Both the position numbers and the translations under genes were made by a program. From the NCBI GenBank assembly GCA_944384505.1, contig CALWTQ010000007.1, positions 1 to 64,000 on the forward strand: a stretch of DNA of 64,000 nt, given 5' to 3'. The notes below the pieces were generated by a model. It did no database searches. It worked only from the letters and a program-made list of their open reading frames with translations, and was not told the DNA's origin. Positions 1 through 64,000 of this stretch are shown here, piece after piece. The DNA is from an uncultured Mediterraneibacter sp. Its GTDB lineage: Bacteria > Bacillota > Clostridia > Lachnospirales > Lachnospiraceae. How positions within the stretch are numbered: the first letter of the stretch is position 1; each line of letters opens with the position of its first letter.

Positions 1-180
1 ACCCTTCCGAAGTCATCCATCGCCATCCTTCATCCCCGCAGAATTTTTCTCGAAATGGGGCTGTTTTCTGGGCTTTTCAATTCGGAAGTTAGTGACTATA
101 TAGCTGTTGCGAGAAGCAGGCGCGGCCGGAAAGCTTTCGTAGAGGAAAGCCCTCAAGCCGCGCCAGTTGTACGTTTCAGC
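1..180. other. Intergenic stretch at window edge, no gene seen
   Basis: I see no convincing coding region here. A small hairpin is visible: GGCGCGGC at 119-126 pairs with GCCGCGCC at 157-164. It lies just outside the long palindrome that follows. The first bases may belong to the intergenic region of a gene outside the window. Confidence 0.4.
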
Positions 181-522
181 CTATTTGGGCAATGACATTC
201 CGACAGGGAACGCGCAGGAAGCGAAGCGGATGGTTTTAGAATACTTTCTGGGGAAGGGGACAGCCGGAAGATGTGACTTTGGAGGGATCCGCTGAAAATC
301 TTAGGGGCGAAGAGATGTTGTTAAGCGGCGCGCAGGGATTGTCTGAGCAGAGCGAGTTGCCCGGAGCGCCGCTTTGCCCTTAAACATCTCTTCGGCCTGT
401 TAGATTTTCCGGATTCTGGAACGGAACATCTTACGGCTGTCTGCTTTCACAGAATACGTATCGCAAAACATCCGCTCCGCTTCCGAACGTGAGTCACAGG
501 AAATGTTAGTGCGCCAAATAGC
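181..522. repeat. Long imperfect inverted repeat (about 340 bp)
   Basis: The two halves of this stretch are imperfect reverse complements along nearly their whole length. Matching blocks are 181-201 with 499-521, 259-274 with 426-441 (15 of 16 bases), GAAAATCT near 293 with AGATTTTC near 402, and a perfect 12-bp pair 308-319 with 383-394. The loop is about 323-366. The transcript would fold into one long, bulged hairpin. It sits directly downstream of the DUF4179 gene on the minus strand. No transposase is linked. It could be a MITE-like element or an intergenic hairpin repeat. It may also contribute to termination, although there is no clear U-run. Confidence 0.7.
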
Positions 523-531
523 TGTTAAACA

Positions 532-1575
532 TTATAGCTGCACTGTAAATGACTCTCCCACTTGTTCATATTCTTCTGAACCCGGCATTGCCCCGCTCTC
601 CTCTGGCATCTTGACCACATAAAGGGCGAGGGTCAGAGACGTCGCCTCATCTGAAATGTATCCGTTATCTATTGCCTCTACTTCCATCTTTCCTTCTGTT
701 CCGTTTCCATATCTCACGTAGAAGGACACCGGATTCCCGAGATTATCCTCTCCGCGCAGTTCCATATCATACGCATATCCATCATCGCTCTTTTCGTAAT
801 ATATCTTCTGCCCCAGGGCATTGGACGTATATTCTGTAAATGTAACCAACTCTCCATCCGGCAGTTCAAAGGTCTGATCCAACGGGACGGACAGAGTGTC
901 AATCGAAAGTTCCTGGCCGGACGCCGTAAATTCAAAGCTTCCCATGTCAATATCACCAAACATGGAATCTCCTTCCATCACATAGTACCGAATCTCCACA
1001 TCCAGCGTCCCGGCAGTATCCACCCCGGGAAGTTCAGCCTCCAGATCAGACACTATATTATATTCATCCGCCTGTCTGCTGCCGCCTCCTGCTCCGCCTG
1101 AAACCATCCTGCCGTTAATATACACTTCGGTATACGTATCGTAGGCCATCATATCATCCGGAGAGTCCATCGCCTCCGGCACCGTCAGCGTATCCGAGAT
1201 ATACAGGCTCTCCCTGTCAAGGATCACTTCATTTAAGGTAACGGTAAATCCGTCTTTTGTAAGAGACCTCCCCACGACTGTTCTGTAGGGATCAAGATCC
1301 TTTTCGATCCCCAACATCTGCGCCAGATCATAGGTAACGGCCTTTACCCCCGCATATACAGTCTGCCTGACCGGCGAGATTCCGCCCGCCGCAGCCACAA
1401 TGGCAAACAGCGCTGCCGCAGCCGCATATTTTCTCCATTTCGCGCCGGTTTTCCCGCGCCTTGTTTCAAATGCTTTCTTCCACCTTTTCACATCTCCCAT
1501 TTCTACTTCTGAAGAGGTATAGGAATCCGGCTGATTATCCATATCATTCAAGTAATCATAAACTGAACTTTTCAT
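532..1575 (-). CDS. DUF4179 domain protein, probable anti-sigma partner
   Basis: This 347-aa protein has a basic, cytoplasmic N-terminal stretch (about residues 1-48). One hydrophobic alanine-rich membrane segment follows at about 50-67, then a long extracellular part that matches the DUF4179 type (VRQTVYAGVKAVTYDL just after the membrane). Its start codon overlaps the stop of the upstream ECF sigma gene by four bases, so the two are translationally coupled. DUF4179 proteins are regularly found next to ECF sigma factors and are thought to hold the sigma factor at the membrane. That role is inferred here from context. The signal sensed is unknown. Confidence 0.8.
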   Translation of the reverse strand: MKSSVYDYLNDMDNQPDSYTSSEVEMGDVKRWKKAFETRRGKTGAKWRKYAAAAALFAIVAAAGGISPVRQTVYAGVKAVTYDLAQMLGIEKDLDPYRTVVGRSLTKDGFTVTLNEVILDRESLYISDTLTVPEAMDSPDDMMAYDTYTEVYINGRMVSGGAGGGSRQADEYNIVSDLEAELPGVDTAGTLDVEIRYYVMEGDSMFGDIDMGSFEFTASGQELSIDTLSVPLDQTFELPDGELVTFTEYTSNALGQKIYYEKSDDGYAYDMELRGEDNLGNPVSFYVRYGNGTEGKMEVEAIDNGYISDEATSLTLALYVVKMPEESGAMPGSEEYEQVGESFTVQL

Positions 1576-2135
1576 CTCACGATCTCCTTTCTGCTCTGAA
1601 AATGTCTCCGGATTTTCTTCTTTCCCCGGGACAGATGATTATAGATCACAGGTTTTGACATGCCGGTATCCCGGCTGATTTTGTCCAGATCTTCTTCCTC
1701 GATATAACGCTTCATAAACAACTCTCTGTCAGAGGCAGACAGGCACGACAGCAGTTCTGCCATATCAGCTGATATATCCTCTTCCAGGTCAGAGAGCGCC
1801 TTGTCCGGAGCGCCCGTCTGATTCGCAAGTGCGTCATCCCACCCGACTTCCAAAAGCTGTCTCGCGTATCTGCGCTTACAGTCCAGCGCTTTCAGCCGCG
1901 CCACCCCGGCAATCCAGTTGGCAAATGAATTTTTGTCAGAGCGATAAGACTCCACATGCTCCCACACCGCAAAAAATACATCATTTATGCACTCATCCTC
2001 AAAGCCCTCCAGCTGCCCTAAGTGTCTGCGCACGACCGCTTTTACAAGACCTCCGTAACGGATCATGCAGTATTCCAGCGCTTTCTCATTTTTTCGGATA
2101 ATTTGTTCTGTAAAATTCTGTTCTGTTATTTTCAT
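1572..2135 (-). CDS. ECF-type RNA polymerase sigma factor
   Basis: This 187-aa protein is the size of an ECF sigma factor. Residues about 25-95 look like sigma region 2 (FEDECINDVFFAVWEHVESY, then a WIAGVARLKALD recognition stretch). Residues about 125-180 look like region 4 with a helix-turn-helix (ELFMKRYIEEEDLDKISRDT, then VIYNHLSRGKKKIRR). The linker between them is acidic. It overlaps the membrane DUF4179 gene by ATGA, forming a two-gene sigma/regulator operon. Such pairs usually autoregulate in response to envelope stress, but the stimulus cannot be read from the sequence. Confidence 0.88.
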   Translation of the reverse strand: MKITEQNFTEQIIRKNEKALEYCMIRYGGLVKAVVRRHLGQLEGFEDECINDVFFAVWEHVESYRSDKNSFANWIAGVARLKALDCKRRYARQLLEVGWDDALANQTGAPDKALSDLEEDISADMAELLSCLSASDRELFMKRYIEEEDLDKISRDTGMSKPVIYNHLSRGKKKIRRHFQSRKEIVR

Positions 2136-2253
2136 CAGGAACTCCTTCTCAATATGTTTCCAGGCCTGTCTGCAGCAATCATAAATTCTTTTGCTGCTCT
2201 ACTATATATTCGCTGATGTGATATGGATTTCTATCCTTTTTCTTAATTATTTT

Positions 2254-2290
2254 CCATAAAAGAAAGAATCCTGAAAAAATCAGGATTCTC
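2254..2290 (-). terminator. Rho-independent terminator of pit-DUF47 operon
   Basis: Perfect 9-bp stem (2266-2274 with 2280-2288) and an A5 loop. On the minus strand it is followed by a T-rich tail (complement of 2254-2265). It lies downstream of the DUF47 gene. Confidence 0.8.
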
Positions 2291-2342
2291 AATACTCAGA
2301 CAGCGTCCCTTCTTGACAAAGCACTCCGGCACATGGTGGACC

Positions 2343-2420
2343 ATTACAAGTAAAAGCACGCCTGCACGGTCCGGGCTGTTACGAATAAAAGCATACCTGC
2401 ACGGTCTGAACTATTACGAG
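2343..2420 (-). repeat. Short tandem duplication of the DUF47 gene 3' end
   Basis: Two units of about 35-36 bp (2343-2378 and 2379-2413) share the core AAAGCA-GCCTGCACGGTC. A third partial unit (TTACGAG) runs into the stop codon of the DUF47 gene. It looks like slippage duplication of the bases just after the stop codon. No function is evident. Confidence 0.6.
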
Positions 2421-3037
2421 TTTTTCATAATCACGCTGCCCACTGTATCCGCAACATGCTCGCATGCGTCAGCGCATTTCTCAAGATAATCATAGATCTC
2501 CCGCCAGGTGATAATCGCAAGCGCGTCTTTCTCTTCTTCATGAAGCTTCCTCATACTGGCAATATATAACGTATCCGCCTCTTCCTCAAGTGAGTTGATT
2601 GCGATAATCTTCTCATCCAGTTTTGCCGGGTGCTTGAAATTCTCGAACTCTTTCAGAAGATTCTGTACTTCAGCGCAGCACTTGCCCACGATTTCCGCAA
2701 GCCGTACAGCCTCGGGCCGTATGGACTGCACATTGTTAATATAGATCCGGATCATAACGTCCTCGATCTTGTCCACCAGCTCGTCGATATGGTGGCTGAG
2801 TTCTGCGATATCCTCCCTCTCAAGCGGGGTGATGAAAGCCCGGATCAGCCTTCCGTTAAGCTCATGTCTCCTATCGTCCGCCATACGCTCAATCTCATGC
2901 ATCTCGTCCATCCTGCGGCCGATCTCTTCCGGCTTGAAATCTGACAATGTACGATTCAAAAGTTCCGAAGCTCTGCACGCGCATTCCGCGCATGAGACAA
3001 AATTATCAAAATAAAATGCATCCTGTTTCTTAGACAT
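2414..3037 (-). CDS. DUF47 family PhoU-like protein
   Basis: This 207-aa all-helical, charged protein has the length and pattern of DUF47/PhoU-like proteins (FDNFVSCAECACRASELLNR, then EDIAELSHHIDELVDKIEDV, and ending EKCADACEHVADTVGSVIMK). These proteins are commonly encoded beside PiT phosphate transporters and are thought to regulate or assist transport. Here the pit gene lies 46 bases upstream on the same strand, and a terminator follows, so the two form an operon. Binding of metal or phosphate cannot be shown from sequence. Confidence 0.88.
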   Translation of the reverse strand: MSKKQDAFYFDNFVSCAECACRASELLNRTLSDFKPEEIGRRMDEMHEIERMADDRRHELNGRLIRAFITPLEREDIAELSHHIDELVDKIEDVMIRIYINNVQSIRPEAVRLAEIVGKCCAEVQNLLKEFENFKHPAKLDEKIIAINSLEEEADTLYIASMRKLHEEEKDALAIITWREIYDYLEKCADACEHVADTVGSVIMKNS

Positions 3038-3083
3038 TTTTCTTCCTCCGTTTTCTTAACCGAAATGTACATAATTATTTTCA

Positions 3084-4139
3084 TTAACCGAAAATGTACA
3101 TGAATACCTTCGCCATAACAAAGCTGATCAGGCCGCAGCCCGGGAATGTAAAAATCCAGGTCAGCATCATATCCTTGACCACGCCGAAATTGATGGCGGA
3201 AAGCCGCTTCACCGCGCCTACGCCCATGATTGCGCTTGTCTTCGTGTGAGTCGTAGATACCGGGATTCCAAATACACTGGAGAGCAGAAGGCAGACAGCT
3301 CCGGCCAGATCCGCCGAGAATCCCTGGTAGCGTTCCAGTTTCACCATATCCATTCCCACTGACTTGATGATCTTCTCACCGCCCACGCTGGTCCCCAGCG
3401 CCATCACAATACTGCACAGCAGCATCAGCCACACCGGAATCTCCATCCCGGCAACTGAATTCTGGCCGTTTGAGAAGGCCACTCCCAGAAACAGGACGCC
3501 GATAAACTTCTGTCCATCCTGGGCACCATGCATAAAGCTCATGGCTGCGGCTCCGACAATCTGTGCGTATCGAAATCCTTCATTGGCCTTTCTCCGGTCA
3601 GCATTCTGAAACAGAATCGTAACAATTTTACAGAGCACCCAGCCTATAAAAAATCCGAGCGCCAGGCTCAGTACCAGGCCGTACAGCACCTTCACCCATT
3701 CGCTTCCGTTAATTCCGCCTACGCCGTGCTGGAGAGCGATCGCCGCCCCCGACAAGCCTGCGATCAGGCTGTGACTCTCACTGGTGGGAATCCCGAAAAA
3801 GGACGCCGCCACACTATATACAACAATCGATAACAGCGCTGCGCAGAGCGCGATCAGCGCCGCATGCGTATTCTCGCCGAAGTCAACCATATTGCTGATC
3901 GTAGAGGCAACTGAGCTATTAATTTTCGTCATTATGAAAACGCCCAGGAAATTAAAAATCGCACTCATAATGATCGCCTTACGCGGGCTCAGACACCGCG
4001 TTGTCACACATGTGGCAATCGCGTTCGGCGCATCCGTCCATCCGTTTACAAAGATCACTCCCAGGGTGAACAGAACCGTAACAAGCAGGACAGGACTCTC
4101 TAACATTCCCGCCCAGAAATACATAAACGATACTTCCAT
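3084..4139 (-). CDS. Inorganic phosphate transporter, PiT family
   Basis: This 351-aa polytopic membrane protein carries the two PiT signature repeats. The N-terminal one is GWTDAPNAIATCVTTR (the family's usual GANDVANA region), and the C-terminal one is GIPVSTTHTKTSAIMGVG. A third related piece, GIPTSESHSLIAGLSGAA, lies in the middle. PiT proteins bring in phosphate with protons or sodium, often as metal-phosphate. The gene is first in an operon with a DUF47 protein, which is the usual partner. The start used gives a short leader before the first membrane segment; an internal Met at residue 6 is an alternative. Confidence 0.92.
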   Translation of the reverse strand: MEVSFMYFWAGMLESPVLLVTVLFTLGVIFVNGWTDAPNAIATCVTTRCLSPRKAIIMSAIFNFLGVFIMTKINSSVASTISNMVDFGENTHAALIALCAALLSIVVYSVAASFFGIPTSESHSLIAGLSGAAIALQHGVGGINGSEWVKVLYGLVLSLALGFFIGWVLCKIVTILFQNADRRKANEGFRYAQIVGAAAMSFMHGAQDGQKFIGVLFLGVAFSNGQNSVAGMEIPVWLMLLCSIVMALGTSVGGEKIIKSVGMDMVKLERYQGFSADLAGAVCLLLSSVFGIPVSTTHTKTSAIMGVGAVKRLSAINFGVVKDMMLTWIFTFPGCGLISFVMAKVFMYIFG

Positions 4140-4234
4140 ATAATTTCCTCTATTCTTCTAGTTTATATCCATTCATAATCCCCTCCCCTTTCGGAAGAGG
4201 GCAGTTCAGTATTCACCATTCGCAGAATTTAGTA

Positions 4235-4654
4235 TCATTTTTTCCCGTCTTTTCCTCTTTGCGCTGTCAGCATACTGAAAAACTGAGATACACAGGGCGA
4301 AAAAGACCTGTATTTCAAAATCGCGGCTCCTAAACACGTGCACGCCGGCGGTACCGCCGAACCGGCCAGAACAGCCGGAAGCCTCTGAAAATATTTAAAT
4401 TGGATATACTGCCGGGCAGAAACCATGTCTGAACGCCCGGCCAGCACAGGAATACTGTGCTTCGCTGTGATTAGATTTAGATATTCCACCGTGTCCTCTT
4501 CGGTACCATCTTCCGTTGTACCGAGGAACACATCAGCCTGCATATCCTGCTCCGCCAAATCCTGATTCCATTCAGCCCCTCCACTGAACACAAAGGCCAG
4601 GCCTGCTGTCAGAGCCAGAATCACAGAACAAATCTTTTTCAATCTATGTTTCAT
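4235..4654 (-). CDS. Small secreted protein of unknown function
   Basis: This 139-aa ORF begins with a plausible signal peptide (basic MKHRLKK, hydrophobic residues 10-24). An acidic segment follows (about 30-60), then a cysteine-containing basic tail with no family I recognise. The second half has a different composition from the first, so the true product may end earlier or have suffered a frameshift. It stands alone between the pit operon and a DUF2007 gene. Whether it is expressed is uncertain. Confidence 0.4.
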   Translation of the reverse strand: MKHRLKKICSVILALTAGLAFVFSGGAEWNQDLAEQDMQADVFLGTTEDGTEEDTVEYLNLITAKHSIPVLAGRSDMVSARQYIQFKYFQRLPAVLAGSAVPPACTCLGAAILKYRSFSPCVSQFFSMLTAQRGKDGKK

Positions 4655-4780
4655 CTGATTATTCTCTTTACAGGTTACTTGTAGCCTTGTCTATTCTATA
4701 GGATAATGGGGAAAATTGAAAGAGTTTTTTTACATTCTTTTAACGTTATTTTAACATTTTCATTTTTGACTCTAAAGAAA

Positions 4781-5161
4781 TCATCCGAACAGAATATTTA
4801 CAAGAGACGGAACCACCGCCCCGAGCACCATCAGTACAGCCGCGATCAGTGAGATGATCCTCACAACATGAATCCTTTTATCCGACGCCCGGACAGGGAG
4901 GTCCGCATCTGCCGCGTCCGCCTTTCCCTCATGAGGCATTGTCAGAGCCGTGATAATTTCTTTTGCCCTGTCCGCATCCTTTTCATTTACATAAATATCA
5001 TTTCCGAATATTGATGATCCCATGTAAATATTCATGTAATCTCCGCTGCCCTTGGACTCGGAATAAGCCGGAATACCGCGGTCATTCAGCGTCTCCGTGA
5101 TCATGTCCGCATTCACACGCTCTGCACATGAATAAATTTTTACGGGTTTCATTCCTTCCAT
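4781..5161 (-). CDS. DUF2007 domain protein with C-terminal membrane helix
   Basis: This 126-aa protein has an N-terminal DUF2007-like domain, the small alpha/beta fold called a putative signal-transducing domain: VKIYSCAERVNADMITETLN, then GIPAYSES, and GNDIYVNEKDADRAKEII. A single membrane helix lies at about 100-122. DUF2007 proteins are widespread and poorly characterised. A ribosome site GAAAGGAG lies seven bases before the ATG used. A second in-frame Met at residue 4 is possible. It is the last ordinary gene before the AT-rich region that follows. Confidence 0.75.
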   Translation of the reverse strand: MEGMKPVKIYSCAERVNADMITETLNDRGIPAYSESKGSGDYMNIYMGSSIFGNDIYVNEKDADRAKEIITALTMPHEGKADAADADLPVRASDKRIHVVRIISLIAAVLMVLGAVVPSLVNILFG

Positions 5162-5275
5162 ATTTGTCTCCTTTCTGCAAACTGTGGCAGTGTACTGGCA
5201 TGTTCATTTTCAAATTTTTAACATGATTTCAACATTGTTGTTTACCGGAAAGACAGTCCTTCCCGCTTTGCTCTA

Positions 5276-6013
5276 TTAAGAGTCTTTATTTTTTAAGAAA
5301 ATGTTAAAATAATTCAACAAAATCATATTAAACCCTGAGTAAAACTGATATGAGTACTCTTCTGGAATGCAATTATTGAAATAGATCGCAATATCGGCTT
5401 TTTGCGCTAATTTACAGGTTTTCGACTGGGTTATTGATATAAATTTAGCATTGCAGATCATTAGCTGATCCATCAATTTACATAGTTCATTTGAGCTTCC
5501 GCTATGACTGAAAACAAAAATCAGATTATCTTTTTTAATATGTTTTATTATACTTTCATTTGTTGTAGTTTCTTGAGTACCAAAGAGATTGGAAGTCACT
5601 CCATATTTTATCAATATTTCCTGTAAAATCTCCGCAAGTTTTTTCTGATGGAAACCTGTATAGCAAATAAATATTTTATTAGCTTGCTCGATGAGTGAAA
5701 AAATGCTATTAAATTTTATTACATTTTCATCGATATATATTTGCAGAAATTCAGCCAGACTCGCAGAGACAATATCTATATCAAAATGGTTATCATTATT
5801 CATGACGGAGATTTTTAATTCATTGAATCCGCGAAACCCCAATTTCTTGGCCAGCCTGGACAAAGTTGCTTTCGAAGTATAGGCCTGGACAGCAGTTTCT
5901 TCACAAGTCATATTTTCTATCAGTTTTGCATGGTCAAGCAAAAATCTGCACAGCTGCTTATCTGTCTGGCTGAGACTTTGATAATTACTCGACACAATAT
6001 CACTAAATTTCAT
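5276..6013 (-). CDS. RpiR/MurR family transcriptional regulator
   Basis: This 245-aa protein has an N-terminal RpiR helix-turn-helix (CEETAVQAYTSKATLSRLAK, residues about 39-58, then KLGFRGFNELK). A C-terminal SIS sugar-phosphate-binding domain follows at about 105-235 (IFICYTGFHQKKLAEIL, then FVFSHSGSSNELCKLMDQ). It is somewhat shorter than the usual 280-residue members. It is divergent from the PTS-sulfatase operon, and a palindrome AAAAAGCGCTTTTT lies between them, so it probably controls that operon in response to the imported sugar phosphate. A GAAAGG ribosome site supports the start. Confidence 0.88.
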   Translation of the reverse strand: MKFSDIVSSNYQSLSQTDKQLCRFLLDHAKLIENMTCEETAVQAYTSKATLSRLAKKLGFRGFNELKISVMNNDNHFDIDIVSASLAEFLQIYIDENVIKFNSIFSLIEQANKIFICYTGFHQKKLAEILQEILIKYGVTSNLFGTQETTTNESIIKHIKKDNLIFVFSHSGSSNELCKLMDQLMICNAKFISITQSKTCKLAQKADIAIYFNNCIPEEYSYQFYSGFNMILLNYFNIFLKNKDS

Positions 6014-6102
6014 TTAATTTCCTTTCAAAAGCATGAAACGCATCTCACATTAAGCCAAATCCATTTATTTTTTAATTTTGTTGTTTATAATTATATCACA
6101 AT

Positions 6103-6116
6103 AAAAAGCGCTTTTT
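6103..6116. promoter_or_regulatory. Putative operator palindrome (RpiR/PTS intergenic)
   Basis: Perfect 14-bp palindrome AAAAAGCGCTTTTT in the 138-bp divergent region. A minus-strand TATAAT at 6090-6095 lies about 7 bp away, so binding here could shut off the regulator's promoter and control the PTS operon. Assignment to the RpiR protein is inference. Confidence 0.5.
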
Positions 6117-6151
6117 AATATTGAATACTTATAATAATTGGAGAATGAACT

Positions 6152-6565
6152 ATGGATGTTGATGTAAAAAAAATAATTGAATGCGTCGGTGGAAAAAGCA
6201 ATATCGTCAGTCATACTCACTGCATGACCCGGTTAAGATTTATTTTAGCAGATAAATCTTTAGTCCAGGATGACGATGTAAAAAAGATAAAAGGAGTTAT
6301 TAATTCGTTATATGCAGGAGATCAGTATCAGATTGTGATCGGCCCCAATGCCCAGGAAGTTTATAACAATTTAGTCAAAGAACTGCAAAATGATACTGCC
6401 GCATCAGATTTAATGCAGCAGGAAAATAATGTAAAAGAAAACAGCCTTTTCGACTTTGCTGGATATCATTTCATCTGTTTTCACGCCAACTTTAGGGCTT
6501 TTGGCCGCTTCTGGAATTTTGAAAGGCCTTGCTTCATTACTAATGGTTACAGGCGTATTGGATAA
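6152..6565 (+). CDS. PTS EIIB domain, 5' part of frameshifted EIIBC
   Basis: Residues 1-90 form a glucose-superfamily EIIB domain. The phosphorylated cysteine is Cys24 in HCMTRLRF, and the GDQYQIVIGPNAQEVYN ending is typical. After about residue 101 the frame leaves the EIIBC sequence and produces a nonsense tail (FAGYHFICFHANFRAF). The EIIC domain continues in the +1 frame from about 6456. Removing one T from the TTT at 6455-6457 would join them as a normal EIIBC of about 467 residues. A ribosome site GGAG precedes the ATG. It is either a broken gene, a sequencing error, or a split transporter. No EIIA domain is present at this locus. Confidence 0.75.
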   Translation: MDVDVKKIIECVGGKSNIVSHTHCMTRLRFILADKSLVQDDDVKKIKGVINSLYAGDQYQIVIGPNAQEVYNNLVKELQNDTAASDLMQQENNVKENSLFDFAGYHFICFHANFRAFGRFWNFERPCFITNGYRRIG

Positions 6566-7553
6566 CAGTAATGGTATTTATATTCTGCTGCAGGGGATCG
6601 GTAATACTTTCTTTTACTTTTTTCCGGTAGTATTAGGATACACTACTGCCAAAAAAACCGGTATCAATCCACTGATGGGTATTATTATCGGATGCTGCCT
6701 TGTTAATCCTGCCTTTTTGAATATCATCAACGGCGATAATGTTTTATATACGATATTCAGCGAAACAATTTTCGAAACTGATGTCTTCATGACTGTTTTT
6801 GGAATCCCTGTATTATTGATGGATTATTCTCAGACGGTAATCCCCGTTATCGCCGCTGTATTTCTGGCCAGCTATCTGGAAAAGAAGTTCAGGAAAATTG
6901 TGCCCGAAGTTCTCAGATCTTTCGGCGTACCGCTGTTAACACTGCTTGTCACCATGGTTTTAACTTTTATCGTAGTCGGACCAATTATGACCTGGGTGAG
7001 CTATGCGATCGGCTATCTTGTAAAAGGCGTATACGATTTATCACCGATTTTATGCGGACTGGTATTAGGCGGAACCTGGCAGATCTTAGTAATGTTTGGT
7101 GTGCACTGGAGTTTAACCCCTATCGGATACAATAATTTTTCACTGTTCGGCTATGATCCGATTATGTGTCTGATGTACGGAACTCCGTTTGCTACCGCCG
7201 GTTCGGTTCTCGGCGTCATGTACAGAGAGAGGCATGAGGGAAATCAGTCCTTATCTTTGTCCACTGCGTTAACCTGTTTTGTAGGAATCACCGAACCCGC
7301 ATTATATGGCGTTACAATCCCCAGAAAACGTCCGTTTATAGCAGGCCTAATCGGCGGCGGAATAGGCGGGGCAATTATGGGATTCTTTGGTTCCAGAATT
7401 TATACCCCTCTGGCAGGAGGAATATTCGCACTTCCAAATTTTATAGCCCCGGAAGGGATCACAATCGGATTTATCGGAGCTGTAATCGCTATTACTGCCG
7501 CATTCGCATCCAGCTTCTTAATTACAGTATTAACCTATAAGAAAGAGATGTAA
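6456..7553 (+). CDS. PTS EIIC domain, 3' part of frameshifted EIIBC
   Basis: This 365-aa polytopic membrane protein matches the EIIC domain of the glucose/sucrose/N-acetylmuramate class. It starts LDIISSVFTPTLGLLAASGI and carries the conserved substrate-site motif GITEPALYGV. The only start in frame is a TTG at 6456, with no ribosome site before it, which argues that it is normally fused to the EIIB domain encoded just upstream. It ends one base before the sulfatase start, so the sulfatase is probably translationally coupled. EIIBC proteins without EIIA, with an RpiR/MurR regulator, are typical of amino-sugar or muramic acid uptake. The actual sugar is unknown. Confidence 0.82.
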   Translation: MLDIISSVFTPTLGLLAASGILKGLASLLMVTGVLDNSNGIYILLQGIGNTFFYFFPVVLGYTTAKKTGINPLMGIIIGCCLVNPAFLNIINGDNVLYTIFSETIFETDVFMTVFGIPVLLMDYSQTVIPVIAAVFLASYLEKKFRKIVPEVLRSFGVPLLTLLVTMVLTFIVVGPIMTWVSYAIGYLVKGVYDLSPILCGLVLGGTWQILVMFGVHWSLTPIGYNNFSLFGYDPIMCLMYGTPFATAGSVLGVMYRERHEGNQSLSLSTALTCFVGITEPALYGVTIPRKRPFIAGLIGGGIGGAIMGFFGSRIYTPLAGGIFALPNFIAPEGITIGFIGAVIAITAAFASSFLITVLTYKKEM

Positions 7554-7554
7554 C

Positions 7555-9000
7555 ATGAATACTATTATATTAACTTTTGACACACTGGTACGCAATATGC
7601 TGCCAAATTATGGGAATGATTACATAAAGGCACCTAACTTTAAAAAACTGGAGCGCAATTTTACTAAGTTTAATAATTGTTATTGCGGCAGTCTGCCCTG
7701 TATCCCCGCCCGCCGGGATCTGCATACAGGAAGATATAATTTCCTGCATCGCAACTGGGGCCCTCTTGAACCATTTGATTTCTCCGTATTCAAATTTTTA
7801 AGTGACCACGGAATCAATACTCATTTGATCACAGACCATTGGCATTATGCTGAGGAGGGCGGTTTTTGTTATCATAATCAATACTCCAGCTGGGAATTGA
7901 TCAGAGGCGCAGAAGGCGATCCATTCGCTCCATGTTTTGAAAAGCCGGCAGAGGAAAATCTGAGTGCTTATAATCAGAACGGTTCCATACAAACTCAGTA
8001 TTATTGTAACAAAAAAGCCCTGGGGAGTGAATCATATACATCTTTCAATGTAATGAAAAAAGCCGCCTGTTATTTAGATAATTATCACGATAGGGATAAT
8101 TGGCTGCTCCATATCGAATGTTTCTCACCACATGAACCATTTGACGCTCCCGAAAAATTTAAACAGTTATATGACATAGACGAGAAAAAACAAATATGTA
8201 ACTGGCCTAAATATATTTGCGCAGACAATATTCCAGATGATTTAAAAAAACAATACGCGGCAAATGTTTCATATTGCGATGAACTCTTAGGATTACTGTT
8301 AGACAAGATTGAAGAATATAATTTGTGGAGCAATACCTTAATTATCATTCATACAGACCACGGATTCATGCTTGGAGAACATTCATGGATGGGCAAAAAC
8401 GAAGGCCCGCAGTACGAAGAAATATCGCACATCCCACTCTTTATTCATTTTCCTGAATTGGACTGCCCGAGCAGCGATATCCTGGTACAGACAATAGATA
8501 TCGCACCTACGCTGTTAGATTATTACAGTTTGCCAGTTGATGATTCTATCATCGGCAAATCCATTTTTAAAATGTCAAAAAATAATCACGGCCACGACAG
8601 CATCCTCTACGGCATCCATGGCGGACATATTAATTATGTTGAACCACCTTATGTGTATATGAAAGCTTCTGCCCGAAGTGATAACCAGCCACTGGAGACA
8701 TATACGCTTCTGCCATTAAAGGGAAATCAGGCATTTAGCAAAGAGGAATTTGCAGACTGTAAACTGCTTTATGATGTAAAATATGCAAAGGGATTCCCGA
8801 TTTTAAAAATGCCAAAGAAAAACAGGCATAATTCATACATATATGGTGATATGCTATTCAACCTTGCGGATGATCCTATGGAATTAAATAATATAAAAGA
8901 CGCAGATATGACAGACATATTTAACAAGAAACTATATAAAAAATTAAAGGAACTTGATGCTCCGCAAACTATATTCGACAGAATATTTCCCCGCTTATGA
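7555..9000 (+). CDS. Sulfatase, cytoplasmic, Cys-type
   Basis: This 481-aa member of the alkaline-phosphatase-like sulfatase family has the formylglycine motif C-x-P-x-R at Cys49-Pro51-Arg53 (LPCIPARRDLHTGR). Metal-ligand motifs are TFDTL near the N-terminus and HTDHGFMLGEHSWMGK further on, with YEEISHIPL after them. There is no signal peptide, so it should act in the cytoplasm, presumably removing sulfate from a sugar brought in by the adjacent PTS. Maturation needs an anaerobic sulfatase-maturating enzyme, which is not encoded in this window. It starts one base after the EIIC stop and ends before a strong terminator. The substrate is inferred only. Confidence 0.88.
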   Translation: MNTIILTFDTLVRNMLPNYGNDYIKAPNFKKLERNFTKFNNCYCGSLPCIPARRDLHTGRYNFLHRNWGPLEPFDFSVFKFLSDHGINTHLITDHWHYAEEGGFCYHNQYSSWELIRGAEGDPFAPCFEKPAEENLSAYNQNGSIQTQYYCNKKALGSESYTSFNVMKKAACYLDNYHDRDNWLLHIECFSPHEPFDAPEKFKQLYDIDEKKQICNWPKYICADNIPDDLKKQYAANVSYCDELLGLLLDKIEEYNLWSNTLIIIHTDHGFMLGEHSWMGKNEGPQYEEISHIPLFIHFPELDCPSSDILVQTIDIAPTLLDYYSLPVDDSIIGKSIFKMSKNNHGHDSILYGIHGGHINYVEPPYVYMKASARSDNQPLETYTLLPLKGNQAFSKEEFADCKLLYDVKYAKGFPILKMPKKNRHNSYIYGDMLFNLADDPMELNNIKDADMTDIFNKKLYKKLKELDAPQTIFDRIFPRL

Positions 9001-9070
9001 TAAGAGCACATACGGCCGATACAGAATAATCAATGTATATGTTTTAAAAAAAGCAGATCGATATCAACCA

Positions 9071-9110
9071 AAGGCCGCCGCACCAAATTATTAGTGCGGC
9101 GGTCTTTTAT
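9071..9110 (+). terminator. Strong terminator after sulfatase gene
   Basis: Stem GCCGCCGCAC (9074-9083) pairs with GTGCGGCGGT (9094-9103), with a T-rich tail CTTTTATT. An A-rich stretch on the other side means it may also stop minus-strand transcription from the helicase gene that converges here. Confidence 0.82.
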
Positions 9111-12076
9111 TGAAACGCCAGCTCCATTAACTCAGCCACAATTTTTTTATCCTTCACCCGCATAATACTGTCTTCAACTTTGTCTTTACCCAGCAAATGA
9201 ATATTTCCGTACCAGACAATTTTCTGATCAATAACCGCGAAATTTTCGCAGGAATCTTCCACTGTTTTAATAAAGAATCCTGCCTGACGCATATCCTCAT
9301 GCAGCTGCATCCAAGATGCGGCATCACCAAAGCCATAGTCATCAGGAGCCCAGGTAACGATTGTCACTCCCACACCCAATGCCTGCTTTTCTTTCAACAT
9401 ATTTATCGTTTCATATACCTTTTTGGCGCTGACAGCATTACTGGATATCACAATCCTCTGTTCCGCCTCAAGCAGATCCCTCTTAAATACCTCTTTATAA
9501 TTTTCACCATCAAAAATGGCATTTGCTTCCTGCTTTTCATAATTCAATCCGCTGCATATTTCGTATCCGATCTGCTTATATGCTTTCAGCCTTTTCGCAT
9601 ACATTTTTTCAAACATTGGGATATGGCTGTCAACATAATCAAATACGATTACATCTTTCTTTCCGGCATAGTTCCGGTTCAGGCGTCCGGCATACTGCTC
9701 AACTACACTTCGGAACGAAACAGGTGTTGCCATGATCAGTGTATCAAGGCGCGGGAAGTCAAATCCTTCGCCGATCAGACTGCCAGTGGCTATCAGCGCC
9801 AGTGTTTCCTCCGGAGCGGTCTGCCGCAGCTGTTCATAGATTTGCTTATGTTCTTTCTTTGACTTGTTTCCAGTCATCAAAAAGACTCGGTCCGCATACC
9901 CTTCCATCTGATCATACAGTCTTTCTGAGTGATCTTTATATCTGGACAATATGACCGGTGTTCTTCCTGCAGCAATACATTCTTTCACATCCGAGAGGAT
10001 CTGTTCATCTCTCGCCTCATTATGCCGGAGAAGTTCATACGCTTCATTTGGATGCATCTTTTCTGCCGCGGCACCTCTGGGAAGTACTGTCCTTGTAAAT
10101 CTCGGATACACCAGATGCGGGATTCCCTGCTCTTTTACTTTTTCTTTTGCAGAGTAGCTGTATCGAATCGGACCTAGCATCATATAATTGATTTTTTCCA
10201 GTCCATCCGCCCGTTTTGGTGTAGCTGTAACACCATATACATATTTTGCGGTGACTTTTTGCAGCACTTCTGTAATCGTATCGGAAGCCGCATGATGGCA
10301 TTCATCAACAATGACCATTCCATATTGATCAAGCAGGGGATGCCATTCGCCTTTTTTACATAATGATCCAACCATAGCGATATCCACAATTCCGGTCATG
10401 GAATCGTGCGGTCCCTGCAGTTTTCCGATCAGACTCTTCCTCACTCTTGTCCGTCCGGTTTTTGTTTTATACTCCGGGAGTTTCTCCTCGATATCAAGAA
10501 ATTTCTCCAATGCATCTTTCCACTGATCCAACAAAGCAGAAGATTCAAGGATGATCAGTGTATTCACTTTCTTCTCCGCGATCATTGCGCCGCATACAAC
10601 TGTTTTTCCAAATGCTGTGGCCGCCTGAAGGATTCCGTTATCGTATTTCATCATCTCTTCCAGCGCCGGCTTTTGCTCCTGCCTTAATTCGCCTCTGAAT
10701 GTAACAGTAATATGTCTGCCGCACTGACGTTCATCACGTATCTCATAGGGAATAGCCGCTTCTTTTATCTTCTCAACCAGTCTATCCTGCAGACCTCTCG
10801 GAATTTCAATATACCCGCTCAGATGATCCTTTCCCAGATAGATCCACTGAGCAGTGGCAAAGTTCGACATACCAATTGCCGCATTTTTATAAAAAATCGG
10901 ATTTCTTATAGCTGCCAGCCGCCTGATCTGATTTTGAATCGCCGCTTTCAGATTCAGGCTATCTATATAAATACCATTTGCTAAAACAAGACTTATTTTT
11001 CCATCCACATTCTCACGGCGAAACGGCTTTTCTTTTTTCCACGGCTGTTCCCGTTCTTCCGCATTTTCATTGTCGTCTGCCGCATCTGTAATATCTGAAG
11101 CCGCCCACTCCTTTATCTTAGTTTCTATAAACTGGGCAGAAAGCTGCGGTTTGCTCCAAAGCACATCCCATTGGTTCGAATAAGCATTCCAGTTGCTGTC
11201 AACAAAAGCGCTGTTTCCCTTTTGTAAAGCCTGCCCCTGCAATGGAAGAGCGATCAGATTACCCAGACCGCCTTCCGGGAGAGTATCCTGAGCCGGAAGC
11301 ATTCTGTCATAATATTTAAATGATTTCAGATTAACCTGCTCCGCCCCTTTTTCCAGCAAAGCAAAGCCAAATCTTCTCGCCAGTGCCGCCGGGACCGGTT
11401 TATCAAAGAAAATCCACAAATGCGCGCCTCTGCCGGATCTGGAACGTTCAACAAGAGGATCAATCCCGTTTAAAGCGCAGATAGTCTGCATGGCTTCCAC
11501 CTCTTCCATCCATACCTCATTCGTATTTGCAAAGTCTTTCTTTTCAGCGCCTTTCTCGTGATTATCAAAATCAAATACAAGGAAACGGCACGTTCCATTT
11601 TTCAACAGTGGATAAACACCGATCACATCTGATCCATTGTAAGATCTCCCCTGCAAATGGGCACGTATGTCTTTTATAGTCAGCTGTTTATATGCCTGAT
11701 GAGGACAGTCTCTGCAGTTCATTTTCTCATGGCGCATTTTAGGACAGATATTCTCCCAGCGATTATGACATTGCGTATAATATCCTGCTTCTCCGGTTCC
11801 TTTCTTCTCGCTTCTCTTCGCATAGACATCCTGCCGTCCCCAGAATCTGGCATAAAATAAATTCGCCATTTCGTCCGTAATCTGTCTCGGATGGATAATC
11901 CGCTCCCCCTGATCCGGATCATATTCCTCTGCGTTTTCAGGCGCATTGATACAGGCAATTTCATGGGTATATGAAATGCCGGAACGATCCAGAATGTTTT
12001 TCAGTATTTGATTTTCCAGCTGCAGATCATTGATCTGCTTCTGCAATAAACTGATATTTTCAACAGGATTTCTCAT
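9107..12076 (-). CDS. TOTE-type primase-helicase with PLD-like C-terminus
   Basis: The 989-aa protein starts at ATG 12076, chosen for the GGGGAG site five bases upstream. Residues 1-35 are a coiled coil. Residues about 60-330 resemble the archaeo-eukaryotic primase domain of TOTE conflict systems: a Cys cluster at 103/111/121/124, FDFDNHEK with acidic residues 169 and 171, and SGRGAHLWIFF with His219. An SF2 helicase follows, with Walker A ATAFGKT at 486-492, DECH at 591-594, TATPKR, and GEGFDFPRLD then YAGRLNR. The last 150 residues resemble a PLD-like domain (VIDQKIVWYGN) whose usual first His is replaced. The family is proposed to act in conflict with phages or plasmids. It lies directly downstream of hsdR on the same strand, suggesting co-expression with the restriction operon. 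The reaction is not established. Confidence 0.85.
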   Translation of the reverse strand: MRNPVENISLLQKQINDLQLENQILKNILDRSGISYTHEIACINAPENAEEYDPDQGERIIHPRQITDEMANLFYARFWGRQDVYAKRSEKKGTGEAGYYTQCHNRWENICPKMRHEKMNCRDCPHQAYKQLTIKDIRAHLQGRSYNGSDVIGVYPLLKNGTCRFLVFDFDNHEKGAEKKDFANTNEVWMEEVEAMQTICALNGIDPLVERSRSGRGAHLWIFFDKPVPAALARRFGFALLEKGAEQVNLKSFKYYDRMLPAQDTLPEGGLGNLIALPLQGQALQKGNSAFVDSNWNAYSNQWDVLWSKPQLSAQFIETKIKEWAASDITDAADDNENAEEREQPWKKEKPFRRENVDGKISLVLANGIYIDSLNLKAAIQNQIRRLAAIRNPIFYKNAAIGMSNFATAQWIYLGKDHLSGYIEIPRGLQDRLVEKIKEAAIPYEIRDERQCGRHITVTFRGELRQEQKPALEEMMKYDNGILQAATAFGKTVVCGAMIAEKKVNTLIILESSALLDQWKDALEKFLDIEEKLPEYKTKTGRTRVRKSLIGKLQGPHDSMTGIVDIAMVGSLCKKGEWHPLLDQYGMVIVDECHHAASDTITEVLQKVTAKYVYGVTATPKRADGLEKINYMMLGPIRYSYSAKEKVKEQGIPHLVYPRFTRTVLPRGAAAEKMHPNEAYELLRHNEARDEQILSDVKECIAAGRTPVILSRYKDHSERLYDQMEGYADRVFLMTGNKSKKEHKQIYEQLRQTAPEETLALIATGSLIGEGFDFPRLDTLIMATPVSFRSVVEQYAGRLNRNYAGKKDVIVFDYVDSHIPMFEKMYAKRLKAYKQIGYEICSGLNYEKQEANAIFDGENYKEVFKRDLLEAEQRIVISSNAVSAKKVYETINMLKEKQALGVGVTIVTWAPDDYGFGDAASWMQLHEDMRQAGFFIKTVEDSCENFAVIDQKIVWYGNIHLLGKDKVEDSIMRVKDKKIVAELMELAFQ

Positions 12077-12147
12077 TTTATCTCCCCGAAAGTTTTCGCG
12101 TTTTCCCATTAGGCCGCCTCAGCCCTGCCGAGCGCCTCATGCTCTAA

Positions 12148-15100
12148 TCAGATCGCTCCACCTATCCTCTTGAATTTCTCTACGAAAGCAGATATTTTTT
12201 CAAGCACGCTCTGTTTCTTAGCGTGATATTTCGGATTGAGCGGGCTCATTTTAGGAAGAGCCTCATTCAAGCCCGTCCCATTTTCGCTTGCGTATTCCTT
12301 TTTTAATGATGCGAGAATATATCGTTTTGCGGCATCCTCATTGAGCTGTTCCTCTCTTATCAGATCTTCCGCTTCCTTTTTCTGTTCTTTTTGCGCAAAT
12401 TGATAAAATGCATCCAGAACACTTGCTTTATCCTTTATTTCATCTAAAGACGTTTGATTAATAAAATCCACAATCAAACTTTCCTTCGCACGATTTTCCG
12501 CACTGGAGCGTGCTATACGGCGCATTTCTTCGACCAAAGCGCCCTTATCTTTTATATTTTGATTTTTCTCAAAAATCAGTTCGAGGATATAATCCAAATT
12601 AATCTCCTGAGATTTTAGCAGATCTACTTCAAATACAACATCATCCCAGTCAATTTTTGACTTTTCTTTATCTCTTCCTTCTTTTTCACGACGAATCCAT
12701 TCACGAATATCATTATATGCAGAACGATAGTCCTGAATCGTTCTTTCTGCCAATACATCTATCGATTGCATAGCTTTCAGGTCTTCGTCGCTGACAAAAT
12801 ACGCTGCCTTAAATTCTTTTACATCTTCCGGATCACTGAGATCAACTTTCTGCAATGCCTTTAAACAGGTAAACTCATCATAGTTCTGCAAAACATTTTC
12901 GATTCTCAGATATTCTCCAAACAATTTAACAAACTCTTTTTTATCCTTTTCTGTAACAATTTCATCAACATCTGCAAAACGTGAATTTAATTCCTTCACT
13001 ACATCCACATAACCGCGGCATATTTCACCTGTAGCAAGATCCTTAAATCCCTCCATATATTCTTTATAGCTTTTTTCAAGAACTATATTTCTTGTATTGT
13101 CATCCCCAAAACACTTTATCGCATCAATTGTCGCCTGTTCCAGATTCCTGAAAGTAACAATATTCCCAAATGTTTTTGTCGAATCATAAATACGGTTCGT
13201 TCTGGAAAACGCCTGCATAAGTCCGTGATAGCGAAGATTTTTATCTACAAACAGCGTATTCAATGTTGGCGCATCGAATCCTGTCAAAAACATACCGACA
13301 ACAATCAAAAGATCTACTTCTTGATTCTTTACACGATTAGAGAGATCTCTGTAATAATTTTGGAATTCTTTACTTTCAACGCCAAAAGTAGTTTGAAACA
13401 TTTTGTTATATTCAGCAATAGCAAAAGCCAGAAATTCCTTTGCGCTGCTGTCCATTGCTGTGGGTTCAAAGGTTTCATCAGGGATTTCTCCTATTGCATT
13501 CTGTTCTTCATTCACCGCAAAAGAAAAAATTGTTGCGATTTTCAAAGGTTTTTCACATCCATTTTGCAGACTGTTAAGAGATTCATAATAGAGTTTTGCC
13601 GCATCAACACTACTTACAGCAAACATTGCATTAAACCCCTTCGCTCCAACATGAGTGCGGTGTGTTTTCACTCTAAAATTATCCAAAATATATTGTGAAA
13701 TTTCCTTTATTCTTTCCGGATGCAATAACGCTTCTTTGGTCTCGGCAGCCGTCAGCTTTTTCTCATCCTGTTCCCTTTCAATTGATTTGAATTTAGGACG
13801 GACGTCATTATAGTCAACTTTAAATTTCAAAACCTTTTCATCTCTGATTGCATCAGTTATAGTATAGGAATGCAGTTCTCTCCCGAATACTGATGCAGTT
13901 GTTTCAGCTCCCAATGCGTTTTCAGGAAATATTGGCGTGCCCGTAAAACCAAATTGATAATATTTTTTAAACTTTCTTTTGATATTTTTTTGCGCTTCAC
14001 CAAACTGCGAGCGATGAGCTTCATCAAAAATAAAAACAACCTGCTTATTGTAGATTGATAAATCTGATTCAGCTTTTACGAGATTATTCAATTTTTGAAT
14101 CGTAGTAACAATAATTTTATTATCATCTTTTTCAATGTTGCGTTTCAGTCCGGCGGTATTTTCCGAACCATTTACACTATCCGGCGAAAAGCGTTGATAC
14201 TCTTTCATGGTCTGATAATCCAAATCTTTCCGATCCACTACAAAAAGAACTTTATCTATATAATCCAGTTCTGTGGCTAATCGCGCTGCTTTAAAACTAG
14301 TCAGTGTTTTTCCGGAACCTGTTGTATGCCAAACATATCCGCCCCCCTCGGTCGTCCCCCACTTTTTGGCATTATAAGAACATTTTATTTTCCAGAGAAT
14401 TCTCTCTGTTGCTGCAATCTGGTAAGGACGCATAATCAATAAATTGTCGTTTACATCCAGGACAGAATAAATCAGCAACACCCTTAACACTGTACTTTTT
14501 TGAAAAAAAGTTGCAGTGAAATCTTTTAGATCCTTAATCAAGGTATTATCTGCTTTCGCCCAATTCATCGTAAAGTCGAAGCTGTCTTTGTCCCTTCTCG
14601 TCGTATTTGCAAAATAACGGGTGTCAGTACCATTTGAGATTACAAACATCTGCAGATATTTATATAAAGAGTTTTCTGAATTAAAGCTCTCTTTGCTATA
14701 CCTGTTTATCTGATTGAAAGCCTCGCGTATGGCTACTCCTCGTTTCTTGAGTTCTACCTGAATCATCGGCAATCCATTGACCAGAATTGTAACATCATAC
14801 CGGTTAGCCCGAGCCCCTGTCTGCTCAAATTGAGAAATAACCTGTACTTTATTTTTTGCAATATCTTTTTCTTCTTTTTTTACAAGATATATATTCTTTA
14901 TATGCCCATCGTCAAATACGAAATCATAAATGTAATTACTATGAATTTTACGTGTTTTATCTATATGGTTATCACCTGCTTTGTCTAAATATTCCTCACA
15001 AAATCTTGTCCATTCCGAGTCAGTAAATTGAACGTCATTGAGTATCTGCAACTGTACACGTGCATTCTCAAACATCGCCTCCGGAGTTTTCAAATCCCGC

Positions 15101-15261
15101 AGATATTCATACCCCTGACTTCTCAAATCTTGTATAAACTCGTTTTCAAGGTCCGCCTCTGTCTGATATGTACTTGTTTCGCGCACACATGACGCATATT
15201 TTTCATATTTGTCCAGAACTATGAAATTGTTTGATTCTGCTATCGGATTATATTCATACAT
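12148..15261 (-). CDS. hsdR: Type I restriction endonuclease subunit R
   Basis: This 1037-aa motor and nuclease subunit starts at ATG 15261. The GGAAGGAG ribosome site sits ten bases upstream, and a longer TTG-started form would bury that site. The N-terminal nuclease carries a PD-(D/E)xK pattern (Asp156, Glu170-x-Lys172 in [11 protein letters not shown]). The SF2 motor has Walker A TTGSGKT (313-319), DEAH (413-416) and GFTGTPIF. The C-terminal part is helical and probably binds the methylase core. Its ATG overlaps the prrC-like stop (TGATG). With HsdM and HsdS it should translocate and cut unmodified DNA. Length and motifs are complete. Confidence 0.95.
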
Positions 15262-16403
15262 CAGTCTGGCTCCTTCCAAAATTTTGCATTGTCAATCAGA
15301 TGATTAAATAATAGTTTCACCGTTTGTTTTTCTGGCTCTGTCGGTTCTCTCACTTCATCGTTCAATAAAGTTCTGTGACTATAAAAATTCATAATACGTG
15401 CCGCATATACTTCCTTATCCTCAGGCAGCAGATCTGACCAGTGTTTATACCCAAGAAAATTTGCCGCCTTCTCGTATAAATTACGCAACAAAGTAAAATG
15501 ATATTTTTCAATTTTGTTTTCTTCAATTGCCCGTTTAATTATCCCAATCAAATAATGATGATAAGAAAAACTTTTATTTGAATCTCCAAACTTTGTATCT
15601 AATTCATAACTTCCATCCTCATTCTTTTCCAACATATATCCCGCCTTTTTCCCTTGCTTTTTTCTTGCTTCTTTCGCAATTTGTAATTCATTATATAGCA
15701 CATTGTAAAACACAGGACTATGTGTGGTAATAATAAATTTTAAATCAGATTCATTCTTTCGGATTATTCCTGCCAGATTTACCGCCATCTGTATCAAGTG
15801 ATTATCATCAAGAGACGTCACCGGATCATCAATAAAAATATATTCTAATTGATTCAGTTTGTCTGTTTCTCTGTCACTTTCTTCCGGTATATTCAGTACC
15901 TCTACAACTTGTTCCAACAAACTATAGAAAACGCTCCAGACAAAATTGCTCTCTTCTCCTTTGGATATCTTAATATTTTCAGCATCCTGATCATTTCCTC
16001 TTTTAAGAGAAAATATTACCTCCGAAAAATCTTCATTAAATTCCGGTGTTAACGCCTCATTATTAACATAAGTCTGAAAATTACTTATAACATTTCGCTC
16101 TTGTCCCTGCTCAGCAAATATCCAGTCTGTAAATATGTTCGGATGGATTTTCAGTTTCAAATTAGTATCGTTATCCAAATCATTATCCCAATAAAACAAG
16201 TCTTCGGTAAACGCATTATAATAAAGTATTCTCTTACCTGCCAATCCTGTTTCTTCTTCATCCGATTCATTTTTAGGGGCAACCAAATTTTTAAACGCTC
16301 TTGAAAGCCGTGTTTTACCAGTGCCATTAAAAGCATATATTAACTGTACTTTTTTGCCGCAGTCTTTGAGCTGTCTTGCAATTTCATCTAAGGTTTTTCC
16401 CAT
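15261..16403 (-). CDS. prrC: PrrC-type anticodon nuclease (ABC-ATPase ribonuclease)
   Basis: This 380-aa protein has an ABC-type ATPase body: Walker A FNGTGKT (25-31), a divergent signature SKGEE (147-151), Walker [10 protein letters not shown] (176-184) and switch His218. The C-terminal part carries Arg307, Glu311 and His343. This R-x3-E-x31-H spacing equals that of the catalytic Arg320, Glu324 and His356 of E. coli PrrC, which cuts tRNA-Lys at the anticodon when phage disarms the linked type I enzyme. The 396-aa PrrC is similar in size. The gene lies between hsdS and hsdR, as in the prr locus, and overlaps hsdR by one base. HsdRMS is expected to hold it silent. The target tRNA is inferred. 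Confidence 0.87.
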
Positions 16404-16423
16404 ATTACACCTCTGGTTTATCT

Positions 16424-18157
16424 TTAAAATGACAACAATTTATCCCTGTAATATTCGTATTGTTTTTGTCGCGCTTCAATCTCTGCCGGAAGCCCGGAAG
16501 AAATACCATTGCATAAAGCATCAAATTGGTCAAGGATCGTAACAATGTATTGCTGTCTCTCAAGCGAAGGGACAGGAATTTTTAAGCTTAAAATACGTGA
16601 AGCGTTCAGATCACCTCGTGCGCCCTCTTTTCTTGAAAGCAACTCTTCGTATTGACTACATACACAGTAAAAAACATACTTATACATTGCAATAGCAGGA
16701 TCTATCTCGATATTTAGACAATGTTGATTCGTAGTCAATGGTATTTTGTTAATTGCACATCTGCCGGCAGACGCGCCAGATATAGCTATAATTACACAGT
16801 TTTCAGGTATCCACTTTGCAGAAGTTTCCTTAACTGCGGTCTCTGTAACATAGGCTGTTGCTTCATACACCTCATTAAATCTAACATCTTGTGTGCGAAG
16901 CCACGGTATAGTTCCTCCTGCATAGTAGTCGCTATTTCCCTTTTTAGGGGTAGCACCAGAACTGCTGCGTGTGCAAATGTCGCTCAGGGATAGAGAAACA
17001 TATCCAAAAACATATTGCAAAAGTTTAATTAAGCTCTGTCTGTCTGACTGAGCAATTATGTTGCCTGTTTCAGCAAATGTCAAGAGAGCATCACGATAAA
17101 ATTCATATTGTTTTTTTCGTAATTCTATCTCAGCAGGTAATCCAATGTTAAGGTCAGAACAGATGGATTCAAAATTATCTAACACACCAGCCAAACGTTT
17201 CTGTACTTCAAGTGTGGGAACAGGAATTTTATATGCAAGCAATCTTTGAAAGTCCAACGAATCAACTGTTCCGCCTTGTTTTTTTGTTAATTTTCGAATA
17301 TCCTCTGCATAAGCTTGTATCACGTGGAATACATAGCGAGAAGATATTCCGTCTTTCACTACAAGTGCTTTAATATCTTGTTTTATACCGCCATCTTCAA
17401 GGGCTTTTTCTGTCAAATGATCTTCCGTACCTTCAAGAGCAGAGTTTTTCATATCTTTTGATAAAATCCACGGGATAATTCCATTCTCCCAATACTCTTT
17501 ATTGGCAGTAGATGGTATCTTACCACCGCTCCATTTCCCCAACTCAGAAATGGCGACCATGGAACACTCGTTTTTTGGGTATTCTAATAAGCGGTTTCTA
17601 TAATATTCATACTGTTTCTTTCTTGCTGTAAGCTCTGCTGTAAGCTCTGCTGTAAGCTCTGTGAACTTGTCCAAAATACGGACAACTTCACTCTGCACCT
17701 CTAAAGGAGGCACAGGAATTTTAAAATCTTCTGTAATCTTTAATGATATTTGTGGTAAAGATCCCATACCAGCAGCAGCTTTTCTAAAAAAAGTCAAATT
17801 ATTTTTTAATACATAATATAAAAATTTTACTGATGTTATATTTTCGTGCGTATATGCCCACATTTCATTTTTAAATGTGAATGGTCGGTCATAATACACA
17901 GCATCAATTACGCCTCGAGATTGAATCAATACCGCTGGAACTCTCGTTATATTAGCTTTAGGAATATCCTTTTCATAAGCATCAATCACTGTTTTTCCAC
18001 CTGCAAATATACGGATATCGCCATTATTATTTTCAATTTCTTTCATTTTTGCGGCTGTTATAGGAGTTCCTTTTAATCGTGTATAAACTTCTTTAATTGT
18101 TTTGAACTCTACCCCATCAGGACATAACTTTGAAATTAATTCATCTAATTTACTCAT
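16424..18157 (-). CDS. hsdS: Type I specificity subunit HsdS with three TRD modules
   Basis: This 577-aa protein is larger than the usual 380-450 aa. It holds three target-recognition modules, each ending in KIPVPxLExQ (at 146, 310 and 526) and a coiled-coil segment KQYEyYRxxLL (at 181, 349 and 565). Normal HsdS has two. Between modules 1 and 2 a stretch TELTAELTAELTA (166-178) is encoded by three perfect 12-bp repeats; in EcoR124I/II the number of TAEL units sets the spacing of the two half-sites. Module 3 starts near 385 (SSGATPKKGNSDYY). It overlaps rhuM by 8 bases. HsdS directs both methylation and cutting. A fusion or recombination origin is likely for the extra module. Confidence 0.93.
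   Translation of the reverse strand: MSKLDELISKLCPDGVEFKTIKEVYTRLKGTPITAAKMKEIENNNGDIRIFAGGKTVIDAYEKDIPKANITRVPAVLIQSRGVIDAVYYDRPFTFKNEMWAYTHENITSVKFLYYVLKNNLTFFRKAAAGMGSLPQISLKITEDFKIPVPPLEVQSEVVRILDKFTELTAELTAELTARKKQYEYYRNRLLEYPKNECSMVAISELGKWSGGKIPSTANKEYWENGIIPWILSKDMKNSALEGTEDHLTEKALEDGGIKQDIKALVVKDGISSRYVFHVIQAYAEDIRKLTKKQGGTVDSLDFQRLLAYKIPVPTLEVQKRLAGVLDNFESICSDLNIGLPAEIELRKKQYEFYRDALLTFAETGNIIAQSDRQSLIKLLQYVFGYVSLSLSDICTRSSSGATPKKGNSDYYAGGTIPWLRTQDVRFNEVYEATAYVTETAVKETSAKWIPENCVIIAISGASAGRCAINKIPLTTNQHCLNIEIDPAIAMYKYVFYCVCSQYEELLSRKEGARGDLNASRILSLKIPVPSLERQQYIVTILDQFDALCNGISSGLPAEIEARQKQYEYYRDKLLSF
17625..17660 (-). repeat. 12-bp tandem repeat in hsdS encoding TAEL units
   Basis: Three perfect copies of GCTGTAAGCTCT (plus-strand reading) lie in frame in the linker between the first and second recognition modules. 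They encode the TAEL unit. Gain or loss of a 12-bp unit would keep the frame but change the spacing between DNA half-sites, as known for EcoR124I (two units) and EcoR124II (three). Confidence 0.9.
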
Positions 18158-19175
18158 CTATTGCCCCACTTCCTTGTAGCAATTGCTTTACTTCTCTATC
18201 AAAATCCGATGTAATCTTCTGTGTCTTATTAAACTCATCGTATTCCGCAGTTGCCTTTTTGTCAGCGTCTTTCTTTGATATCTTACCTTTTCCTTTCAGC
18301 ACATCATATTTTCTAAATTCCAAGAATTCATTGATACTGGTCGCAAATTCAGCCATAGTAAATGTATTCTCCCGTTCGATTAAATCTTCAATATAATCAA
18401 AATAACCTGTCACTGTACGCTCCAGCTGGCGAATCTGCTTCTCATTAAGATAATTTTTTGCAATGGTCACATCAGATTTCAGGATTCTTCCATCCGGAGA
18501 ATTCTTCCATGTAACTAATCCCATATGTTCTTTTGTATGATCTGCCTTTGCATCGATAATCTCTGCAGCCGTTTGGCCTGTAATCGCATAATGAAATTTA
18601 TTTTGAACCATCGCATAAAAGTCATGTGTTATTTGTGAGTCTTTATCATAATCAATACTGCACTCTGCAAATATATCCGTAATTTGCTGCCATATTCTTC
18701 TCTCACTTGCACGGATAGAACGAACCCGTTCTAACAGTTCTTTAAAATAGTCCTTACCAAACGCTGTCTTTCCCTGCTTTAAACGCTCATCATCCATTGC
18801 AAAGCCTTTTATCATATATTCCTTTAAAATACCTGTTGCCCATATTCTAAAGTTAGTAGCTTTTCGTGAATTGACTCGATATCCGACTGAAATGATTGCA
18901 TCAAGATTATAAAATCTTGTTGGTTTTGTTTGCGTTTTCCCTTCGATCGCACCATGTTCTGTGGTTGTTTCCAAAATGGAAACAACCACTTTTTCTTCTA
19001 GTTCGCCTTCTTCAAAAATATTTTTTAAATGCTTTGAAATTGCCGGAACTCCAACTCCAAACAACTCCGCCATTGCTTTTTGAGTTAACCATATTGACTC
19101 ATCTTTTACTGCCGCACGAATACTTACGCCTTTATCAGGCGTATTATATACTAAAAAGTTTAATTCTTTGTCCAT
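18150..19175 (-). CDS. RhuM family protein
   Basis: This 341-aa protein matches the virulence RhuM family along its length. An N-terminal winged-helix-like part (IWLTQKAMAELFGVGVPAIS) leads into RFYNLDAIISVGYRVNSR, then ATNFRIWATGILKEYMIKGF, with a C-terminal charged helical region. RhuM proteins are often encoded inside type I restriction operons, but their biochemical role is not settled. The N-terminal part suggests DNA binding. It starts two bases after the hsdM stop and overlaps hsdS by eight, so it is fully embedded in the restriction operon. A GAGGAA ribosome site supports the start. Confidence 0.9.
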   Translation of the reverse strand: MDKELNFLVYNTPDKGVSIRAAVKDESIWLTQKAMAELFGVGVPAISKHLKNIFEEGELEEKVVVSILETTTEHGAIEGKTQTKPTRFYNLDAIISVGYRVNSRKATNFRIWATGILKEYMIKGFAMDDERLKQGKTAFGKDYFKELLERVRSIRASERRIWQQITDIFAECSIDYDKDSQITHDFYAMVQNKFHYAITGQTAAEIIDAKADHTKEHMGLVTWKNSPDGRILKSDVTIAKNYLNEKQIRQLERTVTGYFDYIEDLIERENTFTMAEFATSINEFLEFRKYDVLKGKGKISKKDADKKATAEYDEFNKTQKITSDFDREVKQLLQGSGAIDE

Positions 19176-19177
19176 AT

Positions 19178-20725
19178 CTATTCCTCGATTTCAGCAATTA
19201 TCTTATCTATTTCTGAACGAAGTCTGTCTATATCTTTCACCGTCTTTTTAATTTCAGCATTTAAGGCTTTAATATCTATAGCCTCTCTTGTATCCTTTGC
19301 TTCAACATAAGTACTTACAGTTAAATTATAATTTTCTTCTGCAATCTTATCTTTATCTACAGATTTAGCAATATATTCTTTATCTTCTTTGCCTGCAAAC
19401 AATTGCATTATTTTCTCAATATGTTCATCTGTCAGAATATTATTATTCGTTTCCTTTTTATAAAAGTCCTCGTCGCTTGCATCTATAAATTGGATTTTAG
19501 TATCCGTTTTATGTTTTGAGAGCACCATTATATTAACAGCAATTGATGTCCCATAGAAAAGATTTGGTCCAAGCGCAATAACTGTTTCCACAAAGTTATT
19601 ATCTACCAAATACTTTCTGATCTTTTGCTCTGCTCCTCCGCGATAAAATATTCCGGGAAAACATACAATTGCCGCCCGTCCCCGGCCGGAAAGATAATTC
19701 AGCGAATGAAGAATAAAGGCGAAATCTGCTTTTGACTTGGGTGCCAATACGCCTGCCGGCGCAAAACGTTCGTCATTAATGAGGGTAGGATCATCGCTAC
19801 CGATCCAATTGATAGAATATGGTGGATTTGACACAATTGCATCAAAAGGTTTTTCCTCTCTAAAATGCGGCTCCGTAAGCGTATTTCCTAATGCGATATT
19901 AAATTTATCATAATTAACATTATGCAAAAACATGTTCATACGCGCAAGATTATATGTCGTATGATTTATTTCCTGGCCAAAGAATCCCTCTTCGATCACA
20001 TGTTCATCAAATTGTTTCTTGGCCTGTAACAGCAGTGATCCTGAACCTGCCGCCGGATCATAAATCTTATCAATGGTAGTTTGCCCATGTGTCGCAAGCT
20101 TCGCAATAAGTTTTGAAACACATTGTGGTGTAAAAAATTCACCACCGGATTTTCCCGCATTAGCCGCATAATTAGAAATCAAATATTCATAGGCATCGCC
20201 AAATAAATCTATTTGATTATCTTGAAAATCGCCAAAATCAAGTCCTTCAACGCCTTTGATAACAGCCGCCAAACGTGCATTTTTGTCTTTTACTGTGTTT
20301 CCCAATCTATTACTTGTTGTATCAAAATCAGCAAATAAGCCTTTAATATCTTGTTCAGACGGACAGCCACTTGCAGAATTTTCTATTTCATCAAATATAG
20401 TTCTTAAATCTGTATTCAAATTTTCATTTGTATTTGCATTTTCTGCAATTCTACAAAATAGCTGACTCGGATAAATGAAGTAGCCTTTTGTTTTAACAGC
20501 GTCTTCTTTGATTTCTTCGGTTATAATTGTATCATCAAGTTCTGCATAATTTATGCTATCGTCTCCACCTTCCATATAGTTAGAAAAATTCTCACTAATA
20601 AAACGATAAAAAAGGGTTCCTAATACATATTGTTTAAAATCCCATCCATCTACAGAACCACGGACTTCATTCGCTATCTTCCATATCTGTGATTGTAATT
20701 CTGTTCTTTGTGCTGCACTTGACAT
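19178..20725 (-). CDS. hsdM: Type I restriction-modification methyltransferase subunit M
   Basis: This 515-aa N6-adenine methylase subunit has an N-terminal helical domain ([20 protein letters not shown]) and [16 protein letters not shown]. The AdoMet-binding DPAAGSGS lies at 223-230 and the catalytic NPPY at 300-303. The C-terminal 60 residues are a coiled coil that would contact HsdS. The start at 20725 is chosen for GGAGG seven bases upstream; an upstream in-frame Met lacks a ribosome site. It is the first gene of the defence operon, with a promoter about 95 bases upstream. With HsdS alone it would form the modification enzyme. Confidence 0.95.
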
Positions 20726-20819
20726 ACAACTACCTCCAATTGTTATATTAAATCCTATATTAAAAATACTTATTTGGAAATAACATTTTAAACCATTCAA
20801 GTCCAAATATTTACGGAAT

Positions 20820-20848
20820 ATTATACCATACTGCAATAGAAATTTGAA
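20820..20848 (-). promoter_or_regulatory. Putative promoter of the restriction/defence operon
   Basis: On the minus strand a TATAAT (20820-20825) and a weaker TTCAAA (20843-20848) are 17 bp apart, placing the transcript start about 85 bases before the hsdM ATG. Confidence 0.55.
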
Positions 20849-21124
20849 ACCGGATATGCCAAATTATGTGTTGGTAACAGCTTTTGAAATTATTATTCGC
20901 GGGGTGAAGAACTGATTCTCCAGTTAAGACGGTAATACTCTTTTGGGCGACATGTTCTAGAACGGACAGTAATCACCGCCTTATCTTTCCGGCACTATTT
21001 TTCAGGAATTCGATTAGTTCGCTTTGAGTGTTAGATCTAAAAAAATCAAAGGTATCTGTCAAGTTTTGTATTTTAACAGCTCTTGAATCCAAATTATATA
21101 GATAAATTCAGAAACATTCCAGAG
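20849..21124 (-). other. Intergenic region with possible gene remnant
   Basis: No complete gene is visible between hsdM and rpsI. On the minus strand an open frame from about 21100 down to a stop near 20985 reads AVKIQNLTDTFDFFRSNTQS and ends IEFLKNSAGKIRR. It has protein-like composition but no start codon or ribosome site. It could be the 3' end of a gene lost when the defence island inserted. I cannot assign it to a family. Confidence 0.35.
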
Positions 21125-21127
21125 ATA

Positions 21128-21165
21128 AAGAAAACCCTTGAAAATACTGGATTTTCAAGGGCTTT
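21128..21165 (-). terminator. Terminator of rplM-rpsI operon
   Basis: Perfect 11-bp stem, CCCTTGAAAAT (21135-21145) with ATTTTCAAGGG (21151-21161), followed on the minus strand by a T-run. Confidence 0.88.
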
Positions 21166-21190
21166 ACTAATTTCTTTAATCGTCGCCAAA

Positions 21191-21583
21191 TTAACGTTTG
21201 GAGAACTGCGGAGCTCTACGAGCCGCTTTGAGTCCATATTTCTTACGCTCTTTCATTCTCGGGTCACGAGTCAGGAATCCTGCGCTCTTAAGGACCGGTC
21301 TGTAATCTGCGTCAGCCTCAATAAGCGCTCTTGCAATACCATGGCGGATTGCTCCTGCCTGTCCTGTATAACCGCCGCCTTTTACGTTTACAAGTACGTC
21401 AAACTTATCTGTTGTGCCTGTAGCAACGAGCGGCTGGCGAACAACAACTTTCAGAGTCTCAAGTCCGAGATACTCGTCGATGTCTCTTTTATTGATTGTG
21501 ATCTTGCCCGTTCCCGGTACAAGGTATACTCTTGCAACTGATTTTTTTCTTCTTCCTGTTCCGTAATATTTTGCGTTAGCCAC
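21191..21583 (-). CDS. rpsI: 30S ribosomal protein S9
   Basis: This 130-aa protein is the full length for bacterial uS9. It has the N-terminal [20 protein letters not shown], the [18 protein letters not shown] segment, and the conserved basic tail that reaches the P site, ending [17 protein letters not shown]. It lies 26 bases after rplM, the usual gene pair in bacteria, with a terminator 30 bases downstream. It ends the conserved block beside the AT-rich defence island. Confidence 0.98.
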
Positions 21584-21609
21584 TGTTATATCCTCCTTTC
21601 AACCTTTCC

Positions 21610-22038
21610 CTAAAATGTCAGAACTTCCGGCTTCTGAGCCTGATTTGCATGCTCTGGGCCAGCGTAAACATGAAGCTTCTTGATCATGCTTCTTCCCATA
21701 GGTCCTTTCGGGAGCATTCCTTTAACAGCCAGCTCGATCACCTTCTCCGGTTTCTTTGCCATCATCTCAGCAAGTGTAGTCTCTTTCATTCCGCCTACAT
21801 AATCGGAGTGGTTATAATAAATCTTCTGCTGAAGTTTCTTTCCTGTTACTTTCACTTTCTCTGCGTTTACAACGATTACATAATCGCCTGTATCAATATG
21901 CGGTGTGTACTCCGGCTTGTTCTTTCCTCTGAGCACCTTTGCAATCTCAGAAGCAAGGCGTCCCAGTGTACATCCCTCAGCGTCAACCACATACCATTTT
22001 CTTTCAATCTTGTCAGGGTTAGCCATATAAGTTTTCAT
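21610..22038 (-). CDS. rplM: 50S ribosomal protein L13
   Basis: This 142-aa protein matches uL13 in length and sequence ([20 protein letters not shown], then [20 protein letters not shown], then [12 protein letters not shown]). The start at 22038 is chosen because GAGGA lies just upstream and because it gives the standard length. The frame stays open for another 36 codons upstream, but that stretch lies in the transcript leader. First gene of the rplM-rpsI operon. Confidence 0.97.
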
Positions 22039-22148
22039 GGGTGTTCCTCCTATAGAATCATCAGATAACATTTTCTTGCTTGTGCTTGTATATGTGAAAT
22101 CAGCATACTCCGGGGCTATGGCGCATACTGTTTCTCCTTTAGTCATGC
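22039..22148 (-). promoter_or_regulatory. 5' leader of rplM-rpsI mRNA
   Basis: About 110 bases separate the predicted transcript start from the rplM ATG. Autoregulatory L13 leaders are known in Bacillales at this position. I could not confirm that fold by eye, so this is only a candidate regulatory leader. Confidence 0.35.
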
Positions 22149-22154
22149 TGTAAT

Positions 22155-22183
22155 ATTATAGACCTCCGATTCCCCTGTGTCAA
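22155..22183 (-). promoter_or_regulatory. Consensus sigma-A promoter for rplM-rpsI
   Basis: On the minus strand a perfect TTGACA (22178-22183) and a perfect TATAAT (22155-22160) are separated by 17 bp, as expected for a strong ribosomal protein promoter. Confidence 0.92.
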
Positions 22184-22190
22184 GATTTTT

Positions 22191-23162
22191 TTACTTCCTT
22201 TTTATAATCACAACAATAACTGCCGCAGCCACCGCGGCTATCATAATGACAATCCAGATCACCGGGCTTATACCGGTATCTCCTGTAAGCGGCGCGGACT
22301 GCATCCCTGATGTACTGATTCCGGCCGCAGAGGGTGTCATTGCCAGAACCGCGGGGACTGTTTTAGAAAGTTCCAGGCGGTCTACCTTATCTGTCGGGGT
22401 AAGACTGCCCGGAAGTTCCGAATACACCGTTTTCTCCATCACTACATATATTCCCATGTGATCTGTAGAGAACACTGCGTTTCCATCCCTTGATTCAAAA
22501 CCAAGCTCCGTTCTCTGAGGCGTACTGCCTTCTACACTGATCTCGCTGACCACTACTCTGTTCATATCGTAATCAGAAGGAATCGGCAGAGCAACCTCCA
22601 CTGCTTCATCTGGCTGAACCGGCTGCTGTGACATATCGACAAACACTACTGTATAAATTGCGAACCGATCCGCCGAAAGATTCAGAAATGTGCTGAGCTG
22701 CTCGTATTCAGCGCCCTCTGTCAAAGGAAGTGTGACAGGGAATATCAGCTTCGGGATCTCCGGTATTTCTTCTCCGCCGGGCACTTCTTCCTCTCCCGGC
22801 ACAGACGGATCTGACTGATCTCCCGGCTCTTCTCCGGACTCTTTTCCGCTGTCAACGGAGCTCCCCTGTAAACCCGGATCCTCCCCTGAAGCATCTCCTG
22901 CCGCGTCTTCCGGACTCTCCGTGTCTTCCGCCTCTGTATCCTCCACATTTTCACCATTCTCCGCGCTTTCCGGTTCCGCGGTTTCTGTCAGGCTGTCATC
23001 TTCCGACTGTACCAAATCCGCCGACTGTCCGACATTTGTCAGCTGTATCCCCGTTGTTTCATCTGCCAGCGCTCTGCCCGGGAGCATGGACGCCAGTACT
23101 GCGGCCGCCAACAGGCACAAGGCTGCTTTCCTCCTGTTTTTCTTATTTTTTACACTTTTCAA
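22191..23162 (-). CDS. Cell-surface protein with sortase-like C-terminal anchor
   Basis: This 323-aa protein has an N-terminal signal peptide (basic KNKKNRRKA, hydrophobic to residue 32, cut near ALA-DE). A long disordered acidic stretch rich in Glu, Ser, Gly and Pro spans about 45-135. A compact domain follows at about 137-245. The C-terminus is a wall-sorting signal: APLTGD, a 20-residue hydrophobic helix, and KRK. The pattern is a relaxed LPXTG motif with the first Leu replaced. It is probably anchored to the cell wall by a sortase, with the acidic stretch as a spacer. No function can be assigned to the folded part. Confidence 0.75.
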   Translation of the reverse strand: MKSVKNKKNRRKAALCLLAAAVLASMLPGRALADETTGIQLTNVGQSADLVQSEDDSLTETAEPESAENGENVEDTEAEDTESPEDAAGDASGEDPGLQGSSVDSGKESGEEPGDQSDPSVPGEEEVPGGEEIPEIPKLIFPVTLPLTEGAEYEQLSTFLNLSADRFAIYTVVFVDMSQQPVQPDEAVEVALPIPSDYDMNRVVVSEISVEGSTPQRTELGFESRDGNAVFSTDHMGIYVVMEKTVYSELPGSLTPTDKVDRLELSKTVPAVLAMTPSAAGISTSGMQSAPLTGDTGISPVIWIVIMIAAVAAAVIVVIIKRK

Positions 23163-23210
23163 ATCGTTCCCTCCTGTCGTGCCGGATTACCGGCTGACTA
23201 TTACTTTTTT

Positions 23211-23239
23211 AGTATACCCTCCTTGAGTTTTGCTGTCAA
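23211..23239 (-). promoter_or_regulatory. Promoter of surface protein gene
   Basis: Minus-strand TTGACA (23234-23239) and TATACT (23211-23216) with a 17-bp spacer, about 50 bases before the start codon. Confidence 0.8.
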
Positions 23240-23352
23240 TTTGTACCCTCGTGCAGAGTGGCGATTTTCTTCCAGGTATGGTATAATGATCACACGTGAT
23301 TTAATAAGCGCATTTGTAAAACGATAATCTCAAAAAAGAAAGGAACTGAATT

Positions 23353-24780
23353 ATGTGGGCTTATAATGAAACTTTTTATCAGATATATCCGATCGGATTC
23401 TGCGGTGCGCCTGTACACAACGACGGAGTTCTGGAGCACCGGATCCTAAAGCTGGGCGAATGGGCAGAATATCTGCAGGAGCTGGGCATTGGATCTATTA
23501 TCTTAAACCCGATTTTCGAGTCTGACAATCACGGATATGACACACGGGACTTTATGAAAATCGACTGCCGCCTGGGAACAAATGATGATTTCAAAGCAGT
23601 CTGTAAAGATCTGCATGAGCACAATGTGAAAATCATGCTGGATGGCGTCTTTAATCATGTCGGAAGAGGATTCTGGGCTTTTAAAGATGTACAGGAAAAG
23701 AAATGGGACTCTCCATATAAAGACTGGTTTTGTATCAACTTTGACGGCAACAGCGGCTACAACGACGGCTTCTGGTATGAAGGCTGGGAAGGCCACTACG
23801 AACTGGTGAAGCTGAACCTCCAGAATTCCGCTGTCGTGGACTATCTCCTCGGCTGTGTCAAGATGTGGATTGAAGAATTCGGAATTGATGGGCTGCGTCT
23901 CGATGTCGCATACAGCCTGGATCACAACTTTATGCGCCGGCTCCGCTCTTACTGCGAAGAACTCAAGCCCGGATTCGCACTGATCGGTGAAGTTCTTTTT
24001 GGGGACTACAACCTGATCGTAAATGACGAAATGCTTCACAGCTGTACAAACTATGAATGCTACAAGGGCATTTATTCCAGCTTTAATAGTATGAATATGT
24101 TTGAGATCGCTCATTCCCTGAACCGGCAGTATGGACCAGAACAGTGGTGCATCTACAGGGGCAAGCATCTCATGACATTTGTAGATAACCATGACGTTTC
24201 CCGTCTGGCTACCATTTTAACAAATAAAAACCACATTCCGCTTGCCTACGGCCTGCTTTTCGGCATGCCGGGCATCCCATGCATCTATTATGGAAGCGAA
24301 TGGGGAGAAGAAGGCGCCAAAGCGCCAGACAACGACTATGCGCTCAGGCCCTGTTTCGATGAGCCAAAGCCGAATGATCTGACCGCATTTATCCACAGGC
24401 TGATCCTGGCACGCCACAAAAGTGAAGCGCTGTGCAGCGGTTCTTATCACAATGTAGTCATCACAAATCACCAGCTCGTGTTCGAGCGGAAATGTGAAAG
24501 CGAGCGTATATTAGTAGCAATCAACGCATCTGACTGTGAATTCACCGCTTCCAGCCACGAACTGCAGGGAAATTTCGCCCGCATGCTCACTTATCCGGAC
24601 AGCAGCATAAGCGTGGATGAGCTGACAGGCGGAACAGACAAAGTGACTTCTAAAGATGCCGTAAAACCCGAAGATAAAACAGCAGCAGAAAGCAATACAG
24701 AAACAGCAGTGGAAACTGTATCTCTCCAGGGACAGATCACAATGCCGCCCTACAGTGTACAATATCTGAAAATGTTATAA
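23353..24780 (+). CDS. Alpha-amylase family glycoside hydrolase (GH13)
   Basis: This 475-aa GH13 enzyme has the conserved regions in order: DGVFNHVG (region I), GLRLDVAYSLDH with the nucleophile Asp (II), LIGEVLFGDY with the acid/base Glu (III) and FVDNHDVSRL (IV). There is no signal peptide, so it acts inside the cell on maltodextrins or related alpha-glucans. Residues about 420-455 are a Thr/Glu/Lys-rich insert before the last beta strands. It stands alone, with a TATAAT at 23282-23287 and a GAAAGGA ribosome site. The specificity (amylase, neopullulanase or cyclomaltodextrinase type) cannot be fixed by eye. Confidence 0.92.
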   Translation: MWAYNETFYQIYPIGFCGAPVHNDGVLEHRILKLGEWAEYLQELGIGSIILNPIFESDNHGYDTRDFMKIDCRLGTNDDFKAVCKDLHEHNVKIMLDGVFNHVGRGFWAFKDVQEKKWDSPYKDWFCINFDGNSGYNDGFWYEGWEGHYELVKLNLQNSAVVDYLLGCVKMWIEEFGIDGLRLDVAYSLDHNFMRRLRSYCEELKPGFALIGEVLFGDYNLIVNDEMLHSCTNYECYKGIYSSFNSMNMFEIAHSLNRQYGPEQWCIYRGKHLMTFVDNHDVSRLATILTNKNHIPLAYGLLFGMPGIPCIYYGSEWGEEGAKAPDNDYALRPCFDEPKPNDLTAFIHRLILARHKSEALCSGSYHNVVITNHQLVFERKCESERILVAINASDCEFTASSHELQGNFARMLTYPDSSISVDELTGGTDKVTSKDAVKPEDKTAAESNTETAVETVSLQGQITMPPYSVQYLKML

Positions 24781-24806
24781 AAAGTCAGCAAAACTATCAT
24801 ATCCAT

Positions 24807-24943
24807 GGAAGTCAACACCCCCGATGCAAGCATACGCAGCAGCAAACCAGCAGTGATGCAAGCATCGGGGGTGTTAGACCTTCGCGGCAGCCGCCAAACG
24901 GACATGCAAGCATGTCCGTCCGGCTCGTTGCCCGCGGAAATAA
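24807..24943 (+). repeat. Dispersed multi-hairpin repeat, copy 1
   Basis: This 137-bp non-coding element has two clear stems. AACACCCCCGATGC pairs with GCATCGGGGGTGTT about 40 bases away, and ACGGACATGC faces GCATGTCCGT with a 2-base loop (24898-24919). A flanking CGCGG/CCGCG pair encloses the second. A second copy in reverse orientation lies at 61250-61356. Copy 1 carries an extra insert of about 30 bases in the first loop. It follows the GH13 stop and converges with an SGNH hydrolase gene. It may act as an intergenic RNA hairpin or a MITE-like element. Confidence 0.8.
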
Positions 24944-25028
24944 AACATGATATGACAGCTCCTTTTATACTGTGCTGATATACGAATTCCTGCATCCTGC
25001 CGGTTCCGCAGCCTGCTGCTCTTTCTTT

Positions 25029-26090
25029 TTACGGCTCTGTAACTCCGGTGCCGGATTCATATGCCTCACACACAACTTCCGCAATGATCTGCTGTCCGGC
25101 CTGATCCGGATGCAGGCCGTCCGCCTGCACATTTACGGACACTTCAGACGAAAATATATCTGCGGCCATGTATTCATATTCTCCGGCATGTCCCTCAATG
25201 ATAGTATTCATATTTCCAATAATATCTTCAACCGTCCCGTTCATTGTGGACGGAAGCTCCATATTTGCAACCGGATTATAAATATTGGTCGCAATCACCT
25301 CTGAATCTTCTTTCCTTTCACCGTTTATTGTCTCCATCATCTGCGTCCACTGCTCATCAAAAGATTCATAATCCCATCCGCCCAGAGCAGCTATAATCTT
25401 GATGATCAGAAACGGATTCTCAGACATTGAATCTTCCAAAACTCTCAGCGCATCCTCCGCGCTTTTAAACTTTGTATCCGTATTCAGGATCTCCCTTACC
25501 GTATCTTTACATTCATTGAGGAGATCATTGGATCCCACTGTAATAAAGATAATATCCGCCTCCCGGATGTCAGAAAGGATCTGCTCCTGAGTCAGGATCT
25601 CCGTATTCATGCGTTCTGAATCGAGGCCGTTTTTCGCATAATTCACAACCTCATACTCCCGCCCCTGCTCCCCAGCTATAGACTCTGCTGCCAGCTCGCC
25701 ATAAGACTGTATCGCCGTCTCTTTATCCGCCGAATAGCCTTTGGCAATGCTGTCCCCCAGCACGACAGCCTTGAGCGGTCCATACGCCTTTCTCGCGCTG
25801 CCTCCCGCCTCAATCTCTCCGGAAGGAGTGAGCTCCCCATTCTCATTTTCCGCACCTTGTGTTTCTGCACTCTCTGTTCCCGCACTTTCTATGCCTGAGT
25901 TTTCTGTTCCTTTCTCTCCCGTGGTGACGTTTGCTCCGCCTGAATCCTCCTGCACCGCAGACTGATTCTCAGTCTGTTTCTCCGGGGCGTATTCTGCAAT
26001 ATATACAGGCGCTGTTGTCAGCGCCAATGCAGCCGTCAGAAAAAGTGACGCCGCTGTCTGAACGTACCTGTATCTTTTCATCCTCTTCAC
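25029..26090 (-). CDS. Secreted SGNH/GDSL hydrolase
   Basis: This 353-aa protein has an N-terminal signal peptide (about 1-32) and a low-complexity Glu/Gly/Ser/Thr linker (about 35-100). A SGNH-hydrolase domain follows: block I VVLGDSIAKGYS with the catalytic Ser, block III TVGSNDLLNE, and block V DGLHPDQAG with the Asp-His pair. Such enzymes are esterases or lipases, and secreted ones often remove acyl groups from polysaccharides. The substrate is unknown. The signal peptide could also leave the protein tethered to the membrane. Confidence 0.87.
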   Translation of the reverse strand: MKRMKRYRYVQTAASLFLTAALALTTAPVYIAEYAPEKQTENQSAVQEDSGGANVTTGEKGTENSGIESAGTESAETQGAENENGELTPSGEIEAGGSARKAYGPLKAVVLGDSIAKGYSADKETAIQSYGELAAESIAGEQGREYEVVNYAKNGLDSERMNTEILTQEQILSDIREADIIFITVGSNDLLNECKDTVREILNTDTKFKSAEDALRVLEDSMSENPFLIIKIIAALGGWDYESFDEQWTQMMETINGERKEDSEVIATNIYNPVANMELPSTMNGTVEDIIGNMNTIIEGHAGEYEYMAADIFSSEVSVNVQADGLHPDQAGQQIIAEVVCEAYESGTGVTEP

Positions 26091-26215
26091 TCCCTCTGTA
26101 TACCGGATTTTATCTCATCGTCCTGATCAAAGGCCGAAGGACAGCTTTTGCCGCTGTCCTCCTTTCTATTATAGCACTTATGATATCCAATTTACAGAAC
26201 TGTCATGTACATATT

Positions 26216-26767
26216 TTACAGTTTAACCATAGTTGGCTCATGCCTCATGGCAGGAATTACCTTTTCTACGAGGTCAGAGGTCTTAAATCTCAGACTGGAC
26301 GTATTGATGCACGGATGACATGCGAAATATTCCGATTTCAGCACATCCTCGTCAATCAAAAGCCGCACCTTATTTTCATGATCATTCATCAGGCCCATCA
26401 CGCTTACTGATCCCGGTGTGATATCGAGATACTGCTCCATATATTCCGGTTTACCAAAAGATAACCTGGACGAACCGATCTGCGCGGACAGATATTTTGT
26501 CTTGAAAGGCTTGTCCCCGGGTATGAGCAGAAGATAAAAGTCCGTTTCCTGCCGGTTACAAAGAAACAGATTTTTACAAATCGCCACGCCGCTCTCTATT
26601 CCTTCGCTTAAAGTCCTGTCAATCTCTTCGCAGGCCTCCATAGTCATAGCTGCCTCGTGATCCACTCTCTGATAGGAGACGCCGAGAGAATCAAGGAGAT
26701 CGTATACCCTTATCTCCTTGTCCAGGCGAGCTTCTGTGTTTTCCGGCCTTCCGTTTGTCAATTCCAT
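26216..26767 (-). CDS. YbaK/ProX-type aminoacyl-tRNA deacylase
   Basis: This 183-aa single-domain protein matches the prolyl-tRNA synthetase-associated (YbaK/ProX) family: YDLLDSLGVSYQRVDHEAAM, then AICKNLFLCNRQ and FLLLIPGDKPFKTK-like text, then LSFGKPEYMEQYLDITPGSV. Members hydrolyse mischarged tRNA, for example Ala-tRNA-Pro, in trans. It lies downstream of the ABC-class ATPase gene with a short gap and may share its transcript. Confidence 0.9.
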   Translation of the reverse strand: MELTNGRPENTEARLDKEIRVYDLLDSLGVSYQRVDHEAAMTMEACEEIDRTLSEGIESGVAICKNLFLCNRQETDFYLLLIPGDKPFKTKYLSAQIGSSRLSFGKPEYMEQYLDITPGSVSVMGLMNDHENKVRLLIDEDVLKSEYFACHPCINTSSLRFKTSDLVEKVIPAMRHEPTMVKL

Positions 26768-26860
26768 GTTGTCTTGTCCTCCTTCAAATTGTCACAGTCC
26801 TGCTCCCGCAATTCGTAAAACTGCACTCTCTACTTATCGTGACCAGCGCCGCTGTTTTAC

Positions 26861-28564
26861 TCAGAGCTTTAATCCCCGGTACCGGTTAAAGCAGGCAAAG
26901 ATCTCCTGCCTCCTGGGCGCCGCCATGCTGGAAATACTGGACCTGCTCTCGCACAGCGCGGCAAGGGAATCTTTCTCAATCACTCTTTCCAGTTCGTCCA
27001 CAATCTGGCGCAGATCCTTTCGTCCGTCCAGAATGTGCTTCTGAGCATACCGCACGCAGTATCCCAGCGCAGTCACCTGCTCGCTGTCCGTAATCTGCTC
27101 CACATAGCGGAGGTCGATGGTTTCTTTATTGATCATAACGCCTTCTTTTGACAGCGTCTTCATCTTGATCCTGTCATTTCCCTTAAATGCCTGCGAAGGC
27201 CTGGGGCACCGGTTAAATGCAGGTTTGGAAGCTGGATTTTCCGGCACGCTGATCATCGGGAAATTCTCCGCTTCTTTCTTGGCGTATTCCGTAATGTCTT
27301 TTGGCACATAGCGGTCCATCTGGATGATACTGTCCGCAATATGGAAATACGCGCCAGAACTTCCCGCCACGATCACAGTAGAGATTCCATAGCCGTCATA
27401 AAGCTCCCGGATTCTCTCAATAAACGGGGTAATCGGTTCCATATCCCGGTGGATCACCCGCTGCATCAGCTCGTCTCTGATCATAAAGTTCGTGGCGCTT
27501 GTGTCCTCGTCAATGAGCAGAAGCGATGTGCCCGCCTCAATGCTCTCCACCACGTTGGCCGCCTGGGATGTACTGCCGCTGGCGTCCTCTGTGCAGAATC
27601 CAACGGTGTCCTTCCCATTTGGAAGATCATTGATAAACATGGAAATATCCGTCTTCTGGATACTGCGTCCGTCCTCGGCGCGGATTTTCACAGCGGTATT
27701 GTCTGTGATCACATACTCTCTCCCGTCTCCGGCGATATGATCATAAACGCCCAGTTCCAGTGCTTTTAAGAGCGTGGACTTCCCATGGTAGCCGCCGCCC
27801 ACGATCAGGGTAATCCCCTTTTTTATCCCCATTCCTGTGATCCTTCCTTTATGTGGAAGATCCATAGTAACTTCCAGTTCCTTTGGAGAACGGAACTTTA
27901 CACCGCCCTTCATCGGCCTGGGCGAAATGCCTGATTCCCTGGGGAGGATACTTCCATCCGCCACAAAAGCGCAGAGCCCCATCTTCGGCAGCATTTCCCT
28001 GATATAGTGCTGGTCTTCCGCCAGATCAATGATGCCGCGCAGCCTTTTCGCGTCCATATTCTTGTAGAACAGCGCCGACTTCACGCACTCGGGCACAAAG
28101 TCGAAGAGAATCTTCTCAAGCTCCCTGGCGTTGATCGTCCTCCCGTTAGCCGGGAATCCGATCTCCATCCGCAGAACAATATCTCCCGTGACCGGATCCA
28201 AAGCGCACGCCGTGCGCTCCAGAACTTCCTGATAGCAGCGGCTCACAGAGATCAGGCCGCTCTTTCCCGATCCCTTTGCCTTAAATGCAAACTGCTCCGC
28301 CTTTCTCCCAAACTGCCTCGTCAGCTCGTCCTGCAGGGCGATGCGCTGATGCGTGTCCTTGTATAATTCCTGTGGAAATCCCGCATTCTTCCCCTTCACG
28401 TGCACACTGACCTTTGACGGGGAGGCGAAAGGATCCCCCTGCACATGGTCAATGGACAGGATGTATCCCAGGAACTGGTACTCCCCTTTTGTGTCTTTAT
28501 AAGCCGGATATCCGCGGTGGTCAATCCTGTTCAGCAAATTTCTGAGTTCTGTTGATGACTGCAT
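26861..28564 (-). CDS. ABC-class ATPase domain protein
   Basis: This 567-aa protein belongs to the predicted ABC-class ATPase family. The Walker A region is VGGGYHGKSTLLKALELG, and the Walker B-like SLLLIDEDTSATNFMIRDEL follows. It lacks membrane segments, so it is not a transporter subunit. The family is widespread and poorly characterised. The N-terminal 200 residues (RGYPAYKDTKGEYQFLGYIL) are family-specific. It has no obvious functional neighbours apart from the YbaK-type deacylase downstream. Confidence 0.88.
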   Translation of the reverse strand: MQSSTELRNLLNRIDHRGYPAYKDTKGEYQFLGYILSIDHVQGDPFASPSKVSVHVKGKNAGFPQELYKDTHQRIALQDELTRQFGRKAEQFAFKAKGSGKSGLISVSRCYQEVLERTACALDPVTGDIVLRMEIGFPANGRTINARELEKILFDFVPECVKSALFYKNMDAKRLRGIIDLAEDQHYIREMLPKMGLCAFVADGSILPRESGISPRPMKGGVKFRSPKELEVTMDLPHKGRITGMGIKKGITLIVGGGYHGKSTLLKALELGVYDHIAGDGREYVITDNTAVKIRAEDGRSIQKTDISMFINDLPNGKDTVGFCTEDASGSTSQAANVVESIEAGTSLLLIDEDTSATNFMIRDELMQRVIHRDMEPITPFIERIRELYDGYGISTVIVAGSSGAYFHIADSIIQMDRYVPKDITEYAKKEAENFPMISVPENPASKPAFNRCPRPSQAFKGNDRIKMKTLSKEGVMINKETIDLRYVEQITDSEQVTALGYCVRYAQKHILDGRKDLRQIVDELERVIEKDSLAALCESRSSISSMAAPRRQEIFACFNRYRGLKL

Positions 28565-28614
28565 TATAATTGTCTCCTTTTCTGATTTTGTAAATAGTCA
28601 GGATATCTCTCAGT

Positions 28615-29592
28615 TCAAAGTGTATCCCCATCTTGAAAAACAACATCAGCAATCTGATGATACTCAATATTTTCATCCCCGTTCAGAAGTTTCATCATTG
28701 TCCTTACACAGCGTTTCGCAAGGTCAATCGGATCCTGTCTGACACAAGAGATTACAGGCTTTGATATCCTTGTGATATCCATTCCGTCATATCCTACTAT
28801 TCTCAGATCTTCCGGAATTCGTCTCCCCTGCTCCGCAGCCAGATGGTACAGCGCAATTGCCCCGATATCTGATGTGAATATCCCGTCCACGTTCATGAGC
28901 ACATCATAATATTCGCTCATAAGCCTGGTATAATAAGGATAGCTCATTTTGTTCCAGTCTGCATATATAGTCTGTATCGGGATTCCATTTTTCTTAAGGA
29001 TTCTTTCAAACTCCGTATATCTCTCACTGGAAGGAGTCTTCACATCCCACCTCGCTCCGACCATTACCACATTTGTGCAGCCGGCTTCCAGCATCTTCTC
29101 CGCCGCGAGACGGCCTCCCTTTTTATGATCTGAATGGATCAGTGGAATTGCCGGCCCAAAATCATGATCCGTGCTGATAATCGGTTTCTTTATCCTTGTA
29201 TATACCTGGTCTTCAAGGACCAGAGCACATGTAATGATCCCGTCTACGATATTCCGGTCCAGCATATCAATATACTCTTTTTCCCGATTGCTGGTGCCGA
29301 TTGTATTGCACACCATAGTTTTATATCCATAGGAATAGAGCTCAATTTCAATATTTTTAATCAGCTTCCCATAGAAGGGGTTTTCCAGATCCGGTATGAT
29401 AACGCCAATAATCCCTGAACGCTGTTTTGAAAGATTTCTCGCACGCTCATTCACTATATAGTTCAGTTCTTTAATTGCCTGCTCAATCTTTTCCCTTGCT
29501 TCCTCAGAGACATAACCGCTGTTGTTAATCGCTCTTGACACTGTTGTAATACTGACTCCCGCATGCTTCGCAACATCGTTGATCGTCGCCAT
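28615..29592 (-). CDS. LacI family transcriptional regulator
   Basis: This 325-aa regulator has an N-terminal LacI helix-turn-helix (ATINDVAKHAGVSITTVSRA) and a hinge (NYIVNERARNLSKQRSGIIG). A periplasmic-binding-protein-like sugar-sensing domain fills the rest. The start at 29592 is chosen for GGAAGG nine bases upstream; ATGs farther upstream sit on or before the ribosome site. It diverges from the dehydrogenase-ABC operon, whose promoter carries a classical palindrome with a central CG, so it most likely represses that operon until the sugar ligand is present. Confidence 0.92.
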   Translation of the reverse strand: MATINDVAKHAGVSITTVSRAINNSGYVSEEAREKIEQAIKELNYIVNERARNLSKQRSGIIGVIIPDLENPFYGKLIKNIEIELYSYGYKTMVCNTIGTSNREKEYIDMLDRNIVDGIITCALVLEDQVYTRIKKPIISTDHDFGPAIPLIHSDHKKGGRLAAEKMLEAGCTNVVMVGARWDVKTPSSERYTEFERILKKNGIPIQTIYADWNKMSYPYYTRLMSEYYDVLMNVDGIFTSDIGAIALYHLAAEQGRRIPEDLRIVGYDGMDITRISKPVISCVRQDPIDLAKRCVRTMMKLLNGDENIEYHQIADVVFQDGDTL

Positions 29593-29696
29593 AGATCCCA
29601 TCCTTCCACCACAAAAACTGTATGCCTGCATTTTTTATTATAACAAAAATACTCAAATAATGATACGCTTTAATTTATTGTGCATCTTGCACATTC

Positions 29697-29710
29697 TGAA
29701 AGCGTTTTCA
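29697..29710 (+). promoter_or_regulatory. CcpA-type cre site
   Basis: TGAAAGCGTTTTCA fits the cre consensus TGWAANCGNTNWCA at every position. It lies about 35 bases upstream of the -35 box of the dehydrogenase operon, suggesting control by carbon catabolite regulation. Confidence 0.75.
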
Positions 29711-29744
29711 CATATTTATTTGTGCTAAATATACAAAAATCATA

Positions 29745-29773
29745 TTGACAAACAGCTTAACTCTCCCTATGAT
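29745..29773 (+). promoter_or_regulatory. Promoter of the Gfo/VOC/ABC operon
   Basis: A perfect TTGACA (29745-29750) and TATGAT (29768-29773) are separated by 17 bp, followed closely by the LacI-type operator. Confidence 0.85.
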
Positions 29774-29782
29774 GTAGATATC

Positions 29783-29798
29783 AATTAAGCGCTTAATT
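29783..29798. promoter_or_regulatory. LacI-type operator
   Basis: Perfect 16-bp palindrome AATTAAGCGCTTAATT with the central CG typical of LacI-family sites. It covers the predicted transcript start, as expected for repression by the divergently encoded LacI regulator. Confidence 0.8.
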
Positions 29799-29821
29799 AA
29801 AAATTTTATGGAGGTGCTGTG

Positions 29822-30979
29822 ATGAAGCAGAAACTGAATGCTGCGATTGTCGGAGCCGGCTTTATTGGACCGATTCACCTGGAGAACGCCAGGCGGACCT
29901 TTGAGGCTGACGTCACTTCACTCGTCGGCTATACAATAGAAGAAGCAAAAGAAAAAGCGGAGCAGTACAGTGTGCCGCGTTACTACGACAACATTGATGA
30001 AATGCTTGAGGATGACAGTATTGACGTTGTTCACATCTGCAGTCCCAATTATCTGCACTATGAGATGGCTAAAAAAGTTCTCCTGGCAAACAAACACTGT
30101 GTATGCGAAAAGCCGCTTACGCTGACACCCGCAGAGGCAAGAGAACTGACAGAACTTGCCAGGGAGAAAAACCTTGTCACCGCTGTACACTTTAATGTAC
30201 GATATTATCCGCTTGTAAGACATGCAAGAGAGATGGTAAAGCACGGAGATGTGGGAAGACTTTTATCTGTCACAGGATCCTATCTCCAGGACTGGCTCCT
30301 GCTAGAAACAGATTACAGCTGGCGTCTTGAATCTTCCGTCAGCGGAAAAACGCGCGCCATCGGTGATATCGGTTCCCACTGGATGGATCTTACAGAATAT
30401 GTAAGCGGTCTGAAAATCACTGAAGTGTTCGCAGACTTTGCAACCTTCCATAAAACGAGAAAGAAACCGAAAAAGCCCATGGAAACCTGGTCAAGCAAGA
30501 TTCTGACAAATGACGACTACCAGGAAGTGCCGGTTGACACAGAAGATTACGCATCCGTACTCGTGCACTACGACAACGGCGCCCAGGGAGTCTTTACCGT
30601 AAACCAGATGGCGGCCGGACACAAGAACCGCGTATATTACGAGATCAATGGAACCGGCGCTTCTCTGATCTGGGATTCCGAACGTCCAAATGAAATGATG
30701 GTCGGACACAGAGAAAAGGGCAATGAAATCATTATGAAAGATCCGGCCCTCGTTTATCCCGAGGCGCGGGAACTGATCTCCTACCCGGGCGGACATAACG
30801 AAGGCTTTGCGGATACCTCCAAGCATTTGTTCAAAGAGGTATATGACTATATCCTTGCCGGCGATTACACAAAGGAACCTTCCTTCCCCACATTCCTCGA
30901 CGGGTACCGCGAAGTCGTGCTGTGCGAAGCGATCTGCCAGAGCGCCGAGAGCGGGCAGTGGGTTAAAGTAGAGGACTAG
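29822..30979 (+). CDS. Gfo/Idh/MocA family oxidoreductase
   Basis: This 385-aa NAD(P)-dependent sugar dehydrogenase has an N-terminal Rossmann fold ([17 protein letters not shown]) and the family's [12 protein letters not shown] motif with the conserved Lys. The C-terminal half is the sugar-binding alpha/beta domain ([15 protein letters not shown]). ATG 29822 is used because GGAGG is seven bases upstream; a GTG one codon earlier is less likely. It is the first gene of an operon with a double VOC protein and a sugar ABC importer, so it probably oxidises the imported sugar or polyol. The substrate is unknown. Confidence 0.92.
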
Positions 30980-30992
30980 GAGGAAACAGACT

Positions 30993-31973
30993 ATGAAAAT
31001 CAGCCAGATCGGACTCGTTGTATCCGATGTCAAAAAGACCATCGACAAATATATCTCCATAGAAAGCACAGGCCCATGGAGCATAAAAAAAATATCATCC
31101 GAAAATGGCGCATCCCTGATCGGCGCAGATAAACCCCCAGCGGAGTTTGACATGACGATCGCGTCCATCCAGATCGGCGAGATCGAGATCGAGATGATTG
31201 AACCAGGCAGCGGGGACTCCATCTACAGGAAATTTCTCGATGAAAAAGGGGACGGGCTCCACCATCTCCGGGTGAAAACAGACACTCCGGCTGAAACAGA
31301 AGCTTTTCTGTCCCTGATGAAGGATAAAGAAGTGAAACAGCTTCAGGAATATACCTGGGATGGCGGAAGAGTGGTCAGCCTCGACACATGGAAAGAACTT
31401 GGCGTAGTTCTTGAAGCTGCAGACACGATTTCCTCACCGCAGGGGACTGGCCAGGTCTATCCCGTAAACTACAGCGCAGCGGCTGATGTCCATAAAATGA
31501 ATATCCGGCAGTTCGCAGTTGTTGTCAGAGACGCGAAGCCGTACATGGACAACTACTGCCGCCTGCTCGGCGTTAAAACCTTTGATGTGCGTCATTTCAG
31601 GCCTGAAAATATGAAGAGCCTGCATGTAGAAGGGGAACTGCAGACAGAAGGGTTTGAGTTTATATGTGCAGTTGCCTGGCTTGAAAATATAGAAATTGAG
31701 GTAATACAGCCCATCAGAGGAAATAACATCTACTGGGAATTTCTTGACACAAACGGGGAAGGCTTCCACCACATTAAAGATGTGTATCCTGATGAAGAGA
31801 TTGCAAAAGAAGTCAGCCGCCTGAAACCATACGGCATACGCATCATGCAGACCGGATGGATTGACGGAGACAGCCATTATTATATGAGCACATATGATGA
31901 TCTGAAAATGATTATCGAGTTTGGAAACGGCGGAAAAATCGGGCCGCCTGATTACCACTATCCCGGAGACTGA
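30993..31973 (+). CDS. Double VOC-domain (glyoxalase-fold) protein
   Basis: This 326-aa protein has two vicinal-oxygen-chelate modules of about 150 residues each. The first runs from [16 protein letters not shown] through [11 protein letters not shown] to VVLEAAD; the second from [20 protein letters not shown] through GEGFHHIKD to MIIEFGN. The paired His and Glu residues are those that bind the metal in glyoxalases and epimerases. VOC enzymes do isomerisation, epimerisation, lyase or dioxygenase steps. A member beside a Gfo/Idh/MocA dehydrogenase suggests it works on the keto-sugar product. A GGAGGA ribosome site and a 13-base gap tie it to the preceding gene. Confidence 0.85.
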
Positions 31974-32056
31974 TTCATTTCATAGCTTCAAGCTGCCGTA
32001 CGGCTCCCGGGATCGTTCAGACACTATGCTGTAAAATTAATTAAAGGAGGATTATC

Positions 32057-33103
32057 ATGAAAAAGAAATTATTATCGTTACTTTTGGCATCCGCTATGGT
32101 ATTTTCCCTGGCTGCGTGCGGAGCCGTAGATGATCAGACTGCCGATACCGGTTCATCAGATGAAACTTCTGGAGGCTCTGACAGCAGCAGTTCCTATACC
32201 ATTGCCGTTGTCCCGAAAACCACCTCCCTTTCCTGGTATGAACGCATGGAAGAAGGTGTGCAGGAATATGCGGAAGAAAATAATGTTGACGCATTCTTTA
32301 CCGGCCCATCCGAGGCTGATGGCGCTCTGCAGGCTCAGTATATTGAAGACCTTATTTCTCAGGGAGTAGACGCCATCTGTGTAGTTCCTCTTTCTACGGA
32401 ATCTCTTGAGCCGGTCCTCAAAAAGGCGCGTGAGGCCGGCATCGTTGTCATCACACATGAAGGAGCCGGCATGGAAAATATTGACTATGATCTGGAAGCT
32501 TTTAACAACGCAGAGTACGGAGAGCGCCTCATGGAAGTTCTCGGTGAAGCTGTCGGAGGAGAGGGAGAATACATCCAGATCGTATCCGGCCTGACTTCCG
32601 CATCCCATATTGAGTGGACAACAGCAGCCCAGGAGTACGCGGCAGAGAACTATCCGGATCTTACAATGTATGGAGATCTGATTGAGTCTAACGATGATCA
32701 GTCCACAGCTTATGAAAAAGTTGTAGAGGCCCTCACCGCAAATCCTAATATCAACGCCATCATGGGGTGTTCTATGACAGACGCTTCCGGAGCAGCTCTG
32801 GCTGTTGAAGAACTGGGACTGGCAGGACAGGTTAAGATCGTCGGCACCGGACTTGTCTCCAATGCAGGCGACTATGTAAGAAACGGCACGATCGATATGG
32901 CAACCTTCTGGGATCCGGCACTTGCAGGTAAGGCACTGATCGAAATGGCGGTCAGAACTCTGGAGGGCGAAGAACTCACCGACGGCGTTGATCTCGGTGT
33001 GGACGGATATACAGATATGACTCTGGACGGAAATGTACTTCAGGGACAGGCGTGGATCGAAGTAACTAAAGATAATGTTGACGATCCTGCTTATGACTTC
33101 TGA
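32057..33103 (+). CDS. Sugar ABC transporter substrate-binding lipoprotein
   Basis: This 348-aa lipoprotein has a lipobox LAAC (Cys21), a Ser/Gly/Asp-rich linker to about residue 48, and a two-lobed ribose-type binding domain (SYTIAVVPKTTSLSWYERM, then LISQGVDAICVVPL). It delivers a sugar or polyol to the following ATPase and two permeases. A very strong site AAAGGAGG precedes the start. Members of this type bind monosaccharides, inositols, rhizopine or autoinducer-2; the ligand here cannot be decided. Confidence 0.92.
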   Translation: MKKKLLSLLLASAMVFSLAACGAVDDQTADTGSSDETSGGSDSSSSYTIAVVPKTTSLSWYERMEEGVQEYAEENNVDAFFTGPSEADGALQAQYIEDLISQGVDAICVVPLSTESLEPVLKKAREAGIVVITHEGAGMENIDYDLEAFNNAEYGERLMEVLGEAVGGEGEYIQIVSGLTSASHIEWTTAAQEYAAENYPDLTMYGDLIESNDDQSTAYEKVVEALTANPNINAIMGCSMTDASGAALAVEELGLAGQVKIVGTGLVSNAGDYVRNGTIDMATFWDPALAGKALIEMAVRTLEGEELTDGVDLGVDGYTDMTLDGNVLQGQAWIEVTKDNVDDPAYDF

Positions 33104-33201
33104 GTAAATAACACAGAACTTAAACCGGCGGAGCGGAAGGAGATCTGATCCATCCCCGCCCCGCCTTCTTTTCACTATCGAATCTGAAATGAGAGGATGT
33201 T

Positions 33202-34689
33202 ATGAAAGAACCTATACTTGAACTGAAAAATATCCAGAAATCGTTCGGAGGAGTAAAAGCCCTTAAAAACGTAAATCTCACCATCTATCCCGGCGAGATA
33301 CACTGCCTTGCCGGTGAAAACGGATGCGGGAAGTCGACACTAATTAAGATTATATCCGGAGCATACGAAAAAACATCCGGCGAAATTTATATAGAAGGCA
33401 AGAAGACCGAAGGGCTTACCCCAATGAAATCCATCGAAAAAGGCATTCAGGTAATCTATCAGGACTTTGCCGTTTTCCCCAACCTGACCGTTGCTGAAAA
33501 TATCTCGATGAATAAAATCCTGATGGAGAAGAAAAAACTCATCAGCTGGAGAGATGCAGAAAAGACAGCGCTGGAAGGGATGAAGCAGATTGGCGCTGAA
33601 ATGGATCCGGATGCTGTTGTAGGCACTCTTCCCGTGGCTGATAAACAGATGGTCGCAATCTGCCGCGCCATCATCAACGACGCCAAAATCCTCATTCTGG
33701 ACGAACCCACAACCGCGCTGACCACAAAAGAAATCACACTGCTTTATCAGATTCTTCGCAGACTTCGCGAAAAAGGCATGGCAATAATACTTGTAAATCA
33801 TAAGCTCAATGAGATTTATGAGATAGCCGACCGCCTTACAATTTTAAGAAACGGCGAAAATGTTGCGGCAGGCACGATTGATGAATTCACAAATGAACGG
33901 TTTGTAAAATGTATGACCGGCCGTGAGCTCAAACAGACAACCTGGCAGCCGGCGCCGGGCGGTGAAGAAATCCTCAAAGTAAACAGCCTGTCCAGCGCCG
34001 GCGCTTTTGAGGATATCAGTTTCGAGTTGTCCAAAGGCGATATTCTGGGCATTACAGGGCTCCTTGGGTCCGGGCGAAGCGAGATCGGCGAGTCACTATT
34101 TGGCCTGAAAAGGATCGACTCCGGAGAGGTATTTCTCAAAGGCATCCAGATCAGCATTCATTCGGTCCAGGACGCAGTCAGAAACAAAATCGCCTATGTA
34201 CCTGAAGACAGGCTCACAGAAGGACTATTTCTTGACCGTTCTATCAGAGATAATACAGTGGCGGCATCACTGAAAAAATACAAAATCAACCATCGCATGG
34301 ACCGCAGAAAAATGTTCTCCGCCACTGTAGAGTGGATCAAAAAGCTGGGATGTGTCGCCAAGTCCCCAGATGTTGCAATCCGGACCCTATCCGGAGGCAA
34401 CGCCCAGAAAATCGTAATCGCCAAATGGCTGAATACAAATCCTGATCTGCTGATCTTAAACGGTCCCACCGTAGGTGTTGATGTCGGGGCAAAAGCCGAT
34501 ATTCATGAAATCCTGCACGGTCTTGCCAATGACGGAGTAGGGATCATCATTATATCTGATGATCTCCAGGAGATTCTTCAGAACTGCAATAAAATACTTG
34601 TGATCCGAAATGGACATGCCGCAGGAATCGTAAGCTCCTCTTCCCTGGACGAACAGGAACTACAGAAAATGTTGGGAGGCTCAAAATGA
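33202..34689 (+). CDS. Sugar ABC transporter ATP-binding protein, two-domain
   Basis: This 495-aa protein with two fused nucleotide-binding domains is of the RbsA/MglA type. The first has a full Walker A (GENGCGKSTLIK) and Walker B (ILILDEPTTAL), but the signature is replaced by LPVADKQMVAI. The second has a degenerate Walker A (GLLGSGRSEIGE), an intact signature (LSGGNAQKIVIAKWL), and a Walker B in which the usual DEP is NGP (LLILNGPTVGVDVGAK). This unequal pair is normal for the family. It overlaps the next permease gene by four bases. Confidence 0.95.
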   Translation: MKEPILELKNIQKSFGGVKALKNVNLTIYPGEIHCLAGENGCGKSTLIKIISGAYEKTSGEIYIEGKKTEGLTPMKSIEKGIQVIYQDFAVFPNLTVAENISMNKILMEKKKLISWRDAEKTALEGMKQIGAEMDPDAVVGTLPVADKQMVAICRAIINDAKILILDEPTTALTTKEITLLYQILRRLREKGMAIILVNHKLNEIYEIADRLTILRNGENVAAGTIDEFTNERFVKCMTGRELKQTTWQPAPGGEEILKVNSLSSAGAFEDISFELSKGDILGITGLLGSGRSEIGESLFGLKRIDSGEVFLKGIQISIHSVQDAVRNKIAYVPEDRLTEGLFLDRSIRDNTVAASLKKYKINHRMDRRKMFSATVEWIKKLGCVAKSPDVAIRTLSGGNAQKIVIAKWLNTNPDLLILNGPTVGVDVGAKADIHEILHGLANDGVGIIIISDDLQEILQNCNKILVIRNGHAAGIVSSSSLDEQELQKMLGGSK

Positions 34690-35696
34690 AACAAAAAGTA
34701 TTAAAGACTGCAACGCGCAATGAGGCGATTGTTACATATATCATCCTTGCGCTCTGCGTATTAATCGGTTTAAAGAATTCCGCCTTCCTGGACGTTTCCA
34801 CAGGCATATCACTTGCACGCGCAATGCTGGTTACACTGATCTTCGCACTATGCGAGATGGTTACTATCATATCCGGAGGCATTGATGTATCTTTTCCCGC
34901 AGTAGCCTCCTTGGCTCTTTATGCCACATCAACCCTGGCTGTTGCACTGGACATTAATAACGTGTTCCTTCTGTTCCTTGCTGCAGGCGCCATCGGACTT
35001 ATATGTGGAATCATAAATGGTCTTCTTATTGTAAAATGCAAGATTCCTCCGCTGATCGCCACTCTTGGCATGAGCAGCGTGCTCAACGGCGGAACACTGG
35101 CGTTTATCGGCACGCGAGAACTTTCCTCTCTGCCTTCCGGAATGAATGAATTGTCCCGCGCCTTTTTATTTACCTATGTAAATGAACAGGGAATTTCCTA
35201 TTCCATGACCATTTTCATTCTTGTCCCCATTATCCTGTGTATCCTGGTATTCTTTATCCTGCGGTATACCGTACTCGGACGTGGAATTTATGCGGTCGGA
35301 GGCGATGAAAACGCCGCAAGAATCGCCGGCTTTAATGTCAGCCGGATCAAATACTGTGTGTATGGATTTTCCGGATTATTCGCAGGGATCGGCGGGCTTA
35401 TTTATGTCATTCTCATGCGGCAGGCCAATCCGCAGGTTTTAATGGGAGATGAGATGATGGTAATCGCCGCAGTTGTAATCGGAGGTACAAAAATCACCGG
35501 AGGATATGGCACCGTAATCGGAACCGTACTGGGTGTAGGACTAATTGCATTGGTAGAAAATAACCTGATCATGCTGGGCGTTCCTTCCCACTTCCAGACA
35601 TTTATGGTAGGGCTGATTATCGTTCTCGGAACATCTATCACAGCGCTGCGTGAAAAATATGGCTCAAAAGCAGTAAGGAGGCAGAAGAAATCATGA
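34686..35696 (+). CDS. Sugar ABC transporter permease (RbsC-like) 1
   Basis: This 336-aa permease of the ribose/galactose branched type has about eight to ten hydrophobic segments and the loop AVGGDENAARIAGFNVSRIK that contacts the ATPase. It overlaps the ATPase gene at its start and the second permease gene at its end by four bases each, so the three are coupled and probably form a heterodimeric channel. Confidence 0.94.
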   Translation: MKQKVLKTATRNEAIVTYIILALCVLIGLKNSAFLDVSTGISLARAMLVTLIFALCEMVTIISGGIDVSFPAVASLALYATSTLAVALDINNVFLLFLAAGAIGLICGIINGLLIVKCKIPPLIATLGMSSVLNGGTLAFIGTRELSSLPSGMNELSRAFLFTYVNEQGISYSMTIFILVPIILCILVFFILRYTVLGRGIYAVGGDENAARIAGFNVSRIKYCVYGFSGLFAGIGGLIYVILMRQANPQVLMGDEMMVIAAVVIGGTKITGGYGTVIGTVLGVGLIALVENNLIMLGVPSHFQTFMVGLIIVLGTSITALREKYGSKAVRRQKKS

Positions 35697-36655
35697 AGAC
35701 CTGGTTGAGAACAAGAGATAAAAACACACTGTCACTCTTCCTGCTGGCCCTTGTTATTTTCATCATAATGGGGATCCTCTCCCCGAGACAATTTCTTGGC
35801 GTCACAAACCTGCAGGGTATGTGCGTGCAATTTCCCGAATACGGCATCATGGCCATTGGCATGATGATCTGCATGATGGCCGGCGGAATTGATCTTTCCC
35901 TTGTAGGTATCGCCAATCTGGCCGGCATACTTGCAACTGTATGCATGACCAGCATATCCGGGACTGCCGGGATCGCAGCCGGACTAATCACCGCACTGGC
36001 AACCGGACTTGTCTGCGGCATGATAAACAGTTTCTTTATCGGAATCTTAAAGATTCCGCCCATGCTTGTCACACTGTGCGGGCTGCAGCTTTATACAGGT
36101 ATCGGTCTTGCCATCACAAAGGGGCCTGCACTTACAGGCCTTCCTGCGGAAATCAGTCTGATCACGAGCGGTACAATAGCAGGGATCCCGATTGTGCTGA
36201 TCATCTTTATTGCGGCGGCCGCAGTTATGTCCTATGTTTTGAATCAAACGGTATACGGCCAGGAGCTGTGCTTTTACGGATGCAACGACAAGGCTTCACG
36301 CTATTCGGGCATTAACAATCTAAAAGTAATCTTCAAGACCTATATGCTCTCCGGCCTGCTCGGAAGTATCTGCGGGATTATCATGATCTCACATTATAAC
36401 TCCGCAAAATCCGACTATGGGAATACATATACGCTGCTCACCCTGTTAATCGCGGTTCTGGGCGGCACTTCCCCGGACGGCGGGAAAGGAAAAGTATCAG
36501 GAGTTGTCATGGCAATCCTTGTACTGCAGATTGTATCCAGCTCCTTTAATATCCTCAGAGTCAATTCCTACATAAAGACCTTTGTCTGGGGTATGATACT
36601 GATTATTGTAATGGTAGCGGGATATCTGATCCGCCGCAGAAAAGAGACTGCGTAA
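35693..36655 (+). CDS. Sugar ABC transporter permease (RbsC-like) 2
   Basis: This 320-aa second permease of the same type has GGIDLSLVGIANLAGILAT near the N-terminus and the cytoplasmic ATPase-contact loop YGCNDKASRYSGINNLKVI. It ends the operon; a convergent terminator follows. Two different permeases, rather than one homodimer, is a common variant among simple-sugar importers. Confidence 0.93.
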   Translation: MKTWLRTRDKNTLSLFLLALVIFIIMGILSPRQFLGVTNLQGMCVQFPEYGIMAIGMMICMMAGGIDLSLVGIANLAGILATVCMTSISGTAGIAAGLITALATGLVCGMINSFFIGILKIPPMLVTLCGLQLYTGIGLAITKGPALTGLPAEISLITSGTIAGIPIVLIIFIAAAAVMSYVLNQTVYGQELCFYGCNDKASRYSGINNLKVIFKTYMLSGLLGSICGIIMISHYNSAKSDYGNTYTLLTLLIAVLGGTSPDGGKGKVSGVVMAILVLQIVSSSFNILRVNSYIKTFVWGMILIIVMVAGYLIRRRKETA

Positions 36656-36680
36656 AAGATCTATATAAGCAGTCTGCCGT

Positions 36681-36716
36681 AAAATAAAATTGGTGCCGCA
36701 ATACAGCGGCACCAAT
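36681..36716 (-). terminator. Terminator between convergent ABC and GH42 operons
   Basis: Perfect 11-bp stem, ATTGGTGCCGC (36689-36699) with GCGGCACCAAT (36706-36716). On the minus strand it is followed by a T-rich tail. The hairpin may also act on the plus strand. Confidence 0.8.
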
Positions 36717-36746
36717 CACACTCGGACTGACGTTCTTTTTTATCCA

Positions 36747-38762
36747 TCACACATCGAGTACCACACACTCAAACGCCCCAAGCTCTATCTCTCCTTCGAA
36801 CACCTTCCCTGTCTCTGCCTCGGTCCGTCTTCCGGTTCCTTCCACTTTCACCGGCTCATTTCTAAAATTCATCACGAATACCAGGCCTTTCCCGTCCTCA
36901 TCTGTCCGCTCTGCTGCTGTTACGCCATAAGGCAGCTCCGTTCTCAGCGGATTCTCAAGACCGGTTTTCTGGAACAGATCCCCGTAAAACGCGCGGTAAA
37001 AGTCCTGATCCGATTCTGCCGCAAGAAAATATGCCTGTCCTTTGCCGTATGCATTCTCTGTCACCACAGGGCATCCCCTGTAAAAGTCTTCCTCATAGGA
37101 AGCGAGTACGGACACACCTTCCTTGGCATGTACAATGGCGCACATCCGTGCAGCCGGGTACTCTTTTCCACAGTACAGGAAGCGGTTTGCAAATTCCTCC
37201 CCGGGCGCGTCGATCTCTTCCGTCCCGATCCCCAGCACATCTTCCAGCGGGTGACGGCCCAGAAAGCAGAGATCCGTTTCGTTTACCTCGCCGCTGAAAT
37301 ATGTCGTCACAAATGTTCCGCCGTTCTCAACAAAGCTGCGTACCTTCTCTGCATATCCTGCCCTGTACATATAGTTCAGCGGAGCGCTGACCAGCTTATA
37401 TCCGTCCAGTTCTGCATCCATATTTATGAAATCCGCTTCAATCCCCGCCTCCCAGAAAGCGCGGTAATGAGACAGGACACACTGCACATAATCCAGATCC
37501 AGCCTGGGCCCGGTTGTATCTTCCACAGCCCACCAGTTCTCCCAATCAAAGAGAATCGCCGCTTTGGGCCGGTTCACTGTTCCTGCCGCTTTTTTCGCCA
37601 GAAGAGGCAGCCTTTCCCCGACTTCCGATACGTCCCGGAATGTTCTTGTATTACCCCCGTTCCTGTGATCCAGTACAGCTCCGTGAAACTTTTCATAAGC
37701 TCCACGCCCTTTTCTCCACTGAAAGTACAGCACAGAATCCGAGCCGTGAGCCACGGCCTGCATGCTGGACAGCATATGCATTCCCGGGCGTTTCAGGGGA
37801 TTATATTCTCTCCAGTTGACCGCCGAGGGAACGCTCTCCATCAGCAGGAAAGGCGCCCTCTTCATGGATCTCATGACACTGTGGTTTGCCGCCGCCCACA
37901 CAGCCTCCGGCACCTCATCCTTTATCCGGTGCCAGAAAGGATAGCTGTCCCACGATATAATATCCAGCTCCTTCTGCAGCCTGTGATAGTCCAGGTTCTT
38001 AAAGAATGACATAAAGTTCGTTGTAGCCGGAAGCCCGGAATATTTCTTTACAGCCCGTCTCTCCATGCCGCAGAAATCGCTCATCTGCTCCGTCACGAAC
38101 CTCCGCCAGTCAATCTCCAGCCCGGTCACGGTTGTCTCCCCGTGGGGCGCGGGGCTGTGAATCTGCTCCCAGTCCGTGTATACATGACTCCAGAACCTGC
38201 CCCACCACGCATGGTTCAGCTCCTCAAGCGTTCCATACTTTTCCTGCAGCCAGCGGCGGAACGCCTCCTGGCAATGCTCACAGTGACATGCCCCGTCTGA
38301 GAAATTTCCTCCCAGTTCATTGGAAATATGCCATAGAATTACATTTTCCTTTCTGCCGAATCTCTTCGAAAGAGCTTCATCGATCGCCCTGACCTTCTCA
38401 CGCATGACGGGCGAAGTATAACAGAAATTATGCCGTTTTCCCGGAAGGTTTCTCTGCCCGTCGGCGCGCACCTGCATCACCTCCGGATATTTCTGTGTCA
38501 GCCAGTGAGGCATGGCGCCTGACGGCGTCGCGAGGATTACCTGAATCCCCGCCTTTCCCAGATTATCAATGATCTCTTCCAGCCACTCAAAGTCGTATAC
38601 GCCCTCTTCCGGTTCCAGTACCGCCCACGAGAACACCCCCAGCGTCACACAGTTGACGCCTGCCTCTTTCATAAGTCTGATATCTTCCTCTAAAACCTCC
38701 GGGCAGTCCAGCCACTGTTCCGGATTGTAATCTCCGCCATGGAGCAAATGTCCTCCTAACAT
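36747..38762 (-). CDS. Beta-galactosidase GH42
   Basis: This 671-aa enzyme has the GH42 layout. The TIM barrel starts HGGDYNPEQWLDCPEVLEED, with acid/base Glu in HISNELGG and the likely nucleophile Glu in LLMESVPSAV. A metal-binding Cys cluster CHCEHCQEAF is present. A trimerisation domain follows (about 395-600), then a small C-terminal beta domain. There is no signal peptide, so it works on imported beta-galactosides such as galactan fragments. It lies 41 bases downstream of the GH2 gene on the same strand, and the two probably share a transcript. Confidence 0.95.
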   Translation of the reverse strand: MLGGHLLHGGDYNPEQWLDCPEVLEEDIRLMKEAGVNCVTLGVFSWAVLEPEEGVYDFEWLEEIIDNLGKAGIQVILATPSGAMPHWLTQKYPEVMQVRADGQRNLPGKRHNFCYTSPVMREKVRAIDEALSKRFGRKENVILWHISNELGGNFSDGACHCEHCQEAFRRWLQEKYGTLEELNHAWWGRFWSHVYTDWEQIHSPAPHGETTVTGLEIDWRRFVTEQMSDFCGMERRAVKKYSGLPATTNFMSFFKNLDYHRLQKELDIISWDSYPFWHRIKDEVPEAVWAAANHSVMRSMKRAPFLLMESVPSAVNWREYNPLKRPGMHMLSSMQAVAHGSDSVLYFQWRKGRGAYEKFHGAVLDHRNGGNTRTFRDVSEVGERLPLLAKKAAGTVNRPKAAILFDWENWWAVEDTTGPRLDLDYVQCVLSHYRAFWEAGIEADFINMDAELDGYKLVSAPLNYMYRAGYAEKVRSFVENGGTFVTTYFSGEVNETDLCFLGRHPLEDVLGIGTEEIDAPGEEFANRFLYCGKEYPAARMCAIVHAKEGVSVLASYEEDFYRGCPVVTENAYGKGQAYFLAAESDQDFYRAFYGDLFQKTGLENPLRTELPYGVTAAERTDEDGKGLVFVMNFRNEPVKVEGTGRRTEAETGKVFEGEIELGAFECVVLDV

Positions 38763-38803
38763 GATCGTTCTCCTTTTTTATGTTCTATTTTTTCTGCAGC
38801 CTC

Positions 38804-41914
<3,111 letters not shown>

Positions 41915-42019
41915 TTATCCCGCTGTATTTCCTTATTATAACGTCTATGGACGTTTCGATGTATGATATGTTAAACTAAAAATATAACATTTTGAAACTG
42001 ATTATACAGGAGGCGCTTT

Positions 42020-42826
42020 ATGAATGTTGTTTTCCGCAGTTCCCCCGTGACAGATCCTTATACATTTGAGTCTGTCGGTAGCGGATGGGAGCAGGATCGA
42101 GTCACACGCCCGTCGGGTTATCCGTTCTATCATTACCTGCAGACAGAGCAGGGCTCCGGAAAGATCGAAACAGCCGCCGGCACCTATACCTTGAAAAAGG
42201 ACGAGGGGCTCCTGATCGCTCCGTTTATCCGCCATTCCTACGACAGATCCGAGGCTGTCTGGCGTGTAAAATTTGCCACTTTCACCGGCACAGCCGAGCG
42301 GAGCATCCCCCAGATCATGGGCAGCCGTCCCGTCATTCCCGTAAGCGCCGGACAGGGCGCGCAGATTGCCCGTCTGATCGATGACAGTCTGAAACTGTAC
42401 AGCAGCCGCCCTCTTGACCGGAAACAGCTTTCCGTCAACTGCTATGCCGTTCTGGTAAATATTGCAGATACCGCACATGCAGGAAGCCCGGCTGACGAAC
42501 CTCCGTACCAGAATTATGTACTTCCCGTAATAAAAGAAATTGAAAGGGATTACTCCCTTCCGCTCACTATCGCGGATTTAAGCCGGAAGGTATTCATCAC
42601 GCCTCAGTATCTGACCCGTCTCTTCCGCCGGTATCTCAACTGCTCTGCTTATGAATACCTGACCTCATACCGGCTCAGCAAGGCAAAAGAGCTGCTGATC
42701 ACCAGCCCCCGCCTGGAGATACAGGATATCGCCCGGCGCACCGGCTTTACTGATTCCAGTCATTTTATCGCTGTATTTAAGAAGGCGGTCGGAACCACGC
42801 CGCTGGACTTCCGGCGGATGAACTGA
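42020..42826 (+). CDS. AraC family transcriptional regulator
   Basis: This 268-aa protein has an N-terminal cupin-type sugar-binding domain (about 10-150; HYLQTEQGSGKIETAAGTYT) and a C-terminal pair of helix-turn-helix motifs (LTIADLSRKVFITPQYLTRL, then LEIQDIARRTGFTDSSHFI). It is divergent from the GH2-GH42 genes with a 156-bp shared region, so it is probably their activator, with a galactoside as ligand. GGAGG seven bases before ATG supports the start. Confidence 0.92.
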   Translation: MNVVFRSSPVTDPYTFESVGSGWEQDRVTRPSGYPFYHYLQTEQGSGKIETAAGTYTLKKDEGLLIAPFIRHSYDRSEAVWRVKFATFTGTAERSIPQIMGSRPVIPVSAGQGAQIARLIDDSLKLYSSRPLDRKQLSVNCYAVLVNIADTAHAGSPADEPPYQNYVLPVIKEIERDYSLPLTIADLSRKVFITPQYLTRLFRRYLNCSAYEYLTSYRLSKAKELLITSPRLEIQDIARRTGFTDSSHFIAVFKKAVGTTPLDFRRMN

Positions 42827-42846
42827 ATTCTTTCAAAACGCAGTCA

Positions 42847-42894
42847 TAAAAAGTGCGTCCCGGGTATTTTATCCAAGATACCCGGGACGCACTT
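42847..42894 (-). terminator. Terminator of the galactan operon
   Basis: Perfect 17-bp stem (42851-42867 with 42878-42894) and a T-run on the minus strand, directly after the 71-aa gene. The stem could also help end transcription of araC from the other side. Confidence 0.88.
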
Positions 42895-42915
42895 CCGTGT
42901 CATAAAAATACAGAT

Positions 42916-43131
42916 TTAGAAATCTTCCATCTTATATCTTTTCATCATCGCACCGTATTTCATCCGGATGACTTCATTTCTCTTAAGGACATCCTCCTCG
43001 TTGCCGACATACTGGCAGCGGATGCAGTAATATTCATCTTTGTCCTTATCATAGAACATATCAATATCAAGATCTCTCATAAAACACATCGGACAGCGGT
43101 AATTTAATCTGCCTTTTCCAGCTTGAGCCAT
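42916..43131 (-). CDS. Small zinc-ribbon-like protein
   Basis: This 71-aa protein has two CxxC pairs (CPMC and CIRC about 20 residues apart) in a small acidic body, suggesting a zinc ribbon. A strong GGAGG site precedes the start, and the gene overlaps the end of the 617-aa gene by 28 bases, so it is likely a real, co-translated product. I do not recognise its function. Confidence 0.7.
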   Translation of the reverse strand: MAQAGKGRLNYRCPMCFMRDLDIDMFYDKDKDEYYCIRCQYVGNEEDVLKRNEVIRMKYGAMMKRYKMEDF

Positions 43132-44957
43132 GTGGATACTACCTCCTTATCAGAAACTTCTGTCGTATATCCCAGTGTAAACATCGGTGAGAATGCATAG
43201 CCCTCGCGGACATAGCCTTTCGCCTCTTTTTTGTCCATGCCCATGGACACCTTTGTCTCAATTTCAGGGATCACTGCGCTGACACTGTCCGCGCCTTCCA
43301 TGTCTGCTTCTCTGCACTTGTATTCATAACTGATGGTCTTCTCTTCTCCCTCTTTTGTGCAGGCAAGAGTGATATTCGTCATATCTTCCGGATACTCTGT
43401 TGTTCCGTAACATGCCACCATATATTCGTTAAGCTCCACTTTCGCGGTCGGATCACTCATCTCAAGAATATTTCTCTCAATCTGGATGTCAGATTCACCC
43501 TCCGCGAAGATGACCCGTGTCTGAAGCTTCACAGTCAGATCCTGGAATTCAATGTCCACTGGATCTAGGGTAAGAATTCTCTTCTTCTTTCCTTCTCCCA
43601 TCTCTTCCTCGGAGAAATGAGCTTTTGTACGGCACAGACACAGATCTACTTCCTCACCATTGTGGGTCAGTTTCGCGCTGCGCACAGTTCCCTCTCCCGC
43701 GTAATGAGTGAAATATCCTGCTCTGTATTTCTCCTGAATCAGGAACGGATAAGACGCGTCCTGTACATGCTTTGTTCCGATTCCCACTTCCCATTTGAGT
43801 TTCGCCGCATACGGACGCAGATCCACGATCGCGCCTCCCTGATCCATGTTGACGCAGGCTCTCATATACGGGTCGCAGTACCAGAATACCTGCTTGTCTG
43901 AGCCGTAGAGAATATCTCTCCACAGAGCACACTCAGGCTCTGTATAAGTCTTTTTCTGACGGTAATGATCCGCGAACTCCGCCATTGTCATATCGACAAG
44001 TTTTCCTTCTTTTTTGAGCTGTCCGTAGTAAGCCATGCCGTCCTCATAGGATTTTTTAAGCAGTTCGTACGGAGCTTCCCAGCGTCCCATCTTGTTGAGC
44101 CATCCCGGCCCTACGAACATCATATTGTAGGCATAGCCGTTGTTGTATTTCTCCAGAGCGCGGTACTGATCAATCAGGTTGTACAGATACGGATACTCCC
44201 ATGTCTTTGTATCATAGATCATTCCGCGCAGCACATTCTGCGGATGGGTTCCGAAGTTGGAGCCGTTTCCGTCATAACATGCCAGCAGGTCACGGGAGAG
44301 ATGAGGAATCGCCACAACGCCGCTGTCCTCCGCCTCATTTGCCGCCGGAGCGTGCGTGTTCTGCTTGGAAGGGATCCACGGATTCCACGGGCCTCCGTCA
44401 AACAGGGTGTACCATGAATTATTACATGTATGGTATGCTTTCGGTCCTTCCTCCCAGCAGGTCGCGATCTCACATTTTACGGACGGGTACTTTTCCTTGA
44501 TATAATTGGTCAGCTCCGCGTCCATGTAGTAGGAACCTGTAGATTCCGGATAGAAACCGAATGTGTCATAAAATTTCCCGAATACGTCATCCACGATGGA
44601 TTTCTTATCCTCCATGGAGAACATCCAGATACAGAAATCTTTTGTCTTATATTTTTCACGGAACTCCGTACACGGAAGCCCCAGCAGAGAAAGCGCGATC
44701 TCATCTCCGTATTTCTCATGATCTTCCTTCGCGATCTGAATTGCCTCATCGTTAAAAAGCGACGCATAGGTCATCTGGATCGTTGTCTTAAGTCCGTTCT
44801 TGTGCGCAGTCTCCTGCTGAAATTTAAAGATATCCAGAGACTCTGTGAGAAGAGACTTTCTTCCGATATCTTCTTCTTTCCCGTGTCCGGTCACCTTCTC
44901 GGCATACTCCGGCACCATCTCGGGGCGATGAATAATATTAACAATAAATTTATCCAT
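43104..44957 (-). CDS. Uncharacterised 617-aa protein in galactan operon
   Basis: This 617-aa soluble protein has no signal peptide or membrane segment and belongs to no family that I can name. The N-terminal half (1-350) has the feel of a beta/alpha barrel as in GH57/deacetylase-like enzymes (IHRPEMVPEYAEKVTG, then FGFYPESTGSYYMDAEL, then CEIATCWEEGPKAYH). The C-terminal part (about 370-617) looks like beta-sandwich domains (DVDLCLCRTKAHF-like region, EIETKVSMG). That resemblance is tentative. It sits downstream of the GH53 gene on the same strand, so a role in processing galactan-derived or related glycans is plausible. Confidence 0.7.
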   Translation of the reverse strand: MDKFIVNIIHRPEMVPEYAEKVTGHGKEEDIGRKSLLTESLDIFKFQQETAHKNGLKTTIQMTYASLFNDEAIQIAKEDHEKYGDEIALSLLGLPCTEFREKYKTKDFCIWMFSMEDKKSIVDDVFGKFYDTFGFYPESTGSYYMDAELTNYIKEKYPSVKCEIATCWEEGPKAYHTCNNSWYTLFDGGPWNPWIPSKQNTHAPAANEAEDSGVVAIPHLSRDLLACYDGNGSNFGTHPQNVLRGMIYDTKTWEYPYLYNLIDQYRALEKYNNGYAYNMMFVGPGWLNKMGRWEAPYELLKKSYEDGMAYYGQLKKEGKLVDMTMAEFADHYRQKKTYTEPECALWRDILYGSDKQVFWYCDPYMRACVNMDQGGAIVDLRPYAAKLKWEVGIGTKHVQDASYPFLIQEKYRAGYFTHYAGEGTVRSAKLTHNGEEVDLCLCRTKAHFSEEEMGEGKKKRILTLDPVDIEFQDLTVKLQTRVIFAEGESDIQIERNILEMSDPTAKVELNEYMVACYGTTEYPEDMTNITLACTKEGEEKTISYEYKCREADMEGADSVSAVIPEIETKVSMGMDKKEAKGYVREGYAFSPMFTLGYTTEVSDKEVVSTWLKLEKAD

Positions 44958-45026
44958 GTATTCAGTACCAAACCTTTCTGTTCACTTTAAATGGGCCGCA
45001 TTTCGCGGCAGTTGCAGCACGGTGCT

Positions 45027-46130
45027 TCAGGGCTCAAAATCCCGGATTGTCTCAAGGGCTTTCAGCGCGTTTCCACTGTAATCAAACAGCGCCTGATTTG
45101 CCCACTCGTTTCCTCCGGGGCCTTTTTCTTCTATGTAGGCCAGCGCCTCGTCATTTGCCCATCCGCTTCCGGGTACCGGAAGCCATCCGGGCTCCCAGTA
45201 ATAGAACCCGCGGGCTCCCCTGATCCCGGAGATTCTTGTCAGGAAATCCTGCATGAAGTCGCTCTGGCCTTCCGACGTCATCGGATACTCCACTTTCGCG
45301 GCAAGCTCCGGTTTCGTCGCCATGCCCTTGCGCTCGTTCTCCCCGAGCTTCTCATAAGAGGCGTAGTCCTCCATTGTATGTCCCATGGACACTTCCGCAA
45401 CGATCAGTTCTTTCCCGTACCGCGCGGAAATATCCCGCATATTGTCTTCCAGATCCTGCAGCGTTCCGTGCCAGAACGGATAATAGGACAGCCCGATCAC
45501 TTCGAACTCCTCTCCCCGTTTCATAAACTCATCAAACCAATCTCTGTAGAGCGCGTTGTTTCCGCCGTTGTCCAGATGCAGCATGATCGGAAGATCCGGA
45601 TCAATGCTTCTTACCGCCCGGATTCCCGCATTCAGAAACCGCGCGATATTGTCGTACTGCGGCACTTTCCCGTAAGGCCAGAGCAGGCCGTTAGAGAGCT
45701 CATTTCCAACCTGTATCATCGTCGGGAACGCATTCTGTTCCTTCAGCGACACAAGCACCTGTCTGGTGTAATCATATACGGCCTGCTCAAGCTGCGGCAC
45801 ATCCATGCCGCGCCACGCCTTCGGGATGCGCTGCTTGCCCGGATCCGCCCAGAAATCACTGTAATGAAGATCCAGCAGAAATCCCATTCCCCGGGCAAGC
45901 ACCCGCTTCGCAAGCTCTGTCGTCGTCTTAAGGTCACTGGTGCCCGCACCATACGGAACTCCCGATTCGCTGTATGGATCATTCCACAGTCTGAGGCGGA
46001 TCGAGTTCACACCATATTCTTTTAATATATCCAGGAGCTCTTTCTCCTGTCCGTCCTTGTAGTATTTTGCTCCCAGCTCTTCCAGTTCTTTCAGCGAGGA
46101 GACATCCATGCCCTTGATAAACGATTCCAT
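45027..46130 (-). CDS. Endo-beta-1,4-galactanase GH53
   Basis: This 367-aa GH53 enzyme has the barrel start FIKGMDVSSLKELEELGAKY, then NSIRLRLWNDPYSE, acid/base Glu in IQVGNELSNGLLWP, and nucleophile Glu in LIVAEVSMGH. The C-terminal EPGWLPVPGSGWAND is typical. Unlike most GH53 enzymes it has no signal peptide, so it would act in the cytoplasm on imported galacto-oligosaccharides. It follows the two permease genes on the same strand (62-base gap), matching the gan gene order of Bacillus (binding protein, permeases, hydrolases). Confidence 0.93.
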   Translation of the reverse strand: MESFIKGMDVSSLKELEELGAKYYKDGQEKELLDILKEYGVNSIRLRLWNDPYSESGVPYGAGTSDLKTTTELAKRVLARGMGFLLDLHYSDFWADPGKQRIPKAWRGMDVPQLEQAVYDYTRQVLVSLKEQNAFPTMIQVGNELSNGLLWPYGKVPQYDNIARFLNAGIRAVRSIDPDLPIMLHLDNGGNNALYRDWFDEFMKRGEEFEVIGLSYYPFWHGTLQDLEDNMRDISARYGKELIVAEVSMGHTMEDYASYEKLGENERKGMATKPELAAKVEYPMTSEGQSDFMQDFLTRISGIRGARGFYYWEPGWLPVPGSGWANDEALAYIEEKGPGGNEWANQALFDYSGNALKALETIRDFEP

Positions 46131-46192
46131 ATACTGCCCTTTCTGTCAGAATGCTGTCGGTGTAAAACTACACCGGCAGCACACGTATTTGT

Positions 46193-47035
46193 TTAGCCCT
46201 TGACTGCTCCGCCTGTGACACCTTCCACATAGAACTTCTGCATGATAATAAACAGGATCGAAATCGGGATTGATACGATCACACCGCCTGCGCAGAACTG
46301 TGTAAAGTATGTATTGATCAGGCTCTTCTCAAGCATATTGTAAAGTCCGATCGCAACCGTCCACTGAGACGCCACACCGGAGTTGAGCATCATCTTCGCG
46401 TATACGAAGTCCATCCACGGTACGAGGAAAGAACTGATAACCGTATACACGATGATCGGCTTGCTCATCGGCATAACGACTTTGAAAAATACTTTCGCCT
46501 CACTTGCGCCGTCCAGATAGGCAGCCTCACGCAGGGACGCCGGAACCGTATCCAGAAAGCCCTTCGCTATAAGATAGCCCAGCCCGGAAGACGCTGAATA
46601 TACAAAGATCAGACCAAGATGACTGTTCGTCAGACCGATACTCTTTAAGATAAAGTACACGGCGATCATCGCCAGAACGCCCGGGAACAGGTTGATGATA
46701 ACGGCAATATTCATCAGCGTCTTTCTTCCCCTGAATCTCATACAAGATGTGGCATATGCCACCATCAGTACAAAAGCTGTTGATATGATACAGGTAAAGC
46801 AGGCGATAATAAATGTATTCCAGAACCACTGCGGAAACTGCGCTACCGTATCCGATCCGAGCAGCAGGTTCTTGTACCCGTCAACCGCCCACTCTTTCGG
46901 GAAAAATGTAGAGGTGTTCATACCGGTGTATTTACTGAACGATGTGGCAAGCAGCCAGACAATCGGCACCAGCCATACCACAGCCAGAAACGCCAGAAGT
47001 ACATGCCTTAGAATATCTGAAACTTTGATCTTCAT
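46193..47035 (-). CDS. Carbohydrate ABC permease, MalG/GanQ type
   Basis: This 280-aa permease has six membrane segments and the EAA loop REAAYLDGASEAKVFFKVVM that docks on the ATPase. It overlaps the upstream permease by one base. With its MalF-type partner and the binding protein it should import galacto-oligosaccharides. No ATPase gene is present here, so a shared MsmX/MsmK-type ATPase elsewhere must drive it. Confidence 0.94.
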   Translation of the reverse strand: MKIKVSDILRHVLLAFLAVVWLVPIVWLLATSFSKYTGMNTSTFFPKEWAVDGYKNLLLGSDTVAQFPQWFWNTFIIACFTCIISTAFVLMVAYATSCMRFRGRKTLMNIAVIINLFPGVLAMIAVYFILKSIGLTNSHLGLIFVYSASSGLGYLIAKGFLDTVPASLREAAYLDGASEAKVFFKVVMPMSKPIIVYTVISSFLVPWMDFVYAKMMLNSGVASQWTVAIGLYNMLEKSLINTYFTQFCAGGVIVSIPISILFIIMQKFYVEGVTGGAVKG

Positions 47036-48480
47036 TATCGATATACCTCCTCTCGGTCTCCTCTGGTCATACGGCCAAACGCAACCAGTGTAAACGCCGC
47101 ACAGAGTACAAAGACAACAATACCGATAACAGCCGCCATCTTGTAGTTATAGTACTCCTGCGTCAGACGGAACAGCCACGTAACAAGCAGATCCACTTCT
47201 TTCGCCTGGGAGTTTGCCAGCGCCTGATTCGTCGTCGTATACACATCCTGCGTCAGCAGGTAGATTACGTTAAAGTTGTTGATGTTCTTTACAAAATCCG
47301 TCACCAGCGCAGGCCCTGTGATAAAGAGCACGTACGGCATGGTGATATGACGGAAGATCTGTACCGGTGACGCGCCGTCAATCCGCGCGCTCTCCACCTG
47401 ATCTGTCGGCAGATTCATGAGAACACCGGTTGCGATCAGCATCTGATAAGGCACACCTACCCAGATATTAATCAGGATAATCATTACATGCGCCCATCCC
47501 GGAGATGAAAGGAACGGGATATAGGATGTACTGATCAGTCCCACGTCTCTCAGGAAACCGGTAAGTCCGATATTTGCACAGATTGTATTGACAATACCGC
47601 CGTCAGCGAAGAAGTTTCTCACCAGCAGCAGAGACACGAACTGCGGAACTGCGATTGTGACCATGAACAGGGTACGCCACATCTTTTTCAGCTTTACCCT
47701 TTTATGATTGATCAGCAGTGATAAGAGAATACCGCCGATATAATTCGTTAACGTGGCGAATACAGCCCAAACCAGTGTCCACACAAGAACTCTGACAAAG
47801 GAATAAGCAAATGTAATGGTCAGTCCGCCGCCTCCGAACAGATTGATAAAGTTGTCAAGCCCTACCCATGTAAAGAGCTCTGTCGGCGGCATATGCTGCT
47901 GATCATAATTGGTAAACGCTACCAGTATCAGGATCAGAAGCGGCACGACCGTAAACACTACGACTCCCGCAACAGGAAGCGCCAGCAGTGTCTTGTAGAA
48001 GTTCTCATTACGGTAGGTATTCAGATCTTCCATGAACGTATTGATATGTTCTCCGTTTTCCGCCATTTTCTGAAGTTCATAGGCGCGCTTTACGTTGGAG
48101 ATCCATACGACAAGGAATACTGCCCAGATCACAAAGCTTACAACCGAGAACAAAAGTATCATAAATGAATTGTCGTAATCATTGATCTCATTTTTCATGG
48201 TCACCGGATTAAATACCGATTCCCTCTTTACTGTTCCCAGCGAACCGAACTTCGGTACGTACTGAGAGGAACACACAACGCTGAACACAATGACCAGCGC
48301 TTCAAAGATAGTGATCAGGACAGATTTCACATACTGTTTTCTGCGGAAATATCCCGCTCCCATCCAAATCAGGGAGAGCTTTACGAATAGATCGCCCTTT
48401 GCTGCAGCTTCTCCGAAACCCCGAAAAAATCTTCCAATCGCACTGAAAAATCCGGCGATTCTGCCTTTCGATTTTTCCAT
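47035..48480 (-). CDS. Carbohydrate ABC permease, MalF/GanP type
   Basis: This 481-aa permease is longer than typical MalF proteins of Firmicutes (about 290-420). It has an N-terminal extension with extra membrane helices (FVKLSLIWMGAGYFRRKQYV) and a soluble segment before the channel part. The EAA loop is ESARIDGASPVQIFRHITMP. It forms a heterodimer with the following MalG-type protein. The upstream binding-protein gene is 147 bases away on the same strand, with a fairly GC-rich gap. Confidence 0.94.
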   Translation of the reverse strand: MEKSKGRIAGFFSAIGRFFRGFGEAAAKGDLFVKLSLIWMGAGYFRRKQYVKSVLITIFEALVIVFSVVCSSQYVPKFGSLGTVKRESVFNPVTMKNEINDYDNSFMILLFSVVSFVIWAVFLVVWISNVKRAYELQKMAENGEHINTFMEDLNTYRNENFYKTLLALPVAGVVVFTVVPLLILILVAFTNYDQQHMPPTELFTWVGLDNFINLFGGGGLTITFAYSFVRVLVWTLVWAVFATLTNYIGGILLSLLINHKRVKLKKMWRTLFMVTIAVPQFVSLLLVRNFFADGGIVNTICANIGLTGFLRDVGLISTSYIPFLSSPGWAHVMIILINIWVGVPYQMLIATGVLMNLPTDQVESARIDGASPVQIFRHITMPYVLFITGPALVTDFVKNINNFNVIYLLTQDVYTTTNQALANSQAKEVDLLVTWLFRLTQEYYNYKMAAVIGIVVFVLCAAFTLVAFGRMTRGDREEVYR

Positions 48481-48627
48481 ATTTCTCTCCTTCCTAAACC
48501 AGACAAAAAGCTCTTTTCATCCGGTCCTCTTCCAAAAACCGGCCGGCTCACTGCTGTATTCCATGTGGCCGGCCGGCTGATCAGACATCGATGATGCCGA
48601 TCATGATCTCTATCGCTTCTTACTCCT

Positions 48628-49923
48628 TTAGTTGATCGGAGCTGTCGCACCATCTACAAGTGTATCAAGTGCTGCCTGAATTCCTGCTGTATCATTCACA
48701 TCGAGCTCGCCTTTTGCAACGATCTCACCAAATGTAGCTGCCGGATCCCAGAAGTTCTGTCCTGCGAACTGTACAACACCGTACTCGTTCTGTGCTGCCA
48801 GTGCTGCAAGAGCTGTGTTTGACTGAACTTCATCAGACTCAAGAACAACTTTGTTGGACGGTCCGATCTGACGCTCCTCAAACTGTGTACGCTGAGCATC
48901 TTCGTTTGTGATCCAGTCTGCAAGGAGCGCTGCCCATCCTGCATTCTCAGAGTGAGCGTTTACGCCGACCATCTTATAACCGGATACGGAAGCCTGCTGT
49001 AACTGGTCGCCTGCGATTGTGAATGTAGGAAGCTTTGTTGCCGCATATCCGTCTCCGAATACTTCCTGTGCGACACTTGCGTCCCATGTACCGGATACTG
49101 CCGCGCAGAGCTGTCCGGATGCGAGCTGGTTGGAGATATCTCCATCAGCAACTGCCATGAATGCCGGGCTGCCTGCGATGTTCAGCATAGCCTGAGTAAC
49201 TTCCACGCCTGAGTAATCAGCCTCTCCGTTCCAGTCCATGGATGTGGAGCCGTCATCATTCAGGCCGGTTGTAAAACCTGCACTGTAGAAGAAGGAAGCG
49301 TTATACCATCCGGACGCCAGTGTCATGCCGACTTTCTTTCCCGCATTGTTTGCAGCTGCCAGAAGAGAATCCCATGTAGCCACATCGTCCTCTGAAAGCA
49401 CGGATGAATCATAGAACAGGAAATAACCGTTATCTGCTGTTCTCGGGAATGCATACAGTGTGTCATTGTATGTACATGCCTCTACAGAATCAGCTGTATT
49501 GGCTTCCTCCACGTCCGCAACACTCTTACCTGCATATGCCTGAAGCGCCTCGTCCATATCATCAATAGACTGCAGAGCGCCGGCATTTACCAGATCCGGA
49601 AGCTGATCGGAAGCAAATGAATAAACATCTGCAGCCGCCTCAACATCTGTAAGGACAGTATCTTTTGCCGTAGACTCACTCTCCACGCCAACTTCGACAG
49701 TAATGTCTGCCGCATCGGCATATTCTTCGGAGAATGACTCTGCCATCTGTTTCAGGAAATCCTGATCTTCCTCAGCGCCCCACATTCTCAGGGAAACTGT
49801 CTGTTTCTCTCCGGATGCAGCGCTGTTTCCACCATCTGATGAATTGTCCGATCCGCCGCAGCCTGCGAGCAGTGTCGCAGCCATCGCTGCTGACAACAAA
49901 ACACTTACCAACTTTTTCTTCAT
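48628..49923 (-). CDS. Extracellular carbohydrate-binding lipoprotein
   Basis: This 431-aa lipoprotein has a lipobox LAGC (AAMAATLLAGCGGSDN) and a maltodextrin-type binding fold (LRMWGAEEDQDFLKQMAESF). A Ser/Gly-rich linker follows the cysteine. It is the first gene of the gan-like import operon and has its own promoter with a TTGCGCAA palindrome just downstream. It likely binds galacto-oligosaccharides, judging by the neighbouring GH53, GH2 and GH42 enzymes. Confidence 0.94.
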   Translation of the reverse strand: MKKKLVSVLLSAAMAATLLAGCGGSDNSSDGGNSAASGEKQTVSLRMWGAEEDQDFLKQMAESFSEEYADAADITVEVGVESESTAKDTVLTDVEAAADVYSFASDQLPDLVNAGALQSIDDMDEALQAYAGKSVADVEEANTADSVEACTYNDTLYAFPRTADNGYFLFYDSSVLSEDDVATWDSLLAAANNAGKKVGMTLASGWYNASFFYSAGFTTGLNDDGSTSMDWNGEADYSGVEVTQAMLNIAGSPAFMAVADGDISNQLASGQLCAAVSGTWDASVAQEVFGDGYAATKLPTFTIAGDQLQQASVSGYKMVGVNAHSENAGWAALLADWITNEDAQRTQFEERQIGPSNKVVLESDEVQSNTALAALAAQNEYGVVQFAGQNFWDPAATFGEIVAKGELDVNDTAGIQAALDTLVDGATAPIN

Positions 49924-49987
49924 AAAAATACCCTCCTTCTCCGATAATTTTTACCGGAATCTTAATTTGCGTGTCTGCGCATTTCTT

Positions 49988-49995
49988 TTGCGCAA
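49988..49995. promoter_or_regulatory. Candidate LacI operator, TTGCGCAA
   Basis: An 8-bp palindrome with central CG lies just downstream of the -10 box of the binding-protein promoter, and a related TGCGCA follows at 49976-49981. The same TTGCGCAA occurs twice within the terminator palindrome beside the LacI gene. Assignment to that LacI is inference. Confidence 0.5.
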
Positions 49996-50012
49996 TCGCT
50001 TGCTCTTTTTAG

Positions 50013-50041
50013 ATTATAACACCAGTCTTTTTCTTTTACAA
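50013..50041 (-). promoter_or_regulatory. Promoter of the gan-like binding-protein operon
   Basis: Minus-strand TTGTAA (50036-50041) and TATAAT (50013-50018) separated by 17 bp, about 90 bases before the start codon. Confidence 0.78.
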
Positions 50042-50086
50042 TATACATTTCTACCATTCATTGATTTTATTTTTTGTCTATTTTTC

Positions 50087-50133
50087 ACATAAAACCTCTA
50101 TTTATTTGCGCAATTTGCGCAAATAAATAGAGG
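50087..50133 (-). terminator. Terminator of LacI gene, long AT-rich palindrome
   Basis: Perfect 19-bp stem (50095-50113 with 50115-50133) around a single central base. On the minus strand it is followed by TTTTATG. It contains two adjacent TTGCGCAA-like elements, so it may double as a regulator binding site. Confidence 0.75.
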
Positions 50134-50186
50134 TTTTCACTTCTCTCTGTTCATTTTCTTCTTTCAGTTTTCACACGTCCGGTCTT

Positions 50187-51209
50187 CTATTTGGTAGACT
50201 CTTTCAGAACCACCTCATAATCAAGCTGAGTCTTTCCGGGCACCTCCTTGCCGTCAAGCATATCCATCAGTATATTGCACGCCGTCCGCCCGATCTCCGT
50301 ATTATCAAACTTCAGTGAACTGATAGAGATATAATAACTGTCAAGTACCTTGCTGTTATGGCAGGACGCCACCCGCATCTGTTCCGGAATCGCGATATCA
50401 CGGCTGCGCAGCTCCTGCAGCACCACATTGCACACAGCGTCATCCTGACATAAAATGCAGTCCACATTCATCTTCAGCAGCTCATCCACATTTTTACGCG
50501 TCATGGCGTCCGTCATATTGTCCCGGGACACAAGAGACATGTCCACCTTCAGCTCATTATCCTTATAAGCCTGAAGGTATCCTTCATATCTTTCCTCATT
50601 GACAATCAGGTTATCTGCCTTTCCCATATAGGCGATCCTCCTCAGTTTTCTGGACAGAAGGATCGTTGTCAGATCTCTGCACGCCCCTTTGTTGTCGTGA
50701 TCAACCTGTACAACAGAATCATCTTCCAGCGAACCGATGGTAACAAAGGGAAAGTTTCTCGACTTCAGAAAGCGGGCAAACACATCGTTTTTATGTGTAT
50801 TTCCCAGAATAATACCGTCCACTTTATTATTATCAATCAGACGCTTCACCCGTGTGGTGTCCTTTCCGCTCGTTGTGACAACAAACATGTCATACCCTCT
50901 GGCCTGAGCCACCTCATTAATCCCGCACATGCACATGTAAAAGAAAGGAAACGCCACCACTTCCTTCACTTCCGGAATAATCATCGCAATATTATTTGTT
51001 TTGGCCTGGGCCAGGCTCTTCGCGATCCCGTTCGGATGATAATCATGCGCTTCGATAAAATCAAGCACTTTCTTTCTGGTCGCGCTGCTGATTCTTCCCT
51101 TCCCTGAAATCGCCCGCGAAACCGTACTGATCGACACCCCAAGCTGGTCCGCCACGTCATGGATCGTCATCTTTTTGTTCCCGCCGATGCTGTCTTTCAC
51201 TTCAGACAC
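50187..51209 (-). CDS. LacI family transcriptional regulator
   Basis: This 340-aa regulator has the HTH MTIHDVADQLGVSISTVSRA, beginning at residue 14, and a sugar-sensing domain behind it. The translation start is uncertain. The GTG at 51209 sits very close to a GAGG, and ATG at residue 14 has only a weak GGCGGG. It lies directly upstream of the galactan import operon on the same strand, with a palindrome-containing gap, and probably represses it until a galactoside is present. Confidence 0.92.
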   Translation of the reverse strand: MSEVKDSIGGNKKMTIHDVADQLGVSISTVSRAISGKGRISSATRKKVLDFIEAHDYHPNGIAKSLAQAKTNNIAMIIPEVKEVVAFPFFYMCMCGINEVAQARGYDMFVVTTSGKDTTRVKRLIDNNKVDGIILGNTHKNDVFARFLKSRNFPFVTIGSLEDDSVVQVDHDNKGACRDLTTILLSRKLRRIAYMGKADNLIVNEERYEGYLQAYKDNELKVDMSLVSRDNMTDAMTRKNVDELLKMNVDCILCQDDAVCNVVLQELRSRDIAIPEQMRVASCHNSKVLDSYYISISSLKFDNTEIGRTACNILMDMLDGKEVPGKTQLDYEVVLKESTK

Positions 51210-51362
51210 ACCTCTTTCCGCTGTTGATATTTCCTTAAGTATGCCTCAAACCATTCACGCTGTCAATTATCCACACCAAAAATCCCGGGAACCTACATCT
51301 GGTTCCCGGGAAATGCCTCCTGCATATCCGCGCTGTCTCGCGCCTGTTATGCTCTTATTCTC

Positions 51363-53477
51363 TTATACTTCAAAAATCAGATCGCCATAAGACGGCATCG
51401 GCCATGCCTCTTTATCTACAATCATCTCAAGCTTATCAACCGGAGCTCTCAGCGCTTCCATTGCCGGGAATACGTCCGAGTGATAGAAATTCGCCTGAAC
51501 AGCACCCTCTTCTTTCTCAGCCGCCTCATCCGTCACTTTAACAAGATTATCCAGAGCTGTCTTTGTCTCACTCATAAGAGCTGTCACCTTGTCAAGGCAG
51601 TCCTTCTGTACGGACGCGTCTGCTCCTGCCGCCGTAACCGCATTGATCGTATCCGCCAGTGTCTTTGTATACTTAATAAATGCCGGAAGGAACTGTTTGC
51701 TTGCCATATCGATCATGGTACGAGCTTCGATATTGATCGCCTTCGCGTAAGTCTCATACTGGATCTCCGCGCGGGACTCAAGCTCTGCCTTTGTGAATAC
51801 TCCGAATCGCTCAAACAGCTCAATCGCCGTGTCCGTAACCATAGCCGGGATCGCCTCAACCATGGAGCGGATATTCGGAAGTCCTCTTCTTTCAGCTTCC
51901 TCAACCCACGCCTCTGAGTACCCGTCTCCATTGAATACAATTCTCTGATTCTCGATTGCGTACTCTTTGATCAGATCATGCACTGCTTTCTCAAAGTCGT
52001 CCGCCTTTTCCAGAACCTCACAGGCATCCGCAAACGACTCCGCTACGATCGTGTTAAGTACAATGTTCGGCGACGCGATGGAATCTCTGGATCCAACCAT
52101 ACGGAACTCGAACTTATTTCCTGTAAACGCAAACGGTGATGTACGGTTTCTGTCTGTCGCGTCTTTCTCAAGATCCGGAAGTGTGCTTACTCCTGTCTCC
52201 AGTTTTCCGCCTTTCAGGCTGTGTGTAGCCTCTCCTGTACTGATCAGCTGCTCCAGCACATCCTCCAGCTGCTCGCCAAGGAAGATAGAGATGATTGCCG
52301 GCGGCGCCTCATTTGCTCCAAGTCTGTGATCATTGCCCGGATCCGCCGCAGATTCTCTCAGAAGATCCGCATGCATATTTACTGCTCTGAGAATGCAGGT
52401 AAGTACAAGAAGGAACTGCGTATTCTCATGAGGTGTCTTGCCCGGATCCAGCAGGTTGATGCCGTCATCTGTCGTAATGGACCAGTTATTGTGCTTACCG
52501 GATCCGTTCACTCCTGCGAACGGTTTCTCGTGAAGCAGGCATTTCAGTCCGTGCTGGCACGCCACTCTCTTCAGTGTCTGCATTACGATCTGGTTGTGAT
52601 CTACGGCAATGTTTGCCTCGGAATAGATCGGCGCGAGCTCATGCTGAGCCGGAGCGACCTCATTGTGCTGAGTCTTTGCCGTTACTCCAACTTTCCAGAG
52701 TTCCTCATTGACATCCTTCATAAAGGAAGCGATTCTCTGGCGGATTGTACCGAAGTAGTGATCATCCAGTTCCTGTCCTTTCGGAGGCATTGCTCCGAAC
52801 AGTGTACGTCCTGTATAGATCAGGTCTTTTCTCTGCTCAAATTTCTCAGCGTCAACAAGGAAATACTCCTGCTCCGGTCCAACGGACGGCGTCACTTTCT
52901 TTGATGTTGTATTTCCAAACAGACGGATCAGACGAAGCGCCTGTTTATTGATTGCTTCCATGGAACGCAGAAGCGGCGTCTTCTGGTCAAGCGCCTCTCC
53001 TGTGTAGGAGCAGAACGCTGTCGGAATGCAGAGTGTAGCCCCGCCTGCATCCTGTCTTACAAAGGCCGGAGACGTGCAGTCCCATGCTGTATATCCTCTC
53101 GCCTCAAATGTGGCTCTCAAACCTCCTGACGGGAATGAAGACGCATCCGGTTCTCCCTTGATCAGCTCTTTTCCGGAGAAGCTCATCAGCACCTTTCCGC
53201 TCGGGAGCGGCGCGGAGATAAAGGAATCCTGTTTCTCTGCCGTCACTCCTGTCAGCGGCAGGAACCAGTGTGTATAGTGGGTAGCTCCTTTTTCAATCGC
53301 CCACTCCTTCATCTCATGCGCGATGACATCCGCCGTCTCAAGATCCAGCTCTTTGCCCTCTTCGATGGTCCTTTTCAGATTCTTATAGACTTTTTTCGGG
53401 AGACGTTCCTGCATCACTGTATCATTAAATACATTTTCCCCAAAAATCTTTGCTACATTGATTTTCTCTGTACTCAT
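51363..53477 (-). CDS. glnN: Glutamine synthetase type III
   Basis: This 704-aa enzyme is the large GSIII type ([20 protein letters not shown], then [20 protein letters not shown], with [10 protein letters not shown] and [16 protein letters not shown] in the catalytic part). It joins ammonia to glutamate with ATP in the cytoplasm. ATG 53477 is chosen because AGGAAGGAAGG lies just upstream; the longer frame has no such site. The gene follows the aldolase gene but a terminator lies between, so it is transcribed alone. Confidence 0.96.
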
Positions 53478-53570
53478 TAATAATACCTTCCTTCCTGCCT
53501 TTTCAGAAACTTCATTCTGTCTGTGCAATTAGATTCAGGCCGTCCACCCTGTGAACACCCTGTTATCATG

Positions 53571-53606
53571 AAAAAAGGGCACTCCAAGCTATGTTGGAAC
53601 GCCCTT
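53571..53606 (-). terminator. Terminator of the aldolase gene
   Basis: A GGGCGTTCCAA/TTGGAGTGCCC hairpin on the minus strand, followed by TTTTTTC. It lies between the aldolase stop and the glnN start. Confidence 0.85.
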
Positions 53607-53672
53607 GTTCATGTCTATGTCAGCCAGTATACCCCACCTTTCAGAAAAAGGCAAGAGTTTTTTTTAATTTTT

Positions 53673-54536
53673 TTAGGCTTTTCCTACAGAGCCGAACAAC
53701 TCCATTTTCTCTTTTACCTTCGCCATGATAGCTTCTGTACCCGGTTTCAGAAGTTTACGCGGATCAAATCCTTTGCCCTGTTTGTCCTTTCCTTCCTCAA
53801 TATATTTGCGTGTCGCCTCAGCAAATACAAGCTGGCACTCTGTATTAACGTTGATCTTCGCAACGCCAAGGCTGATCGCCTTCTTGATCATATCATCCGG
53901 AATACCTGTGCCTCCGTGAAGAACAAGCGGCATATCGCCTGTGAGCTGCTGGATCGCGTCCAGAGTCTCAAAGCTTAATCCTTCCCAGTTGTCCGGGTAT
54001 ACGCCGTGGATATTTCCGATTCCCGCTGCCAGGAAATCAATGCCGAGATCTGCGATCATCTTGCACTCGTTCGGATCTGCGCACTCGCCTCTTCCGATTA
54101 CGCCGTCTTCCTCTCCGCCGATAGAACCAACCTCAGCTTCGATTGACATATTGTGCTCATGAGCGATTTTAACCAGCTCTTTTGTCTTCTCTACGTTTTC
54201 CTCGATCGGATAGTGTGAGCCGTCGAACATGATGGATGAGAATCCTGCCTCAACGCATTTCAGGCATCCGTCATAGCTGCCGTGGTCCAGATGAAGCGCT
54301 ACGGGAACTGTGATGTTCAGTTCTTCGAGCATTCCATTCACCATACCTACAACAGTCTTATAGCCTGTCATATATTTTCCTGCTCCCTCAGATACTCCGA
54401 GGATAACCGGAGAATTCAACTCCTGCGCAGTTGTAAGGATCGCCTTTGTCCACTCAAGGTCATTGATATTGAACTGCCCTACTGCATAGTGGCCTGCTTT
54501 TGCTTTCTGAAGCATTTCTGTTGCTGATACTAACAT
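53673..54536 (-). CDS. fba: Fructose-bisphosphate aldolase, class II
   Basis: This 287-aa zinc-dependent aldolase has the metal-ligand motifs HLDHGS and HGGTGIPDDM, with ISLGVAKINVNTECQ near the phosphate site. It splits or forms fructose 1,6-bisphosphate in glycolysis. ATG 54536 is used because GGAGG lies eight bases upstream. A good promoter is 75-100 bases upstream and a terminator lies downstream, so it is monocistronic. Confidence 0.96.
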   Translation of the reverse strand: MLVSATEMLQKAKAGHYAVGQFNINDLEWTKAILTTAQELNSPVILGVSEGAGKYMTGYKTVVGMVNGMLEELNITVPVALHLDHGSYDGCLKCVEAGFSSIMFDGSHYPIEENVEKTKELVKIAHEHNMSIEAEVGSIGGEEDGVIGRGECADPNECKMIADLGIDFLAAGIGNIHGVYPDNWEGLSFETLDAIQQLTGDMPLVLHGGTGIPDDMIKKAISLGVAKINVNTECQLVFAEATRKYIEEGKDKQGKGFDPRKLLKPGTEAIMAKVKEKMELFGSVGKA

Positions 54537-54609
54537 ATTCTTTTCCTCCACTTCTCATCTCCGCCGTCTGTGGATCCCGCGGGAGATAGTTTATTTAGAA
54601 TCTGCATAC

Positions 54610-54638
54610 ATTATAGCCCATCCTGTCCAAAAAGACAA
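54610..54638 (-). promoter_or_regulatory. Promoter of the class II aldolase gene
   Basis: Minus-strand TTGTCT (54633-54638) and TATAAT (54610-54615) separated by 17 bp. Confidence 0.8.
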
Positions 54639-54696
54639 TTGCGAGTTTCAGCGGGCAGTCAACAGCTAAGAAACTGAGCTTCCGCAAAATAGTAAT

Positions 54697-55458
54697 TCAA
54701 AACACTCCTGCAAGCTTTAGTACCGCAATAGCAATAGAAAATACCGCGATTCCCCTCTTCAAAATCGTCTGATTGACGCAGACCGCTTTCACGCTGCCGA
54801 ACCAGACGCCGATCCCATGAGTGACAAGGGCGAGCAGGAGCATCGGGATCATAGACTTGATCTCACACTGCGCCATATACCCTATCACCGCAGGTATCCC
54901 TATAAAAATCGAATTGAACAAAGCCACTCCCACTGCTGTGCGCACCGGGATTCCCAGCACTACGAGAAGGGGCATGACAAGAACCGGGCCGCCCGCTCCT
55001 GACAAAGAGCAGATGCATCCTGTCGCAGCGCCGAGCAAAAGGGTCGCAGGAAGATGTTCTGAAATCCGAAACCTTTTCTCCCTGCTCTCTTCTTTTTCTT
55101 TGTCCTTTCTCAAAAGAATGGAAATGCCCGAAAGCAAAACAACAAGGTATAAAAAGATCTTAACCACATCTTCCGAAATAATCAGATTCAGCTTAACTCC
55201 GGCTGCTGCTCCTATCAGGCTTCCGATACTCAGCCGGATTCCAAACGGAATATCCAGGTTGCCGGCTTTCTTGTAATTGCCCGAGCCCAGAATACCGGAT
55301 ATGATAAACGCCGCGAAGCTGAGCGCCAGGCTCTCAGTCACGCCCATATGCAGGCAGGTGGTGTAGAACATCGGCAGAAGGAACCCGGCTACACCGCACA
55401 GGCCTACGCTCGCCCCGACAAGCAGATTGGCAGCTGCCGTCAGTATATATGCCATCAT
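54697..55458 (-). CDS. TauE/SafE family anion exporter
   Basis: This 253-aa membrane protein has about eight hydrophobic segments. Two related halves carry LLVGASVGLCGVAGFLLPM and GAATGCICSLSGAGGPVLVM, the pattern of TauE/SafE exporters of sulfite or organosulfur anions. It overlaps the amidohydrolase stop by four bases (ATGA), so it is translated with it. The substrate may be a product of that enzyme or unrelated; it cannot be told from sequence. Confidence 0.9.
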   Translation of the reverse strand: MMAYILTAAANLLVGASVGLCGVAGFLLPMFYTTCLHMGVTESLALSFAAFIISGILGSGNYKKAGNLDIPFGIRLSIGSLIGAAAGVKLNLIISEDVVKIFLYLVVLLSGISILLRKDKEKEESREKRFRISEHLPATLLLGAATGCICSLSGAGGPVLVMPLLVVLGIPVRTAVGVALFNSIFIGIPAVIGYMAQCEIKSMIPMLLLALVTHGIGVWFGSVKAVCVNQTILKRGIAVFSIAIAVLKLAGVF

Positions 55459-56771
55459 GCGAAAGTTCCTGCTTTCTTCATATACTCTTTTGCCTCAAAC
55501 ATGATCTTCTCTTCATCAAGAGTAAGTATTTCCCGATTTTTCATAATTAACTTTCCCCCTGCGATCATTTCCCGCACATCCCCCGCATCTGCGCATTCAA
55601 ACAATGTGTGCAGAAGATTTCCTGTCGGCAGCATATGAGGCTGATCGATATCCACTCCGATCAGATCAGCCCGGTATCCGGCCTCAACCTTCCCACAGCT
55701 CCCCGTCTCGTCTATGGCCGCCGCCCCGCCTTCATACATCATTTCAAATAACGTCTCCGCAGGCATTACCTTCGAATTGCGCTTAGGCACTCCATGATAA
55801 ATATTCATCACGGATCGGAAGATCTTCATCTCGCTCCAGAGGCTTAATCCGCCATGAGCCGCTCCGTCTGTGCCAAATCCGGGGATTATCCCCCGGGCAA
55901 TCAGATCCGGTGTATCCGGCACAGCCTTCCCGCAGTTGCTGAACGGACAGTGACATGTCCTGACTCCCCGGTCTTTGATCAGTTCTTTCTCCCGGTCTGA
56001 GAGGATGATACTGTGAGCTCCCAGGAAACGCCCGGACAGCACGCCTTCTCTCTCCAGGAACTCGTAGGGCCTCATTCCGGTACGTTTCACGATCCCGTCT
56101 ACTTCTGCCTGATATTCATTCATATGAGCCTGAAGAACCGCGTCCCTCTCTTCCGCATGTTCCTTCGCCAGGCGGATCAGTTCATCCGAGCAGGAATTGA
56201 GCGCCCGCAGAGAATAATAAACTTTCAGGCCGCCTTTTCCGTGCCAGTCATCATACAGATGGTCTGTCGCTTCCACGGCAGAGCGTGCATCCGACGCAAT
56301 GCTCTCTGGCAGCCCCTCTTCGTCCATGGTGGAACACGACAGACAGCCTCTGAGTCCGCTCTCACAGTAAACTTCTGCCGCCGAGTCCATATAATAGCTG
56401 CCGGCGTCCACAAATGCGGTGGTGCCGGATTTTATCATCTCCAGCGCGGCAACTCCGGCGGACAGCTTCATCTTCTCCGGGGTCAAAGTACTCTCGAATG
56501 GAAGCATAATCCTTGTCCAGATGATCGGCTTTGCATCCAGGACAAGTCCTTTTAGAAGCTGCTGTCCCGTATGCATATGGCTGTCGATCAGACCGGGCAT
56601 ATAAACACGCCCCTTTCCGCTCAGCGTCTTCTTCGCCTCGTATTCTTCCGTGCCTGCCGGAAATACGCCGAGTATCCTGCCATCTTCGATTACGATATCC
56701 ATCCCAGTCATGATGGTTTCATAATCCGTCATGACAGTTGTATTTTGTATCAGCAGATCACATGTCTCCAT
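55455..56771 (-). CDS. Amidohydrolase / chlorohydrolase-like deaminase
   Basis: This 438-aa metal-dependent hydrolase of the amidohydrolase superfamily has GLIDSHMHTGQQLLKG with the first metal His pair, LQAHMNEYQAE, LGAHSIILSDRE and FGTDGAAHGG with the catalytic Asp. It resembles the adenosine/SAH/guanine deaminase and atrazine chlorohydrolase group. ATG 56771 is chosen over a GTG 13 codons earlier because that GTG has no ribosome site, although the site before 56771 is itself distant. It is followed by an exporter and preceded by a transporter pair, suggesting a salvage pathway for a nitrogen-containing heterocycle. Confidence 0.88.
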   Translation of the reverse strand: METCDLLIQNTTVMTDYETIMTGMDIVIEDGRILGVFPAGTEEYEAKKTLSGKGRVYMPGLIDSHMHTGQQLLKGLVLDAKPIIWTRIMLPFESTLTPEKMKLSAGVAALEMIKSGTTAFVDAGSYYMDSAAEVYCESGLRGCLSCSTMDEEGLPESIASDARSAVEATDHLYDDWHGKGGLKVYYSLRALNSCSDELIRLAKEHAEERDAVLQAHMNEYQAEVDGIVKRTGMRPYEFLEREGVLSGRFLGAHSIILSDREKELIKDRGVRTCHCPFSNCGKAVPDTPDLIARGIIPGFGTDGAAHGGLSLWSEMKIFRSVMNIYHGVPKRNSKVMPAETLFEMMYEGGAAAIDETGSCGKVEAGYRADLIGVDIDQPHMLPTGNLLHTLFECADAGDVREMIAGGKLIMKNREILTLDEEKIMFEAKEYMKKAGTFA

Positions 56772-56845
56772 AATCTGTTTTCTCTCCCTCCTGAATTCGT
56801 CTTTTATCACTCAGTTTGCACTGCCTTGACAGCTGAACTGTTACT

Positions 56846-57292
56846 TCAGATCACTCCCGTCAGTGACAGCATCAGCGAATCCCATATGCAGGATCCGAGG
56901 AAAGTCCCCGTCATAACGAGCAGGCCCACGATCAGGATCTTTGGCCCTTGTTTTACGAACTGTTTCAGCTGATCCCCGATCGCAAGTCCTGCATAGGCTC
57001 CTACCATTGTAAACGGAGCTGTAAAGTTAATCGCAGAAGCCGCTGTAATCACAAATGTTCTGATCGGCGAGAGCGGGCAGGCCGCAAGCAGACCGATGAT
57101 TGCGCAGTACGCGACAATCGGAAGCTTCAGGGGAATCACCTTCGTACATACCACGGCCAGCATGGAAATCACAATCAATACAATCAATCCCGGAAGGGAA
57201 TCGAGAAATCCCACGTCGTATCCGATAAAATTGGCAAGCCCTGTACCACAGGCCCCAATCACTAGCAGAATCAGCCATTCTATGTATCTCAT
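56846..57292 (-). CDS. Small membrane protein paired with DUF3100 transporter
   Basis: This 148-aa protein has four or five hydrophobic segments (LILLVIGACGTGLANFIGYD at the start). I do not recognise a named family. Its start overlaps the DUF3100 gene stop by four bases, so the two are probably subunits of one transporter. Confidence 0.72.
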   Translation of the reverse strand: MRYIEWLILLVIGACGTGLANFIGYDVGFLDSLPGLIVLIVISMLAVVCTKVIPLKLPIVAYCAIIGLLAACPLSPIRTFVITAASAINFTAPFTMVGAYAGLAIGDQLKQFVKQGPKILIVGLLVMTGTFLGSCIWDSLMLSLTGVI

Positions 57293-58155
57293 TTGTCTGC
57301 CTCCTCCCCATTCTTTTTCTTCGGTTTCAATGCAATCTTCCCAAGCCTGGGTTCCAATACTCTGTACAGTTTGTCACACAGCGGAATCGCCAGGAACATA
57401 TTGATATAGATACCTGTGATGCCCGCCATCGTCTCTCCCACACTGGCAAGAGTTGAAATCGTATCCGCAGCCGCCGGGTATATCTCGCACAGAGACGCGC
57501 TCGCACTTGCCATCATAATCCCGGCTCCCACTCCGGAGGCAAGGCCAAGCGCTTCAGGCTCAAACAGTCCGGTCATCGCTGTCGCAGAGGCCATAAGGCC
57601 GAAATAAATCGTTCCGATCATCCCTCCCACAATATAGATCGACAGACTTCCTCTCGCCTCCGCTGAGTCAGAACCATAGATATTGTTAATCAACGCCATG
57701 TGATATTCTCTGTTGATTGAAAAGCATGCTCCCACTGCCTCCCGCTTCATTCCAAGCAAGATCGCCACAGGGAGCGCTAAGAATATGCCGAACAGATTGC
57801 CAAATCCATGGAGGAGCACTGCCGGCCCCGCATCCAGAATCGTCTCGATATTCGCTCCGGCCGTGATACCAAGCTTTGCGATAAAAGGCGCGATCCCTAC
57901 AACCACCAGCTTAGAAGCAGCCTTCACCTGCTTGCTGTTTACAATCTTCATCACCTGCGGCCCGCTTAATACGCCCAGTATAATCGCGTAGAAGATCGGA
58001 AAGAGAATAAATTTCCCTGTGCCGGCCGGGATCTGTATCTGCCCGATACTATCAGCGATCAAGATGAATACAAACGCCAGCAGATAGATCTTCCACTCTG
58101 TTTTCAGCCTTTCGCCGACAGAGCTGTAAAAATAAGTTTCTTTTGGTTTTGACAT
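57289..58155 (-). CDS. DUF3100 membrane protein
   Basis: This 288-aa polytopic membrane protein matches the DUF3100 family (IQIPAGTGKFILFPIFYAII, then GMKREAVGACFSINREYHM, ending MAGITGIYINMFLAIPLCDK). DUF3100 proteins are found beside amidohydrolases and are thought to be transporters of an unknown small molecule. It is first in a run of DUF3100, small membrane protein, amidohydrolase and TauE/SafE, all on the minus strand. A Crp/Fnr regulator is divergent from it and probably controls the set. Confidence 0.85.
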   Translation of the reverse strand: MSKPKETYFYSSVGERLKTEWKIYLLAFVFILIADSIGQIQIPAGTGKFILFPIFYAIILGVLSGPQVMKIVNSKQVKAASKLVVVGIAPFIAKLGITAGANIETILDAGPAVLLHGFGNLFGIFLALPVAILLGMKREAVGACFSINREYHMALINNIYGSDSAEARGSLSIYIVGGMIGTIYFGLMASATAMTGLFEPEALGLASGVGAGIMMASASASLCEIYPAAADTISTLASVGETMAGITGIYINMFLAIPLCDKLYRVLEPRLGKIALKPKKKNGEEADK

Positions 58156-58405
58156 ATTGTCTGCCTCCCATCTCTCCTTGTACTTTCATCATTTTGTACA
58201 GTTTCTTTTTCTTTCCGTTGTTTCGTATGCGCATTTTAACAGGAGATCCAGAAATTCAAAAGGACATCTGAGGGGTTTTTGTATATTTTTATAATTTATT
58301 TTCCTTTTATAGTCATTTTTGTTATACTAATTGCATATTCAGCAGCTCCCGCGGCACTGACGCAGGATTCAGTTCAGCGCCAGCTGACATCTACAGGAGG
58401 AAAAT

Positions 58406-59119
58406 ATGACACTGGAAGAATTAGAAAAGAAAGTTCCGGCTCTGCGAGAATATACAGCCGGCATGTCCGACGCGCTCCGGAGCCTGACCTTTGTAACCAG
58501 CTACGCCCCCGGAGAGATCATCCATCACAAAGACACTGACCTGCCCTATTTCGGCATAGTGGCTGAAGGTGAAAACCGGGCGATCAATCAGATGAAAAAC
58601 GGCAAGGTGTTCATGATAGAAATCAACAAACCGATTGACTTCATCGGTGAAGTCACCGTACTCGCTCAGAAAGAAACCACCTCCGTGACAATCCAGGCTG
58701 TGACCCCGTCAACTGTGGTCTATCTCCCCCGTCAAAAGGCAGAAGAATGGCTGGATACAGACCCGGTCATCCTGCGCAAAGTCGCCAGGCATGTAGCTTT
58801 TAAACTTTACCGTTCCTCCTACAACAACGGTTTGAATATGTTCTATCCTCCCACATACATCCTGGCGGACTACCTTGCGCGTACATATGAGCAGATGTTG
58901 TCGGACGCCGTCGTATTCAGCCCGGCAGAGAAGAAGTCCATTGTCATTCCCCGAACCCACGAGTGGATGGAGGAAGAACTGGGCATGAATATCAAGACTC
59001 TGGAACGCGCGATACGCGCACTGAGGGAGCAGGAATATTTTGAAGTTGTAAAAGGGAAAATCAGTATAAACTTTGAGCAGTATATGAAACTGAAAGATTA
59101 TCTGGAACAATTTTGTTGA
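58406..59119 (+). CDS. Crp/Fnr family transcriptional regulator
   Basis: This 237-aa protein has an N-terminal cyclic-nucleotide-like beta-barrel (FVTSYAPGEIIHHKDTDLPY, about 30-140) and a C-terminal winged helix (EWMEEELGMNIKTLERAIRA). No cysteine cluster for an iron-sulfur centre is visible, so it is not an FNR oxygen sensor. It is divergent from the DUF3100-amidohydrolase genes with a 250-bp shared region. GGAGG lies six bases before ATG. Confidence 0.9.
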   Translation: MTLEELEKKVPALREYTAGMSDALRSLTFVTSYAPGEIIHHKDTDLPYFGIVAEGENRAINQMKNGKVFMIEINKPIDFIGEVTVLAQKETTSVTIQAVTPSTVVYLPRQKAEEWLDTDPVILRKVARHVAFKLYRSSYNNGLNMFYPPTYILADYLARTYEQMLSDAVVFSPAEKKSIVIPRTHEWMEEELGMNIKTLERAIRALREQEYFEVVKGKISINFEQYMKLKDYLEQFC

Positions 59120-59134
59120 GAATATGACCCTTTG

Positions 59135-59184
59135 GAAAAAAGCACTGTCCGGAGAGTAATCTATCCCCTCCAGATAGTGCTTTG
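59135..59184 (-). terminator. Terminator of the DUF4258/YgiT pair
   Basis: AAGCACT and AGTGCTT ends pair around an interrupted inner stem. On the minus strand a T-run follows (complement of 59135-59140). It may also stop the crp-type gene from the other side. Confidence 0.6.
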
Positions 59185-59233
59185 AATTAATATACCTGTA
59201 TTTTCACATCCCAATTATTATCATCCACGTGTA

Positions 59234-59464
59234 TTACGCTGCTGTAGCATAATCCAGAATAAAAATCTTACTTGCAATCTTTTCAATTCTATCCAGAATA
59301 TCGTCAATTCTTTCTGCCACTGATGCTTTAAGGAACTCTTCCCCACACTGACTGCATTTCATACAAGGAACATTCTCAATAATTACATAACAATTATTTA
59401 ATTGTGCAAAATATGTTGTTTTTGCTTCTTTCATTTCTCCATATTTACAGCTCATGCATCTCAT
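59234..59464 (-). CDS. YgiT-type zinc-finger antitoxin-like protein
   Basis: This 76-aa protein has two CxxC pairs (CMSC and CSQCGEEF) of the YgiT/MqsA zinc-finger type in the first 45 residues, then a helical stretch SVAERIDDILDRIEKIASKI. It lacks the C-terminal helix-turn-helix of full MqsA. It lies one base after a DUF4258 gene, a recurring pair thought to be a toxin-antitoxin module. Confidence 0.8.
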   Translation of the reverse strand: MRCMSCKYGEMKEAKTTYFAQLNNCYVIIENVPCMKCSQCGEEFLKASVAERIDDILDRIEKIASKIFILDYATAA

Positions 59465-59465
59465 T

Positions 59466-59783
59466 TTATTTTAGCTCCCTTCTCGTCTTTAAATCATTCT
59501 CAAATTTCAAAGTATCAGGATAATATGCAGTAATTATCCGACTCATTGTTCCTTCATCACTCACCACAACATGAATAATCTTATTATTAATTGTATATCC
59601 AAATACCAGACAGCTTGGGAATGGAAAATCGTCCGGATATTGTTCTATTATCTCACCTGTCATTATACAATTTCTAACATCTCTTGCCTTTATCCTTCTC
59701 TGCCTTAATCTCTCTTGAGCATGAAGGCTTATAATAACTTGATCCTGTTTATAGTATTCCTGTAATTTCTCTATATCAATCAT
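59466..59783 (-). CDS. DUF4258 protein, putative toxin of the pair
   Basis: This 105-aa basic protein matches DUF4258 (ISLHAQERLRQRRIKARDVR, then VFGYTINNKIIHVVVSDEG). DUF4258 folds like RelE/MqsR RNases, and pairs with YgiT-type proteins are annotated as toxin-antitoxin systems; activity is not shown here. ATG 59783 is used because GGAAGTGA lies just before it. Upstream lies a short gap to the tRNA-Glu gene on the opposite strand. Confidence 0.8.
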   Translation of the reverse strand: MIDIEKLQEYYKQDQVIISLHAQERLRQRRIKARDVRNCIMTGEIIEQYPDDFPFPSCLVFGYTINNKIIHVVVSDEGTMSRIITAYYPDTLKFENDLKTRRELK

Positions 59784-59956
59784 TTTATCACTTCCAGCCT
59801 GCAATTATTGTTGTTTTACTCCCATATTTATTATACCTACATTCATTATATATAAGCAATTTTGTTTTTACAAGACGTGTTATACCAGGCAGTGCCCACA
59901 GTAATTTTCAGAAAACAAATGCTATCGTCGGAAAATAAAAAAAGCAGAAAAAACAC

Positions 59957-59985
59957 TTGCAATACGTTAAAACATATGCTATATT
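59957..59985 (+). promoter_or_regulatory. Promoter of tRNA-Glu
   Basis: TTGCAA (59957-59962) and TATATT (59980-59985), 17-bp spacer, about 40 bases before the tRNA. Confidence 0.75.
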
Positions 59986-60026
59986 AATATTCGCTGTGAG
60001 GCACACACCTCTACAGAAAGAAAAAT

Positions 60027-60098
60027 GGCTCCGTGGTCAAGCGGTCAAGACGCTAGCCTCTCACGCTGGAATCAGGGGTTCGATTCCCCTCGGAGTCA
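60027..60098 (+). tRNA. tRNA-Glu (CTC anticodon)
   Basis: The 72-nt cloverleaf has acceptor GGCTCCG (60027-60033) with CGGAGTC (60091-60097). The anticodon stem CTAGC/GCTGG encloses loop CTCTCAC with anticodon CTC, and the T arm is GGGGTTCGATTCCCC. Discriminator A is at 60098. CCA is not encoded. A terminator follows directly, so it is transcribed alone. Confidence 0.95.
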
Positions 60099-60110
60099 CT
60101 GCTTTAAGAT

Positions 60111-60141
60111 TCTCCGCAGATTATTCTGCGGAGATTTTTTT
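60111..60141 (+). terminator. Terminator of tRNA-Glu
   Basis: Perfect 10-bp stem TCTCCGCAGA (60111-60120) with TCTGCGGAGA (60125-60134), then a run of seven T. Confidence 0.93.
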
Positions 60142-60220
60142 GTTTTAACCCCTGCATTTTCAGGGGGTCCAAAAAACAATTGCTGTGAAATATCGCAGAA
60201 AATCTGCGATAACATTCCGG

Positions 60221-61156
60221 CTATTTAGTCATTGACTTCCCGGCCACGGAGAGTCCCGCCGCCGTCTCCTGTCTCACCATGATATTGAGCGCCTTTTTCT
60301 TATTCCGGATTATCACCTCACTGTGAGCGCCTCCGAACTCCCCGTCACGGGTCCACGGGATCTCTTCCATGCACTCAAACCGTACGCAGCCGGATTTGAA
60401 GGAATACATTCTCTGTGGATTGATCTGTTTCATAAGGATTGCCCCCAGAAGTTCATTGAGCTCAATAGGATTTTTCGGCGTTTTGATCAGTGTCACCTCG
60501 AATACTCCGTCATCGAAAACTATCTCGGGTCCGATGATCCCCTTGAATCCGCCAACAGATCTTGAGTTTGTTACCATGCCGAAGATAAACTCATCCTCAA
60601 ACTCTTCTCCGTCATGAGTCACTTTAATTTTATATGAAGGAATATTAAAGATACGTTTTGTCCCCTCCAGAACATAAGCCAGATGTCCGAGGATGTTCTT
60701 CATGCTCTGCTTCGTTTCATAAGACACGTCCGTAAACAGACCGAAAGCCGCAATATAGATGAAATAATCGTTGTTGAACTTCCCTACGTCACATGGAAAC
60801 GGAACGCCGTTCACCGCTGTGTCAGCCGCTTCCAGGACGTCCTTTGAAATCCCCAGGCTGGCGGCAAAATCGTTAGTCGTCCCCGCCGGGATATAGCCAA
60901 GGGGTGTGGCAATGCCTCTCATCTGAAGGCCGGTTACAACTTCGTCCAGAGTCCCGTCCCCCCCGCTGCACACGATCAGATCATAAATATCCTGACAGGA
61001 TCGGATCTTTTCCGACGCATCCAGCGCTTTCTGAGTTGGATAAACCGTAATCTCATACCCCGCTTTTACAAATGTGTCCAGAACATCAGAAAGTTTCGGC
61101 TTCAGGATTCCTGTGCCTGCATTCGGATTATAAATAAACAACAATTTTTTCGTCAT
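60221..61156 (-). CDS. Diacylglycerol kinase-family lipid kinase (YegS/BmrU type)
   Basis: This 311-aa protein has the DAGK catalytic motif VCSGGDGTLDEVVTGL and LGYIPAGTTNDFAASLG, with an N-terminal Rossmann-like half (FIYNPNAGTGI). It phosphorylates a lipid such as diacylglycerol at the inner membrane. No operon partners are evident. A palindrome TATCGCAGA/TCTGCGATA lies just downstream (60186-60206) and may end transcription. Confidence 0.93.
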   Translation of the reverse strand: MTKKLLFIYNPNAGTGILKPKLSDVLDTFVKAGYEITVYPTQKALDASEKIRSCQDIYDLIVCSGGDGTLDEVVTGLQMRGIATPLGYIPAGTTNDFAASLGISKDVLEAADTAVNGVPFPCDVGKFNNDYFIYIAAFGLFTDVSYETKQSMKNILGHLAYVLEGTKRIFNIPSYKIKVTHDGEEFEDEFIFGMVTNSRSVGGFKGIIGPEIVFDDGVFEVTLIKTPKNPIELNELLGAILMKQINPQRMYSFKSGCVRFECMEEIPWTRDGEFGGAHSEVIIRNKKKALNIMVRQETAAGLSVAGKSMTK

Positions 61157-61249
61157 CTTAATCTCTCCTTACCGCTCAGACTCCCCGTATCAGACGGGAC
61201 AGCAAGAGGCTGTACTTGCCTGCACAGCCTCTTCTCGTCTTATCTTTCT

Positions 61250-61356
61250 GTTTATTCCCGCGGGCAGCGAGCCAGGCGGACATGCCCGCATGTCCATTTG
61301 GCGACTGCCGCGAGGGTCTAATGCCCCGATGCTTGCAGCGGGGGCTTTGACTTCAT
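61250..61356 (-). repeat. Dispersed multi-hairpin repeat, copy 2
   Basis: When read on the minus strand this 107-bp element matches copy 1 at 24807-24943 over nearly its whole length. Shared pieces are the GAAGTCAA start, GCATCGGGG, TAGACC-TCGCGGCAG-CGCCAAA, GGACATGC-GCATGTCC, and the CCCGCGG-AATAAA end. The insert in the first loop of copy 1 is absent here. It follows the Crh-like gene, which ends 37 bases away. No ORF in it is credible. A separate 10-bp hairpin lies beside it at 61204-61233. Confidence 0.8.
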
Positions 61357-61392
61357 CTCTCCGCCACAGCCCCGGGCGGCCCCTGTTCCTTG

Positions 61393-61653
61393 TTACCCTG
61401 CGATATTTGCAAAGAATGTACGAATCCCCTCCGCCGCACGCTTCTCGTCCTCTCCTTCTGTTACGACAGTGATCTTCTCACCGTCTGTCAGGCTCAGGCT
61501 CATCATACCCATGATGCTCTTGGCATTGATATGCTTCTCACCGATCTGAATATAGATCTTGCTTACATACTGACTTGCCTCCTGCACAAGCAGCGCGATC
61601 GGTCTTCCGTCAAATCCATCTTCTGCCTTTACTACAACGGGTGTCTTAATCAT
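61393..61653 (-). CDS. crh: HPr-family protein lacking the phospho-histidine (Crh-like)
   Basis: This 86-aa HPr-fold protein has the phosphorylation-site histidine (His15 of HPr) replaced by Asp15 (GFDGRPIALLVQ, where HPr has a LHARP-type text). Ser46 in AKSIMGMMSL is kept. This is the state of Bacillus Crh, which cannot carry PTS phosphate but, when phosphorylated on Ser46 by HPr kinase, partners CcpA. Its position after rapZ and whiA also matches the B. subtilis crh operon. It overlaps whiA by four bases. It is probably a regulator, not a PTS carrier. The symbol is by analogy. Confidence 0.85.
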   Translation of the reverse strand: MIKTPVVVKAEDGFDGRPIALLVQEASQYVSKIYIQIGEKHINAKSIMGMMSLSLTDGEKITVVTEGEDEKRAAEGIRTFFANIAG

Positions 61654-62609
61654 AATAATCCTCCTTGCTCCTGCCTTGCCTTTTCTGCCATCTCACTCAG
61701 CCTGCGCAGTCTGTGGTTGATTCCGGACTTACCGACCGGGGGCGTGAGAGCCTCACCCAGTTCTTTCAGAGACGCATCAGGATTCTCCAGCCGCGCGTAT
61801 GCGGCTTCCACCAGATTCTCCGGAAGGTTTTCAAATCCGACCGTATCTCTGAGATATGTAATGTCTTCGATCTGCTTCACGGCTGCAGAAACAGTCTTAT
61901 TGATATTGGCAGTCTCGCAGTTCACTTTTCTGTTCACGGAATTGCGCATCTCTTTCAGAATCCTGACATTCTCAAGCTCCATCAAAGACACATGCGCCTC
62001 CATCACATTTAAAATGTCTACAATTTGAGAGCCTTCTTTCAGATAAACAACAAATGATTTTTTACGCTGAACAATCTTGGCATCCAGGTCAAAACCGCAG
62101 ATCACATCCCGGATCTGCTGCGCCGCCTCCGGGGAGGAACACACGATCTCAAAATGGTATGACTTCCGCGGATCGCTCATAGAGCCAGCCGCCTGAAATG
62201 CGCCCCGCAGGAAGGCTCTCCTGCAGCACGTCTGACGGATCACCAGTGGATTAAATGGCCGAAGATCATCCGCCCGTCTCTCATGCTCGCTGATCATTTT
62301 TGCCGCCTGAAGAATTCTCAAAGCGTCTTTATGCCGTCTTACAATGACCGCATAGGAAACGCTGTCCCTTGCGATATTTCTCCTTATAGAAATATCAGTT
62401 TTTATATTAAATGTTTTTTCTATTAATGTAAAGACTTTTCTTGCGACAAGCAGGTTTTCTGAATGGATTTTTATGCTGCACCGGTCAAAACTGTTAATCA
62501 CAACCGTGCCGCACATTCCGATAAACGCAGAGATCTCAGCTATCCTGCAGTGCCGCGCAGAGCTGATATTTCCTGCCAGTTCCTCCCTTACTTTCCCTGA
62601 AAAGGACAT
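61650..62609 (-). CDS. whiA: WhiA-type DNA-binding protein
   Basis: This 319-aa protein has an N-terminal homing-endonuclease-like fold (FSGKVREELAGNISSARHCR) without nuclease activity in the family, and a C-terminal helix-turn-helix (PDASLKELGEALTPPVGKSG). Family members influence sporulation or cell division. ATG 62609 is used because AAAGGAAGTG lies just upstream; the frame continues further but without a site. The gene starts five bases after rapZ ends. Confidence 0.95.
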   Translation of the reverse strand: MSFSGKVREELAGNISSARHCRIAEISAFIGMCGTVVINSFDRCSIKIHSENLLVARKVFTLIEKTFNIKTDISIRRNIARDSVSYAVIVRRHKDALRILQAAKMISEHERRADDLRPFNPLVIRQTCCRRAFLRGAFQAAGSMSDPRKSYHFEIVCSSPEAAQQIRDVICGFDLDAKIVQRKKSFVVYLKEGSQIVDILNVMEAHVSLMELENVRILKEMRNSVNRKVNCETANINKTVSAAVKQIEDITYLRDTVGFENLPENLVEAAYARLENPDASLKELGEALTPPVGKSGINHRLRRLSEMAEKARQEQGGLL

Positions 62610-62613
62610 ATAC

Positions 62614-63492
62614 TCACTTCCTTTTTGTGATGCTGTCTTTCCCGATGTCACGGTGCTCAATGCGCACGCCGTAGTTTTCCAGAGATTCCAGGCTCTGGTA
62701 AAGGGCATTGGCAAGCGTTACAGACCGATGCTTTCCGCCAGTACATCCAATGGAAATCACAAGCTGGTTTTTCCCTTCAAGTATGTAATTGGGGATCAAA
62801 AACTCTACCATATCCTTTAATTTCTCCAGGAATATCCTGGCTTTATCACTTCCCATCACGTAATCCTGGACTTCTGGGTCATTTCCCGTCTTTTCTTTCA
62901 GTTCGTCAATATAATAAGGGTTCGGCAGGAACCGCACGTCAAACACCAGATCCGAATCCTGCGGTATTCCGTACTTAAAACCGAACGACATTACTGTAAT
63001 ATACAGGCTCAGGAAACGATGTCCCTTCACAAAGATTTTCTCAAGCTCAATCTTGAGCTCACGGGTCAGCAGCTTGCTGGTGTCCAGGATATATGTAGCG
63101 CGCATTTTCAGGAAAAGAATCTTCTCCCGCTCTTTTGCAATACCAGTGTCCACCCGTCCGGAACCGCTCAGCGGATGCTGTCTTCTCGTCTCCTTATACC
63201 GCTTGATCAGTACGTCGTCCTGCGCGTCAAGGAAAAGGATTTCATAATGGATCTGCCGCTCATCCATATCATCAAGCACATCTTTCAGGCCCGAAAAATC
63301 CTGTCCGCCCCTGACGTCCAGGCCCACCGCAGCCTTCTTCACCTCTTCCTCCGGCTCGCTGAACATCTCCACAAATCTGGGAAGCAGGGGAATCGGCAGA
63401 TTATCCACACAGAAATACCCCATATCTTCCAGCATCTTAAGCGCCGTTGACTTTCCGGCTCCGGACATCCCAGTCACAATCACAAAACGCAT
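62614..63492 (-). CDS. rapZ: RNase adapter protein RapZ
   Basis: This 292-aa protein has an N-terminal P-loop ATPase/kinase-like domain with GMSGAGKSTALK and a C-terminal domain with the conserved IGCTGGKHRSVTLANAL motif. In E. coli it steers an sRNA to RNase E for glucosamine-6-phosphate control; in Firmicutes the role is less clear. It starts three bases after the murB stop and precedes whiA, an order conserved in many Firmicutes. Confidence 0.95.
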   Translation of the reverse strand: MRFVIVTGMSGAGKSTALKMLEDMGYFCVDNLPIPLLPRFVEMFSEPEEEVKKAAVGLDVRGGQDFSGLKDVLDDMDERQIHYEILFLDAQDDVLIKRYKETRRQHPLSGSGRVDTGIAKEREKILFLKMRATYILDTSKLLTRELKIELEKIFVKGHRFLSLYITVMSFGFKYGIPQDSDLVFDVRFLPNPYYIDELKEKTGNDPEVQDYVMGSDKARIFLEKLKDMVEFLIPNYILEGKNQLVISIGCTGGKHRSVTLANALYQSLESLENYGVRIEHRDIGKDSITKRK

Positions 63493-63495
63493 CTG

Positions 63496-64000
63496 TCAAA
63501 ACTCTCCTATTCTCTTTACCTCCGGTTCAAGGGTGACACCGGAATTCTGTTTCACACGCTCCACCACATCACTCATGAGCCGCACCACGTCCTTCGCTGT
63601 GGCACCTCCTCTGTTGATCACAAAACCGCAGTGCTTCTCCGACACCTGGGCGCCGCCCACCTGATATCCGCGCAGCCCTGCTTCCTCGATCAGCTTGCCG
63701 GCGAAATAACCCTCCGGCCTCTTAAACGTACTCCCCGCGCTTCCGTATTCCAGGGGTTGTTTCTCCACACGCCTGTTCTTAAGCTCTTCCATTGCCGCGC
63801 GGATCGTTTCCTTGTCGCCATGCTCAAGCTTTAAGACCGCTCCCAGCGCTACATAATCATTTTTAGAAATTACACTGGTTCTGTATCCCATCCCCAGCTC
63901 ATCCACTGACAGAGTCAGCACCTCGCCGTCCTGGGTCAATACCTGCGCGCTCTCAACGATCTGGTTCATCTCACCTCCATACGCGCCCGCATTCATCCTG
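63496..64000 (-). CDS. murB: UDP-N-acetylmuramate dehydrogenase, C-terminal part
   Basis: This is the 3' 168 codons of murB; the 5' part lies beyond the window edge. The visible part has the FAD-domain MNAGAYGGEMNQIVES, then GSTFKRPEGYFAGKLIEEAG with the catalytic region, EKHCGFVINRGGATAKDV, and the ending SGVTLEPEVKRIGEF. It reduces UDP-GlcNAc-enolpyruvate to UDP-MurNAc in cell-wall synthesis. It is the first seen gene of the murB-rapZ-whiA-crh run. Confidence 0.95.
   Translation of the reverse strand, partial: RMNAGAYGGEMNQIVESAQVLTQDGEVLTLSVDELGMGYRTSVISKNDYVALGAVLKLEHGDKETIRAAMEELKNRRVEKQPLEYGSAGSTFKRPEGYFAGKLIEEAGLRGYQVGGAQVSEKHCGFVINRGGATAKDVVRLMSDVVERVKQNSGVTLEPEVKRIGEF

Follow-up and report, generated by a model that had tools for sequence, protein, structure and literature searches.

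The window, by which we mean the whole stretch of 64,000 nucleotides analysed here, carries a five-gene operon on its minus strand, in the order hsdM-rhuM-hsdS-prrC-hsdR (Table 1). Between hsdS and hsdR lies the 380-aa open reading frame that a preliminary description had placed there, and we find it as described, on the minus strand; its reading frame has no internal stops, and many stops are found on the plus strand across the same interval. The genes are tightly packed: rhuM and hsdS share 8 bases at the 3' end of rhuM, and the prrC stop codon (TGA) shares one base with the likely hsdR start, an ATG at 15261 (TGATG), just ahead of which stands AAGGAG. The stop/start overlap, together with the AAGGAG, suggests that the translation of prrC and hsdR may be coupled. 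At 18961-18989, within rhuM, the plus strand also has a hairpin of 13 pairs with a run of T after it, which may be a chance occurrence.

Table 1. Features of the prrC operon in the window, with coordinates and the basis for each
Feature	Position	Strand	Basis
hsdR, type IC restriction subunit	12148..15261	(-)	EcoR124_C (Pfam), TIGR00348 hsdR (NCBIfam)
prrC, anticodon nuclease PrrC, 380 aa: ABC-ATPase head and C-terminal nuclease domain	15261..16403	(-)	ORF, PADLOC profile, tblastn, alignment, dN/dS
Catalytic triad region, residues 307-344	15372..15485	(-)	Alignment; helix limits from structure model
tRNA-Lys recognition segment, residues 271-281	15561..15593	(-)	Alignment; Asp287 role as reported in part of PMC3014915
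Walker B/D-loop, residues 189-199	15807..15839	(-)	Alignment, motif search
Walker A, residues 24-31, AFNGTGKT	16311..16334	(-)	Alignment, motif search
hsdS, 577 aa, three repeat modules	16424..18157	(-)	Pfam and module comparison
(CAGA)3 at the module 2/module 3 junction of hsdS, in frame	17035..17046	(-)	Relatives carry long AGAC/ACAG tracts there
Perfect 12-bp tandem repeat, 3.2 copies, encoding ELTA units in HsdS	17624..17661	(-)	
rhuM-family gene, 341 aa, between hsdM and hsdS	18150..19175	(-)	PF13310 E 7.7e-105; PDC-S05 (PADLOC)
hsdM, type I methyltransferase subunit	19178..20836	(-)	Pfam; TIGR00497 (NCBIfam)

The PrrC protein

The PADLOC PrrC model spans residues 3-378 of the 380-aa protein (E 7.5e-140), and in tblastn searches of plasmid records E. 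coli proteins annotated 'anticodon nuclease' are 57% identical to it over 99% of its length. By the same search 113 plasmid records match it, every one of them below 60% identity, while at the DNA level relatives turn up in 21 of the 5,426 E. coli genomes searched. AAA_13 (E 4.9e-15) is the sole Pfam family over the cut-off for the full protein, and no fitting model was found in NCBIfam. The ABC motifs are present in the form of the Walker A motif, SKGEES (residues 147-152), the Walker B/D-loop and His228, which is found in 84/84 aligned sequences; the labels 'signature' for SKGEES and 'switch His' for His228 are our own assignment. Residues 62-76, in which 14 of 15 positions are conserved in at least 95% of the 84 aligned sequences, are presumably the 'PrrC box', a conserved stretch specific to the family.

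The alignment of 84 rows comprises the window protein, the best 80 of 456 candidate relatives (from one scan of genome contigs) and three E. coli proteins. The protein of E. coli strain B1 (L085; 396 aa, annotated 'anticodon nuclease') serves as the E. coli reference and stands in for the published EcoPrrC sequence; its R320, E324 and H356 sit exactly at the numbers given for EcoPrrC in the relevant part of PMC2610378. The preliminary description had pointed to Arg307, Glu311 and His343, with the R-x3-E-x31-H spacing of the E. coli triad, and had named alignment of the C-terminal region as a check. All three residues share the columns of L085 R320, E324 and H356, which hold R in 83/84, E in 84/84 and H in 84/84 sequences, the lone exception at R being a Cys in L041. 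The spacing is exact and is matched once in the whole protein. By itself it is nonetheless a weak sign, since 545 of 20,000 shuffled versions of the protein show the same pattern, and it is the homology that is the real evidence. His343 forms the end of RIMNFYSH (336-343), where R336 (80/84) and H343 make up an R-x6-H; the nuclease domains of PrrC and RloC have been assigned to the HEPN superfamily, with the active-site motif Rx4-6H (PMC3710099, in part).

The recognition segment at residues 271-281 aligns with E. coli 284-294, and 10 of the 11 residues are identical. We take this segment to be the one known as LARP. The single difference is Phe272 in the window versus Tyr285 in E. coli, and the column concerned is variable (K 22, Y 19 and H 11 of 84). 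Asp274, which corresponds to E. coli Asp287, is conserved as D in 83/84; Asp287 of EcoPrrC is described as the probable point of contact with the modified wobble base (PMC3014915, in part).

Structure prediction was carried out for the full protein and for its C-terminal domain. The full AlphaFold2 model, based on 79 sequences, has a pLDDT of 79, a pTM of 0.67 and a mostly helical C-terminus; R307 and E311 are both placed in a predicted helix (300-317), and H343 starts a short helix within a low-confidence segment (343-349). Its top Foldseek matches are ATPase heads (PtuA, Rad50, cohesin, SMC), not nuclease domains, and the 5 matches at E <=0.001 in a viral structure library are all to ATPase-like proteins. 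Modelled alone, the C-terminal domain is of low confidence (pLDDT 62), with its best PDB match at E 2.3. A Pfam scan of this domain in 70 members gave no HEPN family but scattered matches, the best of these being RET_CLD1 (20/70 domains, best E 1.6e-4), and PDB sequence searches reached best E values of 0.069 and 0.078, neither of them convincing. As judged by titles and the first parts of abstracts, none of the listed papers since 2022 on PrrC with cryo-EM deals with a PrrC structure.

We identify the 380-aa reading frame, on its sequence, as a PrrC orthologue because of the profile match, the full-length similarity, the triad, the tRNA-recognition segment, the ABC motifs, the lack of a CxxC zinc hook (the protein has one Cys) and the operon context; the earlier reading of a PrrC-type anticodon nuclease is thereby borne out. 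What the window contains is an intact prrC in the canonical hsdS-hsdR slot, and its product has kept the residues that the family uses for ATPase, nuclease and tRNA recognition. It is an unexceptional instance of a system already known, and a rare one in its own bacterial family.

Relatives, genomic neighbourhood and distribution

Among the best 80 of the 456 candidate loci, an hsdS match lies upstream of prrC in 80/80, ending no more than 100 bases from prrC in 79 and about 1 kb away in L020. An hsdR match lies downstream in 78/80; it follows prrC within 100 bases in only 57 of these 78 loci and after 0.2-2.1 kb in the other 21, so that direct coupling of prrC and hsdR is not universal. All of hsdM, hsdS and hsdR are visible in 73/80 loci, contig ends limiting the remainder. 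A RhuM match of any size is present in 21/80 loci, in the prrC-hsdR gap in 9, between hsdM and prrC as in the window in 7, after hsdR in 4, and in 1 locus from which hsdR is absent; RhuM-like genes have already been listed as companions of the PrrC family (PMC3710099, in part).

The order hsdM-hsdS-'anticodon nuclease'-hsdR was found in one E. coli chromosome (L085) and on one plasmid with phage genes (L084). The preliminary description had equated the gene order of the window with that of the prr locus; this stands for hsdM, hsdS, prrC and hsdR, but an extra rhuM, which it did not mention, is present as well. Like the E. coli prr locus (EcoprrI, hsdM-hsdS-prrC-hsdR), the window shows full-length homology, the triad, the recognition segment, the Asp287 equivalent and the ABC motifs, together with the hsdS-hsdR slot and a type IC HsdR. 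Unlike it, the window has rhuM between hsdM and hsdS, a three-module HsdS of 577 aa and a Lachnospiraceae-type gut anaerobe as host, and its PrrC is without some 16 residues that are found near position 17 of E. coli L085. Separately, we note that in L084 (CP057689.1), an E. coli plasmid with terminase and other phage genes, the prr operon is complete and lies beside a Phd/Doc pair.

Other known systems resemble the window in part. A 433-aa AAA ATPase of E. coli C51 (L086:8953-10254) occupies the same hsdM-hsdS-X-hsdR slot and keeps the triad columns, but its recognition segment is altered (DS--PFSYH) and its C-terminal part is identical to that of the window at 51/128 positions; perhaps this protein has another tRNA specificity. 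PrrC170 of Klebsiella quasipneumoniae is likewise a PrrC accompanied by type I R-M genes, although the genes are listed as HsdR, HsdS, PrrC, HsdM (PMC11555353, in part). This list is resembled by the gene order around two distant PrrC-like genes in the host's family (L178 and L179; 33-34% identical by tblastn), namely hsdR-prrC-hsdM with hsdS seen in one of them; both keep the triad and differ in the recognition segment.

The host, which the preliminary description had correctly taken for a gut bacterium of Clostridia type, belongs to the genus Mediterraneibacter (Lachnospiraceae, Clostridia). Within its family, 3 of 299 sampled genomes match PrrC at E 1e-30, one of them closely and the two others, those of L178 and L179, at 38-39% identity. 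Within the genus, the matching genomes (3/58) are that of the window and two at 92-93% identity, and two of our aligned relatives, L004 and L005, are apparently the same loci as these two, as their ends are identical. Titles and the first parts of abstracts revealed no paper on PrrC in Clostridia. On viral contigs, 26/31 loci have a PrrC match of more than 80 residues at E <=1e-10, and 24 of these 26 also have an HsdR match; in phage genome records, matches to PrrC numbered 0/50,697.

HsdR has a wider distribution. In the host family it is matched at E 1e-150 in 17 other genomes of the 299, at only 50-54% identity, and 1047 plasmid records hold an HsdR match of at least 60% identity (73-80% among the matches listed) versus the 113 with any PrrC match. 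It follows that most such HsdR have no PrrC on the same record, and hence that PrrC is an optional cargo of type IC operons. We had also considered that PrrC-linked HsdR might form a separate clade, an idea contradicted by the many close HsdR on plasmid records without PrrC.

The site of the operon was compared through the neighbourhood of rpsI. In the stretches around rpsI from 12 genomes of the genus, of which one stops 68 bases past rpsI and another two are under 5.4 kb in length, no match to HsdM, HsdS, PrrC, HsdR or helicase was found near rpsI at E 1e-10. The window was also searched for a repeat of the final 100 bases of rpsI that might mark an attachment site, and nothing of 13 bases or more matched. 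In one of the 12 genus relatives (L120; G345:C32) a partial RhuM match (36%, residues 7-136) was seen about 3 kb after rpsI, near the site of the window's operon.

HsdS modules and repeat tracts

The modules of the window HsdS resemble one another (modules 1 and 2, 30% identical, E 2e-14; modules 2 and 3, 31% identical, E 1e-32), and its 577 aa compare with 437 aa for the longest HsdS reading frame measured among the 80 prrC loci. Module 2 is without 32 residues that are found in L180, the gap lying at about 17386 on the minus strand, between residues 257-258; judging from its sequence, module 2 may have a defective recognition domain, whose part the third module perhaps now plays. The ELTA units encoded by the 12-bp tandem repeat resemble TAEL repeats, the number of which sets the spacer of EcoR124-type sites.

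Three relatives from the host's family, all with no PrrC match, carry repeat tracts in hsdS. In G172 (L180) a 422-aa HsdS ends in (ACAG)14 and is followed by a separate half-HsdS reading frame of 200 aa; in G171 (L182) a 422-aa HsdS ends in (AG)20, with a half-HsdS reading frame of 216 aa after it; and in G120 (L181) (ACAG)18 lies within a single HsdS of 638 aa. At the homologous junction the window retains no more than (CAGA)3, a contracted tract across which the third module is fused in frame. Among prrC-bearing loci, L004 (1-130) and L005 (1-90) have at least 30 and at least 19 AGAC units, respectively, directly before the third module, the contigs stopping inside the tracts; the third module itself differs between the two, being 91% versus 35% identical to that of the window. 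In an alphaproteobacterial prrC operon, L013 (7696-8996), a (GCAA)6 tract marks the point where hsdS breaks into two halves that are out of frame with each other. As far as the contigs reach, a non-homopolymer tract of at least 16 bases is found in the 2300 bases before prrC in 3/80 loci, and a fourth such tract, in L017, is inside prrC itself. Repeats were reported in 7.9% of type I hsdS genes in a REBASE survey (PMC7394358, in part), and our count, made by criteria that differ from those of the survey, gives no suggestion of repeat enrichment beside prrC.

Repeat slippage as a means of switching hsdS is already known, for instance from NgoAV (PMC7394358, in part). In the passages of PMC12707154 and PMC3710099 (PrrC/RloC only) that we examined, no case was seen that links such slippage with PrrC or an anticodon nuclease. 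The three modules in the window, together with the long (AGAC)n adjoining the third module in the two closest prrC operons, suggest slipped-strand phase variation of HsdS, a part of the complex that would be expected to silence PrrC. This leads us to a broader speculation, to which we assign a low probability: the prrC operon of this Mediterraneibacter lineage would be phase-variable, (AGAC)n slippage toggling between a two-module and a three-module HsdS and thereby altering DNA specificity and the latency or translation of PrrC together, and the window would represent the contracted form, with module 3 locked in frame and module 2 damaged. A switch in hsdS would reset PrrC latency because the R-M complex is the expected silencer of PrrC. 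If true, an epigenetic switch would have been turned into a control on a tRNA nuclease.

Predicted target, rival readings and mechanism

The host genome itself contains three tRNA-Lys(UUU) genes with TTGACTTTTAATC (pattern search and ARAGORN), two of them at contig ends, so that their true number is uncertain, as well as one tRNA-Lys(CUU) gene, and it encodes the 2-thiouridine (s2U) enzyme MnmA/TrmU. EcoPrrC is reported to require both the anticodon UUU and modification at the wobble position (PMC3014915, in part), and PrrC170, at 35% identity to EcoPrrC, to target tRNA-Lys and to defend against T1 and T7 (PMC11555353, in part). Because of the host tRNA-Lys(UUU) genes, MnmA/TrmU, the dependence of EcoPrrC on UUU and the targeting of tRNA-Lys by PrrC170, host tRNA-Lys(UUU) is the predicted target. 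For the window PrrC we predict the same set as for PrrC170, namely tRNA-Lys as target and a role in anti-phage defence.

Two points would favour a PrrC of shifted specificity, one that cuts both Lys isoacceptors or some tRNA different from tRNA-Lys(UUU). One is Phe272, which stands in place of E. coli Tyr285 at a position variable within the family; the other is that wobble modifications in Gram-positive bacteria may not match those in E. coli. EcoPrrC has been described as sensitive to wobble modification (PMC3014915, in part). The other 10 of the 11 recognition-segment residues, however, equal those of E. coli, genes for tRNA-Lys(UUU) are present in the host, and PrrC170, which is far more distant from EcoPrrC, still targets tRNA-Lys (PMC11555353, in part). 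We regard such a shift as improbable, and a PrrC directed at tRNA-Lys(UUU) remains the preferred reading. Far less room is left for an RloC-type anticodon nuclease, or for an SbcC/Rad50-like DNA-repair ABC ATPase sitting by chance in an R-M operon. AAA_13 as the only Pfam family over the cut-off and the fold matches to Rad50, SMC and PtuA heads might be read in this way, and RloC shares with the window PrrC an ABC head and the R-x3-E-...-H nuclease triad (PMC2610378, in part). Yet RloC proteins are 658-897 aa in length as opposed to 380 aa (PMC2610378, in part), that is, about twice as long, with a zinc-hook/coiled-coil insert; RloC is also rarely linked to R-M genes, and excises the wobble nucleotide. 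The length and the missing CxxC contradict the RloC and SbcC/Rad50 identities, and the full-length match to the PrrC profile and the upstream hsdS in every one of the 80 loci likewise speak against them; we give this reading practically no chance.

The presence of prrC in only 3/58 genomes of the genus could be taken to favour a relic gene, no longer active, that has travelled with the R-M genes. The dN/dS ratios (Nei-Gojobori) of the window gene versus its near relatives L004 and L005, both from uncultured Mediterraneibacter and 90-93% identical to it, speak otherwise: they are 0.088 and 0.093 for the whole gene, 0.045 and 0.076 for the ATPase part, and 0.149 and 0.107 for the C-terminal part. 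Values near 0.09 argue for a working gene, and by this measure the ATPase and C-terminal parts are both under purifying selection; the reading frame has no stops and the catalytic residues are kept. On the dN/dS values we reject a relic as very unlikely.

It is established for EcoprrI/PrrC that the R-M complex silences PrrC, and that inhibition of R-M frees PrrC, upon which tRNA is cut (PMC3014915, in part). We consider it highly probable that the window encodes a functional PrrC orthologue of the same kind, which would guard a type IC R-M enzyme, be silenced by the complex and cut tRNA-Lys(UUU) on its release. By orthology to the E. coli system, PrrC would be held latent by the HsdR/HsdM/HsdS complex until a phage factor inhibits that complex and PrrC is released; a nucleotide-driven conformational change of the ABC head would then unmask the C-terminal nuclease, which would cut tRNA-Lys(UUU) upstream of the wobble base, and translation would stop. 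The suicide back-up that the preliminary description had proposed is thus a likely mechanism for this operon.

An EcoPrrC-type restriction guard, with a near-unchanged lysine-tRNA recognition segment, can now be placed in a gut Lachnospiraceae-type genome. A prediction follows for phages that infect such hosts: they have to refrain from anti-restriction, repair the tRNA or supply a tRNA-Lys of their own. In the closest relatives, the repeat tract next to prrC further raises the question of what the fate of a latent anticodon nuclease may be when its silencing partner randomly changes specificity.
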